This document shows positions 1 to 64,000 of a DNA stretch of 64,000 nucleotides, piece after piece (the first letter of the stretch is position 1; each line of letters opens with the position of its first letter). Position numbers and translations under genes: made by a program. The DNA lies in contig NZ_SUTM01000008.1 in NCBI RefSeq assembly GCF_015062935.1, positions 1-64,000 on the forward strand. Reading direction: 5' to 3'. The stretch comes from Methanobrevibacter sp. (GTDB lineage Archaea > Methanobacteriota > Methanobacteria > Methanobacteriales > Methanobacteriaceae). A model generated the notes under the pieces. The model did no database searches. It worked only from the letters and a program-made list of their open reading frames with translations, and had not been told where the DNA came from.

Positions 1-163
1 CAATTAAAATAAGAAAAAATTAAAAAAAATTAAAAAAAAAAACAAAATTCAACTAAAAATTTTGCGTCACATCCTCATTTTTAAAAAAAAATAAAAATAG
101 TATTATACTAAATATTACTAAATAATCTTTTTTTCATGAAAGTTTGTTACCTGAATAGAAAAA

Positions 164-877
164 TCAATAAACAGGCAAATTATCAATAGTCCTGACCAAA
201 TCTATGGCTGTTAACGTCTTATTATACTGAGTGTCAATTTGAGCAGTCTCAAATAAAATAACGTTATGTCCCTTTTGATAAATAGGTATTGTTACCCATT
301 CAGGGGAAGTTCCTGCATTGATTTTATATACCGGATAGCTTAGATTTTTACTTATGGCATTAGCGTATTCCATATTTACTGAGGATTTATTATCCATGAC
401 ACCAACATATCTCTGCTTATCCCAGTAGCTTTCCATTTCATGAACATCAACAACAACATAAGGGTCATACCGCTCTATATCCGGAAGGACATATTCATTA
501 GTCAGCAGTTCCCCCATATGTCTGTTGGTTGTGTAATCGCTTGTATTCATTCCACTGTCCTTAAAGTTAAGTTTAACGAAATATACAATGAATTTCTTAT
601 TAAGCATATTCTGTTTGGTGAAATTCATTATCGATTCATTTGTAGCATTATGAATGCCGCTTTCAAGACTATGGACACCTAATATTACTATTGCAGTATC
701 GTTAGCTGATTCGTTTCCGCATACTATTTTATAAACAGTACCATTAGAGTTATTTCCGATTATTGTTGTATATTCATCTAAAGTTTCTGTGTTTTGTTTG
801 ATTGTAAAAGTAGATAATACTGCAAAAATAACAAGTAAAATTAATATAATCAATAAAATTTTAGTTAACTTTCTCAT
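164..877 (-). CDS. Membrane-anchored protein with M14 carboxypeptidase-like metal-site pattern
   Basis: Function unknown. The frame opens upstream at 904, but that ATG lies inside a TATA-like CTTTATATGC. The ATG at 877, about 25 nt downstream, fits a leaderless start, so I use it (237 aa). One hydrophobic segment near the N-terminus suggests an anchored extracellular protein. In the long frame's numbering it shows HSLE (H78, E81), an NR motif (R128), VVDVHE (H155) and FET (E219). These match the HxxE...H zinc ligands and late catalytic Glu of M14-type metallohydrolases, but the match is by pattern only. The genes around it are unrelated. Metal-dependent amide hydrolase or deacylase is plausible, not shown. 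Confidence 0.6.
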   Translation of the reverse strand: MRKLTKILLIILILLVIFAVLSTFTIKQNTETLDEYTTIIGNNSNGTVYKIVCGNESANDTAIVILGVHSLESGIHNATNESIMNFTKQNMLNKKFIVYFVKLNFKDSGMNTSDYTTNRHMGELLTNEYVLPDIERYDPYVVVDVHEMESYWDKQRYVGVMDNKSSVNMEYANAISKNLSYPVYKINAGTSPEWVTIPIYQKGHNVILFETAQIDTQYNKTLTAIDLVRTIDNLPVY

Positions 878-987
878 TACTTTATATTTTATCAACGATA
901 GCATATAAAGTTAAATAAATTTTACTGAAATAAAGTAGAAATTTTTGAGTTTAAAGTTATAAACAAAAAAGAAAAAGAGAGATGAAA

Positions 988-1680
988 TTACTCATCTAAA
1001 GAAATTAAACTTATATCATAGTTAGAACCGTCTATAACATCAATCAAGACAGCTCCATTATCTTTAAGCATACCTGGATTTGCTACATCAGTAGTAATTC
1101 CAATTTTACTGAGAGATTTAGCTTCGTGAATATGGCCGCAAATATTAATTTGAGGTTCAAATTCATGAATGGATTTTAAAATTCCCTGACTGCCCACGTG
1201 GTCTCCGCTTTCAAGTTTATCTGCTTCAGTATTGAATGGAGGGGCGTGAGTAACTAATATTTTTACCTTAGGAACATTTTCATTATAGACATAATCATAA
1301 TTAGCTAATAATTCATAAACATCCCCGTAAATCTTATTGTCCTGTATTTCACCAGGAGTGTTGAACGGAGTTTCATTTGATCCGCCGTATCCGAATAGAA
1401 TTGCATCACCGTATGCAATAATATTGTTATGTAAACAGAAAGAAACTTCATTAATAGCATTACAAATACCTTTAGGGTCACAATTACCAGGGATAGCTAT
1501 TACATCTACACCGCATTCTGCAATTTTTTCAATGAAAGGGCCTACAAAGTCTAAAGGTCCGAAATCAGTAATATCTCCTAGAATTATAACTAAATCAATA
1601 TCCTCATTATTATTTAAATAAGTGTATAAATTTTCGTTTTCTTCACCGTGAATATCACTTATTGCTAAAATTTTAGTCAT
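988..1680 (-). CDS. Calcineurin-like metallophosphoesterase
   Basis: A 230-aa cytosolic phosphoesterase of the calcineurin-like fold. The dinuclear-metal motifs appear in order: DIHG near residue 9, GDITD near 35, GNCD near 65, THAPP near 145, and GHIH near 182. The substrate cannot be read from sequence; phosphodiesters and nucleotides are typical for the family. The start directly follows the stop of the upstream DUF2096 gene. Its ribosome site GGTGAT lies inside the last codons of that gene, indicating an operon with translational coupling (DUF749-DUF2096-phosphoesterase). Confidence 0.85.
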   Translation of the reverse strand: MTKILAISDIHGEENENLYTYLNNNEDIDLVIILGDITDFGPLDFVGPFIEKIAECGVDVIAIPGNCDPKGICNAINEVSFCLHNNIIAYGDAILFGYGGSNETPFNTPGEIQDNKIYGDVYELLANYDYVYNENVPKVKILVTHAPPFNTEADKLESGDHVGSQGILKSIHEFEPQINICGHIHEAKSLSKIGITTDVANPGMLKDNGAVLIDVIDGSNYDISLISLDE

Positions 1681-2217
1681 TTAATCACCTTTTTGTTCTA
1701 AAAAGAAAGACCCCATTTCTTTCAAACCTACTTGTAAGTCAGGTTTATCTCCATGTAATTCAATTGTTACATCATCATCAAATTCAATAATAAGGCCATT
1801 CCATTCTGCAATTTCTTGAACTCTTTCTTCAGCTAAAGGTTTTAAAAGATTAATTCTACCAGTAGTTAAACCAGGGGGAGTATTGACCAAAAATTTGGAA
1901 CGGGAGTCTGCAAATTCAAAAACTTCTTTACCTTGCATGACCTGTTTTAATAAATCAAGCCAATGATCAACATATTCTTCCCCTTCCTCTTCAGCGATAG
2001 TTATAAGAGTTGCCTGAATATTATTTAAAGACATTTCTGCATTAGCTAAACCATTAATCAAATCAGGATGGGAAGGATCTCTTTTATAAGAACTGATAGT
2101 TGATCTAATTAATCCCATCTCAGGGTTAATTCCTTTTGGAACCTCATATCCTCTTTTATGTAAATCTTTAAGGAGATGGTCCAGAACTAACCAATTTTGC
2201 TCTGATGGTAAGCTCAT
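1681..2217 (-). CDS. DUF2096 family protein
   Basis: A 178-aa soluble protein resembling the methanogen family DUF2096. No catalytic motif is evident. The sequence is mixed alpha/beta with an acidic C-terminal third and no membrane segment or signal peptide. It sits in the middle of a three-gene minus-strand operon: its ATG overlaps the stop of the DUF749-like gene by 4 bp (ATGA), and its stop touches the phosphoesterase start. This tight coupling suggests a shared process, but the function is unknown. The family assignment is from memory of the sequence pattern. Confidence 0.7.
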   Translation of the reverse strand: MSLPSEQNWLVLDHLLKDLHKRGYEVPKGINPEMGLIRSTISSYKRDPSHPDLINGLANAEMSLNNIQATLITIAEEEGEEYVDHWLDLLKQVMQGKEVFEFADSRSKFLVNTPPGLTTGRINLLKPLAEERVQEIAEWNGLIIEFDDDVTIELHGDKPDLQVGLKEMGSFFLEQKGD

Positions 2218-2480
2218 AAATGTCCACCTATAATTTTTAAAGTAGTATGATTGATTTTTGCATCAGCATCTTTTAATTCTTGTTCGATTTCACTAGTGCT
2301 AGTGTAAGAATCTAAGAATAATACGTGATGAGTGGAAGTTCCTGCAATATTTAAAATTGCTAATTCATCACTTGGTTTGAGTTCTCTTTTATCAATAGTT
2401 GCTTTAAATTGTACATATGGTTCATATTCTTCTGGAAGGTCTGCATATTTAAAAATACCGTCCAATGTTGCGACAAACAT
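2214..2480 (-). CDS. DUF749-like small protein
   Basis: An 88-aa protein starting MFVATLDGIFKYADLPEEYE, resembling the small methanogen family DUF749. The open frame extends 16 codons upstream, but the ATG at 2480 has a clear GAGGTG ribosome site a few bases upstream, so I start there. The protein is soluble, probably beta-rich, with a conserved-looking HHVLFLDSY segment. It is first in an operon with DUF2096 and a metallophosphoesterase. Its role is unknown. Confidence 0.65.
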   Translation of the reverse strand: MFVATLDGIFKYADLPEEYEPYVQFKATIDKRELKPSDELAILNIAGTSTHHVLFLDSYTSTSEIEQELKDADAKINHTTLKIIGGHL

Positions 2481-2677
2481 AATACACCTCTTTGAATATT
2501 TATTAGTTTTACATTTCTTATTAATCATATATAAAAGTACTTACGAATTATTCGTACCAATACAAACAAAAAAAATTAATGATAAAAAAAAGTTATCATA
2601 ATAAATGATAACCCTCCGAAATGTCTTTTCAATGCCTCTAAAAAAATAAAAAAATAAAGGATTAAAAATCCTTAAAT

Positions 2678-3565
2678 TTATTCACCTAATGCTTTTTTGA
2701 TAGCAGGAGTTGCATCAATTTTTTGAGCATCAAAGGTTAATTCTTCAGCTGATAATCCCATAGCTAATCCGTATAATTGAGCTAAGTGGAATACAGGTAA
2801 TGCAAAGTCAGTACCGTATTTTTCGTTTACTTCAGTTTGACCTTGGTCAAATTGTAAGTGACAGAATGGACATACGTTAACAATAGCATCTACGCCAGCT
2901 TCGGTCATGTGGTCGAGTTTTTCTTTAGTGAAACTAGTAGTTACATCTAAATCTCTGGATCTTAAACCTCCACCAGCACCACAGCACATCATTTTGTCTT
3001 TGTAGTCAACTGATTTAGCACCAGTGATTTCTACAAGGTCATCTAAAATAGATGGGTTTTCAGCTTGATCTTCAATACCAATAGTTTTAGTTGGTTTTAA
3101 GAAGTGGCAACCGTAGTGAACTGCAACATTTAAGTTTAAAGGTTTTTCGATTAATGAAGCTAATTTTTCGTAACCAACGTCGTCTCTTAAAATTTGAGCG
3201 AAGTGTTTTACGTTAATAGTACCTTTGTATTCTCTGCCGATTTCAGCTAAGTTTTTGTTAATTTCAGCTTTTTTCTCTTCGTCTTCTTTTAACATGTGGT
3301 TACATTCGAATAAGGAACCGAAACATCCGTTACATTCGGTCATGATGTCTGCACCCATGTCTTCAGCAAGAGTTAAGTTACGAGCTGCAATAGTAGCCCA
3401 GGTTTCTTCATCAAAAGAACCAAATACACCAGGAGCAGGACAACAAGATGCTCCTTCCATATCTTTTAATTCAATATCTAAAGCTTCAAATAATTTTCTG
3501 GTAGCTTTTTCTACACCAGGATAACGGTTGTTCATAATACAACCTAAGAAGTATGCAATTTCCAT
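2678..3565 (-). CDS. hdrB: CoB-CoM heterodisulfide reductase subunit B
   Basis: HdrB carries the catalytic site that reduces the CoM-S-S-CoB heterodisulfide in the last step of methanogenesis, within the cytosolic HdrABC(-MvhADG) electron-bifurcating complex. The 295-aa protein has two CCG domains. The first has CC near residue 42 followed by a CNGC pair; the second has CH, then MMCCGAGGG, then CPFC. These bind the noncubane [4Fe-4S] clusters. AGGAGAG precedes the ATG. It lies 21 bp downstream of hdrC and is co-transcribed with it. hdrA is not in the window, as is usual in Methanobacteriales. Confidence 0.97.
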   Translation of the reverse strand: MEIAYFLGCIMNNRYPGVEKATRKLFEALDIELKDMEGASCCPAPGVFGSFDEETWATIAARNLTLAEDMGADIMTECNGCFGSLFECNHMLKEDEEKKAEINKNLAEIGREYKGTINVKHFAQILRDDVGYEKLASLIEKPLNLNVAVHYGCHFLKPTKTIGIEDQAENPSILDDLVEITGAKSVDYKDKMMCCGAGGGLRSRDLDVTTSFTKEKLDHMTEAGVDAIVNVCPFCHLQFDQGQTEVNEKYGTDFALPVFHLAQLYGLAMGLSAEELTFDAQKIDATPAIKKALGE

Positions 3566-3586
3566 ATTATAACTCTCCTAATAAAT

Positions 3587-4579
3587 TTATTCTTTTAATC
3601 CGCCGGTTGCTTCGTCGTAACCAATTAATTCATCGAAACCAGTGATTTTACATATTTTTTGTACTTCAGCTAATGCTTCTGGATAAGCATGGGTTGTTGG
3701 TGGTATTTCTGAAAGACCAATTTTTGCTCTTAATGCTTTGGTAGCATCGTTGATTGGTACACCGTGTCCGGTGTTCATTACAAATACACCAGTCATTTTG
3801 TGAGGTTTTGCCATGTAACCTGCATGAGCTGCAATGTTACGTGCTTTTTTGATAATTTCTACGATTTTTACACTTCTAAGACATCTTTCTTGACAAGTGT
3901 AACAAGTAGTACACATCCATAAAGCGTCGTCAGTGATAACTTCTTCTTTTAATCCTAATAAACATTTTCTGACGATTTGTCTTACTTTGTATGGAGTTCT
4001 TCTTCCAGATGGACAACTACCACTACAGGTACCACATTGGAAACAGTGTTTAACAGTTTCAATACCTGCGTCAATAAATTCAGCAGTGAAATCTGGATCA
4101 CGGTTACTATCATTTAATAATTCTTTATCAGTCAATAAAGTCATATTATCTCTCTCTTTATCATTTTTGTTTGAATCTTCTTTAACTTCTTCGACGTCTT
4201 CTTCAACTACTTCTTCTGGTTCCTCAATAGCTTCAACTTCCTCAGGAACTTCTTCAGCTTCCTCAGCTTCAACAGGTTCCTCAACAGCTTCAACTTCCTC
4301 AGGAACTTCTTCCACAATTTCTTCAGCTTCAGTAGTTTCAGCAACTTTTTCTTCAACTAAAGTTTCGACATCCTTTTTAAAAGTTAAACTTTTTTTATCG
4401 TCTTCGGACTTAACTGAAATTGATTCAGTTGTTTTAGTTCCAGTAACGATACCGTCATTTAGATTTTGTGAAGATGTACTTTTGACATCATCAGATGTGT
4501 TTGATACATCATTACTGATGTCTTTTACTTCTTTATCATTTTCTCCGAATAGAGATTTTAAACGATTTATTATAGACAT
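3587..4579 (-). CDS. hdrC: CoB-CoM heterodisulfide reductase subunit C with acidic N-terminal extension
   Basis: HdrC passes electrons from HdrA to HdrB through two [4Fe-4S] clusters. The core carries HCFQCGTCSGSCP and CTTCYTCQERC. I start at the ATG at 4579, which has GAGGTG 8 nt upstream; the GTG at 4588 abuts that site. This gives 330 aa, against about 185 aa in typical HdrC. The extra ~145 residues are an amphipathic start (IINRLKSLFGE), a Ser/Asp/Lys-rich stretch, then a Glu/Val/Pro-rich repetitive tract. An internal ATG at 4144 would give exactly 185 aa, preceded by the purine run GAGAGAGA. One long product, a short product, or both are possible. Confidence 0.92.
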   Translation of the reverse strand: MSIINRLKSLFGENDKEVKDISNDVSNTSDDVKSTSSQNLNDGIVTGTKTTESISVKSEDDKKSLTFKKDVETLVEEKVAETTEAEEIVEEVPEEVEAVEEPVEAEEAEEVPEEVEAIEEPEEVVEEDVEEVKEDSNKNDKERDNMTLLTDKELLNDSNRDPDFTAEFIDAGIETVKHCFQCGTCSGSCPSGRRTPYKVRQIVRKCLLGLKEEVITDDALWMCTTCYTCQERCLRSVKIVEIIKKARNIAAHAGYMAKPHKMTGVFVMNTGHGVPINDATKALRAKIGLSEIPPTTHAYPEALAEVQKICKITGFDELIGYDEATGGLKE

Positions 4580-4644
4580 TGAAAACACACCTCGGATTCA
4601 TGGGATTAGCACCCTTAAATCCTTAATAATACTCTTAAAAATAT

Positions 4645-4656
4645 GATATATAAAGG
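4645..4656 (-). promoter_or_regulatory. TATA box of hdrCB
   Basis: Minus-strand CCTTTATATATC is a strong archaeal TATA box about 70 nt upstream of the hdrC ATG. Transcription should begin near 4625, leaving a leader of roughly 45 nt. The 183-bp divergent region also holds a TTTATATTAA element for the plus-strand gene and two direct GGTTAC hexamers, at 4655 and 4688. Confidence 0.6.
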
Positions 4657-4706
4657 TTACTAAATTTTTCATAGGTGTAATCAAAAAGGTTACAGCAGAT
4701 AAAAAA

Positions 4707-4716
4707 TTTATATTAA
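4707..4716 (+). promoter_or_regulatory. TATA box of the TGT-like gene
   Basis: TTTATATTAA lies 47-56 nt upstream of the plus-strand ATG at 4763. The predicted start of transcription is near 4735. AGGAAAG before the ATG serves as ribosome site. Confidence 0.5.
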
Positions 4717-4762
4717 CCTAAACATTGTAAATATAATATAACAACAAATAGGAAAGACGCAA

Positions 4763-5506
4763 ATGATAAAAAAATTTGAAATAAAATCCCATGACGGACC
4801 TGGAAGAATAGGAAAAACAGACGGTAAACTCACCCCAAGAATATTTTATAAAGACGAATTGAATATAGCTCCAAATGAAGGGTCTGCATATAATGTCGAT
4901 AGGGAAATTGCAGAATTCAACGTTAAAGAAACATTAAAGCTTGCAAAAGAAAATGTGGACACATGCGATATCGCAGTCATTCAGGGATCCAAATACCTGG
5001 ATTTAAGAATCAAATGTCTAAAAAAATTGGAAGAAATCGGATACAACGGATTCATTATAGCAAACGGAGATGCATTATTAACAAATCCAAGAGATCTTGT
5101 TGAGCTAATCGTCAATCTTAAAAAAGAGGCCAAAAAAAGCAGTTATTTCATTTATTCATTTGCGGAATTATCATTTATGCCTATTTTAACATATATGGGA
5201 ATAGACGGATTTTTATCAGATTCCACAAATTATTACAGCCACCTTAATGTTTTACAAACTCCAACAAAATCCTACGATTTAAACAGCTATCCTATTTATG
5301 AAGACATCACCCAGGAAGAACTGGAAAATAAAAATATTGAAAATATGGAATTTGTAATCAAGGAGATTCATGCACACATGAAAAATAAGTCATTGAGAAA
5401 CCTTGTAGAGGAACGCTCTGGAACTACTCCGCAAAACATCTCAACATTAAAAATATTGGACAGAACCTGCATGGATTACTTGCTGGAATTTACACAGTTA
5501 TTTTAA
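4763..5506 (+). CDS. tRNA-guanine transglycosylase/ArcS-like domain protein
   Basis: A 247-aa protein resembling the N-terminal TIM-barrel part of archaeal TGT/ArcS enzymes of archaeosine tRNA modification. Family-like segments are HDGPGRIGKTDGKLTPRIF at the start, the QGSKYLDLRIKCL block, the IIANGDALLTNPRDLVE block, and a C-terminal KSLRNLVEERS segment typical of TGT ends. No PUA domain follows, and the usual transglycosylase catalytic residues are not evident, so it resembles a stand-alone ArcS N-terminal module rather than an active TgtA. It converges with, and overlaps by 17 bp, the next gene. Confidence 0.65.
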   Translation: MIKKFEIKSHDGPGRIGKTDGKLTPRIFYKDELNIAPNEGSAYNVDREIAEFNVKETLKLAKENVDTCDIAVIQGSKYLDLRIKCLKKLEEIGYNGFIIANGDALLTNPRDLVELIVNLKKEAKKSSYFIYSFAELSFMPILTYMGIDGFLSDSTNYYSHLNVLQTPTKSYDLNSYPIYEDITQEELENKNIENMEFVIKEIHAHMKNKSLRNLVEERSGTTPQNISTLKILDRTCMDYLLEFTQLF

Positions 5507-5912
5507 ATGAATCAATCATATTCTTAAATTCGCGTTCGGATTCTCCTGAAACATCCAGAGTTCTCATTTCAAATATATAAATTACTTTATTTTCAATGAA
5601 AACATATGTATGAATATCAAAATTTATTTCAGGAGTGTCCATATTGGCATGAAGCTTGATTGCATCTTTTCCTGCAATTTTTACAAAATCCGAAGAGATT
5701 ATTACCCCTCCATCATCTGAAATTGCATCTTCCATGAAAATTTTATATCCGTCCAAATCTGTAGCTGTCGGAAACATGACTGCATTAATTAAATTTTCCT
5801 CACCTTTGGACAAAGTGGCTACACAATCAGGATTGGACAATATGTCTGCTTTTTCAGCTTCCCATGAATCAGGATATTCGAAAGTAAGTTGGCCAGTGTT
5901 AAAAGTTCTCAT
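5490..5912 (-). CDS. Hypothetical protein, possible PsbP/Mog1-like fold
   Basis: A 140-aa soluble protein of unknown function. The layout is short and beta-rich, starting FNTGQLTFEYPDSWE and ending EFKNMIDSFKITV. It resembles small PsbP/Mog1-like proteins, which often carry a YP..W motif near the start and a terminal MIDSFK helix. That comparison is by pattern and weak. It follows the coiled-coil gene by 3 bp, so the two are probably co-transcribed, and its 3' end overlaps the convergent TGT-like gene by 17 bp. Confidence 0.6.
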   Translation of the reverse strand: MRTFNTGQLTFEYPDSWEAEKADILSNPDCVATLSKGEENLINAVMFPTATDLDGYKIFMEDAISDDGGVIISSDFVKIAGKDAIKLHANMDTPEINFDIHTYVFIENKVIYIFEMRTLDVSGESEREFKNMIDSFKITV

Positions 5913-5915
5913 GAA

Positions 5916-6833
5916 TTAATCCTCTTTTTTTGATGAAACTACAATTGTTTCTGGTTCTTCTTCAATAGTGTCAATATATTTGGAAAATGGTTCTGGAAGT
6001 TTTGGCATTACTTCTTTTAGAATTTCAGCGGCATCGAGCTCCAAAGCCTGACCGGAAAGCAAATGTTCAACATCAAAGTCAAAATCAAATGGCTTGAGCA
6101 AATCATCAATCGGCACCCTCAGATTAATGTTCTTTTTATTGAGAATCATTTTAAGTGTACTTGTGTTTCTGATTTGTTCGTTCATGTCTTCAACTGTTGC
6201 CCTTATATCATATGCTATTGCCTTATTTTTTTCATTGACTTCATGTTTGGATTTTTCTATTGATTTTTCCAAACCTTCAACAAGTGCAACATTTCTGCGA
6301 TTGATGTTATCTCTTGCTTCATCGATGACTACGTTGATTGCATTTAAAATTGATTTGTTGAGCTCCACATTGTATGCCAGAATCATTTTATTCTTGTAAT
6401 CCAATTCCTTAAAAATAGCTACTCTTTCATCATCGATTTTGGTAATCTTTTTATTCAATTCATGAATTTCATCTTTTGCTTTTAAAAGTTCTTCCTTATC
6501 ACTAAGCTGTTCCTTAAGTGAATCAACATCATCAAAAAATGAACCCTTGAGAGTTTGAATCTGTTCTTGTAAAGTTTCAATTAGCTCATCCTTTTCCTGA
6601 ATGGTCTGATTGAACTCGTTGAGCTTTTCATCTGAAATTTGATTTTCAATTAAATCCTGATAATCCTTTTGAGCCAATACTTTAACTAGTTCATTATCTT
6701 CAAAAGGATCTTCTTTTTTAAGACTTACCTGTTTTTGTTGAGATTCTTTTTCAACAACATTACCATCTTTGTCTTTACTATTGTATTTTTTAGTATAAAC
6801 TCGAACGGTTCTTAATTCTTCATCACTTTCCAT
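5916..6833 (-). CDS. Coiled-coil protein of unknown function
   Basis: A 305-aa charged protein. The middle (about residues 50-150) is rich in Glu, Lys, Leu and Gln with heptad spacing and reads as long coiled coil. The C-terminal third is more globular, with LLKPFDFDFDVEHLLSG. There is no membrane segment. I start at the ATG at 6833, which has GTGGTG 6-8 nt upstream; the upstream GTG at 6845 lies inside that ribosome site. It shares an operon with the small protein at 5490. It could be a cytoskeletal or DNA-associated scaffold; nothing in the sequence decides. Confidence 0.7.
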   Translation of the reverse strand: MESDEELRTVRVYTKKYNSKDKDGNVVEKESQQKQVSLKKEDPFEDNELVKVLAQKDYQDLIENQISDEKLNEFNQTIQEKDELIETLQEQIQTLKGSFFDDVDSLKEQLSDKEELLKAKDEIHELNKKITKIDDERVAIFKELDYKNKMILAYNVELNKSILNAINVVIDEARDNINRRNVALVEGLEKSIEKSKHEVNEKNKAIAYDIRATVEDMNEQIRNTSTLKMILNKKNINLRVPIDDLLKPFDFDFDVEHLLSGQALELDAAEILKEVMPKLPEPFSKYIDTIEEEPETIVVSSKKED

Positions 6834-6912
6834 TATTAACACCACTCTATAATAATAAATAGTAGAGTTTTATTTAAATAGTTAATGATAAAAAAAGAAA
6901 AAAAGAGAAAAA

Positions 6913-7068
6913 TTATTTATCCTCTTTCTCAATCCATAACAACATTGCCTCTTCAATCGCTTTGGAATACCATCCAGTTTTAAATAACATCTTACTTGAG
7001 GCCAATCTGCGAAAATTCAAGTCAATGTCATTATTGACACTAATTGTTACGCGTTTGTTTTTAGACAT
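6913..7068 (-). CDS. Small ribbon-helix-helix-like DNA-binding protein
   Basis: A 51-aa gene. It reads MSKNKRVTISVNNDIDLNFR, followed by two helices (RLASSKMLFKTGWYSKAIEE, then AMLLWIEKE). A short beta strand with alternating residues (RVTISV), then two helices with a G-x-S turn, is the ribbon-helix-helix layout of CopG/MetJ-type regulators. No strong ribosome site is seen; an AT-rich TATA-like stretch lies about 30-40 bp upstream, near 7100, so a leaderless or short-leader mRNA is possible. It sits alone between lineage-specific genes. The target is unknown; autoregulation would be typical. Confidence 0.65.
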   Translation of the reverse strand: MSKNKRVTISVNNDIDLNFRRLASSKMLFKTGWYSKAIEEAMLLWIEKEDK

Positions 7069-7276
7069 ACTTTTAAGTTGTTTAAAGTAGTTAATAAATA
7101 TATTAGTATTCTTTCAGGTCATTTTAACATGAATAATTAAAAATTAACATTATAAAATAAAAAAACAAATGATTTTAACAGGATTTGTAATTTATTTAAA
7201 TATATTTCTTCAACATGCCTGTCTGTTGAATTTACGTCAAAATGTGTATTTTCTTTTTAATAAAATCGCTAAAAGA

Positions 7277-7777
7277 TTATGCCAAACCAGTGCCGATAAT
7301 CTCCTGAGTGACAAAAGTAACATTTTCTACATAGAATACAGCAGGATATTTATTGCCCAAATCATGATTTTCAATTACATCCCCTTCAAAGTGATTGTAA
7401 ATGTAAACATCAGTTATTCCAGGGTCTTTAGGAATTTTTTCAGCATCCTCAATACTCATTATGACAATTTGATCATTTCCAAAGAAAACACTTTTATTTC
7501 CTAATGATTCCATCCACTTTATAGTTTCTACATCACATCCACTATATTTAGGACCAAGCATTGTATCATTAACAAAACGGCTTAACTGAGTATTACCTGA
7601 AGAAACATTGAATGACAATCGTTCACCCGATTTATCCATTACATCAGAATTATCAGTTAGATTTAAATTAATCATTATTGACAATGCCACTATAACTATA
7701 ACCATGGCAATAATTAATTTTTTGTTATCTTTTAAACATGAATTTAGAAAACCTATTAATTTTGCTAAAATGCCCAT
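7277..7777 (-). CDS. Membrane-anchored hypothetical protein
   Basis: A 166-aa protein with one hydrophobic segment (about residues 20-37, IAMVIVIVALSIMINL) after a Lys-rich N-terminus, then an outward-facing domain with Asn/Ser/Thr-rich strands. No catalytic motif was recognised. The layout resembles the many small anchored exoproteins of Methanobrevibacter. It stands alone, with about 200 bp on its 3' side up to the small RHH gene. The ATG at 7777 has no clear ribosome site. Confidence 0.6.
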   Translation of the reverse strand: MGILAKLIGFLNSCLKDNKKLIIAMVIVIVALSIMINLNLTDNSDVMDKSGERLSFNVSSGNTQLSRFVNDTMLGPKYSGCDVETIKWMESLGNKSVFFGNDQIVIMSIEDAEKIPKDPGITDVYIYNHFEGDVIENHDLGNKYPAVFYVENVTFVTQEIIGTGLA

Positions 7778-7904
7778 ATACTTATTTTATTTTATGATTA
7801 AATAAAATTTCTTTAAAAAAAACAACCAGATAGTTCAGGCTTAAATTAACTTTCAAAAAATCAAATAAAAACATTTATATAATATTAAAATATAAGTATT
7901 ATAC

Positions 7905-8031
7905 GATGTGAATTGAATTTCATATTTGTACATGACACAATTCAACCATTTTATAATCTCCAAAATGATTAGAATATGTTTCATTTAGGAAGTAGTGGAT
8001 TAAAACTACTTCCAAAACTCCCCCCTTTTTT
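7905..8031 (+). ncRNA. Predicted small RNA, copy A (~127 nt)
   Basis: A TATA element (ACATTTATATAATA, 7871-7884) lies about 27 bp before GATGTGAA, the right distance for an archaeal start. The 5' part can fold as GAATTG...CAATTC. Next is a 6-bp stem CATTTT/AAAATG (7947-7952 with 7962-7967) with loop ATAATCTCC. A 9-bp hairpin, GGAAGTAGT (7988-7996) with ACTACTTCC (8005-8013), is followed by a C-run and T6 (8026-8031). CUCC in the loop and the C-run could pair with ribosome sites (GGAG). No open frame of note. Matches copy B. Confidence 0.65.
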
Positions 8032-8172
8032 ACAACAATTTACATATAAATTAAAAATGTGTAACCATATATTTTTTAAAAAAATCGATAGGACTTCTTT
8101 TATAAAAATAAACAACATTTTTTCAGAATAAAATAAAAATATTTAAATAGGATTAAAATAAAAATAATAATC

Positions 8173-8296
8173 GATGTGAAGTATATTTCATATCTTTATG
8201 AACATCAGTCAATCATTTTATAATCTCCAAAATGTTACAAAAATGTTCGAAATCTCGGAAGTAGGAAGACACTACTTCCCAACTCCCCCTTTTTTT
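8173..8296 (+). ncRNA. Predicted small RNA, copy B (~124 nt)
   Basis: Second copy of the unit. A TATA-like ATATTTAAATAGG lies at the same spacing before CGATGTGAA as in copy A. The 5' hairpin here uses TTCATA...TATGAA instead of copy A's arms, so structure may be kept while sequence changes. The stem CATTTT (8214-8219) with AAAATG (8229-8234) and its ATAATCTCC loop are identical to copy A. The terminator hairpin is GGAAGTAG (8257-8264) with CTACTTCC (8272-8279), then C5 and T7 ending at 8296, just short of the convergent dphB stop at 8300. Confidence 0.65.
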
Positions 8297-8299
8297 AAA

Positions 8300-9091
8300 T
8301 TAAACATCATCAAGAATGCTTGGGTCCGCTCCGGCAATTTCTACCAAATATTCTGCTTCGACAATGTGAAGCTTGGACGGAATTACAATACAGTGAAGAG
8401 GTCCGCCGAAATCAAAATCAATCAACTGCTTAATTTTACCCGCCTTGACACAAACATCCTTGGAACCGACACGGGCAATTCCCATTGCCAATGTGTCTTC
8501 ATCAATCAAACCTTCATGGTCAAGATTATCCTTAATGTTCATAAGATATTCCAAACCCTGATTGACAGTCATATAACGGTCCTTATGAGCTTGAATATCC
8601 AGTAAAACTAAAGTATGCAAATCCATTTTAAGATTTTCTTCAATGGCTTCATAAGGGGATTTCGGATAAAAATTATAGTCCGGGAAAGGAATGGTTGTTA
8701 CCTTACCGAATTTATATCCCTGAAGACCTGAAATTGCAGGTGCTGAAGATAAAATTGAGGAGCCGTGAATAACCTCATAATCAATTCCCTTCTTAGAGCA
8801 CTGCACTAAAAAATCACTATGAGTTGTTGCAATCAAAGGATCGCCCCCGGTAATCAAAGCAACATCTAAGCTTTTTGCCTCTTCGATAAATTTATGTTCT
8901 TCTTCAACTTCATTTCTAACCAAAACTTCAATTTCCTTACCGATCAATTCTTCAATAGCTTCAAAACTGGACCCGAATAATCTTGAAGTAAAAAACTCAG
9001 CATAAATTTTATCAACATTTTTTAAACATTCTAAACCTTTAAGAGATATATCTTTCTCATCAAATAATCCTAAACCCACTAAATAAAACAT
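8300..9091 (-). CDS. dphB: Diphthine synthase
   Basis: Dph5-family SAM-dependent methyltransferase that trimethylates the aminocarboxypropyl-histidine of elongation factor 2 on the way to diphthamide. The 263-aa length is typical. It opens MFYLVGLGLFDEKDISLKGL and carries the tetrapyrrole-methylase-type segment ALITGGDPLIATTHSD. No ribosome site precedes the ATG. Only 35 bp separate it from the divergent trm5 start, so the mRNA is probably leaderless or nearly so. Its 3' end converges on small RNA copy B. Confidence 0.95.
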   Translation of the reverse strand: MFYLVGLGLFDEKDISLKGLECLKNVDKIYAEFFTSRLFGSSFEAIEELIGKEIEVLVRNEVEEEHKFIEEAKSLDVALITGGDPLIATTHSDFLVQCSKKGIDYEVIHGSSILSSAPAISGLQGYKFGKVTTIPFPDYNFYPKSPYEAIEENLKMDLHTLVLLDIQAHKDRYMTVNQGLEYLMNIKDNLDHEGLIDEDTLAMGIARVGSKDVCVKAGKIKQLIDFDFGGPLHCIVIPSKLHIVEAEYLVEIAGADPSILDDV

Positions 9092-9126
9092 ATAAATTAT
9101 ATAAGAATTTAAACATAATAAATGTT
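9092..9126. promoter_or_regulatory. Minimal 35-bp divergent promoter (dphB / trm5)
   Basis: Both start codons are only 35 bp apart, in a fully AT-rich spacer holding overlapping TATA-like elements (ATAAATTATATAAG on plus; a TTTATTATG-type element on minus). There is no room for leaders with ribosome sites, so both transcripts are predicted leaderless or nearly leaderless. Confidence 0.5.
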
Positions 9127-10128
9127 ATGAAATGCGTAAAAGTTCCATTAAAACAATTAAATGACACCCGTTTAAAACTAATGGAAATCGGTCAAATGAA
9201 TATGGACTATAAAATTAAAGCAGCTGATGATTACGGTTATATTCCATTAAATGGAGATGTCGAGGGTTATGAAATTGTAGATATTGAATTAGAACCTATG
9301 AAAAAAGTTCCCCACAATTTTTCTGAAATACTTAAAGATGAGTTAACACCTGAGGAAATAGAAAATTTAAGAACATCCTTTGATACAATTGGAGACATTG
9401 TTATTTTAGAGATTCCTGATGATTTATTATCCAAAAAACAAATAATAGGTGAAGCCGCACTTAAATTCACTAAAAAACAAGCCATTTACATGAAAAATAG
9501 TGCAATTAAAGGAACAATACGCATTAGAGATTTGGAATTTTTAGCGGGAACAGATGATTCAATAACCATTCACAAGGAACATGGAGTAAGGCTGAAATTG
9601 GACGTTAAAGAAGTATACTTTTCACCAAGACTTGCAACCGAAAGAATTCGTGTAAGCAATAGCGTAAAAGATGGTGAAAAAATACTTGACATGTTCTGTG
9701 GAATCGGACCATTTCCTATTTTAATAGCTAAAAATCATGATGTGGACATAACAGCAGTTGACATTAATGAAGCCGCAATAAAATATTTAAATGAAAATAT
9801 CAAACTTAACAAATTAAAAGGTACTGTCAAAACATATTGTGGTGATGTGAGACAGGTCAGCGAATCATTTAATTGCAAGTTCGACAGGATTATCATGAAC
9901 CTTCCAGGTCTTGCATACACTTTCCTTGATGTTGCTGTTAATTTAATTGAAGATGGTGGAATAATTAATTATTATGAGTTCTCAGATTCATATGAACAGG
10001 GAATAAAACGATTAACTCATGCAGTTAGTAAAGCCGGAAAAGAAGTTGAAATTATAAACACCCGTAAAGTTAAATCAACATCCCCCGGAGAGTGGCATGT
10101 TGCAATCGACGGAAAAGTCAAAGGCTAA
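9127..10128 (+). CDS. trm5: tRNA (guanine-37-N1)-methyltransferase, Trm5 family
   Basis: A class I SAM-dependent methyltransferase that forms m1G37 next to the anticodon, preventing frameshifts; in archaea it also starts wyosine synthesis. The 333-aa protein has an N-terminal D1/D2-like region, the SAM motif DMFCGIGPFPI near residue 188, AVDIN as the acidic loop, and the NLPG active-site motif near 259. Length fits archaeal Trm5b-type enzymes. There is no upstream ribosome site, consistent with a leaderless mRNA. Confidence 0.9.
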   Translation: MKCVKVPLKQLNDTRLKLMEIGQMNMDYKIKAADDYGYIPLNGDVEGYEIVDIELEPMKKVPHNFSEILKDELTPEEIENLRTSFDTIGDIVILEIPDDLLSKKQIIGEAALKFTKKQAIYMKNSAIKGTIRIRDLEFLAGTDDSITIHKEHGVRLKLDVKEVYFSPRLATERIRVSNSVKDGEKILDMFCGIGPFPILIAKNHDVDITAVDINEAAIKYLNENIKLNKLKGTVKTYCGDVRQVSESFNCKFDRIIMNLPGLAYTFLDVAVNLIEDGGIINYYEFSDSYEQGIKRLTHAVSKAGKEVEIINTRKVKSTSPGEWHVAIDGKVKG

Positions 10129-10290
10129 ATCCTATTCAATTTAGACAATATTTTTAATATGTGGAACTTGAATTTTAATGTTTATTAAATCCGCATTAAC
10201 TCATCAAAGCTAAAAAAAATATTAAATTAAATATTAACAACAATTATGTTAATGTAAAAAAAAGAAAGAAAGAAAAAAATTCTTTCAAAA

Positions 10291-10617
10291 TTAGAACTGG
10301 ATTCTGTTACCAGTCCAATCGTCATCATCATTGAAAGCATCAGCTTTCTTTTCATCTTCGATATATTGTTCAATATCCCTATATAATTTAACTCTGAATA
10401 TATCCGGATAAGCGATATATAACATGTCTCCATTTGCACTGGTTTCTTTCATATAGGTTTCTTCAAACTCAATGATGCAATCGGTATCTTTATTAAAATG
10501 ATGAACTTCATTTGCACATAAAATTTTAAAATGTACAAAATCATCTTTTAATAATTCTTTAACTAAATCCTTGATTAAAGGTGGGTAATTTGTTGCCTTG
10601 CTACTTTTTATCTCCAT
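10291..10617 (-). CDS. Hypothetical acidic protein
   Basis: A 108-aa acidic soluble protein, unrecognised. It contains KELLKDDFVHFKILCANEVH and ends in an Asp-rich tail (FNDDDDWTGN). The start is supported by a strong GAGGAGAT ribosome site just upstream of the ATG at 10617. It stands alone: trm5 converges with it across about 160 bp, and mtnA, also on minus, begins with its stop at 10775. No domain or signal is visible. Confidence 0.6.
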   Translation of the reverse strand: MEIKSSKATNYPPLIKDLVKELLKDDFVHFKILCANEVHHFNKDTDCIIEFEETYMKETSANGDMLYIAYPDIFRVKLYRDIEQYIEDEKKADAFNDDDDWTGNRIQF

Positions 10618-10774
10618 TATATCTCCTCAAAACATTGCACTTTGAAATTTATGTCATTACTCCACGTAATTTTCATCAAAAAACTTAAAATAATTCAAGT
10701 CCTCGATGGGCTTGTTGTAGAAATGTTATATACTATTTTAAATTTTATTGTTTAAATACTTAACATGACACATT

Positions 10775-11707
10775 TTAGATTGGGTCAATTATTCCTTTTT
10801 CAGTAATAATTCCGGTAATTAACTCCTTTGGAGTTATATCAAATGCAGGATTTATAACCTCTGTTCCTTCAGGACAAATTCTAGCTCCACCATAGTATCT
10901 TACTTCATCACCGTCACGTTCTTCAATAACAGTATCAAAAATTGATATTTCATTATCAAAAGTAGAATACGGAGCAGCCACATAAAATGGAATATCATGA
11001 TGCTTTGCTGCAAGAGCGACCATAAATGATCCAACTTTGTTAACAACACCACCTTTTGCAATCCTATCTGCACCAATGACAACTTTATCAATCATTCCCT
11101 GAGACATCAAGTATCCTGATGCAACATCAGGTATTAACTTAACCGGAATGTTTTCCTGCTGCATTTCCCAAACACTTAAGCTTGCACCCTGTCCACGTGG
11201 ACGGGTTTCATCACATATTACATTAATGTTCTTTCCAGCATCCCTTGCTGCTCTAAAAACACCCAATGCAGTTCCATAATCAACACAGGCCAAAGCACCA
11301 GCATTGCAATGAGTTAAAACTGTGTCACCATCATCAATTATTTCGGCACCGTACTTTCCAATAGCTCTATTGGTGGCCATATCCTCTTCATACATTTTTA
11401 AAGCTTCACTGAGAGCATCTTCATTGCTGTTCAATACTCTATCAACAGCCCAGAATAAGTTCACAGCTGTTGGTCTTGCAGCTTTAACTTCTTTGGCCGC
11501 CATTTGTAAATCAACACCTTCCAAATCAGCAAGTGCCATTGCAAAACCTGCAGCCACACCAATAGCCGGAGCGCCTCGAACAGTCATATTTTTAATTGCT
11601 ACAATAACGTCCCGATAATTATCACACCAAACATAGGTTAACTCATCGGGAAGTTTTCTTTGGTCAATAAGTTTTAGTTTATTATCTTCCCATTCAAGTG
11701 TTTTCAT
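10775..11707 (-). CDS. mtnA: S-methyl-5-thioribose-1-phosphate isomerase family protein
   Basis: An aldose-ketose isomerase of the MtnA/eIF2B-like family, 310 aa. Visible family signatures are the VRGAPAIGVAAGFAMAL segment, THCNAGALA with the catalytic Cys region, and VIGADRIAKGGVVNKVGS containing the catalytic Asp. In methanogens such enzymes act in methionine salvage on methylthioribose 1-phosphate; close relatives isomerise ribose 1,5-bisphosphate, so the exact substrate is less sure than the fold. It appears to be a single-gene unit. A long-stem inverted repeat separates it from ppaC upstream. Confidence 0.9.
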   Translation of the reverse strand: MKTLEWEDNKLKLIDQRKLPDELTYVWCDNYRDVIVAIKNMTVRGAPAIGVAAGFAMALADLEGVDLQMAAKEVKAARPTAVNLFWAVDRVLNSNEDALSEALKMYEEDMATNRAIGKYGAEIIDDGDTVLTHCNAGALACVDYGTALGVFRAARDAGKNINVICDETRPRGQGASLSVWEMQQENIPVKLIPDVASGYLMSQGMIDKVVIGADRIAKGGVVNKVGSFMVALAAKHHDIPFYVAAPYSTFDNEISIFDTVIEERDGDEVRYYGGARICPEGTEVINPAFDITPKELITGIITEKGIIDPI

Positions 11708-11736
11708 ATTAACACCTTTAAAAAAAATAGAATAAT

Positions 11737-11812
11737 AAAAAAAGCATAATTAAATGTTAGTTTCTAATTTTGTTTATTGCTTTGAGCATTTTTTTATAAT
11801 TATGCTTTTTTT
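11737..11812. terminator. 15-bp inverted repeat between ppaC and mtnA
   Basis: The arm at 11737-11751 (A7 then GCATAATT) is the exact complement of the arm at 11798-11812 (AATTATGC then T7), with a 46-nt interior. The structure ends in a T-run on either strand, so it can terminate ppaC (stop 11917) and would act in both directions. The 15-bp arms are unusually long for this AT-rich setting. Confidence 0.55.
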
Positions 11813-11916
11813 GAAAATATCCTCACGGATTGATTAGAGACGTATTATTAAATACATCTATTATTAACTTATCTATTACTCATTTATAAATTTATACATT
11901 TTTAGTATTGCCAAAT

Positions 11917-12837
11917 TCATGCATTTTCTGTCATGATTGGCACTACTTGTTTTTTACGGGAGACAACACCTTCAAGCAATGCAGTGTTATCTTCTAATTT
12001 TACGCCGTATGCTTTTTCAACAAGACCAGAATCTTTACCTAAAACAATAACTTGGGAATTACTGTTTACAATGTCAGTTATCAATAACATGAACAAATCT
12101 AATTCTTCGTCTTCGATAATTTTTTCGATTCCTGCTTCCAAATCATCTTTCATTGCCATTACATCAGAAATATCTGCGGTATTTACCTGGTTGACAATTG
12201 ATTTTACATCTTTAAAGTCAATTTGTTTTGCATCTAATGCTAAAATTTCTTCAATAGTGAAACTGCTTAAATCAGTTCCGGCTTTAAGCATTTCTAAACC
12301 GTATTCTTCAGCATCAACTTCAGCGATTTTAGCAAGTTTTTCAACAGCTTTAATATCATCATCAGTTGTTGTTGGAGATTTTAAAAGTAAAGTGTCAGAT
12401 ATAATAGCTGACAGCATTAAGGTAGCTATTTCTTTTGTAATTTCAACACCATTTTCTTCATATAATTTGCATAAAATAGTTTCGGTACAACCTACCGGTT
12501 CAAACCTTAAAAATAAAGGATAAGAAGTTTCCAAAGCTAATTTATGATGGTCAACAATTTTTAAAATATTTACATTTTCTAAATTGTCTATGGATTCTGC
12601 AGGAGAATTGTGATCTACCAAAATAACGTTTGCACCATCTTCAATACTTTCTAAAAGTTCAGGTGCTTCAATATCTAAATAATTTAAAATGAATTCAGTT
12701 TCTTTATTAATATTTCCTAATCTGTAAGCTTGAGCTTCAGAATTTCCTAATTCTTTTTCTAAATTAGCCATAACAATACTTGATGTTATAGTATCACTAT
12801 CAGGACTTTTATGTCCAAAAACATAAGTTTTAACCAT
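11917..12837 (-). CDS. ppaC: Manganese-dependent inorganic pyrophosphatase (family II)
   Basis: A DHH-family cytosolic enzyme splitting pyrophosphate to phosphate. Motifs are FGHKSPDSDT near the start (metal-binding His/Asp), LVDHN near residue 80, and DHH (IVDHHKL) near 105; a C-terminal DHHA2-type domain ends with SRKKQVVP. I start at MVKTYVFGHK (12837, 306 aa) because family II enzymes begin close to that motif and AAAGGA sits upstream. A start at 12858 would add seven residues and overlap the remnant gene behind it. Confidence 0.95.
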   Translation of the reverse strand: MVKTYVFGHKSPDSDTITSSIVMANLEKELGNSEAQAYRLGNINKETEFILNYLDIEAPELLESIEDGANVILVDHNSPAESIDNLENVNILKIVDHHKLALETSYPLFLRFEPVGCTETILCKLYEENGVEITKEIATLMLSAIISDTLLLKSPTTTDDDIKAVEKLAKIAEVDAEEYGLEMLKAGTDLSSFTIEEILALDAKQIDFKDVKSIVNQVNTADISDVMAMKDDLEAGIEKIIEDEELDLFMLLITDIVNSNSQVIVLGKDSGLVEKAYGVKLEDNTALLEGVVSRKKQVVPIMTENA

Positions 12838-12854
12838 ATTATCGTTTCCTTTTT

Positions 12855-13053
12855 TCATAAATTTATAAAATTAATATCAATATCAGTTATTAATTTATCT
12901 TTTTCATCAATAATTAATATTGCTATTGAAGCATTTTTACCCCCTGCACTTCCAGGATTAAATAACACCCATCATCAATTATTTCATTGGAACTTTGCAA
13001 TTGTGGTGTAACAAGAACGTCCGCTTCAAGTCTGCGAATTAAATTAATGAAAA
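12855..13053 (-). pseudogene. Remnant of a metallophosphoesterase gene (YfcE-like C-terminal end)
   Basis: Two out-of-phase minus-strand pieces read as the end of a phosphodiesterase. The upstream piece gives IRRLEADVLVTPQLQ and then NEIIDDGCYL. In the next frame it continues FNPGSAGGKNASIAILIIDE and ends IDINFINL at a TGA overlapping the upstream alternative ppaC start. NPGS and the IAIL strand are the usual end of YfcE/MJ0936-type enzymes. The GHTH metal motif expected between VLV and PQL is missing, and everything N-terminal is gone. A deletion plus a frameshift, so a decayed gene. Confidence 0.6.
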
Positions 13054-13080
13054 ATAAATGTTTAAAAAAAAAAATAGAAT

Positions 13081-13947
13081 TTAGTAATGACTTTGTGGAG
13101 TCATTCCTAAATGATGATCTTCGCTTTTTTTACCAGGTATTCCGTAAGCATCTGCTCTGCATTGAGTGCATGCTCTAAATACAGGTATGATTTCTTCCAC
13201 TTGTTCTCTGACACTTTCCATCATTGAACAGTCCGGACGGGAATAATGTTTCATTTTAGCTAAAGGAATTAACGGCAAAATGTTCATTAAAGAAGCGCCT
13301 CTTTTTTTAACCTCTTTAGCGATTTCAACAATGTGTTCATCATTAAGTCCCGGAATTAATACTGAGTTAACTTTAACTACTATACCGTTTGCAGCTGCTT
13401 TTTCAACACCGTCTAACTGGTTTTTAATTAATATTTTTACTGCATCATATCCTTTGTAGATTTTTCCTTCATATTTAATGAATGAATAAATATCTACTGC
13501 AATATCTGGGTCAATTGCATTTATTGTTACAGTAACAGAATTTACTCCGAGTTCTGCAAGTCTATCTGCATATTTTGGAAGTAAAAGTCCATTTGTACTC
13601 ATACATTTAATTAAATCAGGCTGTTCCTCTGCTAATTTTTCAAAGAACTTGAATGTTTCTTCATTAGCAAGGGAGTCACCAGGTCCTGCAACTCCAACAA
13701 CAGAAATAGGACCTTCTGCAGTTACATCATTAACATGTTTAATTGCAGCATCGGCATCCATTACACAACTTGCCACACCTGGCCTGTCCTCTTCATTGTT
13801 AATGTCCCTTGTACAAAAGTTACAAAAGATGTTACATTTAGGTGCAACAGGCACGTGTGCTCTACCGACTTTATCATGCATTTTTTCATTAAAACATGGA
13901 TGTGCTTTTGTTATATGTGCAAATCTTGAGCCTTTATGTTCAGCCAT
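13081..13947 (-). CDS. nifB: NifB-type radical SAM FeMo-cofactor precursor (L-cluster) synthase
   Basis: NifB fuses two [4Fe-4S] clusters and inserts a SAM-derived carbide to give the [8Fe-9S-C] L-cluster. The 288-aa protein has HPCFNEK near the N-terminus, the radical SAM motif C38-x3-C42-x2-C45, GPGDSL, and a C-terminal CTQCRADAYG. It lacks the NifX domain, as do other methanogen NifBs. A GTGAT ribosome site precedes the ATG. No nifHDK is present here. It lies 70 bp downstream of mmp17 on the same strand, which suggests service to the MCR activation machinery. Confidence 0.92.
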   Translation of the reverse strand: MAEHKGSRFAHITKAHPCFNEKMHDKVGRAHVPVAPKCNIFCNFCTRDINNEEDRPGVASCVMDADAAIKHVNDVTAEGPISVVGVAGPGDSLANEETFKFFEKLAEEQPDLIKCMSTNGLLLPKYADRLAELGVNSVTVTINAIDPDIAVDIYSFIKYEGKIYKGYDAVKILIKNQLDGVEKAAANGIVVKVNSVLIPGLNDEHIVEIAKEVKKRGASLMNILPLIPLAKMKHYSRPDCSMMESVREQVEEIIPVFRACTQCRADAYGIPGKKSEDHHLGMTPQSHY

Positions 13948-14017
13948 ACTATCACTTCTCCAATATATAACTCCTGTTATTTTGTATTGATACGAACAAA
14001 TATTTAAATTTTTCTAT

Positions 14018-14572
14018 TTAATTTTCCAACTCAGATATATATTCCTTAGCTTTTTCAATCCATGCATCAGCAATTAATTCATCAGTTGCCACTACAGTAA
14101 CAATATTTTCAGTGGACATGTCCTTAATAATTTTAAATCCTTCAGGCAATATCCTGAATATTGCATCATATATTCTTCTTTGCAGATTGGAGTGAGGGTC
14201 ATCAATTACTAAAGTTTTTAAATCAACATGGTCACCATCAATTTCAAGTTGATACCTATTAGGCTGATAAATCTCTTCCCTTGAAAATCTTTTCCAAAGC
14301 TGTTTTAAGATATTCGGAAGATAATTTTCATTATCAACAATTATACGAGTAACATCATTCTCTTTAACATAGCTAAGATTGGCAACATCTTCAAAAGTAA
14401 CTACCCTTGAAGTTTTTTTCATTTTAATAGCTAAGATAAATACAGGATCATCAGGATTGACATAAGCTCTTAAATCATCTACAGCAGCTCCAAGAACCAA
14501 ATCCTGAAATATCTGTTTAATGATGATTTCATAAACTTCTGCACCTCTTTCATCGTAGCATTCTACTAACAT
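14018..14572 (-). CDS. Methanogenesis marker protein 17
   Basis: A 184-aa protein recognised as marker 17, found in methanogens and reported as part of the complex that activates methyl-coenzyme M reductase. It is soluble, without cysteine motifs, and ends in a long helix (EKAKEYISELEN). It is last of five marker genes on the minus strand (mmp3, 6, 5, 15, 17), 19 bp after mmp15, and nifB follows 70 bp later. Confidence 0.85.
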   Translation of the reverse strand: MLVECYDERGAEVYEIIIKQIFQDLVLGAAVDDLRAYVNPDDPVFILAIKMKKTSRVVTFEDVANLSYVKENDVTRIIVDNENYLPNILKQLWKRFSREEIYQPNRYQLEIDGDHVDLKTLVIDDPHSNLQRRIYDAIFRILPEGFKIIKDMSTENIVTVVATDELIADAWIEKAKEYISELEN

Positions 14573-14591
14573 CTAAATCAAATCCTTAAAT

Positions 14592-15833
14592 TTATTTGTT
14601 ATCTTGTCTGTGTCCCATTCCAGATACTAAAAGAGCTGCTCCAACAGCACCGATATGTTGTGAATATTCAGGAACAATAACTTCGATTCCACCTAAAGTT
14701 TCACTTACAGCTTCAACAAGACCTGAAATCAAACTTGTTCCACCTACCTGAATTAAAGGTTCACGAATATCAATTTCCTGAAGTTGCTGTTCATAAACCT
14801 GTTCAGATACTGAGTGACATGCAGCTGCTGCAACATCAGCTTTAGAACCTCCAGCCGCAAGAGTGGTAACGAGGTCCTGAATACCGAATACAATACAGTA
14901 AGAGTTCAACATTGCTTTTCTCCAATCACCCTGGACCGCTAAAGGACCTAATTCAGTGATGTCCACATCCAATCTACGGGAAGTCATATCCAGGAATCTT
15001 CCAGATGCACCTGCACAGATACCACCCATAGTAAAGTTATCAGGAATACCGTTGTTTACAGTAATTACCTTGTTATCCATACCACCGATATCTAATACGG
15101 TAGCTTCTCCTTTTTGACAGTCTGCAAGATATACTGCACCTTTTGCATTAACGGACAATTCTTCTTGAATGAGTTCTGCTCCGAATTCCTGACCCATGGT
15201 GAATCTACCGTAACCGGTGGTTCCAATTCCATCCAAGTCATCCCAGCCGTAATCGGTTTGACCGAATGCTTCTGCAGCTGCGGTTTTTGCAGACTCAATG
15301 ATGTCTTTAGTGGATGTCCAACCGGTTCCTATAACCTGATTGTTTTCCATAAGCACAGCTTTGGTAGTTGTTGAACCTGAATCTAAACCAAGAGTAAGTC
15401 CTTCTTGTTTTTCACGAGCAAGAATACTTCTACGAGTAACGGTAGTAGCCAACGCTTCCATACGGATGAACAATTCATCAGCTTTTGTCCTTTCAGTAAA
15501 TGAATATGTAACTACTGGAATACGGGTATTATTTTGAATGAAACGTCTGACTTCATTTCTGACCAGTGCCGCTTCAGCACATCTGAAACAAGTTGCAATA
15601 AATACTGCATCAGGTTTGCATCTGCCTTCAACAATAGCCATAGCTCTTGCAATCATTAATTTTAAACTTGAACTTTGAGCTGAAAATCCGAATTTTTCAT
15701 AGGATTCGTCAATGTAATCTAAGTCGATTTCAGGAAGAATAATTTCAGCACCGAACTTGTTTGCTGCTTTTTCAATTTCCTTTTGAATTCCACTATATTC
15801 TGTTCCGCATGAAACTAAAGCAATTTTAACCAT
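14592..15833 (-). CDS. Methanogenesis marker protein 15 (BcrAD/BadFG-type ATPase)
   Basis: An ASKHA-fold ATPase related to activators of 2-hydroxyacyl-CoA dehydratases, 413 aa, linked to ATP-driven reductive activation of MCR. The N-terminal domain (1-140) has CFRC near 82-85. The ATPase part starts at [11 protein letters not shown] (about 149-159). Two cysteines that would hold a subunit-bridging [4Fe-4S] cluster are visible at [11 protein letters not shown] (C273) and SYCIVFG (C313). GGGGAGG precedes the ATG, 2 bp after mmp5 ends. Tight spacing marks it as co-transcribed with its neighbours. Confidence 0.9.
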
Positions 15834-15835
15834 TA

Positions 15836-16291
15836 TTATTCCTCCCCTATAGTTTCTTCTAGTGAATCTACAAATTCATTGATTTCATTCACCATCACAT
15901 ATGTTTCATCTTGATTAGTAGGATATGTAAGTTCCAATACTGGAATGCCCTTATTTCTTAGTAAGAAGATTGATAATTCATTGGTCCTTGCACAACCAAT
16001 ACAACCGAATCCATAAGGAGCACCATCAACAACTATTGCTGCTTCCGCTTCATCTATAAGAGGTCCGATAATAGCCATTCTTCCACGAACACCGGATGGA
16101 ACCTCAATAGCTGCATATTTAAGACCTTTAATTGGGTCTTCTTCAGTAATGTTCATTGGTGGAGAATCAATCTCCGGATCTTTAATTTTTTGTCTAATTT
16201 GTTTTTGTAAAACTAAAGGAGTGTGACCTCTTCTTTCAAGTAAATCTGCCAAAATTAATGAATTTGGAGGATAAACTGCAATTTTAACCAT
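15836..16291 (-). CDS. Methanogenesis marker protein 5
   Basis: A 151-aa protein of the marker 5 family, with [15 protein letters not shown] near residue 105, a candidate Fe-S or thiol site. The open frame begins at 16303, but GGGTGA lies five bases before the ATG at 16291 ([10 protein letters not shown]), which I take as start. It sits between mmp6 and mmp15 with almost no spacers. Its biochemical role is unproven; operon context ties it to MCR assembly or activation. Confidence 0.85.
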
Positions 16292-16304
16292 ATTTTCACC
16301 CATA

Positions 16305-16772
16305 CTATTTATTTTCTAAACATTCATCCATAATTTTTTTAAATTCGTCAACGTCAATTGGTTTTTTCTCTTCAATTTCCACATCTTTAGGATTTTCTAA
16401 AGCTTCAGCAACAAAACCAAGTATCCTGTATTCCTTTTCCATTTGATGGAATCCTTCCCTTGGTCCAAATCTATGACCTCTGCATCTTCTAGGATCCCCT
16501 GGAGCAAAACCTCTTTCTTTTGTGAAAATGTGGTTTGGGTCTAATTTTCTTATTTCTTCAATAGCTTTATAAACATCTTCACTTTTTCCACTGATCATAG
16601 ACCCGTAACAAGTGTTTTTTATTGTAAGAGGTAAACCAAGCATATGAAATTCACTCACAATCTCTTGTTCGCTTACATGAGCTCCAGGCCCGATAAAAAT
16701 CATACGAGTAATTACATCAGGGTCCCAGTCTTCTTTACCCAACTCAGGACTCATTGTTAGATTCTGTGACAT
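16305..16772 (-). CDS. Methanogenesis marker protein 6
   Basis: A 155-aa marker 6 protein. Visible features are [10 protein letters not shown] near residue 54 and an Arg/Gly-rich segment [20 protein letters not shown] near 90. It starts inside the 3' end of mmp3 (29-bp overlap), which implies coupled translation. The alternative start MSPELG at 16754 would shorten the overlap. Marker 6 is one of the proteins associated with the MCR activation system. Confidence 0.87.
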
Positions 16773-18291
16773 ACACTACAACTCCTTCTTTTAATTTTTC
16801 AAGAGCATCATAATCTGAAACAATATCTCCAATAATGTTTGTCGCTTCAAAGCTTTCTGCAGTAGGACCGAATTCTGAATTGTCTTCAAATCTTATACCT
16901 ATTAATCCTGCACTCTTTGAAGCCATATTGGTAATACCGATTTGACCTCTTATAACATTTTCTACAGGGTTATTTTCAGGAACTAAACCTTTAGCAGCTT
17001 TCTTATCTCCTTCAAAAATAACAATATGCATTCCAGGTACTGCAAAGTGGACTTTTATTTGTCCTATAGGATTTTCTAAAAGACCTGATAAACGTTTGAA
17101 ATACTTAACAGACCTTGGAGCATTATCTACAAACTTAATCTTACATAAATCATCTTTACTGATGGATTTTGTAATTACCTGACCTTCTTTTAAGATATCA
17201 ATTGTATGTTTTGGAGATTGCTCGACAACAATTGCATCATCATCAACAATTCCATCAATTAAATGTTCAACTCCTGCTTGAGATAAAATCTCTGTAGCTT
17301 CACTTTGAGTTTTATTTAATAACATTAATCTTTGTCTTTCTGATTTAACAGTTATGAAATCATTTTCTTTCGCAATGTCAATGATTTCCATACCCTTGAT
17401 TATTTTTCCAACAGTAGTGTGAGATGGAGTTAAAACCCTATTTTCACGATATATGAATAGTTTTCCAACACCAACACCAGTGTTCCTGACTGTAATTGTT
17501 CCTCTGTGTCTTTGAGTAGTATCTTCCTTAGGTTTTTCAATACCTTCAAGATCATAAAAACCGATGAAAGATTCACTGTCATAAGAAACTTTAATTCTAC
17601 CGTCTTTAATTAATGAAAACAAATGTTCGACACAAACAGGAGAATCATCATCAATATCAAATGAGATGTAGGTAAATAATTCGTTACCTTCTTCAAGTAC
17701 AGTACTTAAATCTGATACGGCGGCCATATCTGTAGTTGTACTTCTTTCGATAATCGGTTCGATTCCTGTTACTTTATCGTCATCAGTAAGGTTTTCCAAA
17801 GTTTTTTTACCACCAATAACACGAGCAAAAATACCTTTATTGAATGGAGGTACACTGTAAACATTAGTGGTATTTTCTTTAAGTATAATCAAATGAGTAG
17901 ACTCATTACTAAAACTAGATAAACTTAAAACAACATCTCCTTCAAAATATTTATATTCCTCAGAAGTTGGTTCCAAATCAGTTACAATAGGTCCGATAGC
18001 CACTTCGGTTGAAGTAGACCACCTGATATCCAAGTCGACAAAATCTTCATATTGATTTTTCCATACATCAACTAAAGGTTTTGCTTCTTCAGATTCACTT
18101 AATTGAATGATTATAGAACCTGCATTAGTTTTAATTTTATACTTGTTTATATTTTTTTCAAGTTCCTTTTTTCCTTTAATCAGACAAACAATACTACCAG
18201 GAGTATATGGGGCATTAGTTTCGTCAATTACATCTTGAATTGTTGAAGCATCAGCCACATCTATTTCTTCTCCATTAATTTTAATTAACAT
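16744..18291 (-). CDS. Methanogenesis marker protein 3
   Basis: First gene of the marker operon, 515 aa. The N-terminus resembles a small beta-grasp domain ([20 protein letters not shown]). The middle contains a cyclophilin-like region ([20 protein letters not shown], then [15 protein letters not shown]), and the C-terminus is a conserved block from [14 protein letters not shown] to the end. Marker 3 has been found with the MCR activation components. A short AT-rich region with TATA-like elements separates it from the divergent nuclease gene, so the operon promoter lies between 18292 and 18400. Confidence 0.88.
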
Positions 18292-18412
18292 ACAATCTCC
18301 TAATAAGAATTTTTAATATTATATATTTATAATCTTTTTATATATTAAAATTATTGAATTGCAAAAACTATATTTACACAAACTTATAACAACAATATAT
18401 AGGAGGAAAATT

Positions 18413-19159
18413 ATGGCACTAAACAAAAAACATATCTTTTCATTAATATTGATTTTGATTCTTGCAGCCAGTGCAGTTTCAATTGTTAATGCATACACCG
18501 GAACTGGATTTTCACACAACATTCCAAGTTCAAAATACTCAGATATGTCTGCATCAGATATCTTAAGCCAGTACAGTGATACCGAATGCCACGTTGAAGA
18601 AACAGGAATATGCACCACAGTGGTTGACGGAGACACCATTTACTTAGACAATGGTGAAAAAATACGTTTTGTTGGTGTAAACACACCCGAAAGAGGTGTA
18701 GAAGGATATATTGCATCTAAAAATTTTGTTCAGAAATTGTGTCTTGGAAAAGAAGTGGGAATTGACATTGACGATTCAAAACATTCAGACAAATACGGAA
18801 GAACATTAGGCGTCGTTATTGTTGATGGTAAAAATGTCAATGAAATGCTTTTAAAAGAAGGCCTTGCTGAGATAATGTACATGCCACCTAGTGAATTTTA
18901 CCCCTATGACTGGGCAAATGGCGATACCCATGTGGCAAGCACACACACTACATCTTTATCAAGCAGTTCTTCAGGTGACAGTTCCTCTTCAAGCTCAACC
19001 GGATCTGGAAGCTATGTTGCCAATGCAAATACTGGAAAATTCCATGTTGCAAGCTGCAGCAGCGTAGATAAAATGTCTGAAGGAAATAAAGTGTATTTAT
19101 CAAGCAGAGATGACGCAATTAACCAAGGATATGTGCCTTGCAAAAGGTGTAATCCTTAA
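18413..19159 (+). CDS. Secreted staphylococcal-nuclease-like protein with Ada-like metal-binding tail
   Basis: An exported nuclease, 248 aa. The start at 18413 has AGGAGG 7 nt upstream; the frame upstream of it is ignored. A signal peptide (about 1-28, LILILILAASAVSIVNA) leads to an SNase domain: VVDGDTIYL, IRFVGVNTPER, and DKYGRTLG supply the catalytic Arg/Asp/Glu pattern. A Ser-rich linker (LSSSSSGDSSSSSS) joins a small domain, SYVANANTGKFHVASC...YVPCKRCNP, like the zinc-binding Ada fold seen after SNase domains. It probably cuts extracellular nucleic acid. Confidence 0.88.
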   Translation: MALNKKHIFSLILILILAASAVSIVNAYTGTGFSHNIPSSKYSDMSASDILSQYSDTECHVEETGICTTVVDGDTIYLDNGEKIRFVGVNTPERGVEGYIASKNFVQKLCLGKEVGIDIDDSKHSDKYGRTLGVVIVDGKNVNEMLLKEGLAEIMYMPPSEFYPYDWANGDTHVASTHTTSLSSSSSGDSSSSSSTGSGSYVANANTGKFHVASCSSVDKMSEGNKVYLSSRDDAINQGYVPCKRCNP

Positions 19160-19171
19160 TTTTTTCTTTTT

Positions 19172-19963
19172 TTAATTTAATTTATTTAATTCATTGAGCT
19201 CTTTTTCAATTCTGCTCAAGTCATTGCTGTTTCTGGCAATGTTTGAATATAATAATCCCAAAGAATAGTTACCGATACTTTCCAATATCGGAAGGACAAC
19301 ACCAATGTATATCAACAGTCCAACATACGGGATTGCTATTATCCATGAAGATACAACTGAAACGACAATCATCAAAATAGCCATAATTATTAACCATTTG
19401 ATAATATTGAAAATACCGATATTTCTTATATCGCTTAAAACCCTATTGATTTTTAAAGCTTCAGTTAAACTATCCAAATAAGCCAATCTCGCTTTAGCGA
19501 AAAACAAAAGTACTTCAAATATAATATAGACAACAAGCACCAGAAGGAGAACCATTCCAAATGCCAGTATAAAGCTAGGGATTTTAAATTCATATAGCAT
19601 ATTCAGACTTGACATGCCCACAGTGGATAGGCTAATGAAAAATACCAGAGCCGGAACAATCATATAGGCCATTCTCAAGACCCATAACCTGATAGAATCA
19701 TAAATTGTATTTCCAAAAGTTAATGAAGGAAACACTGCCGATTCGTGTATACCTATACGAACCATGGAAAACAGATATCCCGGCACAAAGAGAATAAATA
19801 TAAAAAATGCAATAAATCCGCAGATTAAGATATACCTGTTATCCAATACCATACCAATTGGGATGAGGGCAACCAGAACAAACAGCATGAAAAGAATAGG
19901 TAATTTCTTGATATTTCTAAAAGGATATTTCAATGAATTTGATACTATTTTGCCTACATCCAT
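19172..19963 (-). CDS. DUF4013 integral membrane protein
   Basis: A 263-aa membrane protein with about six hydrophobic segments (near residues 23-45, 48-70, 95-120, 128-155, 185-215, 215-240). It matches the layout of DUF4013, a family common in Methanobrevibacter and of unknown function. A C-terminal charged helix (RIEKELNELNKLN) is probably cytosolic. It follows mmp2 by 9 bp on the same strand and is the last gene of the nob1-DUF2117-mmp2-DUF4013 run. It converges on the nuclease gene. Confidence 0.75.
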   Translation of the reverse strand: MDVGKIVSNSLKYPFRNIKKLPILFMLFVLVALIPIGMVLDNRYILICGFIAFFIFILFVPGYLFSMVRIGIHESAVFPSLTFGNTIYDSIRLWVLRMAYMIVPALVFFISLSTVGMSSLNMLYEFKIPSFILAFGMVLLLVLVVYIIFEVLLFFAKARLAYLDSLTEALKINRVLSDIRNIGIFNIIKWLIIMAILMIVVSVVSSWIIAIPYVGLLIYIGVVLPILESIGNYSLGLLYSNIARNSNDLSRIEKELNELNKLN

Positions 19964-19972
19964 AAAATCACG

Positions 19973-20947
19973 TTATTTAAATATAAACACAGGATTTTTA
20001 TCCTGATTAAAGACTTCTGCCTGTTCGTCCTTATAATTTAATAAAAGACAATTGGAATCATTTACTTCGCCAACAACGGCTGATTCGATTGAATATTTGG
20101 ATAAATATTCTTTAATATAATCGCATTTATCCTCACTGGCTGTGAATACGAATCCTGAACCTGGATATGATCTTAGCCAATCAACCCATTCAACATTCTC
20201 ATTTCTTGGAATTTTTTCCAAATCGACTACCGCTCCTTTATCTGATGTTTCTAAAAGCATCTCTAAAGTTCCTAAAATTCCAGGATTGGAAATGTCTTTT
20301 CCGGATTTAATGTAATCATGCTCTGCCAAATATTGGACAGCTGTGATTTGGTCTTGAACCAGTTGTGCATCTTTATCATATGTTGTATCCCAGTTTAGGC
20401 TAAACATTTCATGAGGTTTTCCGTCAAGGTCAATTGCAACGATTACCTTGTCACCTGCCTCAGCTCCAAAACTTGTGATGATTTTATCTTTTTGAGCAAT
20501 GCCCACAATAGCTACGCCCAATGAATCAACTTCACCGTCGGGATGCAAATGCCCGCCAACCATCGGAACACCGAATTTCAGACATCCGTCCTTAATTCCA
20601 TTCAGTAAATCTTCATAAATCTCATCATTACTTATAGACATTATGTTTACCATTGCCAACGGTTTTCCACCCATTGCAGCAATATCATTTACATTTACTA
20701 AAACAGAACAGTAACCTGCCCAGTAAGGATTTACATTCATGATATCGCCCCAGATACCGTCAGCCGCTATCAGCATTACCTGATTATTTCCAATATCTAT
20801 AGCTGAGGCATCATCACCAATGTCAATGACAACATTTCCTGAAACATTATATGACTCCTTTAAAAGAGAAATTACATTATCAATTGAGCTTTTACGTGAT
20901 ACGCCCTTAAACTCCTGAATTGATTTGACAAGATTTTTAAAATCCAA
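19973..20947 (-). CDS. Methanogenesis marker protein 2 (AIR synthase-like)
   Basis: A 324-aa protein of the PurM/ThiL/SelD ATP-binding superfamily assigned to marker 2. Visible features are the acidic GDDASAIDI motif, DGIWGD, a VNVNDIAAMGGKPLA block typical of the fold, and GGHLHPDG. The reaction is unknown; relatives phosphorylate or cyclise small substrates. It lies 16 bp after the DUF2117 gene and is co-transcribed with it. It is separate from the main marker operon, though only about 1.6 kb away on the same strand. Confidence 0.85.
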   Translation of the reverse strand: MDFKNLVKSIQEFKGVSRKSSIDNVISLLKESYNVSGNVVIDIGDDASAIDIGNNQVMLIAADGIWGDIMNVNPYWAGYCSVLVNVNDIAAMGGKPLAMVNIMSISNDEIYEDLLNGIKDGCLKFGVPMVGGHLHPDGEVDSLGVAIVGIAQKDKIITSFGAEAGDKVIVAIDLDGKPHEMFSLNWDTTYDKDAQLVQDQITAVQYLAEHDYIKSGKDISNPGILGTLEMLLETSDKGAVVDLEKIPRNENVEWVDWLRSYPGSGFVFTASEDKCDYIKEYLSKYSIESAVVGEVNDSNCLLLNYKDEQAEVFNQDKNPVFIFK

Positions 20948-20963
20948 GATTACACTTCCTAGT

Positions 20964-22079
20964 TTAATTAATATAATTAATTTTGTATTTGCAATTTATA
21001 TTATTTATTATTTCAATGATATTGTCCCTAACTTCATCAATATCTGAATAATCAAAGGTTTCCTGTTTGTCACCAAACATTATCCTTTTAATATCTTTAC
21101 CGCAGACATCATCAAAACCACTTTCAACTTCAAAGATTACAGAATTTTTAACCTTAAATCCATCTTCTACAACCTTGTCCAAATCACCATCAGTTATGCC
21201 AATTACAGGTATATCAAAACGATACAAAATATCAGAAGATATCAAAGTTGTATCATCACCAATTGTAATTACCAGACTGGAATCTCTGAATTTATAAACA
21301 TCTTCACCTGCATGGTCTAAAAAGGTAACTTTAAATTCTTGTGATTTGTCATTTGAAATCACACGAGGCTTAACCTTAGCATGACGTAAAAGCCCGGTTT
21401 TAATAATTGCCCTGTCTAAATCGACTTCACCCAATTTTTCCAGACCGTGCTGTTTAAGCTCTCCTCCAATGATGTCGACAATATGATTGTCACGTGCTAT
21501 AAGTGTTAATTTATCTGAATTGGTTTTTCCAATGACAACGCTGTTGACCATGATGTTCTCACCAGGACTTACACCATGAACAATTCTTTGATTTAGACCT
21601 GCATCATCCTGTTTAATATGATTGTTATAAACCTCTTCAGGCATGACAACATTCAAATCCAATTCATGAGACAATTCATTGACTATATCAAGATCATTAT
21701 TCCATGGTATTATACTTCCGTCCTTTTCGCCAGGCCTTTCAATCTGAATAACAGGAATATTATTATCATCAATTTTTTCAACGAAATGATTATAGACCTT
21801 ATAACCAAATACCTGTCCTGTCACATCAGATTTTCCATAGTTCAACAAGAATATTACATCAACATTGTCATCATAGAAAATCTTTAATGAATCACTTGGA
21901 ACCAATTTACGGGAAATGTCTATTAAATTCTCCAAACTGGCGTCAATAACTGCAGTTCGACCCATTGTTCCACCAAGCCTGACTGAAACATCCCCATAAT
22001 GTTCTAGCAACTTAATTAATTTTAATGCATAACCCGAATCTATTATATTTGGACCGTGAACTACTATTCCAATTCTCAT
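20964..22079 (-). CDS. DUF2117 family protein
   Basis: A 371-aa soluble protein matching the archaeal DUF2117 family. The N-terminus MRIGIVVHGPNIIDSGYA looks like a Rossmann-type strand-loop-helix; the region from VTFLDHAGEDVYKFRDSSLV suggests a second nucleotide-binding-like domain. The function is unknown. The start overlaps the nob1 stop by 4 bp (ATGA), so translation is coupled, and mmp2 follows 16 bp later. Confidence 0.7.
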   Translation of the reverse strand: MRIGIVVHGPNIIDSGYALKLIKLLEHYGDVSVRLGGTMGRTAVIDASLENLIDISRKLVPSDSLKIFYDDNVDVIFLLNYGKSDVTGQVFGYKVYNHFVEKIDDNNIPVIQIERPGEKDGSIIPWNNDLDIVNELSHELDLNVVMPEEVYNNHIKQDDAGLNQRIVHGVSPGENIMVNSVVIGKTNSDKLTLIARDNHIVDIIGGELKQHGLEKLGEVDLDRAIIKTGLLRHAKVKPRVISNDKSQEFKVTFLDHAGEDVYKFRDSSLVITIGDDTTLISSDILYRFDIPVIGITDGDLDKVVEDGFKVKNSVIFEVESGFDDVCGKDIKRIMFGDKQETFDYSDIDEVRDNIIEIINNINCKYKINYIN

Positions 22080-22582
22080 CTGTTCACCTTAATTCTTTTT
22101 TTATAAATTTTAGAGCCACAAATTTCACAATCATCAAAAGGATAATCTTCATCAAATTCTTTTTTACATCCTTCACATACTTTCTTCCAATTATAAATTC
22201 CTTTAATTCCTTCTGTGATGACACCTGAAAAAGGAATGTTCATGATTTTTAGAGTATTTTGTATAGTATAATCATCAGTAATGACTTTAACATTTTCACC
22301 ATTACTTGACAACATATATGCAAGTGCAATTAATTTTTTATCAGGAAGGGATAACCTTAAAATATCACCACTTTCATAGATAATATCGTTAACACACATT
22401 GTATACTGTTCTGGAATATCTTCTATGGTCAATAAACCATCATTCAGGGCAGCATCAAACTTCAAACGGGATTCAAAATCCTTAATTTCAGCAGTGATTT
22501 CAGGAACAGTGAAATTATTATCAGAAGTCAGCTGAAACCCGTTTATGAATGCAGATGCATCAAGCACATAACATGTTTTCAT
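22076..22582 (-). CDS. nob1: NOB1-family endonuclease
   Basis: A PIN-domain endonuclease that matures the 3' end of 16S rRNA. The 168-aa protein starts VLDASAFINGF (first catalytic Asp), has LPDKKLIALA and VITDDYTIQN (further acidic residues), and ends with a zinc ribbon, CEGCKKEF...CEICGSKIY. I use the ATG at 22582 because the family begins with this PIN strand. The 49-residue upstream part of the frame (to 22729) is translated tandem repeat. A TATA-like ATTTATTAG about 25 nt upstream suggests a leaderless mRNA. Confidence 0.9.
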   Translation of the reverse strand: MKTCYVLDASAFINGFQLTSDNNFTVPEITAEIKDFESRLKFDAALNDGLLTIEDIPEQYTMCVNDIIYESGDILRLSLPDKKLIALAYMLSSNGENVKVITDDYTIQNTLKIMNIPFSGVITEGIKGIYNWKKVCEGCKKEFDEDYPFDDCEICGSKIYKKRIKVNR

Positions 22583-22639
22583 GCTTGATATTATAACTTT
22601 AAAAACTAATAAATCTTGGCAATGCAAAAAAATATTCAA

Positions 22640-22738
22640 AAGTTTGGGATAAGTTTGGAATAAGTTTGGGAAAGGTTTGGGATAAGTTTGGAATAAGATT
22701 GGAATAAGCTTGGAATAAGTTTTGGACAAGTTTGGAAT
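22640..22738. repeat. Tandem array: nine units of 11 bp (consensus AAGTTTGGAAT)
   Basis: Nine adjoining units fill exactly 99 bp. Seven are 11 bp; one of 10 and one of 12 bp restore the phase. The consensus is AAGTTTGGAAT with GGGAT, AAGATT, AAGCTT and TTTTGGAC variants. The array lies 58 bp upstream of nob1 and 100 bp upstream of the divergent regulator gene. Eleven bases is close to one helical turn, so identical faces are presented on one side of the helix. No spacers, so not CRISPR. Confidence 0.9.
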
Positions 22739-22837
22739 AATCTATTTAAATTTGGATAACAAAATGACTTATTACCGATAAATTCTCGACACATTTCAAG
22801 AATTTTCAGGAAAGCAAAAAAATGGAGGAACAAAAAA

Positions 22838-23629
22838 ATGTACTCACAAAATGAAATCAATAGCGACATAAGATTTCTTGCAAAATCAGAAATCCGCTTA
22901 AAAATTCTTAGTGAACTAGATACTTACCCAGACAATGTTCGTGGACTTGTAAAAAGAACAGAAATAACCTACAGTTCCATATCAAGTAATGTGAACAAAT
23001 TAGAAGAGAATAACTACATTAAAAAAATCAAGAATAAATATCACATCAACCCTATGGGAAAAATCTATTTCAATACACTGATGGAATTTAAACATAGTGT
23101 TGACATCATCAATGATTTTAACTCATTTTGGTATAAGCATGACCTAAATCAGCTCAGCATTGACGCTGTGAAAAATATAACCGATTTAAAAGATTCCCAA
23201 TTAATTGAAACCACACCTTTAGACATATACAAAACACACAATACCATAAAAAAACAATTGATTGAATCTACAAATGTTAAAGCAATATTTCCTTACCTTC
23301 ATCCGGAATATCCTGAACTGATTGAGGAAATTCTGAAAAATGGAGGATCAATCGAATTGATTGTTCCAAAAAACATAATGAAAGCGTTGATGGAACCAAT
23401 CGACAAGGATTTGAAAAACGATGCAATTAAAAATGACAAATTAAAATTATATTCTGCATCCAATGATTTGCATTTGTATCTTACCATATGCGATGAAAAA
23501 ATGAGCTTAGGATTATTCAAAAATGATGACAGCTTCGACCAGAACAGAATACTGATTTCACAAGATTCCAAATCTTATCAATGGGCTGACGAACTATTCA
23601 ACCACATGAAACACAGGGTGATAAAATGA
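22838..23629 (+). CDS. Winged-helix transcriptional regulator, FilR1/DUF1724 type
   Basis: A 263-aa regulator. A winged helix-turn-helix domain occupies about residues 15-75 (AKSEIRLKILSEL, then ITYSSISSNVNKLEENNYI). The rest matches the FilR1-type sensor domain of methanogen regulators, with FWYKHDLNQL, AIFPYLHPEYPELIEEIL and a LISQDSKSYQWADELFNHMK end. A GGAGG ribosome site lies 9 nt before the ATG. It is first of four overlapping plus-strand genes. The 11-bp array upstream may be its binding site; that is inference. Confidence 0.82.
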   Translation: MYSQNEINSDIRFLAKSEIRLKILSELDTYPDNVRGLVKRTEITYSSISSNVNKLEENNYIKKIKNKYHINPMGKIYFNTLMEFKHSVDIINDFNSFWYKHDLNQLSIDAVKNITDLKDSQLIETTPLDIYKTHNTIKKQLIESTNVKAIFPYLHPEYPELIEEILKNGGSIELIVPKNIMKALMEPIDKDLKNDAIKNDKLKLYSASNDLHLYLTICDEKMSLGLFKNDDSFDQNRILISQDSKSYQWADELFNHMKHRVIK

Positions 23630-24456
23630 CCCGACTAGAAACAAAACAAGAATTAAACAGGGAGTACAGGGACATCAAATATATTTTAACATCAGGAATG
23701 CGTACAAAACTACTCCTATCATTATACAACATTCCAAAAAATTTAGATGACTTGAGGAGGGACCTGACAAAGCCCTCCGCAACAATTCTTCACGGGCTCA
23801 AAGAATTAGAAACAATAAATCTTGTCAAAAAGGCCCATAAATGCTATGAGCTAACTTCAAATGGGTACCTTTTGACAACAAACATGATAAAACTAATCGA
23901 AAACTGGTACGCTTTGGGCAAAAGTGAACACTTCTGGGACGACCATGATTTATCAGATCTCCCGGAAGATGTTTTGAAAAATGTTTACCTTTTAAAAGAT
24001 GCAAACTACATCAATTCAACAACTAGCGATTTATCACTAGCATTTAACCAGTACATCAAGTCAATTTCAAAATCTTCAGAACTTCGCATAATACTGCCAA
24101 TATATTCTGAAAATCATTTTAAGCATATTATCGATCTTTTAAACAATGGTAAATTAGAGAAACTAGAATTAATAATTAGTGAAGAAATTTTTAATTCTAT
24201 TAGCTGTAATGAACTATTTAAAGAAAAACTAATAGATAACATGAATGTTAAAATAACAGTAATTAAAAGGAGGATAAAAATATTCCTAACCTACTCTAAA
24301 GAATTCATGTCACTGACATTGTTCTTTAAAGACGGGCACTATGATGATTCTCAGATTTTAATTGCAGAAGACGAAAATGCTAAAAAATGGGCTTCATCAT
24401 TATGGAATAAATATAGAAAAAATTATGACACAATGGAGCAGCACTACGTTTCATAA
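23626..24456 (+). CDS. Winged-helix regulator, FilR1/DUF1724 type, paralogue
   Basis: A 276-aa paralogue of the preceding gene, overlapping it by 4 bp (ATGA). It has the same design: an N-terminal winged helix (MRTKLLLSLYNIPKNLDDL, then SATILHGLKELETINLV) and a FilR1-like domain with FWDDHDLSDLPEDVL and RIILPIYSENHF. The two copies are clearly diverged, so duplication is not recent. They may form a heteromer or sense different ligands. No ligand site can be named. Confidence 0.8.
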   Translation: MTRLETKQELNREYRDIKYILTSGMRTKLLLSLYNIPKNLDDLRRDLTKPSATILHGLKELETINLVKKAHKCYELTSNGYLLTTNMIKLIENWYALGKSEHFWDDHDLSDLPEDVLKNVYLLKDANYINSTTSDLSLAFNQYIKSISKSSELRIILPIYSENHFKHIIDLLNNGKLEKLELIISEEIFNSISCNELFKEKLIDNMNVKITVIKRRIKIFLTYSKEFMSLTLFFKDGHYDDSQILIAEDENAKKWASSLWNKYRKNYDTMEQHYVS

Positions 24457-24739
24457 AGATCTATTCAATATTTTAATTGGAAGGCCTGGTGGAAATACTT
24501 CCATGATAATATTGGATGAAATTCTGAAGAAACCACAAAATGCCAATCAACTTGCAAGAGCATTAGGATATGATTACAAAACTATCAGATACCACCTAAA
24601 GATTTTTTGTAATCACAACTATGTTGAAAAAGAAAAATTAAATAGTTATACATATTACTTCCCAAGCGAAAAATTAATTAAAAACTTGGATGAATATAAA
24701 CTAATTAAAGAAAATTATTCAAAATTAGTTGACGGGTAA
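24425..24739 (+). CDS. ArsR-like winged-helix protein
   Basis: A 104-aa protein consisting of little more than one winged-helix domain: MIILDEILKKPQNANQLARA, then LGYDYKTIRYHLKIFCNHNYV, then a YTYYFPSEK wing. I take the ATG at 24425 (MTQWSS), which overlaps the preceding gene by 32 bp; the frame is open upstream to 24362. Third regulator in a row. It lacks a sensor domain, so it may work with one of the two upstream proteins. Confidence 0.7.
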   Translation: MTQWSSTTFHKDLFNILIGRPGGNTSMIILDEILKKPQNANQLARALGYDYKTIRYHLKIFCNHNYVEKEKLNSYTYYFPSEKLIKNLDEYKLIKENYSKLVDG

Positions 24740-24744
24740 TGATT

Positions 24745-25248
24745 ATGAGTGAAACTTCTAAACAACATAAAAAAGAAGCATCCCATGACATTATTTGTGG
24801 TATAATAACTCTCAGCGACAGCAGAAAATCAGAAAAGTTAGATTTGTCCGGCCAATATCTGGCTGAAGAAATTGAATCTAGATACACATTAAAATCTAGA
24901 AACCTAATTCCTGATGAAAAAGACGAACTAATCAAATCTATTGAAGCTATGATCGCTGATGAAATCGATGTTATTATAACAAATGGTGGAACTGGTCTTG
25001 ATTCAAGAGATATAACTGTTGAAACTGTGGAATCACTTTTCGACAAAAAATTAGATGGATTTGGTGAAATATTTAGATCAATATCCTATAATGAAATAGG
25101 CGCAGCTGCACTTCTTTCTAGAGCAACTGCAGGAATTTATAAAAAAACTTTAATATTTTCCATGCCTGGTTCACCCAATGCAGTGAAAACCGCATTAGGA
25201 ATAATCATTGATGAACTACCACATATAGTCCACCACGTTAAAAAATAA
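24745..25248 (+). CDS. moaB: Molybdenum cofactor biosynthesis protein MoaB/MogA family
   Basis: A MogA/MoaB-type molybdopterin adenylyltransferase, about 167 aa. Signatures are CGIITLSDSRKSEKLD near the N-terminus, TNGGTGLDSRDIT, and SMPGSPNAVKTAL. It activates molybdopterin for Mo or W insertion, needed for formylmethanofuran dehydrogenase in methanogens. Starts are possible at 24739 or 24745, both ATG; the first overlaps the preceding stop (TAATG). It is the last gene of a regulator operon. Confidence 0.88.
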   Translation: MSETSKQHKKEASHDIICGIITLSDSRKSEKLDLSGQYLAEEIESRYTLKSRNLIPDEKDELIKSIEAMIADEIDVIITNGGTGLDSRDITVETVESLFDKKLDGFGEIFRSISYNEIGAAALLSRATAGIYKKTLIFSMPGSPNAVKTALGIIIDELPHIVHHVKK

Positions 25249-25274
25249 AATTATTTTTTTATTTTTTTCTTTTT

Positions 25275-25802
25275 TTAATCAAAAAATTCATTAACAATTA
25301 TTAATGGTTCTAATTTTATACCTGCTTTTTCAAATTCTTCGATAGCACCTTCCTGCCTATCTACAACAACAAAAGCCCTTTTTACATTACCACCATTATC
25401 CTGAATAGCTTTGATTGCCTTTAATAATGATCCACCAGTAGTTGAAACATCCTCAACGACAACAACATTGTCACCCTCATTCAATTCGCCTTCAATGAGT
25501 TTGGAAGTTCCATACCCTTTCTTTTCTTTTCTAATCATTAAAAGAGGTAATTTTGATTCGAGTGAAACGGCAGTTGCTATCGGAACGGCACCCAAAGCAG
25601 GACCTGCAACTTTATCGATATCATCATCCTTAATCTTTTCAGTGATTAGTTTGGAGATTGTTGACAATATTTCAGGTTCTGTAATTGCCTTTTTCATGTT
25701 AATATAATAGTTACTTTTTTTGCCTGAGGATAATGTAAAGTCCCCTTCAAGGAAAACTTCATTTTCCTTTAATAAATCAATTAAATATTCTTTGGAAGTC
25801 AT
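25275..25802 (-). CDS. pyrE: Orotate phosphoribosyltransferase
   Basis: Forms OMP from orotate and PRPP in pyrimidine synthesis. The 175-aa protein is a type I phosphoribosyltransferase: [16 protein letters not shown] near residue 25, [17 protein letters not shown] (the flexible loop with Lys and Arg residues), and the PRPP-binding loop [17 protein letters not shown] near 120. Its ATG overlaps the stop of the upstream PRC-barrel gene, so the two are co-transcribed. The 3' end faces moaB across 26 bp of T-rich sequence. Confidence 0.95.
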
Positions 25803-26032
25803 TAGATATCATCTACGCCTTTAAGTAAAATTTTATCTCCAATTACTTTTACAAGTTCCATCGGAACTACATCTTCACTGGATTTAATCTGTTCTGAAAA
25901 TCCTGTTTTTTTAACTACCAAATCAGTGAGTTCAAATGTATCCTTATCAAATACCACGTCAATGACTTTTCCGGCAATCTGAATATCAGCATCTAAAACT
26001 TCTTTACCAAATAATTCATCTTTTATTCTCAT
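25802..26032 (-). CDS. PRC-barrel domain protein
   Basis: A 76-aa protein consisting of a single PRC-barrel: [20 protein letters not shown], then LTDLVVKK, then [16 protein letters not shown]. Such stand-alone barrels are frequent in methanogens, and links to RNA processing or cell division have been proposed. GGTGA sits upstream of the ATG. It overlaps pyrE by one base. A second PRC-barrel gene lies at 43064. Confidence 0.8.
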
Positions 26033-26166
26033 GGTGTCACCTATGATTAATATTGTACAATCAATTTTAAATAGATTACTTTAATTTCGCTAAAAATTGA
26101 TTACACAATAGCAAATTGTATTAATTACATACAACATACTAACAACACTGAAATTAAGGTGAATGT

Positions 26167-27423
26167 ATGGAAGAGGAATATTATACAGTATCTCAAATAA
26201 ACGCCTACATTAACAGAAAGCTAAAAATGGACCGCAATTTAAAAAATATTTATATTAGAGGAGAACTCTCCAATTACAAGGATTCATTCAGCGGACATAG
26301 CTATTTTACATTAAAGGATGAAAAATCCCAGATAGACGGAGTGATGTTTAAAGGAAATAAAGACAGATTCCTGAAATTTGAACCCAAAGATGGGATGAAA
26401 GTAATCATTAAAGGTAAAATCGAAGTTTACGAAAAAACAGGAAAATATCAGTTGTATGCAACTAGAATCACAGAAGACGGAATTGGAAATTTGCATATAG
26501 CATTTGAACAGCTGAAGAAAAACCTTGCAAAGGAAGGCTTATTTGATGATGCCCATAAGAAAAGCATACCGAAATATCCTAAAAGAATCGGTGTCGTAAC
26601 TGCTGAAACAGGAGCTGCAATAAGAGATATCATCACCACAATCAAGAGAAGATATCCCATTTGTGAAATTTTAGTATTTCCAACACTGGTTCAAGGAGAC
26701 CAGGCGGCCCCACAAATCATCAGACAAATCAGAAATACACAACGCTATGAACTGGACACACTGATAGTCGGACGTGGAGGAGGAAGCATTGAGGATTTAT
26801 GGCCGTTCAATGAAGAGCCCGTTGCACGTGAGATATATGCATGTGAAATACCGGTTATCAGTGCGGTAGGGCATGAAATCGACTTTACAATATCTGACTT
26901 TGTAGCTGACCTGCGTGCTCCAACACCAACGGCTGCTGCAGAATTGGCTGTCCCTGAACTAGCCAAAGTAAAAGAGAACGTTAATCACTTGCAAGAAAAG
27001 ATAAATAAAAGCATTAATGATAAAATTTCAATAAATAAAACTAAATTGGAACATATTTCCCAGAAGAACATTTTTAAAAATCCGGAAAGCATCTACGAAA
27101 TAAAAGGAATGACACTGGACAATTTAGTTAACAAATTAGGATTTGCATCAAAAAACATCATTTCTCAAAATAGAAATAAGCTGTTTAAAATAGAAAACAG
27201 CCATATCCTGAGAAATCCTGAAGAGATTACAAAAAAGAAAAGGGATGCATGCTTGAAAAATATTAACAAATTGGAAGTTTTAAATCCTCTTTTAACATTG
27301 AAAAGAGGTTATTCAATAGCAAAATCCGGTAAAAAAATCATATCTTCTGCAAAAGATGTTGAAGTCGGAGATGAAATTGACATTGAATTTGATGACGGAA
27401 TAGTGAATACAAAGGTGATATAA
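26167..27423 (+). CDS. xseA: Exodeoxyribonuclease VII large subunit
   Basis: Large subunit of the single-strand DNA exonuclease VII, 418 aa. It has an N-terminal OB-fold (YTVSQINAYINRKLK, then YIRGELSNYKDSFSGHSYFT) and the catalytic domain with the signatures RIGVVTAETGAAIRDI, GRGGGSIEDLWPFNEE, VISAVGHEIDFTISDFVADLRAPTP. The C-terminal part is helical and shorter than in many bacteria, ending VEVGDEIDIEFDDG. GGTGA precedes the ATG, and xseB follows at once. ExoVII is a bacterial-type enzyme, sporadic in archaea. Confidence 0.95.
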   Translation: MEEEYYTVSQINAYINRKLKMDRNLKNIYIRGELSNYKDSFSGHSYFTLKDEKSQIDGVMFKGNKDRFLKFEPKDGMKVIIKGKIEVYEKTGKYQLYATRITEDGIGNLHIAFEQLKKNLAKEGLFDDAHKKSIPKYPKRIGVVTAETGAAIRDIITTIKRRYPICEILVFPTLVQGDQAAPQIIRQIRNTQRYELDTLIVGRGGGSIEDLWPFNEEPVAREIYACEIPVISAVGHEIDFTISDFVADLRAPTPTAAAELAVPELAKVKENVNHLQEKINKSINDKISINKTKLEHISQKNIFKNPESIYEIKGMTLDNLVNKLGFASKNIISQNRNKLFKIENSHILRNPEEITKKKRDACLKNINKLEVLNPLLTLKRGYSIAKSGKKIISSAKDVEVGDEIDIEFDDGIVNTKVI

Positions 27424-27642
27424 ATGGAAGAATTAAGTTTTGAAGAAAGTTTAGAAAAATTAGAAGAAATCGTGAATAAATTAGAAAACGGAGACGTCCC
27501 ATTGGACGAAGCAATTACTGAGTTTAACAAAGCAATGAATCTCGTTAAATCCTGCAACGAAAAGCTTGAAGCTGCAGAAGAATCAATTGCAAAAATCGTA
27601 AAGGACAATGGAGATCTCATCGAATTCAATTCAACCCAATGA
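27424..27642 (+). CDS. xseB: Exodeoxyribonuclease VII small subunit
   Basis: A 72-aa helical-hairpin small subunit of exonuclease VII. It opens with the family pattern SFEESLEKLEEIVNKLENGD, then VPLDEAITEFNKAMNLVKSC and a C-terminal EKLEAAEESI helix. The start codon directly follows the xseA stop, so synthesis is coupled and the large:small ratio can be set by reinitiation. The 3' end overlaps convergent cbiZ by 17 bp. Confidence 0.93.
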   Translation: MEELSFEESLEKLEEIVNKLENGDVPLDEAITEFNKAMNLVKSCNEKLEAAEESIAKIVKDNGDLIEFNSTQ

Positions 27643-28603
27643 AATAGTCTATCCAATAATCCAATAGTTTTTTAATTGGATAACTATTACATTCTTTTAC
27701 TATTTTTTTGGCCAAATAATATGCCTCATCTTTTTCGATTAAATCCAGTTCAACTTCATCTATTAAATTTAAAACCGAAGTTGTTACTGCCACATTATCC
27801 TGCTTTTTCATTTCTTTTTGAAGATTGATGATAAATTCTTTTTTATCACAGTCCAACTTTTTGTAAAAATCATTAATGTCCAATTTATATCTGTTTAATC
27901 TGACCAGAACGTTTGACTGTGATTTTGGAGAAATCCAGACCTGTTTTTTAACTGCTTTTTTAATTGAATCTATTACACACTGCCCTATTAACTCCCCAAA
28001 TTTTGAATGTTTGCCGGCATTGGTTAACACGATGTCCGATTCAACATTTGAAAATATTGCCAAACCGTCTGTACCTGTTCCGGTAGCGTATGAATTAGAG
28101 TATTGTGACGGAACTTTCAAATCTGTTAATGCGACAGTTTTTGCTTCAGTAGCAGTCATAAACGCTTCCAATAAAGTTTCATGTGATAAAAAGACATTTG
28201 TTAAAATAATTGTATTGATTGTTCCGAATTTTCCATTTTCCTCGTAATAGGATGAAGGATCTCCTGCACGGGATGCATTGGTTCTGACACCTGCTGTTGA
28301 AATGGCCACTACTTCAAGATTCTTAAATGTTTTATAAACAATACCGACATTCTGCATTTCAGCAAGGGTTACCAAACCTGTTGCATAATTCGAATCTATA
28401 TTGAGACCCCAGCATTGCTGAATTAGATACTGCTCCAAATCATGATTTTCAAGATAATCTATGTTTTCCTGAGATAAATGATGATTGAAAACACTTTTAA
28501 AATTATTTGAAAAACCTCCATTTAGCTTGGAAGTTGAAATACCATTACGCTGGGTATTGAAATTAACAAAAATAGTATCTTTTAGATAAAAAAACTTCAT
28601 CAT
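27626..28603 (-). CDS. cbiZ: Adenosylcobinamide amidohydrolase
   Basis: CbiZ removes the aminopropanol side chain of cobinamide, the archaeal route for salvaging corrinoids. The 325-aa protein has the family block AISTAGVRTNASRAGDPSSY, then GTINTIILTN, TATEAKTVAL, SYATGTGTDG and TNAGKHSKFGELIG. A C-terminal helical part of about 90 residues follows. Two adjacent ATG codons (28603, 28600) are both possible starts. With cbiD at 39130, it shows the cell both makes and salvages corrinoids. Confidence 0.88.
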   Translation of the reverse strand: MMKFFYLKDTIFVNFNTQRNGISTSKLNGGFSNNFKSVFNHHLSQENIDYLENHDLEQYLIQQCWGLNIDSNYATGLVTLAEMQNVGIVYKTFKNLEVVAISTAGVRTNASRAGDPSSYYEENGKFGTINTIILTNVFLSHETLLEAFMTATEAKTVALTDLKVPSQYSNSYATGTGTDGLAIFSNVESDIVLTNAGKHSKFGELIGQCVIDSIKKAVKKQVWISPKSQSNVLVRLNRYKLDINDFYKKLDCDKKEFIINLQKEMKKQDNVAVTTSVLNLIDEVELDLIEKDEAYYLAKKIVKECNSYPIKKLLDYWIDYFIGLN

Positions 28604-28682
28604 TGACTGATGTTTGAAAAATAAGTCTATGTTTCATAAAAATAAAAAAAAAAGAAAAGAAATTATGAAAATTTCTTTAAAT

Positions 28683-30293
28683 TTACATCATTGGTGGCAT
28701 TCCGCCAGCCATGGATGGGTCCATACCCATGTCTTCAGGGCCTTTGGTTGATGCGATTACGTCATCGATTCTTAAAATCATTTCAGCTGCTTCAGATGCA
28801 GATTGGATAGCTTGTTTTTTGACACGTTTAGGTTCAATTACACCTGCTTCTTTCATGTCTGCTACTTCACCAGTGAATACATCTAATCCCATGTAGAAGG
28901 AGTCTTCTTGTGCAGCTCTTAAGTCTACTAAGGAGTCAATGCTGTCTAAACCTGCGTTTTCAGCTAAGGTTTTTGGTACAATTTCTAAAGCTTCTGCAAA
29001 TGCGTTTACAGCTAATTGTTCTCTTCCAGAGATGGATTCTGCGTAATCTTTGAGTTTTTTAGCCATTGCGATTTCTGGAGCTCCTCCACCAGCTACAACT
29101 TTGTCGTCTTCTACGGTAGCTGCTACTACACCGATTGCGTCTTCGATTGCTCTTACGATTTCGTCAACGATGTGTTTGGTGGATCCTCTTACGAATAAGG
29201 TTACGGATTTTGCGCCGCTGCATTCTTCTACAAAGATCATGTCTTCGCCGGAGATTTTTCTTTCTTCTACGGTTCCAGCAATACCTAAATCGTCTTCGGT
29301 TAAGTCATCTAAGTTTGTGATGACGTTAGCACCGGTTGCTCTGGATAATTTTTCGATGTCAGATTTTTTAACTCTTCTTACTGCTAAAACACCTGCTTTG
29401 GATAAGTAGTGTTGTGCTAAGTCGTCGATACCTTTTTGTGCGAATAATACGTTTGCACCAGCTTCAACTACTTTATCTACCATGTCTTTAACCATTTTTT
29501 CTTCTTGTTCGATGAAAGCTTGCATTTGAGCAGGGTCAGTAATGGTAATTTCTGCATCCATTTCGGTTTCTTTAACTTCTAAAGGAGCGTTGACTAATGC
29601 GATTTTTGCGTCTTTGATTTCAGATGGCATGCCTGGGTGTACTCTTTCTTTGTCTATGATTACACCTTCAACTAAGTTGGATTCTTCAACAACAGCTCCA
29701 TCTTTTTTCTCGATTTTAATATTGTCGATGTCAACTTCACCGTCTTCTTCAACTGCTTCAACAGCGTCTACGATTAATTTTGCTAATGGTTCACGTGCTG
29801 CTTCAGTTCCTTTACCAGTCATTGCAGTCATAGCTACTTTTAATAAGGTTTCGGAATCTACGTCATCGATTGCGATTTCGTCTAAGATTTCTTGTGCTTT
29901 TTCAGCTGCTTTTCTGTATCCCATAGCTATGATTGTTGGGTGGATGTCAGAGTCAAGTAAGTTTTCTGATTTTTTTAATAATTCACCAGCAATTATTACT
30001 GCAGTAGTAGTTCCGTCTCCAACTTCGTCTTCTTGGGTTTTTGCTACTTCTACGAGCATTTTTGCTGCAGGATGTTCAATATCCATTTCTTTTAAGATTG
30101 TAACACCGTCATTGGTTACTACAATATCACCAAGTCCGTCAACTAACATTTTGTCCATTCCTTTTGGACCTAAAGTAGTTCTTACAGTTTCAGCTAATAC
30201 TTTTCCAGCTAAAATGTTATTTCTTTGTGCATCTCTACCGACAGACCTGTTAGTACCTTCAGGTAAAATAAAAATTGGTTGTCCTTGTGCCAT
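28683..30293 (-). CDS. thsA: Thermosome subunit (group II chaperonin)
   Basis: ATP-driven protein-folding chamber subunit, 536 aa, typical length. It shows [13 protein letters not shown] (ATP site), [36 protein letters not shown] (GDGTT with the catalytic Asp), [17 protein letters not shown], and the flexible Gly/Met-rich C-terminus GGMPPMM. GGTGAT precedes the ATG. It appears to be transcribed alone, with a TATA box near 30410 and a leader of about 90 nt. Confidence 0.97.
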
Positions 30294-30405
30294 TAATAAT
30301 CACCTTTTTAATTTTTAAATAATTAGATCAGTTTATATTATCAACATGAAAAATAAATTAGTTATAGTGTTGACTAAACCTTTCTACATAATACATGAGT
30401 TTAAG

Positions 30406-30420
30406 GTTATATAAATACTT
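30406..30420 (-). promoter_or_regulatory. TATA box of the thermosome gene
   Basis: Minus-strand AAGTATTTATATAACC contains a strong TATA core, TTTATATAA (30408-30416). Transcription should start near 30385, leaving about 90 nt of leader before the ATG at 30293. The core is nearly symmetrical, so plus-strand firing into the gap is also possible. Confidence 0.5.
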
Positions 30421-30711
30421 TATGGTATAAAGTAAATAAAAGTAAGAAAAAGATGTAGCAGAAAATGCCATGCAATTGAAGTAAGCGAATACTTGAAGAA
30501 AGACCAAATAATATTGACATTAACATTACATCACATCAAAATAATGTAAGGTCTCTTTAAAAAAATAGAATGTTAATGTAAACCAACATCAAAGGAAATT
30601 GCAAATATAGATAACACAATGAAAAAATGAAATCTTTAAAAAAATAAGAAAAAAGTGAGAAAAAATCTCATAGCAAACTTAGAAATCCAACCCCAATTAA
30701 AGGAATTCTAA
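30421..30711. other. Gene-free stretch between thermosome promoter and coiled-coil gene
   Basis: No convincing gene. A plus-strand open stretch at 30454-30549 reads CSRKCHAIEVSEYLKKD but has no start codon or ribosome site. Within it, AGACC...GGTCT (about 30501-30555) encloses ACATTA/TAATGT, giving a possible imperfect hairpin followed by CTTT. The rest is A-rich. Confidence 0.35.
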
Positions 30712-32058
30712 TTATCTACGTTGTTGTTTTTTCTCTAATCTGAAAGGAGGAGTCCTTTCAATTGTATCATAAGCTTCTTGTTCTTCTTGAAGTTCATTGA
30801 AGAAAGTATTGATTTCTTCTAACCTTTTGATTTTATCATTTTTCCTATTTAACTCATTTTGAAGGTTAATGTAATCTTCACGAGGAATTGTTTGCTGTTT
30901 CAGATATTTAAGCTCACTTTCTTTTGAGTTTAATTCATTTTGCAATTGAGATTGTACAGAAATGAATTCTTCACGAGGAACAGTTTGCTCTTTTAAGTAT
31001 CTTAACTCATTGTTTTTAGCTGCAAGTTCGGTTTCAAATTTATTTTGAACGGAAACAAATTCTTCACGTGGAACAGTTTGTTGTTTTAAATGCTCAATTT
31101 GACTATTTCTTGAAGCCAATTCGTTTTCCAATTTAGTTTGAACAGAAACAAATTCTTCACGAGGAACAGTTTGCTCTTTTAAATATTCAATTTGATTATC
31201 TTTTGATGCCAATTCATTTTCAAGATTATTTTGAAGATTGAGATACTCATCTTTAGGAATTGTATTTTGCTTAAGGACATTGAGTTGATTATCTAATTTA
31301 GAAATCTCGGATTCAAACTGGGATTGAAGATCAACATAATCTTTTTTAGGGATAGTTTCTTCTTTTAAATTAGTAATTTCATCATTCAATTCGTTCATCT
31401 TGGAATTGAATTGGTCTTGTAAATCCAAATACTCTTGTTTAGGAATAGTCTGTTCTTTTAATATATCAAGCTGATCATCTCTTTTGGAGATTTCACTATC
31501 TTTAAAAACAAGTTCGCTGTTTTTGAGTTCAAGTTCTTTTTCAAGCTCCATAATCTGAGTTTTAGACTCAACATTATTTTCCAGTTTGATGACTTTAATC
31601 TTATATTCATCAATGGTTCTTGAAAGAGAATTAATTTGAGCTTCTTTTTCAGCTACGCTTTTGAAGGATTCGTTCAATCTTTCATTGACATCAGCCAGTT
31701 CTTTTTTCTTGTAATCTCTTAACTGTTCAGCAAAATATTCCTTAATTTCATCAAGAGAATTGTTTACATAATCCAGCTCGTAAATCCTATCTTCCTGATT
31801 CTTAATCAGACTGTCCTTCTCTTCAAGTTGTTTTTTCAAAAGATTTATTTCATCTTCTGCTTTGAATTTAATTACAGAAACTTCTTTTTCTTTTTCTACA
31901 ATATCTTTTTCGAGTTCTTTTATCCTTTGTGGAGTTTTATCATTGGCTTTCTCCACTTCAAGTTCTGTTAAATCTAATTTTAACTTATTGAGCTCTAATA
32001 GGCAGGACCGAATTAAAGATTGTAGAGTATCTTTTTCAGCATCAATTCCTATTTCCAT
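30712..32058 (-). CDS. Coiled-coil protein with seven 31-residue repeats
   Basis: A 448-aa, almost wholly helical protein. Residues 1-200 form ordinary heptad coiled coil. From residue 204 to 416 run six full repeats and one partial of exactly 31 residues, each opening T-I/V-P-R/K-E/D-x-Y/F and closing near x-L-K-Q/E-Q. The proline once per unit should kink or segment the rod at regular intervals. A short basic tail (RLEKKQQRR) follows. There is no signal or membrane segment. The copies at 31077-31449 grade from diverged to near-identical, suggesting recent expansion in the centre. Function unknown; a structural filament or spacer is likely. Confidence 0.75.
   Translation of the reverse strand: MEIGIDAEKDTLQSLIRSCLLELNKLKLDLTELEVEKANDKTPQRIKELEKDIVEKEKEVSVIKFKAEDEINLLKKQLEEKDSLIKNQEDRIYELDYVNNSLDEIKEYFAEQLRDYKKKELADVNERLNESFKSVAEKEAQINSLSRTIDEYKIKVIKLENNVESKTQIMELEKELELKNSELVFKDSEISKRDDQLDILKEQTIPKQEYLDLQDQFNSKMNELNDEITNLKEETIPKKDYVDLQSQFESEISKLDNQLNVLKQNTIPKDEYLNLQNNLENELASKDNQIEYLKEQTVPREEFVSVQTKLENELASRNSQIEHLKQQTVPREEFVSVQNKFETELAAKNNELRYLKEQTVPREEFISVQSQLQNELNSKESELKYLKQQTIPREDYINLQNELNRKNDKIKRLEEINTFFNELQEEQEAYDTIERTPPFRLEKKQQRR
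30811..31449 (-). repeat. 93-bp coding tandem repeat (31 aa x 6.9)
   Basis: The repeat region within the coiled-coil gene. Each unit begins with the codons for TIP or TVP. Three central units share TVPREEF with V/I-S-V-Q, indicating recent duplication; the outer units are more diverged. Confidence 0.85.
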
Positions 32059-32288
32059 TCTATCCCTTAGTTTAAATTTTATCCCAATATCGACATATAA
32101 TTCATAATTATTTATGAAATTAAAAACTTCGATATATTGTACAATATAATTCCTTGCTATAAAATATTTATTTTATACTATTTAAATTAAACCCTTACAT
32201 TAATCTAAAAATGAAAATAAAAACAATAAGAAAACAGATGGAAAAAACAAAAAAAATTAAAAAAAATAGAAAAAATAAATTGATAAAA

Positions 32289-33338
32289 TTAGAGTATTTT
32301 ATCATTAATCAATTCAGCATTTAATATAGATGCTCCAGCTGCACCACGAATAGTATTATGTCCAACAAGAACATATTTAAAACTATTATCAAATACTACA
32401 TCTTTTCTTAATCTACCAACAGTAACAGCCATACCGTTACCGGCATTTCTGTCCATTCTTGGCTGAGGCCTGTTGTCTTCCTCTTTGACAATTACTGGAT
32501 TTTCAGGAGCTGAAAACAAATTGAGTTTTTGTGGCAATGCTTTGAAGTTTGCCATTTTACTTTTTACATCCTCAATGTCAAAGTCATCAGCCAACTCAAT
32601 GAATACTGCTTCAGTATGACCATCGATAACAGGTACCCTATGACATGATGCACTTAATTTGAAATCTGCATTGACTACGTCAGTACCGTCGTAAGAACCT
32701 AACAGATAGAGGGATTCGCTTTCCATTTTTTCTTCTTCGCCACCTATGAAAGGAACGAGATTATCGACAATAGCCATTGATGGAACCCCATTATAACCTG
32801 CACCGGATACTGCCTGCATGGTTGAAACTCTAACTGCATTAACATCAAAATTATCAACAATAGGTTTTAGAGATAAAGCTAATGCAATAGTAGAACAGTT
32901 TGGATTTGTTACAATGAATCCGTCCCAGTCATTTTCCTTCTGTTGAGCATCAATCATGTCTAAGCACTCAGGGTTGACTTCTGGAATTACTAATGGAATA
33001 TTTTTTTTCATCCTGTGTGCACTTGCATTACTTGCAACAACATAATCTTTTGCGAAATCCTTTTCGACTTTAGCTGCAAATTCAGTTGGAAGAGATGAAA
33101 ATACAATATCCACATCATTATCCATTTTTGCAGGATCTGTTTCGACAACTTTAATGTCTTTAACTGAATCTGGCATTTCATTATCCAAATACCAGGTAGT
33201 AGCATCCTCATATCTTTTACCTGCGGAACGAGAAGATGCTGCTAATGCAGTAACTTCAAAATCTGGATGATTTTCCAATAATTGAATAAATCTTTGACCA
33301 ACCATACCGGTTGCGCCCAATACTCCAACATTAACCAT
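32289..33338 (-). CDS. asd: Aspartate-semialdehyde dehydrogenase
   Basis: Reduces aspartyl phosphate to aspartate semialdehyde, the branch to lysine, threonine and methionine. The 349-aa archaeal/fungal-type enzyme starts GVLGATGMVGQRFIQLLENH (NADP site), has NPNCSTIALAL with the catalytic Cys, and CHRVPVIDGHTE with the catalytic His. It is last in the lysC-dapA-dapB-asd operon, 8 bp after dapB. It is followed by an AT-rich 3' region running to the start of the coiled-coil gene at 32058. Confidence 0.97.
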   Translation of the reverse strand: MVNVGVLGATGMVGQRFIQLLENHPDFEVTALAASSRSAGKRYEDATTWYLDNEMPDSVKDIKVVETDPAKMDNDVDIVFSSLPTEFAAKVEKDFAKDYVVASNASAHRMKKNIPLVIPEVNPECLDMIDAQQKENDWDGFIVTNPNCSTIALALSLKPIVDNFDVNAVRVSTMQAVSGAGYNGVPSMAIVDNLVPFIGGEEEKMESESLYLLGSYDGTDVVNADFKLSASCHRVPVIDGHTEAVFIELADDFDIEDVKSKMANFKALPQKLNLFSAPENPVIVKEEDNRPQPRMDRNAGNGMAVTVGRLRKDVVFDNSFKYVLVGHNTIRGAAGASILNAELINDKIL

Positions 33339-33346
33339 AATAACAC

Positions 33347-34168
33347 CTAATCTAAACCTAAAACATCATTCATACTGCTGATAATTCCTTTTTCAGCTTC
33401 AGGAATGTATCTGATAGCTCTGATTACACCAGCTATGAATACTTCTCTTGTATGAGCCTGATGTTTAACTTCTATTCTTTCACCGTCACCGACAAACATT
33501 ACTGTGTGGTCTCCTACAATGTCACCACCACGGATTGCATGAACACCAATTTCTTCAGGAGTTCTTTTGCCGACCATACCTTTTCTTCCGAAAACACCCA
33601 CTTCTTCAGGGTCACGATCCAATTCTTTAGCTATAACTTCAAATGCAGTCATAGCAGTTCCGGATGGAGCGTCCTGTTTTTGATTGTGGTGTGCTTCAAT
33701 AATTTCTATATCAAAATCATATAAAAGAGGAGCCAATTTCTTTAAAGTATTGAAAAATACATTAACTCCAATAGCCATATTTGTAGACATTACTGCAGGA
33801 ACATTATTCTTTTTAATGTTGTCCTTGTTTGCTTTCATCTGTTCATCAGTGAAACCTGTTGTTCCGACAACAACACCTACACCACAGGAAGTAGCTACTT
33901 CAATTGCATTAACTGCAGCCGGAGCAATAGTAAAATCAACTAATACGTCAGCACCGGAGGATTTTAATGCTTCTTCCAAGTTTTCGGAGCCTACAATTTT
34001 AACACCAAGTTCGCCAATTCCAGCCTGTATACCTACATCTTTACCTTCAAGAGGAGTGTTTGGTATTTCAATAGCTGCAACTACTTCCATATCTTCTTGT
34101 TCAGTTATTTTTCTTACAATACCAGAGCCCATTCTTCCTGCAGCTCCAGTAACTGCTACTTTAATCAT
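33347..34168 (-). CDS. dapB: 4-hydroxy-tetrahydrodipicolinate reductase
   Basis: Second committed enzyme of lysine synthesis, 273 aa. It shows AVTGAAGRMGSGIVRKI (nucleotide loop), VVGTTGFTDEQ, EAHHNQKQDAPSGTAM with the catalytic His/Lys and substrate loop, and a C-terminal AIRYI segment. It lies 12 bp after dapA. The operon has no dapD/E/F; methanogens typically continue with DapL, which is not in the window. Confidence 0.97.
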   Translation of the reverse strand: MIKVAVTGAAGRMGSGIVRKITEQEDMEVVAAIEIPNTPLEGKDVGIQAGIGELGVKIVGSENLEEALKSSGADVLVDFTIAPAAVNAIEVATSCGVGVVVGTTGFTDEQMKANKDNIKKNNVPAVMSTNMAIGVNVFFNTLKKLAPLLYDFDIEIIEAHHNQKQDAPSGTAMTAFEVIAKELDRDPEEVGVFGRKGMVGKRTPEEIGVHAIRGGDIVGDHTVMFVGDGERIEVKHQAHTREVFIAGVIRAIRYIPEAEKGIISSMNDVLGLD

Positions 34169-34180
34169 AATAATACCTAC

Positions 34181-35074
34181 TTAAATTAAATTAGAATCTT
34201 TTAATGCTTTTTTAAGAATTTCCAAATTGTCTTCTTTCATTTCGCATAACGGTTGTCTGAATGGTCCTGCAGGAAGTCCCATTAAATTCATTGCAGTTTT
34301 AACAGGAACAGGATTGCTTTCAATGAAAAGAGCTCTTATCAATTCCACCATTTCATAGTGAAGTTCCATAGCTCTTGTAAAATCATCATTTAAGACACTG
34401 TTAACCATTAATGACATTCTTTTTGCATCAATATTTGCTGATGCGCTGATAACACCAGTAACACCTACTGACATAAGAGGTAAAGTAAGTGAATCTTCAC
34501 CGGAAAGTATATTGAAATCATCTTCAAGGCCTTCATGAGTAAGTGCTCTGTATAAATCTGAAACTTTATCAACACTACCACTAGCTTCTTTTATCGCTTC
34601 AATACCGTCGATTTTTGCCAATTCCACTGCAGTTTCAACTGCAATGTCACTGCCTGTACGTGACGGTACATTATATGCAATTAAAGGAATATCACATTTA
34701 GCTGCAATAGTTCCGTAATGGTCTACAAGTGCATGCTGTTGAGGTTTGTTGTAATATGGAGTAATCAGTAAAGCACCGTCTGCACCCGCATCAGCAGCGA
34801 ATTTTGTAAGGGACAATGCCTCTGAAGTTGCATTACTTCCAGTTCCAGCAATTGCTGTAACTCTTCCATCAACTTCATCAACTAAAATATCAATTATCCT
34901 TTGATGTTCTTCATGGTTGAGGGTTGCTGATTCACCAGTGGTTCCAGCACCAACCAAACCGTCAACACCTTGGTCGATTAAATAATTAATATTTGACCTA
35001 AAACCTTCTTCATCAATCTGTTTATCATCATCGAAAGGAGTTACCATTGCAACATATGTTCCTTCAAATCTCAT
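34181..35074 (-). CDS. dapA: 4-hydroxy-tetrahydrodipicolinate synthase
   Basis: A Schiff-base TIM-barrel lyase condensing pyruvate with aspartate semialdehyde, 297 aa. Signatures are [29 protein letters not shown] with the catalytic Tyr, [18 protein letters not shown] with the pyruvate-binding Lys, and ILSGEDSL. The start overlaps the lysC stop by 4 bp (ATGA). Lysine feedback sites are not evident from reading. Confidence 0.97.
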
Positions 35075-36291
35075 TCTAAAACCTCGTTAACTAATTTATG
35101 AGCTTTTTCACCATCTTTCCAATCAACAAACAATACGACTGCTGTTTGAGATGATGTAATTTCAACAATATTAATATTATTTTTCCTGAGCGGTTCTGTA
35201 ATTCCTGAAATAATACCTGGAGTTTCAATAATGTCCGGACTGACTAAAGTAATCATAGCAGTGTCTCTTCCTAAAGAAAGGGAACTTAAAACATCACCGT
35301 CAACAACCAGATTATGTAAAACATGGTACGCAAGTTCTGAATCTTTTTTGCTTATGAATATAGTGATTGAATTCTGACCAGCTGAAATTCCGAAAATGTT
35401 AATGCTCTTTTGTGCAAGACAAGTAGTGATATCTGCTAAAAGTCCCACTTTTCTAAGCATCGCTTCACCTACAAGAACTATAAGTGAAATCGGTTCAGGA
35501 TACATTGTAACTGATTTTAATATATCTCCTTCAAAAGGTCCGGTAATGCGTGTACCTTTTGCATTCAAATCGCCGTTATCAAAGTTAATTATTTTAGCAC
35601 TTATTAATGGATCTTTATATTTTAATGCATGTGGGTGCAATACCTGTGCACCGTGAGTAGCCAAATCTCTCATTTCTTCAACACTTATTTCTTCTAATAA
35701 TTCGGCTTCTTCAATTTTGTTTGGGTCAGTAGACATTACTCCATCTACATCAGTAACAATAACAACTTCATTAGCATTTAAACAATGCCCAATTAAAAAT
35801 GCTGAAATATCACTTCCACCTCTTCCAAGAGTGGTGATTTCTCCGCTAGGTCCTTTTCCTAAAAATCCGCAGATTACAGGAATAATACCTTGATTAATAA
35901 GATTTTCAATACCTACAATCTTTTTGTTTGTAGTGCTGAAATCTATTTTAGCTTCAAGAGAATTTGAATCGGTCATAATTGGCCATAATTCATTATATGG
36001 ATCAATGAATTCTGACTTTACACCTAAAGATTCAATAGTTGCTGAAAATACCCTAGCACTGGTTAATTCACCCATTGCCATAATTTCTGCCTTTTGCTTA
36101 TCAGTTAAACCTTCACCAATTGCTTCATTGGATAAACCAATCAAGTCATCAGTAGTCTTGTTTACTGCAGAAACTACAACTACAACTGAATTACCTTTCA
36201 TATATTCATTCACTACGGACTGCGCCGCTTTTTTAATTCTGGAACCATTACCTACCGAGGTTCCACCAAATTTTGCTACTATCAAATCCAT
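35071..36291 (-). CDS. lysC: Aspartate kinase
   Basis: Phosphorylates aspartate, the first step of the lysine/threonine/methionine branch. The 406-aa protein starts [14 protein letters not shown] (KFGGTSV signature) and has [11 protein letters not shown] and the activation region [11 protein letters not shown]. The C-terminal 150 residues hold two ACT domains, so allosteric feedback control is expected. I start at the ATG at 36291, with AGGTGA 5 nt upstream; the GTG at 36300 lies inside the ribosome site. First gene of the operon. Confidence 0.96.
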
Positions 36292-36501
36292 TAATTTCAC
36301 CTAATATTAAAATTTTCATTTTTTCAATATATTGATTTATATTTTTATCTAAACACATTAATAAACTTTAACTAAAAATTTTTTGAATAAAATATAAATT
36401 AATAATAAATAAAGTTGAATGAAAATATACAAAAATAGGAAATTTAAATACAAATATAAAATTATAAAAAAATAAGTGGTAAAAAAAATATGAAAAAAAG
36501 C

Positions 36502-36699
36502 TTAGTCTTGGGTTTGTTCTAACCTTACAAGCCTTGTAACATATCCTGCAATTTTATTTCTTAAATGTTTAGTACTTACAGTAGAGTATTCTTGTACTAA
36601 TTTTTTATTTTCTTCAAAATCAGTGGTGAAAACTCCTTTGTGAGTTTCAATAAGTTCTTTTGCTAAACGTTTAACAAATGAAGTTCTAATATTGCCCAT
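36502..36699 (-). CDS. rps17e: 30S ribosomal protein S17e
   Basis: A 65-aa archaeal/eukaryotic S17e: [20 protein letters not shown], then [19 protein letters not shown] start at the ATG at 36699, which has GGAGG upstream inside the end of the chorismate mutase gene and shares one base with its stop. The next gene on this strand (lysC) starts about 210 bp downstream. The pairing of S17e with aromatic-acid and lysine genes is common in Methanobacteria. Confidence 0.95.
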
Positions 36700-37028
36700 T
36701 AACATTCCTCCTTTAAAATTTTATTCTGCTCATTTTTATTTAAAATAGTTAGCATGTCTATTATTTGATCGATTATTTCAGTATCTAAATCGAATTCTTC
36801 GCAAAGTCCATCAATTTTTTCATGTATTGCATCTTCCCTACTTTTATCATATATAGGCATTCCCAGATATTTTTTGGAAAGAGCAATATCTTTTGCAAGA
36901 GATGTTCTTTGAGAAATTAAACTAAATAATTCATTATCAATTTCATCAATACGATTTCTTGATTTTTTGAGAAGGTCCTCAGCTTCTTGCTTGTTATTGA
37001 AAGATTTTATTTCGTTTTCACTTTTCAA
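36699..37028 (-). CDS. Chorismate mutase (AroQ type)
   Basis: A stand-alone all-helical chorismate mutase of 109 aa that converts chorismate to prephenate for Phe/Tyr. The family pattern is clear: [44 protein letters not shown] 125-bp AT-rich gap separates it from shikimate kinase upstream, so it may have its own promoter. It is coupled to S17e at its 3' end. Confidence 0.92.
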
Positions 37029-37153
37029 AAAATCACCAAATTGATAATAATGATAATAATATAATTTATTATAATCCTAGTATATAAAGTATATGTTTAT
37101 TTACAGATTTTTTTCTAAAAAATAACACAGGTTAAAAATTGTGGAATAATCCA

Positions 37154-38020
37154 CTATAATAACTGACAACCCCTGTTATCAACACAGGTCTCTAAAACCC
37201 TGCCTTCATATTTACTCCAGGTTTCCTTAACCTCATCAATTGAATCATCACTGACAATAGCTACAAAAGATGAACCTGTTCCGGATAAACCTGAAGCCAA
37301 TGCACCCGCTTCCAGTGCATCAACAGCTATTTTGGAATCGAATCCCAATGTTGCTGAATAAATTAAGCCGTTCAGATTTAAAGCTTTAAAGTAATTTTTC
37401 TGTTTTGCAAATTCAAATGCTGTTTCAACCAGAGAAGAGAGCAGTTTCATTCTGTCAGGATTGGAATCCCCTGATTTTGAATAAAAATTAGGCATATATA
37501 CCAGAATAGGATGTTCCTCCATTTTTTCCTTTAAGATGAATTCCCTTTTTCTATTATCAGTTACGACAACGCCTCCAAAGTATGAAGCTGTTGCATCGTC
37601 AAAAGATCCTGTTATTGTTACACCAGCATCCAGAGATGCGTCAATAGCCATATTGATTATTTCCATATCATTTAAAGATTTTAGGTTAAACTCTTCGCTT
37701 ACAATGGACGATACTGCTTTGACGATTGCATTTGATGATGCGCTGCTACTGGACAGACCAGAAGCCATTGGTAAACTTGATTTTGTTTTTAAATCAATTC
37801 CAAAATCACTATCATTAATGTCATAATGGTTAAAAACCTTTTCCACACACAGTTTCATTAATTTGTCATCAGCACCAACATCATTGGAACATGTAATTGA
37901 CTCGGAGGTGGATTTTGCATCACATATTATATCCAACCCTATTCCAAAAGCTGAACCGAATCCTGTTGCAATAGCGTTTATGATTGTTGCTGAACCTGGA
38001 GATCTAACTGTTTTTTTCAT
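37154..38020 (-). CDS. aroK: Archaeal (GHMP-type) shikimate kinase
   Basis: Phosphorylates shikimate in aromatic amino-acid synthesis, using the archaeal GHMP-kinase fold rather than bacterial AroK. The 288-aa protein shows SPGSATIINAIATGFGSAFG, the ATP loop LPMASGLSSSSASSNA near residue 87, and the GSFDDATASYFGG and LSGTGSSFVAI blocks. The start shares one base with the stop of the glycosyltransferase upstream. Chorismate mutase follows, giving two steps of the pathway side by side. Confidence 0.93.
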   Translation of the reverse strand: MKKTVRSPGSATIINAIATGFGSAFGIGLDIICDAKSTSESITCSNDVGADDKLMKLCVEKVFNHYDINDSDFGIDLKTKSSLPMASGLSSSSASSNAIVKAVSSIVSEEFNLKSLNDMEIINMAIDASLDAGVTITGSFDDATASYFGGVVVTDNRKREFILKEKMEEHPILVYMPNFYSKSGDSNPDRMKLLSSLVETAFEFAKQKNYFKALNLNGLIYSATLGFDSKIAVDALEAGALASGLSGTGSSFVAIVSDDSIDEVKETWSKYEGRVLETCVDNRGCQLL

Positions 38021-39102
38021 TATTTAACCTCATCGTATGGAATGTCCACTTCTGAGAATTTCATTGAACGGTCCCTTGCATTTGATGCCAGAGTCAGTCT
38101 GAATTCCTCATCATTGATAACCTTATCAATTGCACCTGCAATGGATGATATCTTGTTCGGATCTACAAGCAAACCCACATCTTCAGTTATTATTTCGGTG
38201 ATTCCTCCGACATTACTTCCAATTACAGGTTTTCCACATGCCAATGCTTCAATCAATACCAGACCGAAACTTTCTGAAAAGGACGGTAAAACAAGAACAT
38301 CACAACTAGGAATGATATTTTCCACATCATCCCTTGAGCCTGTAAAGATTACATCCCGGATATTTTCTTCATCAACCTTCTTTTTAAGCTTTTTGTATAA
38401 TGGTCCATTTCCCACTATAACCAGATAGTAATCGCTGTTTGCAATCTTTTTAGCTTCAATCAATGATTCCACATTTTTCCTTTTAATGATGTTTCCTACA
38501 AATAAAACGATTGGTTTGTCAGTCAGGTTTAATTCTTTCTTAAAAGAAGTGTTTTCATCCAATGAAAATTTATTTACATCAACAGAATTCCAGGACAGTC
38601 TAGTTTTTTGAGATATTCCATTTACCCCGGTAGCTATTATTTCATGCCTTAAGGCATTACTTACAGCAAGAACACAATCTGCCCTTTTTAGAACATTTTT
38701 AATTGTGGAACGCATTAACGGCTGTTTTTTATAAACTTCAAACATGTCAGAGCCGTGTGCAGTAACGTATGTCTTTATGCCACGGGCATTTCCAACTTCA
38801 ACAGCTGCGGCTCCTGCAGGAAACAGATAATGGCCATGGATAATATCAATCTCCTCTTTATCCAGAAGATTTTCCAATGCTTTTTTAGCGTTCTTTTTAA
38901 ACATCAAACCTCTGACGCCCGGAATATTAAGACCTTTAGTTCCAATTACATGAATACCATCGATGTCCTGAATATCCTTATGAGGATAAGTAATTACATA
39001 AACTTCATGACCCTGCTTGACAAGTTCTTTAGATAATGTATGTATATGAACACCAACCCCACCAACATGAGGCGGAAACTGACCAACCATAGCTATTTTC
39101 AT
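38020..39102 (-). CDS. Glycosyltransferase family 4 (GT-B fold)
   Basis: A 360-aa GT4 glycosyltransferase: GQFPPHVGGVGVHIHTLSKE near the N-terminus, HGHYLFPAG and THAHGSD-like VTAHGSDMFE, the donor-site block LFVGNIIKRKNVESLIEA, and the late PSFSESFGLVLIEALACGKP with the E-x7-E motif. Donor and acceptor are unknown; surface glycan or glycolipid synthesis is likely. It overlaps shikimate kinase by one base. Confidence 0.88.
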   Translation of the reverse strand: MKIAMVGQFPPHVGGVGVHIHTLSKELVKQGHEVYVITYPHKDIQDIDGIHVIGTKGLNIPGVRGLMFKKNAKKALENLLDKEEIDIIHGHYLFPAGAAAVEVGNARGIKTYVTAHGSDMFEVYKKQPLMRSTIKNVLKRADCVLAVSNALRHEIIATGVNGISQKTRLSWNSVDVNKFSLDENTSFKKELNLTDKPIVLFVGNIIKRKNVESLIEAKKIANSDYYLVIVGNGPLYKKLKKKVDEENIRDVIFTGSRDDVENIIPSCDVLVLPSFSESFGLVLIEALACGKPVIGSNVGGITEIITEDVGLLVDPNKISSIAGAIDKVINDEEFRLTLASNARDRSMKFSEVDIPYDEVK

Positions 39103-39129
39103 AAAAAATTAACTCCACTAATTATAATA

Positions 39130-40206
39130 TTATCTTTTAAAGTTATTGTTTAAATAATTTCCTTCCATGTCCACTAAAATGACATTTAAATCTAAATCAA
39201 AACGCTGCAGGCATCTTTCATGAATTGCAGAGGCAATACTGTTTGAAACCTCAAAAGAGATATTGGTTTCATTCAGAATATCCATCATGTCATCTGTTGT
39301 TTTTGAATCATATAACCTTTGCAGTGTTTGTTTATCCGCTCCGCAAAGGGCGGCATGAGTAACCATTATTTCACGCCTTCCGTCAGCAACAGCGTGTTTT
39401 GTATCGAATATTCCTCCGGCGACCTTGATTAGTTTACCCATATGTCCAAAGTAAGTGAAATTGCATATTCCTCTTTTTTCAGCTTCTTCAAACATGAACC
39501 CTACAAAATTTCCGGTTTGAATTATATTCTCTTTTGAAACGTTGAGCTTTTTTAAGGCTAATTTTTCGCCTATATTGCCCGGAACAAAAATCAGGTCATC
39601 AATTCCGGATGCAAGAGCAACATCGATTTGTGTAACCATTGAATTTTTATATGCATCACTGGACATGGACCTTGCAATTCCTGTTGTTCCAAGAACGGAT
39701 ATTCCTCCGACAATGCCTAATTTAGGGTTCATTGTCTTTCTGGCAATTTCTTTGCCTTCGGGAATAGAAATTGTGACTTTAGCCACCTTGCCTTCAGGAA
39801 CTTTATCCTGTAAATTTTTAACAATCATACGTCTTGGCACAGGATTGATAGCATAATCTCCAACAGGAATCTGAAGACCTGGCTTTGTGATTTTTCCAAC
39901 ACCTTCACCGCCTGTGATAATTATATTGGACTCTTCAACAGATTTCTCAATCAGTTCAACAGTTGCAATTATCTCAAGGTTAACAGTAACGTCAGGATCA
40001 TTATAAGGATTTTTATGAGCGCTGGCCTGTGCTTTAAAATTAGATAATTTCTTGCAGTCATCAATAATAATATCCAAAGTTTTTTTAGGAGTTTCGACCT
40101 TAACACATACAATGTCTTCAGAATCCAAAAGGACATCAAGTGCCGCAAGAGAACAAGCCGTAGCAATGGTTCCTGTTGTTACCCCAGTATAATTATCATT
40201 AGTCAT
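39130..40206 (-). CDS. cbiD: Cobalt-precorrin-5B (C1)-methyltransferase
   Basis: CbiD methylates C1 in the anaerobic cobalamin pathway. The 358-aa protein has GVTTGTIATACSLAALDVLL at the N-terminus, GGEGVGKITKPGLQIPVGDYAINPVPRRM, and GGISVLGTTGIARSMS; the C-terminal part includes FTYFGHMGKLIKVAGGIFDTKH. Cobamides are needed by methyl-H4MPT:CoM methyltransferase. No other cbi biosynthetic gene is adjacent. Confidence 0.95.
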   Translation of the reverse strand: MTNDNYTGVTTGTIATACSLAALDVLLDSEDIVCVKVETPKKTLDIIIDDCKKLSNFKAQASAHKNPYNDPDVTVNLEIIATVELIEKSVEESNIIITGGEGVGKITKPGLQIPVGDYAINPVPRRMIVKNLQDKVPEGKVAKVTISIPEGKEIARKTMNPKLGIVGGISVLGTTGIARSMSSDAYKNSMVTQIDVALASGIDDLIFVPGNIGEKLALKKLNVSKENIIQTGNFVGFMFEEAEKRGICNFTYFGHMGKLIKVAGGIFDTKHAVADGRREIMVTHAALCGADKQTLQRLYDSKTTDDMMDILNETNISFEVSNSIASAIHERCLQRFDLDLNVILVDMEGNYLNNNFKR

Positions 40207-40238
40207 TTTAACTAAAAAAGAATAAAAAAAGAGAGAAC

Positions 40239-40502
40239 CTATAATTTAGATTCTAATGCAGAAATGAGCTCATCATCACTTGGTGCTCCGACAAAAGTAA
40301 CTTCACCGTCAATTACAATTGTAGGTACAGCCATGATTTGATAATTGATTGCTTTTTCCCTATTTTCGTTGCTTTCATCAATTTTTAATACTTCAACATC
40401 AATAGAATCGCCTAATTTATCTTTTGCTACTTGAGCAGCATCAATTGCTGCAGGACAATGAGGACATGAGTTAGTTGAAAATACTTCTACTTTAATTGCC
40501 AT
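40239..40502 (-). CDS. Thioredoxin/glutaredoxin-like protein
   Basis: An 87-aa minimal thioredoxin-fold protein with a CPHC active site (STNSCPHCPAAIDA) and the cis-proline motif AVPTIVIDGEV near residue 60. It belongs to the small methanogen thioredoxins of the MJ0307 type, which reduce disulfides in target enzymes. A weak GGAG-like site lies upstream of the ATG. It lies 32 bp upstream of cbiD and may share its transcript. Confidence 0.9.
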   Translation of the reverse strand: MAIKVEVFSTNSCPHCPAAIDAAQVAKDKLGDSIDVEVLKIDESNENREKAINYQIMAVPTIVIDGEVTFVGAPSDDELISALESKL

Positions 40503-40623
40503 TATAAAATCTCCTTATTTTTGTAAGTGATTTTATTTTAACTAATATATAATGTTTACCCACAATATTACTAACCAAATGCTCTCTGCAAATATTTATT
40601 ATATATAAAAAAATAAAATTTAA

Positions 40624-42702
40624 ATGATTAAAATGGAGTCTTTACCAACAGAAATTAAAACAATAATTAACAGCGCATATCCCTACATTAAAGATTTCAA
40701 TCCTGCGCAAAAAGCAGTAATTGAATCCGGATATCTGGATGATTCATCAAATTATATTATTTGTATACCTACTGCCAGTGGAAAAACAGTATTGGGAGTT
40801 TTACCTGCTTTAAAAACAATTCTAAATGGAGGAAAAGCAGTTTATGCAGCGCCTCTTCTTTCAATACAGAACGAGAAAGTAAAAGAATTTAAAGCATTTG
40901 AAGAACACGGAATCAAAGTGGGCAAACATCCTTCCAGTGCAGATTTATCAGTGATGGTTTTTGAATCATTTGATGCACTAACACGTTTTTCATGGGACAA
41001 TTTGCGCGATGTAGATACCTTAATCATAGATGAGTTTCATATGATCGGCGAGTTTACACGTGGACCAACACTTGAAGCGGCAATAACACGTGCAAAAATC
41101 ATAAACCCGTCAATGAGAATAATTGCCCTTTCTGCAACCTTAAGAAATATAGAGGAAATTGAAGGATGGCTTGAAGGAACCTGCGTAGAACATGACTACA
41201 GACCTGTGCCATTGAATAAGGAAGTGCTAGACGCTGAAATGTTCAATACCAAAAATAAAAATGATGTTATTGTAAAAGTAATCGAAAAGGCAATAAAAGA
41301 CAAATCACAAGCATTGGCATTTGTATCCACAAGAAGATTTACCGAAAGTCTGGCGACTTACGTTTCAGGCAAAATCAATAAAAAAATCAATGTGGAACAA
41401 AGAAAAAGATTCAAGGAAGTTGCTGAGAAGCTTCTAGAAGTTCCTAAAAAGAAGGGGTCACTTCCAACAACAACCTGTGTTAAACTGGCCGAAGCGGCTG
41501 AAAAAGGGGTTGCATTCCACCATGCAGGATTATTCAATGAACAGAAAGAAATCATTGAAGATGAATTCAGAAAAGGAAATATCCTGATGATTACCGCAAC
41601 ACCAAGCTTAATGTACGGTGTAAATTTACCGTCAAAAACTGTTGTAATCAGAGACCATACACGCTGGACAAGCAATGGTCCTCAACCGATTCCTGTTTTT
41701 GATTATGAACAGATGTCAGGAAGAGCCGGAAGACCACAATATGATGATGTAGGATATTCATATCTCGTTGCCAAAACCATGGATGAAGCTCAAAACCTGC
41801 AGGAATATTATGTTGAGGGTGAAATCGAGCTTACCAATTCCAAATTAATCGACAATAAAGACGCAATTTATAGACAGATCATAGCGCAGATTGCATCCAC
41901 ACTTTCAAAAGATTTAGAAGATTTAACTGACTTTTTTGGAAAAACACTCTACGGATACCAAATGAGCAACAACCCGTCAATGGCATTGTTTGCAGAGGAC
42001 AGCTTAAGATTTGAACTTGAAAGTGCACTGGAATTCCTACTCCACAATGGAATAATCAGAGCAACACCTGAAGGTCTTAAGACTACTGATTTCGGTAATC
42101 TAATAGCTAAATCCAATTACTCCGTTGAAACAGCAGTGAAAATCAAAGAGTACATTTCAACAATGAACGAAATGAATACTGAAGAATTTATATATGCACT
42201 GTCTGAAACTCCTGATTTGCCTTTAATATCATTTAAAGGAAGGAAATCAAAAGATCCTGTCAGGGACAAGTTGTCAGAAGTCGGATTATTTGCAGTGGAT
42301 ATTGGTAATCCTGAAGCTACAACCGTTTCACTTATTGAATGGGTCAATGAGAGAAACGAATATGAAATTGAAAACAAGTATAATGTCTATTCCGCTTCAA
42401 CAAGGCGTTCAGCTTATGAAGCATCCAGACTCGTGAGATTTGCCAAAAATACTTCCGAAGTGTTGGGAAACTATTCCAACCTCAGGGACTTTGACATATT
42501 GTCTGCAAGACTGTATTATGGTGTTAAAAATGACATTATCCCATTGGTTGTAGGTGTTAAAAGGTTAGGTAGAAAAAGAGCCAGAAACATTGTCAAAATT
42601 TTCGGCAATGATTTAAGTGGAGTTTCTGAAAAAGAGCTGCAGCAAATCGAAGGAATAGGGCCTAAACTTGCTGAAAAAATAAGATTATTTGTAGAAAACT
42701 AG
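40624..42702 (+). CDS. hel308: Hel308-family superfamily 2 DNA helicase
   Basis: An ATP-dependent 3'-5' helicase for stalled replication forks, 692 aa. It shows PTASGKT (Walker A, about 49-55), DEFH (136-139, in place of DEAH/DExH), SATL near 174, FHHAGL, TPSLMYGVNLP, QMSGRAGRP near 363, and a C-terminal helix-hairpin-helix (VKRLGRKRARNIVKIFG, then QIEGIGPKLAEKI). A TATA-like stretch (ATTATATATAAAA) ends about 10-15 nt before the ATG, so a leaderless or very short leader is likely. Confidence 0.93.
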   Translation: MIKMESLPTEIKTIINSAYPYIKDFNPAQKAVIESGYLDDSSNYIICIPTASGKTVLGVLPALKTILNGGKAVYAAPLLSIQNEKVKEFKAFEEHGIKVGKHPSSADLSVMVFESFDALTRFSWDNLRDVDTLIIDEFHMIGEFTRGPTLEAAITRAKIINPSMRIIALSATLRNIEEIEGWLEGTCVEHDYRPVPLNKEVLDAEMFNTKNKNDVIVKVIEKAIKDKSQALAFVSTRRFTESLATYVSGKINKKINVEQRKRFKEVAEKLLEVPKKKGSLPTTTCVKLAEAAEKGVAFHHAGLFNEQKEIIEDEFRKGNILMITATPSLMYGVNLPSKTVVIRDHTRWTSNGPQPIPVFDYEQMSGRAGRPQYDDVGYSYLVAKTMDEAQNLQEYYVEGEIELTNSKLIDNKDAIYRQIIAQIASTLSKDLEDLTDFFGKTLYGYQMSNNPSMALFAEDSLRFELESALEFLLHNGIIRATPEGLKTTDFGNLIAKSNYSVETAVKIKEYISTMNEMNTEEFIYALSETPDLPLISFKGRKSKDPVRDKLSEVGLFAVDIGNPEATTVSLIEWVNERNEYEIENKYNVYSASTRRSAYEASRLVRFAKNTSEVLGNYSNLRDFDILSARLYYGVKNDIIPLVVGVKRLGRKRARNIVKIFGNDLSGVSEKELQQIEGIGPKLAEKIRLFVEN

Positions 42703-42747
42703 TGTTTCAAATTATACAAAACTAAAAATAAAAAAACGGAGGTGAAA

Positions 42748-43047
42748 TTAACCTCCTCCTTCAGCAACACTAGAATCCATTTCCATGTTTTCTAACCTTG
42801 CTGCTTTTTCTTTTAATGCCTCAATATCCAATTCATCATCGCCATCATCATAAGTTCTTTTCTTTAAATCCTTTTCATCAAGCAATTCGACTAGATTTGA
42901 GCGATACCACAGATTTGTCTTATCGATTTTGACCCAATCAACACCATTATTGGTTTTAATATCTAAAACCTTACCGATTGTGCCTGTATCGACATATCTT
43001 ACATGTGAATCAAGAGTAATCTCTTTTTCTCTTGCATCAAAAGCCAT
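42748..43047 (-). CDS. DUF2098 family protein
   Basis: A 99-aa protein matching DUF2098 of methanogens: DSHVRYVDTGTIGKVLDIK, VDWVKIDKTNLWYRSNLVE, then an acidic helical tail ending EGGG. The N-terminal two thirds look like a small beta barrel. Role unknown. It follows the PRC-barrel gene by 16 bp and is probably co-transcribed with it. It converges with hel308. Confidence 0.7.
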   Translation of the reverse strand: MAFDAREKEITLDSHVRYVDTGTIGKVLDIKTNNGVDWVKIDKTNLWYRSNLVELLDEKDLKKRTYDDGDDELDIEALKEKAARLENMEMDSSVAEGGG

Positions 43048-43063
43048 GAATATTACCTTTTAA

Positions 43064-43339
43064 TTATTCTTCGTCGTCTTCAACTTCAATAGTAGCTTCA
43101 ACTGTTTCTTCTTCTACTTCTTTAGGGATTTCTTTGTTTAAGATAACGTATGCACCGATAGTAGCAACGTCTTCGAATAAAATGCCAATTTCATCTTTAG
43201 AGAAGAGATTTTTTTGTAAAGTTAAAGTAAGACCGGTGATTGCACCAGATTCTGGGTCGAAATCAACGTCATCAACTTTTCCTACTTCATATGCGTTTTT
43301 ATCTAATACAGTACAACCTAATAATTCTTTTACTTTCAT
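43064..43339 (-). CDS. PRC-barrel domain protein
   Basis: A 91-aa protein with one PRC-barrel (ELLGCTVLDKNAYEVGKVDD, then GAITGLTLTLQKNLFSKDEI, then ATIGAYVILNKEI) and a very acidic C-terminus rich in Glu. Similar in kind to the barrel at 25802 but not closely alike. GGTGA lies before the ATG. First of two genes with DUF2098, divergent from elp3. Confidence 0.8.
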   Translation of the reverse strand: MKVKELLGCTVLDKNAYEVGKVDDVDFDPESGAITGLTLTLQKNLFSKDEIGILFEDVATIGAYVILNKEIPKEVEEETVEATIEVEDDEE

Positions 43340-43443
43340 TTTTTCACCTTCTAAAAAAGTTATCTATATTTATAAATATAAATCATTAAGTATTTAAATA
43401 AAACCTATATATAAAATTAACTATTAAATCAGGTAGTGAAAAA

Positions 43444-45108
43444 ATGGAAAATGCATGTCGGATAATTATAAATGACATTTTAGATGGAAAAATATCTACT
43501 CGACGGGAACTTGAAGTTGAAAAAAGACAGCTTTGTCGTGATTTAAAACTTTCAAAGTTCATGAGCAATGCAGATATTCTAAGATATGCAAAACCCGAAG
43601 AAAAAGAACTTGTTTCAGGAATTTTAAAGAAAAAACCTACAAGGACAATGTCCGGAGTTGCAATTGTTGCCGTGATGTGCCATCCGCATAAATGCCCTCA
43701 TGGAAGATGCCTATACTGTCCTGAAAGCGATATCGCTCCTCCAAGCTATACCGGAGAGGAGCCTGCGGCACTTAGAGGCAGAATGTATGAATTTCATCCA
43801 TATGTCCAATGCTTCAACAGACTGAAACAGTTAAAGCAAATCGGACATCCTATCGATAAGGTGGAGCTAATAATAATGGGCGGAACATTCCCTTCAAGAG
43901 ATTTATGTTATCAGGAATGGTTCGTTTCACAATGCCTGAAGGCAATGACTGATTTCGGATTAATAATTGAAAATAAACCAACTAATTTTGAGTATAATCT
44001 TGATCATGATGAAATAAGAGGCTTTGAAAATGGAGTGCTGAAAGCATATCCTCCAAATGATTATGTCCTGATAAGCGATGTTCAAAAGGCAAATGAAAAT
44101 TCCAAGGTAAGATGTGTTGGAATGACATTTGAAACAAGACCGGATTACTGTAAAAAAGACCACATCAATAGAATGCTGGACTTTGGAGTAACACGAGTTG
44201 AACTGGGAGTTCAAACATTGTCCGATGAACTGTACAGGAAAATTAAAAGGGGACATACAATAGCTGACGTTATTGAATCCAATCAGCTCTTAAGAGATTC
44301 CGCCATAAAGGTGGCCATGCATATGATGCCGGGATTATTCGCCGATGAAAAACAGGACTTGAAAATGTTTAAAAAGCTGTTTAGCGATGATAACTTCAAA
44401 CCTGACATGCTTAAAATTTACCCATGCCTTGTAACAAAAGGCAGCGAATTATATGACATGTGGATTAACGGAGAATACGAACCGTACAGTGATGAGGAAG
44501 CTGTGGAATTAATAGCTAAAGTTAAGGAAATTCTTCCGAAATGGGTTAGAACCATGAGAATTCAAAGAGATATCCCTTCAACACTGATTGAAGCGGGCGT
44601 TAAAAAATCCAATTTGGGGGAACTCGTCTACAATAAACTGGAAGAAAAGCATGTCAACTGCAAATGTATCAGATGCCGTGAAATAGGTCATAAGAAAACT
44701 TCAAGGGAATATGAATTAAACGATTTTGAGCTTTTCAACGAGAAATACAATGCATGCAACGGTGAAGAAAATTTCATTTCATTTGAAGACGTCAATGAGG
44801 AAAGTATTGCTGGATTTTTAAGATTGCGTTTTCCTTCAAAAGATCATTTCCGCCAGGAAATTACAGACAAGACATCTCTTGTTAGGGAATTGCATGTTTA
44901 TGGAAACATGATAAAAATAGGAGATAAAAACCCGACTATTGGCCAGCACACAGGATTTGGCGAAAAACTCCTTAAAGAAGCTGAAAATTTATCCATAGAT
45001 AAAGGATACGAGGAAATGGCTATAATAAGTGGAATCGGTTCAAGAAACTATTATCGTAAATTCGGATATGAAAAAGTTGGACCGTACATGATTAAAAAAA
45101 TAGCATGA
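43444..45108 (+). CDS. elp3: Elp3-family tRNA U34 modification enzyme (radical SAM/acetyltransferase)
   Basis: Makes the carboxymethyl group at C5 of wobble uridine from acetyl-CoA. The 554-aa protein carries the Elp3 cluster motif [16 protein letters not shown] near residue 80, [25 protein letters not shown], and [11 protein letters not shown]. The last ~120 residues are a GNAT domain ([37 protein letters not shown]). It works without other Elongator subunits in archaea. A weak GTGAA lies before the ATG. Confidence 0.96.
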
Positions 45109-45161
45109 TAATATTTAAATACTTATTCGTATAAATACTAACTAATTAAGAGAGTGGTAAT

Positions 45162-45899
45162 ATGGTAATATATAATATAAAAAATTCAAAGGAATTAGCT
45201 AGTTACATTAACTATACTAATTTAAACAACATGATAACTGAAAAGGAAATGACTGAATTTCTTGAAAAAGCAAAGGAATTAAATTTCAATTCCGTAGTTA
45301 TCTCTCCAACATACGTGCCATTAGCAAAAGAAATTTTAAAAGATACAAATATTAAAGTAGGCAGCGTAATCGGATTCCCATTAGGTTTTGAAGACAGTGA
45401 AAGTAAAATTGCAAATGCCAAAACCTTAATTGACAAAGGAGTCGATGAACTTGAAGTAGTTTTAAATTTAAGCTATTTAAAAGATGAAAAATACGAATTA
45501 CTTGAAAATGAAATTAAAGCCATAAAAGAAGTTGTTGGAGATAAAATATTAAAAGTGATTATTGAAACCAAAGCACTGGAAGATTATGAAAAAGCAAATG
45601 CCGCAAAATTAGCGGAAAAATGTGGTGCTCAGGTTGTAAAGACTGCAACAGGATTCGTATCACCAAACCACATCTATGAAAATGTAAATGATATAAATAT
45701 CTTTTTAAAACATGCTCCAAAAATCAAAATTGAAATTTACGGCGGCATTAACGAATACAAATTCGCTAACCAGATTTTAACTGCAGGAGCAGATAAAATC
45801 GGAAGTGACATGGGTTATGAAATAGTTAAAAGATATAAAGACTTAAGAGAAAACACCCAAGTAACACCAAAACCAATCACATTGACAAAAAAAGATTGA
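45162..45899 (+). CDS. deoC: Deoxyribose-phosphate aldolase
   Basis: A class I aldolase splitting 2-deoxyribose 5-phosphate to glyceraldehyde 3-phosphate and acetaldehyde. The 245-aa length fits. Visible signatures are VGSVIGFPLGFEDSESKIAN, LKVIIETKAL with the Schiff-base Lys region, and VKTATGFVSPNHIY with the second active-site Lys. GAGAGTGGT serves as ribosome site. It lies 53 bp after elp3 on the same strand; a TATA-like ATTTAAATA in the gap suggests its own promoter. Confidence 0.93.
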   Translation: MVIYNIKNSKELASYINYTNLNNMITEKEMTEFLEKAKELNFNSVVISPTYVPLAKEILKDTNIKVGSVIGFPLGFEDSESKIANAKTLIDKGVDELEVVLNLSYLKDEKYELLENEIKAIKEVVGDKILKVIIETKALEDYEKANAAKLAEKCGAQVVKTATGFVSPNHIYENVNDINIFLKHAPKIKIEIYGGINEYKFANQILTAGADKIGSDMGYEIVKRYKDLRENTQVTPKPITLTKKD

Positions 45900-46000
45900 A
45901 TGGACCCTCCATTTAATCTAAATACTCTTTTTTTAAAAAAAAATTACGCTAAAATTAGCAAGAGTAATGAAAAAAAATAATTAAAAATAGTAAGAAAGAA

Positions 46001-46073
46001 TGCCATGTGCCGGACTTGAACCAGCGACATCTAGATCTTCAGTCTAGCGTTCTCCCATCTGAACTAACATGGC
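46001..46073 (-). tRNA. tRNA-Phe (GAA)
   Basis: A 73-nt cloverleaf read from the minus strand. Acceptor stem GCCATGT with ACATGGC, D stem GTTC/GAAC, anticodon stem CTAGA/TCTAG with loop CTGAAGA (anticodon GAA), T arm GCTGG-TTCAAGT-CCGGC, discriminator A. CCA is not encoded. It follows tRNA-Val by 3 bp and is on the same transcript. Confidence 0.95.
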
Positions 46074-46076
46074 ATA

Positions 46077-46148
46077 TGGACCGAACGAGATTCGAACTCG
46101 TGATCTCCTCCACGTCAAAGAGGAATCATACCCCTAGACCACCGGTCC
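46077..46148 (-). tRNA. tRNA-Val (GAC)
   Basis: A 72-nt cloverleaf on the minus strand. Acceptor GGACCGG with TCGGTCC (one G-U), anticodon stem CCTCT/GGAGG with loop TTGACGT giving anticodon GAC, T arm ACGAG-TTCGAAT-CTCGT. First of two tRNAs, 3 bp before tRNA-Phe. CCA is not encoded. A TATA box (46179-46187) lies about 30 bp upstream. Confidence 0.92.
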
Positions 46149-46178
46149 TATACAACATTATAATATTTAAAACAAGTA

Positions 46179-46187
46179 ATATATAAA
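46179..46187 (-). promoter_or_regulatory. TATA box of the tRNA-Val/tRNA-Phe unit
   Basis: Minus-strand TTTATATAT within AAGTTTATATATTAC lies 31-39 bp upstream of the mature tRNA-Val 5' end. Transcription would begin a few bases before the tRNA. Confidence 0.6.
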
Positions 46188-46302
46188 CTTTACTAAATTA
46201 TATAGAACAAGTAGTGGAAATAAAAATAAAAAAAATTGACCAAAGAAATGGCCAATAGATTTTATTCTTAAAAGCTTTTTTGAAAATAAACAATTAGTAA
46301 AT

Positions 46303-46503
46303 CTATTTGATTGCTAATTTGATATCTTCAGCTTTTACAGTTTTTCTACCAGCGTGGCGTGCGAAATTTACAGCTTTTTGTGCGATTTCGTCACCTTTTT
46401 CTTCTAATGCTTCAGCTAATGCAATTTTTGCATCGTCACTAATTCTTTGTGCGCCAGCATTTTTTAAGATACGACCGACTGGTGCGATTGGTAATTCACT
46501 CAT
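46303..46503 (-). CDS. Archaeal histone
   Basis: A 66-aa tailless histone-fold DNA-packaging protein: [59 protein letters not shown]. Three helices with no tails, as in HMfA/HMfB. GGAGGTG precedes the ATG, a strong ribosome site for an abundant protein. It is flanked by AT-rich spacers of 150-200 bp and transcribed alone. Confidence 0.97.
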
Positions 46504-46701
46504 TATTACACCTCCAATTAAAAGATAGTATAAAATAGTATATAAAGGTATCGGTAAAAATGATTAATAATCGTCCATATTATAGTACATCAACTATTTT
46601 TATATGCTTTTCAAATTCAAATAATAATATACATATTAAAAAAAATTAAAGCAAAAAAATAGGTGAAAATATAAAAAAAAGATATAATATAAAATTAAAA
46701 A

Positions 46702-47982
46702 TTATTCCATCAACAATTCACTTTTAAGGTATGTTGCAGTTGCATCGGTGATTTTAACCTTAACAAAAGAACCTAATTCCACATCATGAACAATCACTGG
46801 AATATAGTTATCAGTTTTTGCAATAAAACCGCCTTTAGAACCTTTTTCAACAACCAGCACATTTTGAACTGTTCCAACTAACTGTAAATTTTCTTCAGCA
46901 GTTATTTCAGATTTAATTTCAGATAAAAATTTTGATCTTTTCTTCATGACCGGGCGAGGAATCTCTTCAAGAGATGATGAGATTGCACCTTTCCTGTGCT
47001 GATACTTTGACAAATGTATCAGGCTAGGTTTTATATTTTCAAGCAATTCTACAGTCAAGTCAAAATCTTCATCGGTTTCTGTCGGATAACCTACAATGAT
47101 GTCAACAGCCAATGTGATATCGGGAATCTCCTTTTTGAATTTGGAGATGATGTCCAAATACTGAGCTATAGTATGACCCCTTCTCATATCTGAGAGAACT
47201 TTATCACTGCCTGATTGTATCGGTAAATGTATAAAATCATATACATTCGGATGTTTAATTGCATCGATAATTTCATCAACATCATTTAAAATATTTTTAG
47301 GGTGCATCATTCCAACACGAACTTTGAAATCTCCTTCCAAATTAGCCACTTCTTTAATTAAATCAGATAGTTTTTCACCACTATCTCTACCAAAAGCGGC
47401 AGTGTCCTGTGCGGTAAGTTGAATTTCACATGCCCCCTTTTCAATAGCTGCCTTCGCTTCCTGGACAATATCAGAAATAGGATAACTGTTTAATGGACCT
47501 CTTGCAAAACGAGTACAGCAAAAAGTGCATGCGCCCAGACAACCTTCACAAATTTGAATTATATGAATCAAACCGTCATCAACAGATTTAGGAACACCGA
47601 CTTTGCTTTCCTTTGAAAATCCGCTTTCCCTAATAATTTCGCCACAGTAAGTGGCATTTACCACATCTGCAGCCTTATTCAATTGATGAGGGCCAATCCA
47701 TGAACAGTTAGGCCCGATTTTTTCCAGCTTCTCAGGATCGATTTCAACCATACATCCCCCGACAATGATTTTCTTATCTGGAAATTGTTTTTGCAGCTGC
47801 TGGATTTTATAGACAACCTTATTTTCAGTAGGCAACTTAACGTAACAAGTGTTTACAATGATTACATCCGCTTCATCGATACTGTCGACAATATCGATTT
47901 GGTTTTCCTCCAACACACCTGCAATAATCTGGGAATCCGCCTGATTGAAAGTGCATCCGTAAGTTTCAATAAATACCTTCAT
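46702..47982 (-). CDS. tRNA t6A37 methylthiotransferase (MtaB/CDKAL1 type)
   Basis: A radical SAM enzyme adding a methylthio group to t6A37 of tRNA. The 426-aa protein starts with the MTTase domain (FIETYGCTFNQADSQ, NTCYVK, GGCMVE supplying the three Cys), has the radical SAM motif CEGCLGACTFCCTRFARG (C-x3-C-x2-C), and ends with a TRAM domain (GTVQNVLVVEKGSKGGFIAK). Archaeal members belong to the e-MtaB group. Its start overlaps the zinc-finger gene upstream by 17 bp. Confidence 0.92.
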   Translation of the reverse strand: MKVFIETYGCTFNQADSQIIAGVLEENQIDIVDSIDEADVIIVNTCYVKLPTENKVVYKIQQLQKQFPDKKIIVGGCMVEIDPEKLEKIGPNCSWIGPHQLNKAADVVNATYCGEIIRESGFSKESKVGVPKSVDDGLIHIIQICEGCLGACTFCCTRFARGPLNSYPISDIVQEAKAAIEKGACEIQLTAQDTAAFGRDSGEKLSDLIKEVANLEGDFKVRVGMMHPKNILNDVDEIIDAIKHPNVYDFIHLPIQSGSDKVLSDMRRGHTIAQYLDIISKFKKEIPDITLAVDIIVGYPTETDEDFDLTVELLENIKPSLIHLSKYQHRKGAISSSLEEIPRPVMKKRSKFLSEIKSEITAEENLQLVGTVQNVLVVEKGSKGGFIAKTDNYIPVIVHDVELGSFVKVKITDATATYLKSELLME

Positions 47983-48610
47983 GTTTTTTCCTTTTATGTT
48001 TTTTGAAAATATCTTTAGTTAAATCATAGTCGTAATTATTAAATTTGACAGGTTTGGAATACACCCTCTTGATTACATTAGCTCTGGCAAATCCAGAAGT
48101 GAGTTTCCTGTCCTGAGTTTTAATGACATGAACTTTAACTATATGTTTATCAATTTTTACAATATCTCCAGGAGCTATTTCAAAATCCCTTTCCAAATCC
48201 ACTTTATAGGAGTCAACTTCACCATGCAAATCTACAGAAAATCCGATACGTGCCGGAATTTCAATTGAAGAAGCCCAAATGGTATCAACATCTTCAAGTT
48301 TTGCCTTGTTTACTCTCTTGTCTTTAATTTCAATACTGGTTACTTCAACCTGACCCAATTCTGAAAGTAAAACATCACCTGTTTTCAGCTCATCACTTGG
48401 TGAGAGGTCAATTGTAGTTTTATGAGATTTATCCTGCTCGGAAATAATTAATCTGTAAGGCCTTGGTTTTTTTAAGGAAATGATGTCCTTAAAAACATGA
48501 CCGCAATCTTCACATTTCAATAAATATTCTTCCATTAGCTTTTTCTTTGATGATTTCTGTTTCGAGTTTAAAATTTCTATTTCATCACTACCGCAAATTG
48601 GACAGTCCAT
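47966..48610 (-). CDS. HVO_0476-family zinc finger protein
   Basis: A 214-aa protein with an N-terminal zinc ribbon (CPICGSDEIE, then CEDCGHVFK) and a beta-rich remainder with repeated SH3-like strands (LKTGDVLLSELGQVEVTSIE and FEIAPGDIVKIDKHIVKVHV). It fits the euryarchaeal family represented by HVO_0476; function unknown, possibly RNA- or translation-related given its coupling to a tRNA methylthiotransferase (17-bp overlap). Confidence 0.78.
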   Translation of the reverse strand: MDCPICGSDEIEILNSKQKSSKKKLMEEYLLKCEDCGHVFKDIISLKKPRPYRLIISEQDKSHKTTIDLSPSDELKTGDVLLSELGQVEVTSIEIKDKRVNKAKLEDVDTIWASSIEIPARIGFSVDLHGEVDSYKVDLERDFEIAPGDIVKIDKHIVKVHVIKTQDRKLTSGFARANVIKRVYSKPVKFNNYDYDLTKDIFKKHKRKKHEGIY

Positions 48611-48635
48611 TTTAATCCCTCTTAAACAATAATAA

Positions 48636-49121
48636 TTATTCTTTTTCTTTTAAATGATGATTGACTAATCCGCCATCTTCTAAAATATTCAACATAAAAT
48701 CTTTAAACGGTTCGAAAGTAGTTGATTGTCCATTAGTTTCATTTACTAAAGTTCCTTTGGATAAATCAATGGATATGATATCCCCATCTTCAGCATCAAT
48801 ATCAGAAACAATGACCGGCAATCCTATGTTAATTGCATTTCTATAAAAAATCCTTGCAAATGATTTGGCAACAATTGCCTCAACTCCTGCTGTTTTGATA
48901 GCTACAGGAGCCTGTTCTCTTGATGAACCGCATCCGAAATTTTCATCTGCAACAATAATGTCTCCCTGTTTGACGTTTTTTGTAAAATCCGGACGTTCAC
49001 CTTCAAGAACATGGTCTGCCAAATCCTGTGGATTGAATGTTCTTAAATATCTTCCGGGAATAATTACATCGGTATCGATATTTTTCCCAAAAGTCCATGT
49101 TTTTCCTTTAATAAGTTCCAT
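48636..49121 (-). CDS. hacB: Homoaconitase / 3-isopropylmalate dehydratase small subunit
   Basis: A 161-aa swivelling-domain subunit of an aconitase-family isomerase: GKNIDTDVIIPGRYLRT, then GDIIVADENFGCGSSREQAP. The YLRT motif in the specificity loop is the form associated with methanogen homoaconitase (coenzyme B synthesis) and broad-range enzymes rather than strict LeuD, so hacB is favoured but leuD is possible. I start at the ATG at 49121, with GTGAT upstream; the longer frame adds a hydrophobic stretch without family similarity. The large subunit is not in the window. Confidence 0.88.
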   Translation of the reverse strand: MELIKGKTWTFGKNIDTDVIIPGRYLRTFNPQDLADHVLEGERPDFTKNVKQGDIIVADENFGCGSSREQAPVAIKTAGVEAIVAKSFARIFYRNAINIGLPVIVSDIDAEDGDIISIDLSKGTLVNETNGQSTTFEPFKDFMLNILEDGGLVNHHLKEKE

Positions 49122-49210
49122 AAATATCACTGTAAAATTGATTAATAAAAAAACGAAGTGTTGGGAGCTAGTCCCAAACACAAAACTAGGTGATTTGATT
49201 TGATAATAAT

Positions 49211-50707
49211 TTATTTTAAAGGTTGTGCAAATTTCTGTTCGATACTTTCACGGTACATTGAATTCATTGTACAAAATGGAATGATTCTTCCATCAGGAGT
49301 TGCATAATGAATAACACATTTTTTAACCCTGTCTTCGTCAAAGTTGAATGGGTCCATGAAGTGCATACAGGAAATAAGCATAGCATCTTTAGAAAAGTCT
49401 CCGAGAGCTGAATAATCCCTTTTAGCGAATACATTGAGTAAAATTTTAACAATGTCTAAATTTTTAGGAGTCCTGCTGGTGTGAACCATCTTGGTAAGGT
49501 TTTTGGTAAGGCCTGCAAGAACCCTTTTATGAGATCCGAATTTACCCTCTTTGAGTTTTTCGTTATATTCTTTTAATTTATCAAATAAATCATCAACATC
49601 AATAAAGTCGGTAATTGGAATTAATTTGTCTTTACCAGGTCCTTCTGTTTTGTCTCTGAATACATAAGTAGCTATTCCACAGTGCTGGTGGCAGTTTAAA
49701 GTAACTTTAGCTGAATCTTCACCGTCAAGTAAAGAAATGAATTCTGCAATTGGTTCAACAGAGGACGGTGGGTAAAATGCGCTGGTTGGAACCTGATTAT
49801 CAGTTTCTTCCGCAATTATATTAACAAAGTCCGGAATGGTAATTCTTTGCTCTTCCACATGGTCTGCAGGAGTTCTTCCGGCGAATGAAACAGGTTGGAA
49901 ATTAACACCGTAAATGTTTTCATTGTGATCAAATGCGAATTTGATGATTTCTCCAACTTGGTGGTCGTTGACTCCTTTAACTAATGTAGGAACAAGCACG
50001 ACACCTAATCCCACTTTTCTACAGTTTTCAATAGCTTGGAGTTTGTCAGGAAGTAAATCCCTACCCCTATTGTTAATGTATGGTTCTGGAGTTACACCGT
50101 CAAAAGCCAGATAAACAGTATTTAATCCTGCTTCTTTCAATTCTTTAGCCAAGTTTTCTCTTTTAGCTAATCTTATACCATTGGTAGCTATTTGAACGTG
50201 AGTGAAACCTTCTTCTTTTGCCATTTTAACAAGTTCAACAATGTCTTTTCTTACTGTTGGCTCACCGCCGGCATATTGAATTGCTGGGCATGGATGAGGT
50301 TTTAAGTTCCTTAAATTCCTAAGCATCTGTCTGATTTCATCCTGAGAAGGCTCGTATTTATAGCCTGCAGCAGCTGCATTAGCAAAACAAACCGGACATC
50401 TTAAATTACATCTATTGGTTACATCTATTAAACCTAAAACAGTAGAAGTTTCGTGTTTTGAACATAAACCGCAATTGCTAGGGCAAGCTCCTTCATCAGG
50501 AACACATGGATTTTCAACAGATGTGATTGATGGAGTATAATCATCTACACGATTGTATAATTCATCATCACTCCAGTAAGTGTTTACAAATTCCCCATGT
50601 TCATCACAGGTTTTCTTGATGAGAACTTTGCCGTCTTCATCATATACTTCTGCTTTTAGAGGTTTGCCACATTCTGGGCATAAACTTTTTGTATCTTTAA
50701 TTTTCAA
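49211..50707 (-). CDS. tes: Radical SAM protein of the tetraether synthase (Tes)/MJ0619 class
   Basis: A 498-aa radical SAM protein. The N-terminal cysteine-rich part (CPECGKPL, CPSNCGLCSKH) precedes CNLRCPVCFANAAAAG (C-x3-C-x2-C), then YAGGEPTVR. The late region has CHQHCGIATY and CTMNSMYR. This is the layout of Tes, which couples two archaeol tails into GDGT tetraether lipids; MJ0619, earlier tied to methanopterin methylation, is in the same class. The divergent neighbour carS supports a lipid role. GGTGA lies 5 nt before a TTG at 50707, which I take as start. Confidence 0.8.
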   Translation of the reverse strand: MKIKDTKSLCPECGKPLKAEVYDEDGKVLIKKTCDEHGEFVNTYWSDDELYNRVDDYTPSITSVENPCVPDEGACPSNCGLCSKHETSTVLGLIDVTNRCNLRCPVCFANAAAAGYKYEPSQDEIRQMLRNLRNLKPHPCPAIQYAGGEPTVRKDIVELVKMAKEEGFTHVQIATNGIRLAKRENLAKELKEAGLNTVYLAFDGVTPEPYINNRGRDLLPDKLQAIENCRKVGLGVVLVPTLVKGVNDHQVGEIIKFAFDHNENIYGVNFQPVSFAGRTPADHVEEQRITIPDFVNIIAEETDNQVPTSAFYPPSSVEPIAEFISLLDGEDSAKVTLNCHQHCGIATYVFRDKTEGPGKDKLIPITDFIDVDDLFDKLKEYNEKLKEGKFGSHKRVLAGLTKNLTKMVHTSRTPKNLDIVKILLNVFAKRDYSALGDFSKDAMLISCMHFMDPFNFDEDRVKKCVIHYATPDGRIIPFCTMNSMYRESIEQKFAQPLK

Positions 50708-50846
50708 ACAAATCACCTTTACCAATAACAAATCATTATTAGTATTACTTTCATAATTATATATATTTAATTTAATATAATATTTAAAGTTAATTAATAT
50801 ATACTAGTAAAAATATAGTTATATATAATATCTTGGAGTTAACTAA

Positions 50847-51413
50847 ATGACAATGGACATAAATATTTTTTTACTGGGATGTTTGACAACATTATATTTT
50901 ATTCTTCCTGCATACTTCTCCAACGGAGGCGCTCTGGCATTTGGAGGGGGAACCCCTTTAGATTTTGGAAAATGTGATAAAAACGGTGCTCGTTGGATTG
51001 GTGACGGAGTTACCTGGAGAGGTTTGATTGCTGGGACAATAATCGGAATCATTACAGGAGCTGTTCAAGGATATTTAGCTCCAATAATCCTACAGGAAAT
51101 CGGACCCTACCTCATCACACCGATAATTACTGACGTGAACAGTGGAATATTAATCGGATTCCTGCTCGGTTTCGGTGCTCTTTTAGGTGATGCATTAGGC
51201 AGTTTTTTAAAAAGAAGACTTGGAATTGGCAGAGGAAAACCTGCACCAATTCTTGATCAGCTAGATTTCTTAATTGTGGCATTAATTTTAGTTTCATTCG
51301 TTGTTGAACTTAACGTTTTCTTTGTTGTAATAGCTATTGTTTTAACATTAGTTATACATTTAATAGCCAATGGTGGAGCTTATCTGCTTGGACTAAAAGA
51401 TGTATGGTATTAA
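50847..51413 (+). CDS. carS: CDP-archaeol synthase
   Basis: An integral membrane enzyme transferring CMP from CTP to digeranylgeranylglyceryl phosphate, the activated precursor of archaeal phospholipids. The 188-aa protein has about five hydrophobic segments and the family segment GKCDKNGARWIGDGVTWRGL, plus GALLGDALGSFLKRRLGIGRGK with charged active-site residues. GGAG lies 9 nt before the ATG. It converges with, and overlaps by 4 bp, mfnF. Confidence 0.93.
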   Translation: MTMDINIFLLGCLTTLYFILPAYFSNGGALAFGGGTPLDFGKCDKNGARWIGDGVTWRGLIAGTIIGIITGAVQGYLAPIILQEIGPYLITPIITDVNSGILIGFLLGFGALLGDALGSFLKRRLGIGRGKPAPILDQLDFLIVALILVSFVVELNVFFVVIAIVLTLVIHLIANGGAYLLGLKDVWY

Positions 51414-52432
51414 TTCAGATATTTTTCCATCATCACAGCAGTCCCGACAGCAGGAGCTACAACACATTCTTCATCAGTTAGAATGTCCCCCATTGATTTT
51501 ACTTTTAAGCCCAGAAGTTCTGCGGCAGGCCTATCCAAAATATCTTTTCCAAGACCTGTTGTAACAATTAAATCAAGATTCTGGGTGTTGACAACTTGTT
51601 TTAAACCATCAGCAATTTGTTCTATTTGCTTTTGATGAATGAACTCGGACATTTCAACAATTTCATCCATGCTCAACATTTCCAAATCGGCACATACTAC
51701 TCTTGCAATTCTTTTGGCACAATCAACTTTGGATTTACCTTCACCGTCAAATGTATCGCATACGTAATCCTCTTCAGTGATTAAATCCAAAACTGTGTAA
51801 ATATCAGCTGTTTGAGCAAACAATTCACTGGCTACCCTATAAGTTTTTCCATTTAATTCAACCTTATCCAGGAAACTTGCAAGATTGGTTCTTAATGTTC
51901 CTGTATATACCAATTCACCAGTAGCTGACCTGTCAAAGTCGGATTTACCTATAGCACATTCCCTGCCGTCTTTGATAGGTATGATGTCAGTTGTTGTGCT
52001 TCCAGTATCGATGAAAATACAGTTATCTGATATTAAAGTTGCAATCTGAGCGGTTGCAATCCAGTTTGCAGCGGCCGCTTTAAGAGGGGACTCCTGGATT
52101 TCATCATTAGACATCATTCCGTCAATGCCCACATAGGCGGTCGGACATGAAAATATCTCTTCACATTTTGCGACAACGTCCAGAACTCCATCCTTTTTAG
52201 TGCCATATGCATCTACAAGCTCAGCAGTCATGGAAATGCCCACAGCATCAATTTCTTCAACAGGACATATGTTTTCTATAAGCTCAACCAGAACACGTGA
52301 CAAATCATCATTGTTACTCCACATTGGAAGATATGCAAAATCAACTTCTATATTTTTAATTTCACCGTTTTCAAAATCAATTACCGCCAAATCGGTGTTT
52401 GCACCACCAATGTCAAAACCTGCAATTTTCAT
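51410..52432 (-). CDS. mfnF: Methanofuran synthase step MfnF (kinase-fold condensing enzyme)
   Basis: MfnF joins the aminomethylfuran unit to gamma-glutamyltyramine in methanofuran synthesis. The 340-aa protein has the ASKHA-type fold: GFDIGGANTDLAV at the N-terminus, FIDTGSTTTDIIPI near residue 140, and a C-terminal LIVTTGLGKDIL. It follows mfnD by 2 bp on the same transcript. Methanofuran is the first C1 carrier of methanogenesis. Confidence 0.92.
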   Translation of the reverse strand: MKIAGFDIGGANTDLAVIDFENGEIKNIEVDFAYLPMWSNNDDLSRVLVELIENICPVEEIDAVGISMTAELVDAYGTKKDGVLDVVAKCEEIFSCPTAYVGIDGMMSNDEIQESPLKAAAANWIATAQIATLISDNCIFIDTGSTTTDIIPIKDGRECAIGKSDFDRSATGELVYTGTLRTNLASFLDKVELNGKTYRVASELFAQTADIYTVLDLITEEDYVCDTFDGEGKSKVDCAKRIARVVCADLEMLSMDEIVEMSEFIHQKQIEQIADGLKQVVNTQNLDLIVTTGLGKDILDRPAAELLGLKVKSMGDILTDEECVVAPAVGTAVMMEKYLN

Positions 52433-52434
52433 TA

Positions 52435-53523
52435 TTAAATTCTCCTAATTTCCAAGTCATTTCCAGACTTTATAAATTCCACTTCCCCATCCAGGGAAAC
52501 ATCCAAATCATCAATGTCAATTTTTTCATCGATTAAATCAACTATAGTTTTACATATATTAAAATTTGAAACCTTACGCAATCCTACAAAAGGAGTTGTG
52601 AATCTGGAATTGATTTCCAAAAGATAAACTGAATAGACATCTTTTTCATCGGCATTGATTATTAAATCAACACCCACAAAGCCTTTAATACCGTCAATAG
52701 CTTCAACTGCCTTTTTGGATATGTCAAATAGTTCCTCTTTGAATTTGCTTTCATATGGTAATTTTCCACCAAGATATACTGCGTCATCATCATTCAGTTC
52801 AATATATTGCTTGTTTAAGCTTATTGGAATGGCTTTACTGCCGTCTGAAATCAGACTAACGCTGACGTCTTCCCCTTCAATATATTCCTGCACAAGTACC
52901 CTGGAACCAGGAACAAATATCTTATCCAAATCCAAAGTCAAATCTTCAATATTTTCAATCAGAACTATATTTTCACAGTCAACTCCAACCAACGGTTTGA
53001 TAATCAGTTTCAAAGGAGTCAGCGGGTCTTCAGCCTGCCATTTTTCATGGAGATTTTCAATGGCCCGTTTCCAGTATCCTTTAGGATCTATTTTGAATTT
53101 GAATGACCTTGGCTGTGGAACTATATTGAAAAGCTCTTCATAAGTCACGAATTTATCGGATGTTTTTAAACAGGCATCTGCTGAGGATGTGTAAGTTTTA
53201 ACGCCGTTGTCCTCTAAAATTTTTGTAATGTTGTAGAGATTGTTATTGTCTTCAGCAGATATGAAAATGGCTTTTTTGAACTGTGAAGCGTTTTTGCCAA
53301 GCCAGTCTATAATGTTTTCATCGATTAAAATCGGACTGACGTTGTCGAACTTGCTTACATCATTTTCATAAGATTTGTTAATAACCAGATTGACCGGGAA
53401 GTCTTTCAAATCATTTAAAAGTGCGAAAATCAATTCTTCCGCTTCAGATATTATGCTTTTATCGCTTACGCCTGAAGCGGTGAAATATTCGAATACCAAA
53501 ATTGAATCATAGTCGTTTGTCAT
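52435..53523 (-). CDS. mfnD: Tyramine-L-glutamate ligase
   Basis: An ATP-grasp ligase forming gamma-glutamyltyramine in methanofuran synthesis, 362 aa. The N-terminal part starts [14 protein letters not shown]; the ATP-grasp core shows [35 protein letters not shown], and FVGVDLIIN...[11 protein letters not shown] with metal-binding Glu/Asn. Its start overlaps the wecB end by 17 bp; mfnF follows. Other mfn genes are elsewhere. Confidence 0.92.
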
Positions 53524-54829
53524 AAGTAATCATCATTCCATTTATGTTTAAGTCATCATGCGGAAATACCATATTCTGCCCGTCAAAGACCATGTGAATC
53601 AATGCGTTTTCCTTTTGCTCAAATTCACTGACAGTAATATCTTCATCAATAGCTGCCATTTTTCGTGTGAAAATGTTCATGATATCTTCTGGAGCCTGAA
53701 TATTTAGTTTGCCTTCATCATAATATTTTTCTATTGCATCAACAGTCTTTTGAGCTGCATTGCCCTGACCGTACGGGTTTTGTGCATCTTTCATCCTTTG
53801 GGCGAATCCTTCATCAGTTAATATTTTACTGGCATTTTCTAAAATTGCTTTTTTATCGGAACCTACCAAAATGTTTCCGCCTGCAGTTACGGTTTCAGGC
53901 CTTTCGGTATTGTATCTCAATGTCAATGCAGGTACATTAAGTGTAATAGCCTCTTCCTGAAGGCCTCCTGAATCTGTTAATATTAATGTTGATTTTGAAG
54001 TTAAAAGTAAAAAATCCAGGTATCCTATAGGTTTTACGATATGGACATGATCGAGATTATTCAATTCATCGAAAAGGCCGAAATTTTTAAGTGTATTTTT
54101 GGTTCTCGGATGAATAGGGAAAATAATGTTCATTTCGCTTAAATCCTTTAAAGCTTCAATGATGCTTGTTACCCTTTCTTTGACATCCACATTTTCAGCC
54201 CTGTGCATTGTTAATGTTAGGATGTTGTCCATATTTTCAATATCCAAATCACGAAGGGATTCCTCTTCAAAGCCTCTTTTCTCAGCAATTTCAAGATGTC
54301 TGAAACATGCGTCAACTACAGTATTTCCGGTAACGAACATGTTTTTCCTGGATATTCCTTCAGACAATAGGTTGATTGCTGAGTCATATGTTGGAATAAA
54401 ATACATCAGGGAACATACATCTGCGGCCATCCTGTTAATCTCTTCAGGCATTGTCACATCATATGACCTAAGGCCCGCTTCAACGTGGCCAACTGCAATA
54501 TGCAGTTTCGCACATACAAGTGCTCCTGCAAGCACCGCATTTGTATCTCCTTGAACAAGAACAATATCCGGTTTTTCTTCAAGCAGAATCTCTTCAATTC
54601 CTTTCATCATGAGTCCAGTCTGTTTTGCATGGCTGCCTGAACCTACATGGATGTTGTAATCAGGAGTTGGAATTTCCAAATCTTTAAAAAAAGTATCTGA
54701 CATTTCCTTATCATAATGCTGACCGGTGTGAAGAACAATTTGACTAATGCCTCTTTTATTGATTTCAGCAATAATCGGAGCCATCTTAATAATTTCCGGT
54801 CGGGTTCCTAAAATAGTTGCAATTTTCAT
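53507..54829 (-). CDS. wecB: UDP-N-acetylglucosamine 2-epimerase (non-hydrolysing) with C-terminal extension
   Basis: Makes UDP-ManNAc from UDP-GlcNAc for surface polymers. The core has [49 protein letters not shown], and [11 protein letters not shown]. At 440 aa it is about 70 residues longer than usual: after the normal terminal helix ([14 protein letters not shown]) a mixed acidic tail runs to the end. The extension carries no known domain. It is upstream of mfnD, which is metabolically unrelated. Confidence 0.93.
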
Positions 54830-54888
54830 ATTAATCCCTCAATAAATATATTAAATAAAATGATTTAAAAATTTTTAGAAAAAAATAG

Positions 54889-55209
54889 TTAATTAACCAT
54901 ATAATGGGCCACATAAAATGAGCCTATAGCAATACCAAAAGCAGTACAAACCGCAAGGATAGCTATATTAAGTAAAAACGCTTCAATAAGCCCCCTTGTT
55001 GGAAATTTATTGTTATGCTTTTCTTTAAATAGAAGCGCATCAAATATTGTGGGCGCAGTAATAATTATTGCAATAAGTATAATGAACGGAATTGCATCAA
55101 ACCATAAATTTGAACTGTTATGATTTATGGCAAGGTAAAATCCTAAAACTAAACCAATGATTATAGCAATAATGGATAATTTATCAAAAACTTGATATAC
55201 TCTGGTCAT
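54889..55209 (-). CDS. Small integral membrane protein
   Basis: A 106-aa protein with three hydrophobic segments (about 13-30, 40-60, and 77-102) joined by short charged loops (KEKHNNKFPTRG). It is unrecognised. I use the ATG at 55209, with GAGG upstream; the frame extends only four codons further. It lies between wecB and truA on the same strand. Confidence 0.6.
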   Translation of the reverse strand: MTRVYQVFDKLSIIAIIIGLVLGFYLAINHNSSNLWFDAIPFIILIAIIITAPTIFDALLFKEKHNNKFPTRGLIEAFLLNIAILAVCTAFGIAIGSFYVAHYMVN

Positions 55210-55247
55210 AATTTGCCTCAAATATAGTTATGGTAAAAACTTATATA

Positions 55248-56108
55248 TTAATGTAAGTCATTCAAACTTTTAATGATTGATTCACGAATGGCGTACTTCT
55301 TTTGAAAATCAGTTAGACAATCAACCAAATCACGCCTGAATCTTTCACATGCATAATCATCATAGCGGAACTTTATCCCATCATACTGAATGTCCATCAA
55401 AATCAGGTATTCCGGCTCCATAACTTTAATATATGCTCTTGGTTCGTCTTCACCGGGGTTTAACAGCTTTTCAACCTGGCCAATATCCATCTTATCTGTT
55501 GCCACATCAACAAAAACCCTCATCATCTTTCTTACCATGTTCCATAAAAATGACTCCCCATAAATATCAACAAAAATAGGGGAAAGTGTATCATGCAGAT
55601 TAGGGAATTCCTTTTTGTGATAATCATCCAAACTGACCTTGCTAATTTTTATATCATCAATAGTCCTTGTGGTGGTTTTCTGAAAGCGTTTTGTGAAATT
55701 GGTGAAGTTGTGGGTTCCTTTAAAAATTTCAGCAACCTCATTGAGTTTGTCAACATCAAGATCCTGAAACAGCAGGTACCTGTATTGTCTCATCTGTGCA
55801 TATCTCGGTTTGAATGCATATCTTACAGGAGCGCTTGCAAGAATCTGAATATCATCAGGCAGAGAATTGTTTATTTCATTTACCCTGACCTCTTTTTCAG
55901 ACTGAAAACTAATTACATTACCCAAACTGTGAACTCCAGCATCAGTTCTTCCTGCTATTCTGAATCTGGACTTTTTTAAATCGTCAATATAATCCAGCTT
56001 GCGCAGGTGATATATTAACTCCTCTTCAACCGTTCTTAAGTTGGGCTGTCTTTGAAAGCCATGAAAATTAGTACCGATATATCCGATTTTTAATGCTGTT
56101 CTTTTCAT
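55248..56108 (-). CDS. truA: tRNA pseudouridine synthase A
   Basis: Forms pseudouridine at positions 38-40 of tRNA. The 286-aa protein starts KIGYIGTNFHGFQRQPNLRT and has the catalytic motif FRIAGRTDAGVHSLGN (Asp), then FTKRF and FLWNMVRKMM. The ATG at 56108 follows a non-preferred TTG. No clear ribosome site is present; the upstream region is the 570-bp gene-free stretch. Confidence 0.94.
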   Translation of the reverse strand: MKRTALKIGYIGTNFHGFQRQPNLRTVEEELIYHLRKLDYIDDLKKSRFRIAGRTDAGVHSLGNVISFQSEKEVRVNEINNSLPDDIQILASAPVRYAFKPRYAQMRQYRYLLFQDLDVDKLNEVAEIFKGTHNFTNFTKRFQKTTTRTIDDIKISKVSLDDYHKKEFPNLHDTLSPIFVDIYGESFLWNMVRKMMRVFVDVATDKMDIGQVEKLLNPGEDEPRAYIKVMEPEYLILMDIQYDGIKFRYDDYACERFRRDLVDCLTDFQKKYAIRESIIKSLNDLH

Positions 56109-56169
56109 CAATTAAATATTTAACACAATAGAACATAAAGTTTGGGAAAATAGCTAAAAAAAGAGGAGG

Positions 56170-56196
56170 GTAAATAGCTAATGGCTAGCTATTTAC
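56170..56196. repeat. 11-bp perfect inverted repeat
   Basis: GTAAATAGCTA (56170-56180) is the exact complement of TAGCTATTTAC (56186-56196), with loop ATGGC. It is preceded by GAGGAGG. It could be an RNA hairpin or a dyad operator for truA. Confidence 0.75.
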
Positions 56197-56238
56197 ATGG
56201 ACATATGACTTGATTTATATTTATGTTATAATCATAAG

Positions 56239-56297
56239 AAGATAATTAAAATTTAATTGAGATAGAGTAGTTAAATTGCTTTAATTTTAATTATCTT
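56239..56297. repeat. 15-bp perfect inverted repeat with 29-bp interior
   Basis: AAGATAATTAAAATT (56239-56253) matches the complement of AATTTTAATTATCTT (56283-56297). The interior is 29 bp. There is no T-run directly after it, so a simple terminator is unlikely. Confidence 0.75.
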
Positions 56298-56641
56298 GAT
56301 TACTCATGTGTATAAGTAACTAATTTATAATTAATAGTAATAATCATATAAATGTTATTAAAGAACTATCTACATATACCGGCTTTAAATTTAAAAATAA
56401 GTTATTTTAAACAGTTAAATTACATATAACTAAAAATATGGTCTGCAATAGCCCTATAAAATAATAATGATAATTTTTTACGAATTTGTAATACTCACTA
56501 TTTCAAATCAAATCACTTAAAATAGAAAAAAACAAAATTACAACATTTTTTAATTAATTTAAAACATGTTAATTCAATTAAATAAGACAATAAAGCAAAA
56601 CAAACAAGAATAGTGAAAAATAATAAATAATAAAAAAATTT

Positions 56642-56674
56642 AAAAAAGTATTACTTTTCAATAAAATAATACTT
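56642..56674 (-). terminator. Hairpin terminator downstream of the importer/GNAT operon
   Basis: Read on minus: AAGTATTA (56667-56674), a 13-nt loop, TAATACTT (56646-56653), then a T-run. It lies just after the GNAT stop at 56681. The stem resembles the GTAWTAC operators in this cluster, but position and T-run favour a terminator. Confidence 0.6.
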
Positions 56675-56680
56675 CCAAAT

Positions 56681-57187
56681 CTAAATTAATTCCTTAACCA
56701 TGTGAGTGGTTTCATCATAGTCATCTTCTTCAATGGTTATTTTATAACCCAATGATTTCCAGAAAGGCAGTGCTGCATCAAGATACCTGTGAGTATGCAA
56801 GTAAATTTTTGAATAACCTGCATTTTTTGCAAAGTCTTCCATTACATTGACAAGCCGGCGGGCAATACCATGTCGCCTGTAGTTTCCATCAACCATAAGT
56901 CTCCAAATACTTGCAGTATCATCTTTTGAATAAACACCCTTGAATAAGTCATAATCCTTATCATATGCCCTGATTCCTGCTGTAGCTACAATCTTATCAC
57001 CATCCCAAGCAACAAACATGCAATTGCAGTCAGGTGAAATGTAATATTCCTTCATACCGTCGATATCATAGTGAAATTTTGGAGTGGGACCTATACCATA
57101 TTCAATCATAATTTGGCCATATAAGAATTCCTTAACGTCCTCTATTTCATTTATATCATCACTAATTTCTCTAATAACAACATTCAT
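56681..57187 (-). CDS. GNAT family N-acetyltransferase (paralogue 1)
   Basis: A 168-aa acetyltransferase. The acetyl-CoA loop region is ASIWRLMVDGNYRRHGIARRL near residue 90, followed by KIYLHTHRYLDAALPFWKSL. It shares IGIRAYDKDY/F, SIWRL and YLHTH with the GNAT at 61778, and both begin MNV-I: they are paralogues bracketing the importer. It lies 53 bp downstream of the permease gene and is probably co-transcribed with it. The substrate is unknown; a small amine, or the imported compound, is possible. Confidence 0.85.
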   Translation of the reverse strand: MNVVIREISDDINEIEDVKEFLYGQIMIEYGIGPTPKFHYDIDGMKEYYISPDCNCMFVAWDGDKIVATAGIRAYDKDYDLFKGVYSKDDTASIWRLMVDGNYRRHGIARRLVNVMEDFAKNAGYSKIYLHTHRYLDAALPFWKSLGYKITIEEDDYDETTHMVKELI

Positions 57188-57240
57188 AATATCACATGAA
57201 AAATAAAAAAAAATAATAAGGAAAATAAAATTAATTTCCC

Positions 57241-58095
57241 TTATTCTTGAGCAGTTTCAGGATTAAGTAATTTTTCCACATTTTCCCCAATAAGGTCAAA
57301 TAATAATACAACAATCAGTAATGACATACCAGGATAAAATGCTAGCCACCAGTATCCGGATGACAGATAATGCATGGACTCTGATAAGATAACTCCAATT
57401 GCAGGTTCATGAGGAGGTAATCCGAATCCTAAAAATGTAATAGCCGCTTCGTGCATAATAGCATGAGGGAACATTAAAATTACACCAACAATAATCTGAG
57501 ATACCACCAATGGCAAAATATGTTTGGTAGCAACCCATATTTTAGATCTTCCAAGATTTTCAGCCAGATGGACATATTCTTTAGTTTTAATCTCTTTTAC
57601 TTCAGACCTGAGAACTCTTGCCAAAGGAGTCCAATGAGTTAAACCAACACCCATTACAACACCAAACACTCCACCACCGAACATGATGGAAACAAGAATA
57701 ATTAAAAGAATATGTGGAATGGAACCGAATAAATCAATTATTCCAGCAACAATTTCATCTGCAAGTCTGTTGAAACTTGAAAATAAACCTAAAATTATAG
57801 AAATAATTGTACTGACCACCGATGCAATGAATCCTACCATCAAACTTAACCCGAGACCTGCAATAGTTCTTTGAAACATGTCTCTTCCCATCCAGTCTGT
57901 ACCGAAAAGATGTTCAAAGGAAGGCATCTGATTTGCACTAATGAAACTTGTAGGAATATCCCTGACAAAGTATCCTGAAACAAATACAGAAATAATAACT
58001 AAAGCTGAAATAATAATTATCACAAGAGTTTTAGTCCTAAGATTTGCAGGATATAAAAACCATTGCCTTTTTTCATCAGTTTTCTTTTTAATCAC
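57241..58095 (-). CDS. ABC importer permease, DppC/NikC type
   Basis: Inner-membrane permease of an oligopeptide/nickel-class importer, about 284 aa with six membrane segments. After the first segment comes FGTDWMGRDMFQRTIAGLGLS, the DppC-type motif, and later EAAITFLGFGLPPHEPAIG, the ATPase-contact EAA loop. The start is uncertain: the longest frame begins with TTG at 58125, but AGGAGAG lies upstream of the GTG at 58095, which I choose. It overlaps the partner permease. The substrate (peptide, nickel chelate or other) is not decided. Confidence 0.9.
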   Translation of the reverse strand: MIKKKTDEKRQWFLYPANLRTKTLVIIIISALVIISVFVSGYFVRDIPTSFISANQMPSFEHLFGTDWMGRDMFQRTIAGLGLSLMVGFIASVVSTIISIILGLFSSFNRLADEIVAGIIDLFGSIPHILLIILVSIMFGGGVFGVVMGVGLTHWTPLARVLRSEVKEIKTKEYVHLAENLGRSKIWVATKHILPLVVSQIIVGVILMFPHAIMHEAAITFLGFGLPPHEPAIGVILSESMHYLSSGYWWLAFYPGMSLLIVVLLFDLIGENVEKLLNPETAQE

Positions 58096-59077
58096 TGAAC
58101 TCACTCTCCTTAATTCTTGGGTCAATCAGGTAATAGGAGAGATCCGCAAGCAAATTACCTACAAACACAAATATTGCACTGAAAATTACAATTCCTAAAA
58201 ACAGCGGCACATCACTTTGAAGTCCTGCGGCAACAGCCGTCTGTCCGATTCCAGGATATGAAAATACCTGTTCCACTAAAACAGCACCGCCAAATAACTC
58301 ACTGAATGATAAGAATTGTAGAGTTATTGCAGGAAGCAGGATATTTCTTATTCCATGATTTTTGACTAAATCCCAACCTTTTTCTCCTCTTGATTTAGCA
58401 AATAAAACATAATCAGAGGATAAAACTTGGATTAACTCGTTACGAGTATACATTGCAATAGGTGCAAGACCGACCAAACTTAATGTTAAAGTAGGAAGCA
58501 CAAGCCTTGTTGCCCATTCCATAAATGTAGCATCAGTACTTCTAACACCGATAGGGACTCCAAAACCAATTGGGAACCAACCTAAATAGACTGAAAATAC
58601 CATTAAAATAAGCATTCCAACCCAAAAGGAGGGAGCAGATTGAATTGCATAACAATAAACTTTTACTGCTTTATCTATCAAAGATCCTTTATTTTTACCA
58701 GCAACCACTCCGAAAACAAAACCTAATACACCACTTAATATCCATGATATTGCCATCAATACAATTGAAGCCATAAATTTCTCGAAAATAATGTCAATAA
58801 CAGGAGCACGATAAATTAAGGATGTACCCAGGTTACCTTGAACCAAATCCAATAACCAGTGATAAATTTTTGTTGGTAAAGGAACATTTACACCGAAATA
58901 ACTTTCCAAAATAGCTCTCTGACCTTCAGAAACAGCAGCTCCTTTCAGATAAGTAGTTACAGGATTAATAGGGGATAAATCTAATAAAATAAAACTGAAA
59001 ATTGCAACAACAATCATCAAAATTATAAATCTTATTAATTTATAACCAAAGAATTTTAAAATTTGATTTTTATTCAA
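58088..59077 (-). CDS. ABC importer permease, DppB/NikB type
   Basis: The other half of the importer channel, 329 aa with six membrane segments: VAIFSFILLDLSPINPVTTY (N-terminal), SYFGVNVPLPTKIYHWL, and the EAA-like loop SSDYVLFAKSRGEKGWDLVK followed by HGIRNILLPAITLQ. The start is TTG at 59077, supported by AAGGGGGT upstream. It follows the substrate-binding protein gene by 52 bp. Confidence 0.92.
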   Translation of the reverse strand: MNKNQILKFFGYKLIRFIILMIVVAIFSFILLDLSPINPVTTYLKGAAVSEGQRAILESYFGVNVPLPTKIYHWLLDLVQGNLGTSLIYRAPVIDIIFEKFMASIVLMAISWILSGVLGFVFGVVAGKNKGSLIDKAVKVYCYAIQSAPSFWVGMLILMVFSVYLGWFPIGFGVPIGVRSTDATFMEWATRLVLPTLTLSLVGLAPIAMYTRNELIQVLSSDYVLFAKSRGEKGWDLVKNHGIRNILLPAITLQFLSFSELFGGAVLVEQVFSYPGIGQTAVAAGLQSDVPLFLGIVIFSAIFVFVGNLLADLSYYLIDPRIKESEFSD

Positions 59078-59129
59078 TAATAAACCCCCTTAAAGTATTT
59101 AAAAAAATAAAAAAAGGAAAAAGGATTAA

Positions 59130-60746
59130 TTAAGCTGTAGAGTTGGTTCTTGTCCAATCACAGATGTTAATTAATACATCGTTTCCTAAACCGTCAGGTT
59201 GATTACCAATATCGATTCCATCTTTGATGAAGTAGTTGTAGTCATAATTGACTAACCATACAAATGGAGCGTCACCAGCAGGACCCCAACCTCCGCCATT
59301 AACTAAAGCGGATTGAGACCATAAATCGTTTGCAGTACTTAAATCACTGGAATGCATTGCTTCATCCATTAAGTTATCGGAATCAGTATTGTTATATAAG
59401 TTAGGGTTCATATAGAATCCGTCTGCCTCTTTACTGTGGTATTGTTGGTAGATGGATTTATATGGGTCTGGAGAAGTTTGTTGCATTAATGCAGCTGAGC
59501 AGTACATGTTTTGGTAAATAGTATCCCAGTCAGCACCTACTAAATTAACTTCAATTCCAATTTCTTTTGCTTGTTCAGCGAATACTGTGGATAAAGATTG
59601 TCTGTCAAGATAATCTGGCGGGTAGTATAAATCAAATGATGCTTTTACACCATCTTTTTCAACTATTCCATCACCATTAGTATCGTTCCATCCGCCTTCA
59701 GCCAATATCCTTTTAGCTTCATCAACATTACTGTCATTGACTTTAGCATCAGGATTTGCATAATCCCTGGTATCTACACTTGTATATTCAGGAGTAGCGT
59801 GTCCGGAGAAAATTTCATCACACATTTTTTGACGATCAACACCAACGTTTAATGCTTCTCTGATTGCTTTATCGGAAGTTACATTGTTTCCTATTTTATA
59901 GGTACCATTGTAAGAATCACCATTGTCAGGGAGATAAGGTAAAGATACACCCTGTGCCCTACCTGCTGATTTTTCAATGAATTGATATCCGTCAACAGAT
60001 TGGTTCAATGCTGAAGTAGCAACAGGCACTACATCAATTTCGTTTGATTTAGCTAATTCTAACCATGTAGATTCTTCAGGGAACAATAAGGTTAATTGAG
60101 TAAAGTATGGTTTTTCACCATAGTAATTATCGTTGATTTTGAATATTGCTTGTTGGCCTTTATCCCAGTGGTCTAAAACATAAGGTCCAGTACCGATTGG
60201 GTTTTCACCGTAGGTATTGTTATCGTATGAATCAGAAGGAACAATACCCAAATATCTTAAATCATAAATAAAAGTTGATCTTGGTTCAACTAAATTAAAT
60301 TCTACTGTGGTAGCATTAACTGCAGTTGCATTTTCAAGATTGGTTAAATCTAAATCAGATTCTGTTGCTTTTGCAGTGTTGAATGTAAATGCTACATCTT
60401 CTGCATCAAAAGTGGAATTATCTGAAAATTTAACATCATTTCTTATATTTACTGTCCATGTTTTTCCGTCACTGCTGATTGAGTAATCAGTAGCAAGGTC
60501 CGGTTCCATAGTTCCATTTTCGCCTGTTTTAAATAAACAGCTTTGTACTAAAGGATTATAGTTTTGGTGTCCGCATCCCCAACCCGTGAGAGGATTAAAA
60601 CCTGCTTCAGGTTCTTTAATGTTACTGTGAGCAGCTACAGTTAAATGAGTAGGATCGCTGTCAGCAGAACCTCCCATAAATGCGAATGCTGCAGCAACAA
60701 TAACCACTAAAGCTACAACCCCACCAATTAATATTTTTTTATCCAT
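59130..60746 (-). CDS. ABC importer substrate-binding protein (SBP family 5, DppA/NikA/OppA-like)
   Basis: A 538-aa extracellular binding protein. An N-terminal hydrophobic segment (ILIGGVVALVVIVAAAFAFM) anchors it; no lipobox is seen. Family 5 features are EPDLATDYSISSDGKTWTVN, VKFSDNSTFDAEDVAFTFN, NPIGTGPYVL, and KAIREALNVGVDRQKM. I start at the ATG at 60746, with GGTGA 7 nt upstream. The ligand may be a peptide or a nickel chelate; nickel would fit a methanogen, but no specific ligand residue can be read. Confidence 0.92.
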   Translation of the reverse strand: MDKKILIGGVVALVVIVAAAFAFMGGSADSDPTHLTVAAHSNIKEPEAGFNPLTGWGCGHQNYNPLVQSCLFKTGENGTMEPDLATDYSISSDGKTWTVNIRNDVKFSDNSTFDAEDVAFTFNTAKATESDLDLTNLENATAVNATTVEFNLVEPRSTFIYDLRYLGIVPSDSYDNNTYGENPIGTGPYVLDHWDKGQQAIFKINDNYYGEKPYFTQLTLLFPEESTWLELAKSNEIDVVPVATSALNQSVDGYQFIEKSAGRAQGVSLPYLPDNGDSYNGTYKIGNNVTSDKAIREALNVGVDRQKMCDEIFSGHATPEYTSVDTRDYANPDAKVNDSNVDEAKRILAEGGWNDTNGDGIVEKDGVKASFDLYYPPDYLDRQSLSTVFAEQAKEIGIEVNLVGADWDTIYQNMYCSAALMQQTSPDPYKSIYQQYHSKEADGFYMNPNLYNNTDSDNLMDEAMHSSDLSTANDLWSQSALVNGGGWGPAGDAPFVWLVNYDYNYFIKDGIDIGNQPDGLGNDVLINICDWTRTNSTA

Positions 60747-60787
60747 ATCTTTTTCACCATAAAAAATCATTAAATTATTATTAAAAT

Positions 60788-60831
60788 AAAAGTAATACTT
60801 TTAAGAATAATTTTACTTAATAAGTAATACT
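60788..60831. promoter_or_regulatory. Paired GTAWTAC palindromes upstream of the substrate-binding protein gene
   Basis: A perfect 15-bp palindrome AAAAGTAATACTTTT (60788-60802, centre 60795) and AGTAATACT (60823-60831, centre 60827) lie 32 bp apart centre to centre. TTACTTAATAAGTAA overlaps between them. They sit where the minus-strand core promoter should be, suggesting a repressor site. The same pair with the same spacing occurs at 62351-62397. Confidence 0.6.
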
Positions 60832-61042
60832 AATTTGATTTATTTTAATATGTTTTATAATTTACAAAAACAACATATAAAAACATATTTATTACTTCTA
60901 AATTATTATTGATAAACTAAAAAATATTCAAACTTAGCAGATAAAAAATAACAGATAGACAAATAAAAAAAGAAAAATCCCCTAATTAAAAGAAAATAAT
61001 CAGAAAAATAAAACAGAAACATATACAAGAAAATTATCAAAA

Positions 61043-61049
61043 GTAATAC
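61043..61049. promoter_or_regulatory. Single GTAATAC site upstream of the QueG-like gene
   Basis: AAAAGTAATACAAAA has the same core as the paired sites, placed about 42 bp before the ATG at 61091 and just upstream of a TTTAAATAA TATA-like stretch. No second core lies 32 bp away, so this may be a weaker member of the set. Confidence 0.4.
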
Positions 61050-61090
61050 AAAAATTAAATTTAAATAACATCACAGTTAAATATTGGCTC

Positions 61091-61783
61091 ATGACTATTT
61101 CTTTTGAACTAAAAAACTATTTGCTGAAAAACGGTGCAATAGAGGTAGGATATGCAGATATAGAAAATTTCACACCCAAAAAAGACTTAAATACAGGCAT
61201 TGTTTTTTATATCACATACCCCAAGGAAATAATAAAAAATATGAAAAATGCACCCACAAAAGAATATGTAGAAGAATTAGTTAGTTTAAACACACGTTTA
61301 GATGAATTAGGTATGAAATGTGAAGAATATCTGATAAATAAAGGTTTTAATGCATATGCCCAAACAAAAAAAAGATTGGGAACTGATTTTGGTGAATTTA
61401 ATTCCTTTGAGCTACCACATAAAACCATAGCCACACGTGCAGGTCTTGGCTGGATTGGAAAATCAGCACTATTTACAACAAAAAAATACGGATCCGCCTT
61501 AAGATTATCCTCTGTTTTAACTGATGCACCTTTAAAAATTGGAACTCCAATACTAAAATCCCAATGTGGAAAATGTATGGAATGTAGAAATGCATGTCCC
61601 GGAGGCGCCATAAGCGGGAAAGAATGGAACTACAGACTTAAACGTAACGAATTTTACGACGATAAAAAATGTGAAAAATATGCATTAAAAGTTTCAGAAG
61701 AAAATCTGGGAAAAGCAGATACGGTATGTGGAAAATGTATCTATGCATGTCCACATACACAAAGATATATTAAAAAATCATAA
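61091..61783 (+). CDS. QueG-like (epoxyqueuosine-reductase-related) Fe-S protein
   Basis: A 230-aa protein related to QueG/cobalamin-dependent reductases. It has TRAGLGWIGKSALFTTKKYG, then two cluster motifs: CGKCMECRNACPGGAISG, and CGKCIYACPHTQ with an earlier KKC. At 230 aa it is shorter than bacterial QueG (over 300). Archaea make archaeosine, not queuosine, so tRNA epoxyqueuosine is an unlikely substrate. Its position between importer arms suggests reduction of, or metal release from, an imported compound; that is inference. Converges with the GNAT gene (6-bp overlap). Confidence 0.8.
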   Translation: MTISFELKNYLLKNGAIEVGYADIENFTPKKDLNTGIVFYITYPKEIIKNMKNAPTKEYVEELVSLNTRLDELGMKCEEYLINKGFNAYAQTKKRLGTDFGEFNSFELPHKTIATRAGLGWIGKSALFTTKKYGSALRLSSVLTDAPLKIGTPILKSQCGKCMECRNACPGGAISGKEWNYRLKRNEFYDDKKCEKYALKVSEENLGKADTVCGKCIYACPHTQRYIKKS

Positions 61784-62338
61784 TTTTACAGCATAGCGAA
61801 AATCATTCGCTGAAGGATTAATTTCTAATCCCCTAATAGTTTTATCCATATGAACTGTTTCAAGCTCATCATTTGCATCCAGAACAACAACAAAACCCAT
61901 CTTTGTCCAGAATTCCAAAGCACCATTTAAATTCTTATGAGTATGCAAGTAAATTTTTTCAAAATCGGCATCATTGGCAAAATTTTCTGCAATACTGAAT
62001 AATTTTGAAGCTAAACCGCAACGACGATATTCCTCATCAACAAACAGTCTCCAAATACTGGAGGTTGCATCTTTCGAATACAGAGATCCAAATTCAGAAA
62101 AATCTTTGTCATAAGCTCTAATGCCAATTGTTCCAATAATTTCACCAGATTTAAAATAAGCGACGAAAAAATTATTACGTTCAGGATTAATGTAATAATC
62201 CTCCATTTTTATAATATCTTCATGCCATTCAGGAACATAATCATACCCAAATTCTTTTTTAATCATTTTAAACAAAAATTCTTGAACATCCCTAATCTGT
62301 TTTGAATCATTGCCTAACGGTTTAATTATAACATTCAT
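61778..62338 (-). CDS. GNAT family N-acetyltransferase (paralogue 2)
   Basis: A 186-aa paralogue of the GNAT at 56681: IGIRAYDKDFSEFGSLYSKD, SSIWRLFVDEEYRRCGLASK, EKIYLHTHKNLNGALEFW. It carries an extra C-terminal tail of about 20 residues (LEINPSANDFRYAVKL). Its promoter contains the paired palindromes: a minus-strand TATA-like ACATATATTTTG lies between them. It is divergent from the ATPase gene. Confidence 0.85.
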   Translation of the reverse strand: MNVIIKPLGNDSKQIRDVQEFLFKMIKKEFGYDYVPEWHEDIIKMEDYYINPERNNFFVAYFKSGEIIGTIGIRAYDKDFSEFGSLYSKDATSSIWRLFVDEEYRRCGLASKLFSIAENFANDADFEKIYLHTHKNLNGALEFWTKMGFVVVLDANDELETVHMDKTIRGLEINPSANDFRYAVKL

Positions 62339-62350
62339 GAAAACACCCGT

Positions 62351-62397
62351 AAAAGTATTACATTTATTACAAAATATATGTTATTAGTAATACTTTT
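62351..62397. promoter_or_regulatory. Paired GTAWTAC palindromes between the GNAT and importer ATPase genes
   Basis: AAAAGTATTAC (62351-62361, core centre 62358) and GTAATACTTTT (62387-62397, core centre 62390) are inverted 11-bp arms, 32 bp between core centres. The minus-strand TATA box lies between them. The spacing equals that at 60788-60831. Confidence 0.6.
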
Positions 62398-62479
62398 TTA
62401 AATATTTTGATTAACTTTAATATTGATAAAGTACAAATTAGTATTTAAAGATTACCATTTGATTATGTAAGGTGAATAT

Positions 62480-63427
62480 ATGGAGAAATTACTAGATGTA
62501 GAAAACGTTTCAATTTCATTTATACAATACACAAAAGGTTTGAATCAGCAAAACCTGCAAGTTATCACCGATTTAACATTAGATATCTCCGAAGGTGAAA
62601 TTTTAGCAGTTTTAGGCTCAAGTGGATCTGGAAAAAGCCTTCTTGCACATGCAATTTTCGGAATTCTTCCAGAAAATGCAAAACTAAACGGAAAGATAAA
62701 ATTCAAAGGAAAAGAACTGTCTCAAAAAGACAAGGAAGAGATAAGAGGAAAAGATATGGTTCTTGTACCACAATCTGTTAACTTCCTTGACCCCTTAATG
62801 AAAATATCCGACCAGGCAATTGGCCATACAGAAAATGATGCGGAAAGAAATGAAAAGAAACAGAAACAAAGAAAAATATTTGAACATTACAATCTTGGAC
62901 CAGAAGTAGATGAAATGTATCCTTTCCAACTATCAGGAGGAATGGCAAGAAGAGTATTGGTATCAACAGCATTACTATCCAATCCAAAACTTGTGGTAGC
63001 AGACGAACCAACCCCAGGTTTAGATGAAAAAACTGTGAAAGAGACTCTGAATCATTTTAAACATATGAAAGATGACAACATAGGCGTTTTATTAATCACA
63101 CACGATATTCATGCGGCACTAGAAGTGGCGGATAGAATAGGAATATTCTACTCAGGATACGTAATAGAAATAGCAGAAAACAAAGACTTCACAGGAGATG
63201 GAGAAAACCTCCTACACCCATACACAAAAGCACTATACAAAGCACTGCCAGCAAACGGATTCGAACTAACTAAAGGACACCAACCACTACACGGAGAAAT
63301 ACCAAACGGATGCCCATACTACGACAGATGCGAAATGCGCTTTGACAGATGCAAACAGGAAAGACCACAACTAATCGACCTGGGAAACAAAAAAGTAAGA
63401 TGCTTTAAATACGAAGAAGGTGATTAA
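62480..63427 (+). CDS. ABC importer ATPase, DppD/NikD type
   Basis: First ATPase of the importer, 315 aa. Walker A is GSSGSGKSLLAHAIFG (near 47-56), the Q-loop VPQSVNFLDPLM, signature LSGGMARRVLVSTAL, Walker B LVVADEPTPGLD, switch His in ITHDIH. The C-terminal cysteine domain CPYYDRCEMRFDRCKQERP is typical of oligopeptide/nickel-class ATPases. GGTGA precedes the ATG. The second ATPase follows 2 bp later. Confidence 0.93.
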   Translation: MEKLLDVENVSISFIQYTKGLNQQNLQVITDLTLDISEGEILAVLGSSGSGKSLLAHAIFGILPENAKLNGKIKFKGKELSQKDKEEIRGKDMVLVPQSVNFLDPLMKISDQAIGHTENDAERNEKKQKQRKIFEHYNLGPEVDEMYPFQLSGGMARRVLVSTALLSNPKLVVADEPTPGLDEKTVKETLNHFKHMKDDNIGVLLITHDIHAALEVADRIGIFYSGYVIEIAENKDFTGDGENLLHPYTKALYKALPANGFELTKGHQPLHGEIPNGCPYYDRCEMRFDRCKQERPQLIDLGNKKVRCFKYEEGD

Positions 63428-63429
63428 CA

Positions 63430-64000
63430 ATGAAACTCAAAGCAGAAAACATATCTTTCAAATATCCTTCCGCTAAAAATTACATATTAAAAGACATTAA
63501 TCTTGAACTTGACAATAATAAGGTAATTGGTTTAATTGGTGACAGTGGAAGTGGAAAATCCACATTATGTAAAATCTTATCAGGATATGTAACAAAATTT
63601 GAAGGGAGGGTTACATTCGATGGAAATCCATTGCCTAAAAAAGGATTCAAACCTGTACAATTGATTTATCAACACCCTGAAAAGGTAATGAATCCAAAAT
63701 GGAAAATGAAAGAGGTTTTGGAAGAATCATGGGATGTTAATGATGAAATGCTGTCAGAATTCGGTATCCAAAAATCCTGGCTGACAAGATTTCCTCAAGA
63801 GTTATCCGGTGGAGAACTTCAAAGATTCTCCGTTTTAAGGTCACTTAATCCAAATACCAAATTTTTAATTGCAGATGAAATGACCACCATGCTTGATGCA
63901 ATCACACAGGTGCAGATTTTAGATTCAGTTTTGAAAATAGTAAAACAAAGAAACATGGGATTTTTACTTGTAAGTCATGACATGGATTTGGTGGAAACCA
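63430..64000 (+). CDS. ABC importer ATPase, DppF/NikE type (cut by window end)
   Basis: Second ATPase, only the first ~190 residues in the window. Walker A is GDSGSGKSTLCKILSG, Q-loop IYQHPEKVMNPKW, signature LSGGELQRFSVLRSL, Walker B FLIADEMTTMLDA, switch His SHDMD. No stop is present before the edge. It completes the two-ATPase arrangement expected for the importer whose binding protein and permeases lie on the other strand at 57241-60746. Confidence 0.92.
   Translation, partial: MKLKAENISFKYPSAKNYILKDINLELDNNKVIGLIGDSGSGKSTLCKILSGYVTKFEGRVTFDGNPLPKKGFKPVQLIYQHPEKVMNPKWKMKEVLEESWDVNDEMLSEFGIQKSWLTRFPQELSGGELQRFSVLRSLNPNTKFLIADEMTTMLDAITQVQILDSVLKIVKQRNMGFLLVSHDMDLVET

Follow-up and report, generated by a model that had tools for sequence, protein, structure and literature searches.

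Small RNAs that mask ribosome sites are known as a kind. In the archaeal methanogen Methanosarcina mazei, the intergenic, trans-encoded sRNA41 masks the ribosome sites of the ACDS cistrons under nitrogen control, and sRNA154 masks the start region of glnA2 with its loop 2, which carries an anti-ribosome-site sequence (PMC5867862). In Staphylococcus aureus, the RNA IsrR forms a duplex of about 31 bp with an fdhA (formate dehydrogenase) mRNA, across its ribosome site and AUG (PMC9410917). In this study, we examined a window of 64,000 nucleotides (the whole stretch of DNA that was analyzed) from Methanobrevibacter sp., in which a small RNA gene, duplicated in tandem, probably gives rise to a trans-encoded antisense RNA that reduces formate dehydrogenase synthesis.

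Like sRNA41, this would be an intergenic trans RNA of an archaeal methanogen that masks the ribosome site of an enzyme of energy and carbon metabolism, presumably repressing it. It differs from sRNA41 in its predicted target (fdhA instead of the nitrogen-controlled ACDS cistrons), in a perfect match of 26 nt, in its tandem duplication and in belonging to another archaeal order. With sRNA154 it shares a loop whose anti-ribosome-site sequence could mask a start region, whereas we saw no feature here that resembles the nitrogen-fixation regulon of sRNA154 or its stabilization of other mRNAs. The likeness to IsrR lies in the putative pairing with an fdhA start, the C-rich single-stranded regions and the AT-rich genome; in contrast, IsrR is bacterial, Fur-controlled and iron-sparing, has several iron-enzyme targets and a different anatomy, and no iron signal is implied here. 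We draw all three likenesses on the manner of action and claim no homology. Within the literature searched, family, lineage and regulon appear to be undescribed, and we found no paper describing a targeted small RNA in Methanobrevibacter.

The two similar plus-strand units lie in a gap of 522 bp between an open reading frame (7277-7777, minus strand) and the diphthine synthase gene dphB, which is a synteny anchor outside the proposed mechanism (Table 1). Each unit measures about 170 bp, and about 133 positions are identical between them in a global alignment. A first-pass annotation of the window had described two adjacent similar units with identical promoter spacing, a common central stem-loop and a hairpin followed by C and T runs, and these observations were all reproduced. 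The start of the AAATAAAAA box precedes the start of CGATGTGAA by exactly 41 bp in both copies, CATTTTATAATCTCCAAAATG is identical in both (at 7947 and 8214), and both contain GGAAGTAG...CTACTTCC, after which come CTCCCCC and then a run of T. The predicted transcripts are separated by about 140 bp, within which the second promoter is located.

Table 1. Features of the duplicated unit and its neighbor (positions in the window)
Feature	Positions	Strand	Evidence
Promoter, copy 1: begins with the AAATAAAAA box; A-rich BRE-like box and TATA box TTTATATA (7874-7881)	7863-7903	+	Conserved from about -47 to 0; spacing equals that of copy 2
Small RNA, copy 1: predicted transcript, beginning with CGATGTGAA	7904-8031	+	Covariance model match 7904-8030, E 1.8e-21; fold z -3.56
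5' hairpin, copy 1: GATGTGAA/TTTCATAT	7905-7926	+	Fold prediction; G-U/A-U and G-C/G-U exchanges among 79 copies
Antisense element, copy 1: complements the fdhA start region over 26 nt without mismatch	7941-7966	+	Duplex -45.6 kcal/mol
Terminator hairpin (7988-8013) and C/T-rich tail, copy 1	7988-8031	+	Compensatory stem changes among copies
Promoter, copy 2: begins with the AAATAAAAA box; TATA box TTTAAATA (8142-8149)	8131-8171	+	Conservation; spacing
Small RNA, copy 2: predicted transcript, beginning with CGATGTGAA	8172-8296	+	Covariance model match 8172-8296, E 3.4e-21; fold z -4.07
ACATCAGTCA block, copy 2: complementary to the modE-like gene start (TG[A/G]CTGATGT)	8202-8211	+	Absent from copy 1
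Antisense element, copy 2: its pairing with the fdhA start includes one G-U	8209-8233	+	Duplex -40.8 kcal/mol; pairing map
Terminator hairpin (8257-8279) and C/T-rich tail, copy 2	8257-8296	+	Conservation in 79 copies
dphB/dph5, diphthine synthase, convergent neighbor	8300-9091	-	TIGR00522, E 3e-100

Both RNAs are predicted to fold into a 5' hairpin, a weak central hairpin with the loop AUAAUCUCC and a terminator hairpin, and both folds were better than those of 200 out of 200 dinucleotide shuffles. In addition, the genomes of relatives contain 79 distinct copies with these elements, and the units are therefore not a product of chance. Among these copies, conservation falls upstream of the promoter, and the 5' hairpin is nearly invariant. 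Different 5' hairpins for the two copies (GAATTG/CAATTC and TTCATA/TATGAA), as proposed in the first-pass annotation, were not recovered, as both copies fold the GATGTGAA/TTTCATAT stem. The related claim of structure kept under sequence change is not borne out for this hairpin and holds for the terminator stem, which shows double-sided changes (GGAAGTAA/TTACTTCC, AGAAGTAG/CTACTTCT and GGAAGAGA/TCTCTTCC). At the level of sequence, the intergenic region thus carries its own promoters (BRE/TATA) and terminators (hairpin plus C/T run), and the two predicted small RNAs, about 125 nt long, each come with an archaeal promoter, two hairpins and a terminator. No Rfam family matched the unit at gathering or relaxed thresholds, in line with the earlier suggestion of a small-RNA gene outside the described families. 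A sigma-70/terminator scan of the locus was set aside as uninformative for archaea, and a promoter-like match on contig C20 was discarded as an ordinary TATA region ahead of an apparent protein gene.

Of 67 genomes of the Methanobrevibacter-type genus, 57 contain the RNA according to a covariance-model search, as advised in the first-pass annotation, and it is typically convergent with dphB. Within a sample of 150 genomes of the order, only two genomes outside the genus matched (G099 and G135), and in both of them unit and dphB are again convergent. A DNA search retrieved the unit from ten relatives within the genus and showed, separately, that query positions 92-117 also recur elsewhere without the rest. 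In a dphB-anchored scan of named genomes, most Methanobrevibacter of the smithii-gottschalkii-millerae-thaueri type, including genomes of M. millerae and M. thaueri, had the unit beside dphB, either once or as a tandem pair, and it was not found at M. olleyae-type, M. curvatus or Methanobinarius loci. The RNA is also present in G024, a genome like that of the human-gut species M. smithii. Extra model matches on other contigs (L185 and L186 in G050, L197 in G052 and a weak one, L198, in G021) suggest that the RNA is dispersed beyond the tandem locus. Downstream of dphB in RO-clade Methanobrevibacter, we observed a different conserved RNA-like element, GGATTAACATCCATTGGG followed by GAACATAGT...ACTATGTTC (loci L067, L064, L065, L068-L070, L076 and L083), for which there was no Rfam match. 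It was rejected as an analog, being complementary neither to RO fdhA nor to modE (-16.7 and -15.5).

The recurring piece of the query proved to be an antisense match, with fdhA as its candidate target. The antisense element of copy 1, TTCAACCATTTTATAATCTCCAAAAT, is the mismatch-free complement, over 26 nt, of ATTTTGGAGATTATAAAATGGTTGAA in the same genome, which comprises the ribosome site, the start codon and codons 2 and 3 of fdhA, encoding formate dehydrogenase alpha (TIGR01591, E 1e-266). The gene is situated downstream of an fdhC-like transporter gene, a name presumed from the gene order fdhCAB. The RNA is encoded on contig C8 and fdhA on contig C2, i.e., away from each other, as befits a trans-encoded RNA. 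When the 2.5-Mb genome was searched with a 19-nt core at up to one mismatch, only fdhA and the two RNAs were found. A 15-nt core, CATTTTATAATCTCC, is present in 63 of the 67 genus genomes (reversed control, 0 of 67), and most of its occurrences map to an fdhA start or to the RNA. The CUCC loop, for which pairing with GGAG ribosome sites had been postulated, forms the center of the 26-nt match, and this perfect and conserved complementarity is that of a candidate ribosome-site-masking small RNA.

Predicted duplex energies set fdhA apart. For copy 1, the duplex with fdhA reaches -45.6 kcal/mol, compared to -20.3 (SD, 3.7) for 75 other gene starts in the window, and for copy 2 it reaches -40.8 kcal/mol, compared to -19.6 (SD, 4.8) for 75 window gene starts; the z-score against window gene starts is about -6.8. 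Across 49 genomes, the mean fdhA energy is -38.2 versus -17.4 for shuffled targets (median z, -7.3). Upon cofolding, the 5' hairpin and the terminator stay intact and the central hairpin opens. Furthermore, in 59 pairs of RNA and fdhA from the same genome, pairing is near-universal at offsets -6 to +19 relative to the ribosome site (about 26 nt) and collapses on both sides. These elements, their conservation and their complementarity are direct observations.

Exceptions and co-variation were inspected in individual genomes. In G135 (genus g17), the fdhA start reads GGAGATTATATAATGG and the RNA CCATTATATAATCTCC, with one base changed per side and the pairing kept; own pairs have core energies of -21.6 and -21.0, swapped pairs of -17.3 and -17.7. 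This mirrored change is a single event, and own and foreign pairs are not told apart by full-length energies. In G008 and G062, the fdhA start has changed along with the antisense segment and pairing is at background; this joint loss, like the mirrored change, speaks for the proposed pairing. A point against it is that in G023, G055 and G058 the RNA is kept and its fdhA pairing weakened. Related genera in which no such RNA was found have a conserved fdhA start as well, and conservation of this start was therefore set aside as evidence on its own. Moreover, GGAGATTATAAAATG is a common ribosome site, and the core is thus shared by other mRNAs. Co-variation comes from few events, and the case for fdhA is made mainly by how long the match is, where it lies, how it is bounded and how widely it occurs.

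Several observations concern other targets. In G023 (L192), the antisense loop has GATCCCC in place of ATCTCC and fits the ribosome site GGGGGAT of its own modE, while its fdhA still has GGAGATTATAAAATG; a change of target is possible. In second copies of three species (L021 in G004, L026 in G010 and L179 in G040), a common antisense segment, CTCTTT..AATCACTRAA, replaces the fdhA element, which suggests another target. A conserved membrane protein of about 255 amino acids without a Pfam or NCBIfam match starts with GGAGATTATAAAATG in several species (L124, L126, L128, L131, L133 and L138, at about 1965-2000) and is a possible lineage-specific extra target; it was rejected as a target in the genome studied here, where its start is not among the matches with up to three mismatches. 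fdhD, the next-best start in this genome (two mismatches), was dismissed as a conserved target because relatives are not complementary (mean, -23.7 versus a background of -21.4), as was pairing of the fdhC leader with the C/T tail, with energies at background. Between the fdhC-like gene (ending at 1940 of L009) and fdhA (starting at 2033), a AAGAAGCTT...AAGCTTCTT hairpin with a T run is found, also in most relatives, which could uncouple fdhC and fdhA expression just upstream of the proposed RNA target site.

The RNA is antisense to the ribosome site and start of fdhA in nearly all related species, and formate use is therefore probably switched off through a block of translation. Each RNA would be transcribed from its own archaeal promoter and end at the hairpin and T run. 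The loop AUAAUCUCC of the central hairpin would meet the ribosome site GGAGAUUAU of the fdhA mRNA, and pairing would then zip through about 26 nt, comprising the ribosome site, the spacer, the start codon and codons 2 and 3, so that ribosomes could not start and translation would be repressed. We infer transcription, pairing in cells, repression and the existence of a controlling signal from the sequence features; the likeliest signals are formate/H2 supply and molybdenum/tungsten status. The observations of the first-pass annotation hold in part and its interpretation is supported, with transcription and regulation as predictions.

Other readings of the locus were weighed against this repressor. 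It would be most surprising if the units were no small RNAs at all and instead formed a cis-acting leader or a riboswitch, encoded a protein or were a mere repeat between genes. The AT-rich intergenic sequence would fit such a view, but the terminator ends the unit and no co-directional gene lies downstream, dphB being convergent, which argues against a riboswitch or leader. The ATG in CGATGTGA at the 5' end is immediately followed by TGA and indels of one and two bases set the copies apart, and a conserved reading frame, which the first-pass annotation would have taken as contrary evidence, is therefore excluded among the copies. Promoter, hairpins, terminator and antisense match are, moreover, conserved together. 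It is very unlikely that the RNA is a decoy or acts against ribosome sites in general, with many targets of which fdhA would be one among several. GGAGATTATAAAATG does start the genes of the membrane protein mentioned above (several species) and of argC-like and flavodoxin-like products (single species); however, the pairing exceeds this common core into fdhA codons 2 and 3 (TCAACC) and into upstream bases with a sharp edge, no other gene start of the genome comes close, and the membrane-protein pairing is limited to a lineage. We also consider it very unlikely that the RNA is a positive regulator or mRNA stabilizer of fdhA: sRNA154 of Methanosarcina stabilizes some mRNAs and blocks others (PMC5867862), but here the ribosome site and the start codon would be fully covered, which should block initiation while the RNAs are paired.

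A further reading, that the RNA is mainly centered on molybdenum/tungsten, is not opposed to repression of fdhA but extends it, and we rate its chances just short of even. Here, the RNA would repress both fdhA, encoding a molybdopterin enzyme, and a ModE-like regulator, and the tandem copies would share out these tasks in part, copy 1 acting on fdhA and the additional block of copy 2 on modE. The modE-like start is among the nine places in the genome with up to three mismatches to the core, and its product has HTH and TOBE domains (TIGR00637, E 1.4e-21, under that model's cut-off). In most genomes, ACATCAGTCA, a second conserved block, is complementary to codons 1 to 4 of the modE-like gene, and mean pairing energy in 52 genomes is -33.4 versus -23.5 for shuffles, but z is below -3 in only 27 of the 52, the background is higher because the target is G-rich and the RNA C-rich, and the energy is weak in the M. 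smithii-like genomes G011 and G024. The RNA tail and the modE ribosome site agree in 46 copies (GGGGG with CCCCC) and 7 copies (GGAGG with CCTCC), but 18 of 75 copies fit neither pattern, which is also confounded by the relatedness of species; among readable modE starts from outside the genus, GGGGG is missing. The role in pairing that had been ascribed to the C run is accordingly suggestive, the GGGGGA ribosome site of the modE-like gene being its best candidate. Copy 1, without the ACATCAGTCA block, pairs more extensively with fdhA than copy 2, and the copies may divide targets between them, but this division is not clean across genomes. The ModE-type molybdate regulator is thus a suggestive, weaker second candidate target than fdhA.

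Repression of fdhA by the duplicated RNA would possibly tie formate use to molybdenum/tungsten status, and a molybdenum/tungsten enzyme and a ModE-like regulator as candidate targets hint at a metal-sparing small RNA of the IsrR/RyhB type. More tentatively, and with rather less confidence than an even chance would warrant, the duplicated archaeal RNA family may constitute a molybdenum/formate regulon that shuts off the Mo/W formate dehydrogenase and the ModE-like regulator together, its tandem copies diverging to divide or change targets (e.g., in G023). If true, such a regulon would be an RNA-based switch for molybdenum/tungsten sparing or substrate choice in archaea, of which our literature search found no earlier example. 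According to a recent review, formate methanogenesis in the rumen is a largely untapped area, and fdh transcripts were missing from rumen samples, in contrast to the fdh genes that these organisms carry (PMC10658910). For the question whether the Methanobrevibacter of rumen and gut use formate, a conserved RNA that would mask the fdhA start is a directly testable candidate for a posttranscriptional switch; its interest lies in its conservation in gut and rumen methanogens and its bearing on their formate use.

Follow-up and report, generated by a model that had tools for sequence, protein, structure and literature searches.

Paired GTAWTAC cores three helical turns apart as probable operators of a nickel-starvation regulon in Methanobacteriales

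Among the closest described systems are the operators of NikR. The Escherichia coli operator reads GTATGA-N16-TCATAC (PMC7055735), and delta-proteobacterial sites read GTGTTAC-N13/14-GTAACAC, with one site, at an Fe-only hydrogenase operon, reading GTaTTAC (PMC545781). NikR takes open, trans, and cis shapes and is described as the only ribbon-helix-helix regulator known to be metal controlled (PMC7055735). No three-turn NikR site appears in the excerpts of PMC545781 and PMC7055735. For methanogens, excerpts of PMC10617489 tell of NikR sites and nikMNQO, and in proteomics of Methanothermobacter marburgensis, nickel limitation raised the levels of Hmd, HcgG, CobN1, NikR1, and two transporters, MTBMA_c10530 and c10830, with CobN1 high only under this condition (PMC12350162). 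The open-licence literature on Hmd and NikR in methanogens, as far as its excerpts go, gives no operator.

The window, i.e., the whole 64,000-nucleotide stretch of Methanobrevibacter sp. DNA analyzed here, belongs to contig C8 of a genome (G000) that totals 2.5 Mb over 44 contigs, and it carries palindromic cores at the genes of a Nik/Opp-type importer (Table 1). The initial annotation had described GTAWTAC pairs with centers at 60795 and 60827 and at 62358 and 62390, identically spaced. Exact cores are indeed present at these centers, both pairs are 32 bp apart from start to start, and the window has no other exact pair at this spacing. The proposal that a regulon joins both importer arms and a GNAT gene was supported. 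Pairs occur at both promoters, related species retain the spacing, and the regulon is much larger than the window shows. Its extension to a "QueG-like" Fe-S gene held only in part. The single core upstream of this gene was confirmed and a core precedes four of the five homologues looked at, but no partner core with 0 or 1 mismatch was found at 31 to 33 bp in these five; a two-mismatch partner pair at the homologue in G009 was dropped. The QueG-like identity itself was not upheld, with 61 bits against TIGR00276 compared to a cut-off of 200 and only Fer4 domains found by Pfam. Likewise, a test for a NikABCDE nickel importer gave matches of the window proteins to nickel/oligopeptide families below the curated nickel cut-offs, and these importers, as well as CbiMNQO, would carry nickel or cobalt judging by family. 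The NikA-like protein may start at the ATG at 60746 instead. Two more unpaired cores, 160 bp apart (56488-56494 and 56648-56654), lie downstream of the GNAT gene that ends the nikA-B-C-like row.

Table 1 Features of the window (window coordinates) and of the genome it belongs to (contig coordinates)
Feature	Coordinates	Strand	Remarks
GTAATAC half-site, pair 1, nearer to nikA-like gene	60792..60798	+	exact core
GTAATAC half-site, pair 1, 32 bp from its partner	60824..60830	+	exact core
GTATTAC half-site, pair 2, flanked by divergently transcribed GNAT and ATPase genes	62355..62361	+	exact core
GTAATAC half-site, pair 2, 32 bp from its partner	62387..62393	+	exact core
Single unpaired core upstream of QueG-like gene	61043..61049	+	exact core; regulon membership uncertain
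GNAT acetyltransferase, end of nikA-B-C-like gene row	56681..57187	-	
NikC/OppC-type permease	57241..58125	-	below curated cut-offs
NikB/OppB-type permease	58088..59077	-	below curated cut-offs
NikA/CntA/Opp-type substrate-binding protein	59130..60770	-	best TIGR02294 nickel_nikA, E 5.8e-50, 170 bits, below cut-off 393
"QueG-like" 4Fe-4S protein	61091..61783	+	Fer4_16, 230 aa
GNAT acetyltransferase, divergent from ATPase genes	61778..62338	-	pair 2 in promoter region
NikD/OppD-type ATPase	62480..63427	+	pair 2 upstream; below curated nickel cut-offs
NikE-type ATPase	63430..63999	+	continues to 64044 in contig
Own-genome pair at nikA-like gene			
Own-genome pair at GNAT/nikD-like genes			
Own-genome pair at CobN-like gene			followed by DUF2162, MotA/ExbB, and DUF2149 genes
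Own-genome pairs (two) at cbiM-cbiN-cbiQ-cbiO			
Own-genome pair at nicotianamine synthase/GNAT			
Own-genome pairs (two) at heavy-metal P1B ATPase			
Own-genome pair between DUF3194-type and HisA-like genes	C4:130630-130669 (L028 6631-6670)		33 bp; adjoins no clear metal gene
Nicotianamine synthase gene	C39:823-1653 (L026)		adjoins GNAT and Nik/Opp-type operon

The pairs had also been proposed to flank or overlap the core promoter. This was only partly borne out: a perfect TTTAWATA lies within the pair at some genes and just downstream of it at others, and the nikA-like gene has no perfect match in the stretch examined. Of 35 pair-gene rows, only 10 showed a perfect match in this stretch, variously within the pair, below it, or above it. 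Therefore, a fixed TATA position inside the pair was rejected and no single promoter geometry is claimed.

Genome-wide, the exact pairs follow a narrow spacing rule. The search for two cores 32 bp apart, proposed with the initial annotation, returned five exact pairs, compared to none with the reversed pattern. When all spacings from 18 to 48 bp were considered (13 exact pairs), five pairs were at 32 bp and four at 33 bp, with one each at 18, 20, 21, and 42 bp. The nine pairs at 31 to 33 bp (binomial P of 3.7e-7 over 31 spacings) compare to 0.18 expected from the core density of the window and to 1 in the reversed-pattern control. This means that the rule is 31 to 33 bp and that the window pairs represent the 32-bp case. 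With up to two mismatches, the 32-bp pattern was not enriched in this genome (42 matches compared to 65 in the control), which shows that the signal is confined to near-exact sites; weak pairs were accordingly left out of the evidence. The caution that the motif might be equally frequent at random AT-rich sites applies to single cores in the window, which were not significantly enriched (10 compared to a shuffle mean of 5.74, with at least 10 in 7 of 100 shuffles), but not to pairs.

The half-site consensus is AGTAWTACT, a 9-bp palindrome with A/T-rich flanks. Read from the outside to the inside, the center base has a T frequency of 0.64 over 162 half-sites, which means a preference for GTATTAC..GTAATAC. 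Among 118 unique pair sequences from the genus and a few neighbors, spacings of 31, 32, and 33 bp occurred 14, 44, and 23 times, and a second group of 23 was at 40 to 43 bp, counts that describe the sites and are no independent test, the loci having been partly recruited by the pattern itself. At hmd, the 40- to 43-bp group consists of two interleaved pairs (31-9-31 bp). Other arrangements were also seen in the window's own genome. GTATTAC-N14-GTAATAC, the canonical two-turn NikR layout, is present at C19:519-546 (L029), about 120 bp upstream of a gene which we take to be a Mer-like F420-dependent one, and beyond the window two cores 72 bp apart (C8:64103 and 64175, L033) precede a complete second operon of the Nik/Opp type (64305-69415).

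The paired element is real and conserved, and it is probably an operator. The initial annotation had named loss of the spacing in related species as grounds for giving up the idea, but exact 31- to 33-bp pairs are present in 137 of 149 genomes of the order, with 844 pairs compared to 63 in the reversed control. All 66 genomes of the genus have them (517 pairs, control 44), as do 65 of 71 genomes from other genera of the family (321 pairs, control 18) and 6 of 12 from two further families (6 pairs, control 1); none was found in the single genome searched from the class outside the order. In four relatives with complete lists (G009, G010, G011, and G014), 38 of 52 pairs were at 31 to 33 bp (P of 1e-27). 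Hairpin-like inverted repeats of another kind, GTATTACACG...CGTGTAATAC, occur in family f3 (G017 C1:1113998, G019 C2:71182, and G021 C1:252644) and are probably unrelated to the operators.

Most pairs stand at metal genes or their gene rows: 8 of 9 in the window's own genome, 10 of 11 in G014, 8 of 9 in G010, 8 of 8 in G011, and 8 of 10 in G009, where one of the ten was left unexamined. In relatives, the pairs recur at the genes that bear them in the own genome (Table 1) and, in addition, at hmd/hcgG. Outside the family, a 33-bp pair with both half-sites exact precedes cbiMNQO in G016, where a gene of the CODH type (Prismane/CO dehydrogenase) runs divergently from the paired cbiM. A ChlI-like/ECF/CobN operon likewise has a pair upstream there, with two exact half-sites at 31 bp in G025 and with one degenerate half-site at 32 bp in G017 and at 33 bp in G021 and G023. 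One degenerate half-site is also found in the pair preceding the CobN gene of G022, and an exact pair precedes a DUF3344 surface protein in G073. A pair at G024 270133, which shares sequence with the beginning of a glycosyltransferase-like open reading frame, was taken as chance.

The 33-bp pair after the DUF3194-type gene is recurrent in the genus. It adjoins no clear metal gene, a CDF efflux gene being about 1.7 kb off, and the roughly 550 bp that follow it show no clear gene. Rfam gave no known RNA at this site and only short open reading frames were seen, so that an RNA of this kind or an overlooked gene was rejected. Since the nicotianamine synthase/GNAT pair of G073 adjoins DUF3194, the pair in the genus may be a relic or may serve an unknown RNA.

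The pairs at hmd provide a link to a nickel-free hydrogenase. In G014, both hmd (PF22616/PF03201) and hcgG (PF10113) were verified and share a promoter region with pairs; hmd was not found in the window's own genome. The two genes are divergent with pairs between them at G014 C1:518159-521085 and G010 C1:707766-710613, and in several species the pairs are interleaved (31-9-31 bp). Of 30 genus hmd loci, 7 were excluded for incomplete upstream DNA or an unparsed start. Among the remaining 23, 12 have an exact 31- to 33-bp pair and 11 do not, and 20 have at least one core, which leaves 3 with none. A different arrangement was seen in family f2, where all six parsed hmd leaders have a core at -25 and GTACTAC 21 bp upstream, which is the canonical two-turn distance; the Hmd start was parsed in only 9 of 30 f2/f3 loci, and no conclusion rests on this arrangement.

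Nicotianamine synthase is another recurrent member of these gene rows. The own-genome protein matches PF03059 (E of 1.5e-22, 80.7 bits compared to a cut-off of 27.1) and is up to 95% identical to the synthases of uncultured Methanobrevibacter assemblies, which marks the host as a Methanobrevibacter-type archaeon; 99 of the order's 149 genomes encode a member of the family. A 31- to 33-bp pair lies within 700 bp upstream in 12 of 40 named loci. In 11 of the other 28, the synthase gene immediately follows nikE-like or GNAT genes in the same orientation, and nik-type genes are near it in 14 of the 40, as well as on contig C39 of the own genome. This means that the synthase is often part of importer clusters. 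In family f2, which is not the family of the genus, all eight genomes have a 32-bp pair at the nicotianamine synthase/GNAT promoter; two of these pairs are exact, and six have one degenerate half-site (only coordinates were used to place those of G022 and G075). Genes for an FmdE-domain protein and a CobN-like protein come after the synthase gene in G073. Outside the archaea, a 56% identical relative in a Peptococcaceae assembly (L263) adjoins CbiM/CbiQ genes. Genes for transporters of the MATE family, possible chelator exporters, neighbor nik, cobN, and nicotianamine synthase genes (C8:69412-70782 in L033, L024 7671-9041, L235, L236, L248, and L260).

A NikR-type repressor had been suggested as one candidate binder, with no regulator gene in view. 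A single nikR gene is in fact present elsewhere in the genome (C31:12035-12487). Its product has RHH_1 (PF01402) and NikR_C (PF08753) domains and scores 238 bits with NF002169 (cut-off 111) and 78.6 bits with TIGR02793, below the cut-off of 175. The residues H, HxH, and C, which we take to be the nickel ligands, align with those of Pyrococcus horikoshii NikR (2bj1). NikR was found in 136 of the order's 149 genomes and in 88 of 90 good ones; the four pair-bearing genus genomes in which it was not found are 77 to 89% complete. Reportedly, Rodionov et al. (2006) predicted NikR sites in eight methanogen genomes, and their motif or spacing may overlap with these operators or already contain part of them. 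At nikR itself, none of the 29 parsed promoters (30 loci) has an exact core; six have two-mismatch pairs only, taken as chance in AT-rich DNA, and autoregulation through this element was rejected.

The suggestion stands as to the half-site and not as to the spacing. Inverted half-sites of the GTRTTAC/GTATGA type are present as GTAWTAC cores, GTATTAC matches a predicted Desulfovibrio NikR half-site (PMC545781), the pairs lie upstream of genes assigned by sequence to nickel transport (nik-type and cbiMNQO), and the genome has nikR. In contrast, the canonical two-turn N13-N16 spacing is replaced by N24-N26, and pairs at 20 to 21 bp are only scattered.

The reading that best accounts for these data, at a probability of about 0.7, is that the paired cores are operators of a Methanobacteriales nickel-starvation regulon with NikR as the most likely binder. 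Each core (AGTAWTACT) would be the half-site for one ribbon-helix-helix dimer, and at 31 to 33 bp, about three helical turns, two half-sites would lie on one helix face and permit cooperative binding. NikR with nickel would occupy the pair and block the promoter; when nickel is scarce, it would release the DNA. The freed genes would be those for Nik/Opp-type and CbiMNQO nickel/cobalt importers, CobN-like chelatases with surface proteins, the P1B ATPase, nicotianamine synthase with GNAT, and, where present, the nickel-free hydrogenase Hmd with the cofactor gene hcgG. Because the pairs stand in front of nickel-fetching genes and, in relatives, of a nickel-free hydrogenase, these genes are probably switched on at nickel shortage. 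The open, trans, and cis shapes of NikR make the longer reach conceivable.

NikR as the binder of the pairs is probable, and it is unlikely, though worth considering, that the same nickel regulon is read by another protein, such as the winged-helix and CBS protein encoded near the P1B ATPase, the PhoU-HTH protein encoded near hcgG, or another metal repressor. The HTH+CBS gene (PF03444 and PF00571 in the own genome) is near the P1B gene in five of five genomes looked at, with relatives outside the own genome recognized by a like N terminus, and the PhoU-HTH gene is near hcgG in G014. The lack of a site at nikR and a spacing unlike that of the operators in the excerpts of PMC545781 and PMC7055735 would also fit such a binder. 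However, a 9-bp palindrome suits a ribbon-helix-helix dimer, and the DNA-contacting strand of NikR, MRISMSL, is identical in all 29 parsed copies, which represent two families (one of 30 loci was unparsed), as constant as the half-site. NikR is, moreover, the sole ribbon-helix-helix regulator known to be under metal control (PMC7055735, in excerpt), and the half-site is one predicted for NikR.

A response to cobalt or corrinoid supply instead of nickel is improbable. It would explain why CbiM and CbiQ match cobalt-named families, why CobN is named a cobaltochelatase, and why the bacterial nicotianamine synthase gene of L263 adjoins CbiM/CbiQ, but it is nickel limitation that raises Hmd and HcgG, which belong to a nickel-free bypass, and that alone gives high CobN1 (PMC12350162, in excerpt), and the gene divergent from the paired cbiM of G016 is of the CODH type. 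That AT-rich core-promoter sequence gave rise to the pairs by chance is hardly credible: the unenriched single cores, the A/T-rich flanks, and the failure of the two-mismatch search would all be expected from it, whereas the peak at 31 to 33 bp over a near-empty background, the control comparison (844 compared to 63 pairs in 149 genomes), and the same genes bearing pairs across different genera would not.

A further and more tentative idea, somewhat less likely to be right than wrong, is an archaeal nickelophore: a nicotianamine-like chelator would be made under nickel starvation, perhaps acetylated by the coregulated GNAT, and its nickel complex reimported via the Nik/Opp-type importers of the window, with three-turn NikR also releasing Hmd. 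Archaeal nicotianamine synthase would thereby gain a physiological role, and NikR a second geometry on DNA. The excerpts of PMC10248798 state no archaeal role for the enzyme, nothing was found in the open-licence literature on nicotianamine synthase with nickel in the archaeon Methanothermobacter, and what that literature has on nicotianamine together with NikR and archaea concerns plant-bacterial nickel tolerance. In gene content, the nearest parallel is the staphylopine-type (cnt) systems, which share a nicotianamine-synthase-like gene beside a Nik/Opp-family importer. They differ in that a GNAT gene here takes the place presumably held by the opine dehydrogenase gene in cnt, and the importer proteins here are below the Cnt cut-offs.

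Methanogens depend on nickel enzymes, and a conserved operator with precise spacing would supply the DNA element for sensing nickel shortage. The spacing rule would let the regulon be predicted from sequence in uncultured rumen methanogens, the operator would tie archaeal nicotianamine synthase to nickel supply, and a structural question would be posed as to how a NikR tetramer could span three turns. The M. marburgensis proteome shows the corresponding switch to Hmd. The families that rise there (Hmd, HcgG, CobN, and transporters), matched by family and not by locus, bear pairs here, with the exception that NikR1 rises there whereas nikR here has no pair; the excerpts of that study name neither a DNA element nor a regulator (PMC12350162). 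Like the pairs, the E. coli operator precedes a Nik/Opp-type importer and has its two short half-sites on the same face of the helix, but these are two turns apart with other letters and its target is the nik operon (PMC7055735). The delta-proteobacterial operators have the same inverted half-site letters, GTRTTAC, and nickel transporter targets, and in D. desulfuricans NikR also has a nickel-independent hydrogenase as a target; they differ in being 20 to 21 bp apart from start to start compared to 31 to 33 bp here, where the core is itself palindromic (GTAWTAC) and the target set far larger (PMC545781, in excerpt). Thus, the half-site and the targets, including the kind of hydrogenase among them, are in agreement with NikR; the distance is not, and with their three-turn spacing the pairs are kept out of the canonical NikR operator class and regarded as a variant of it.
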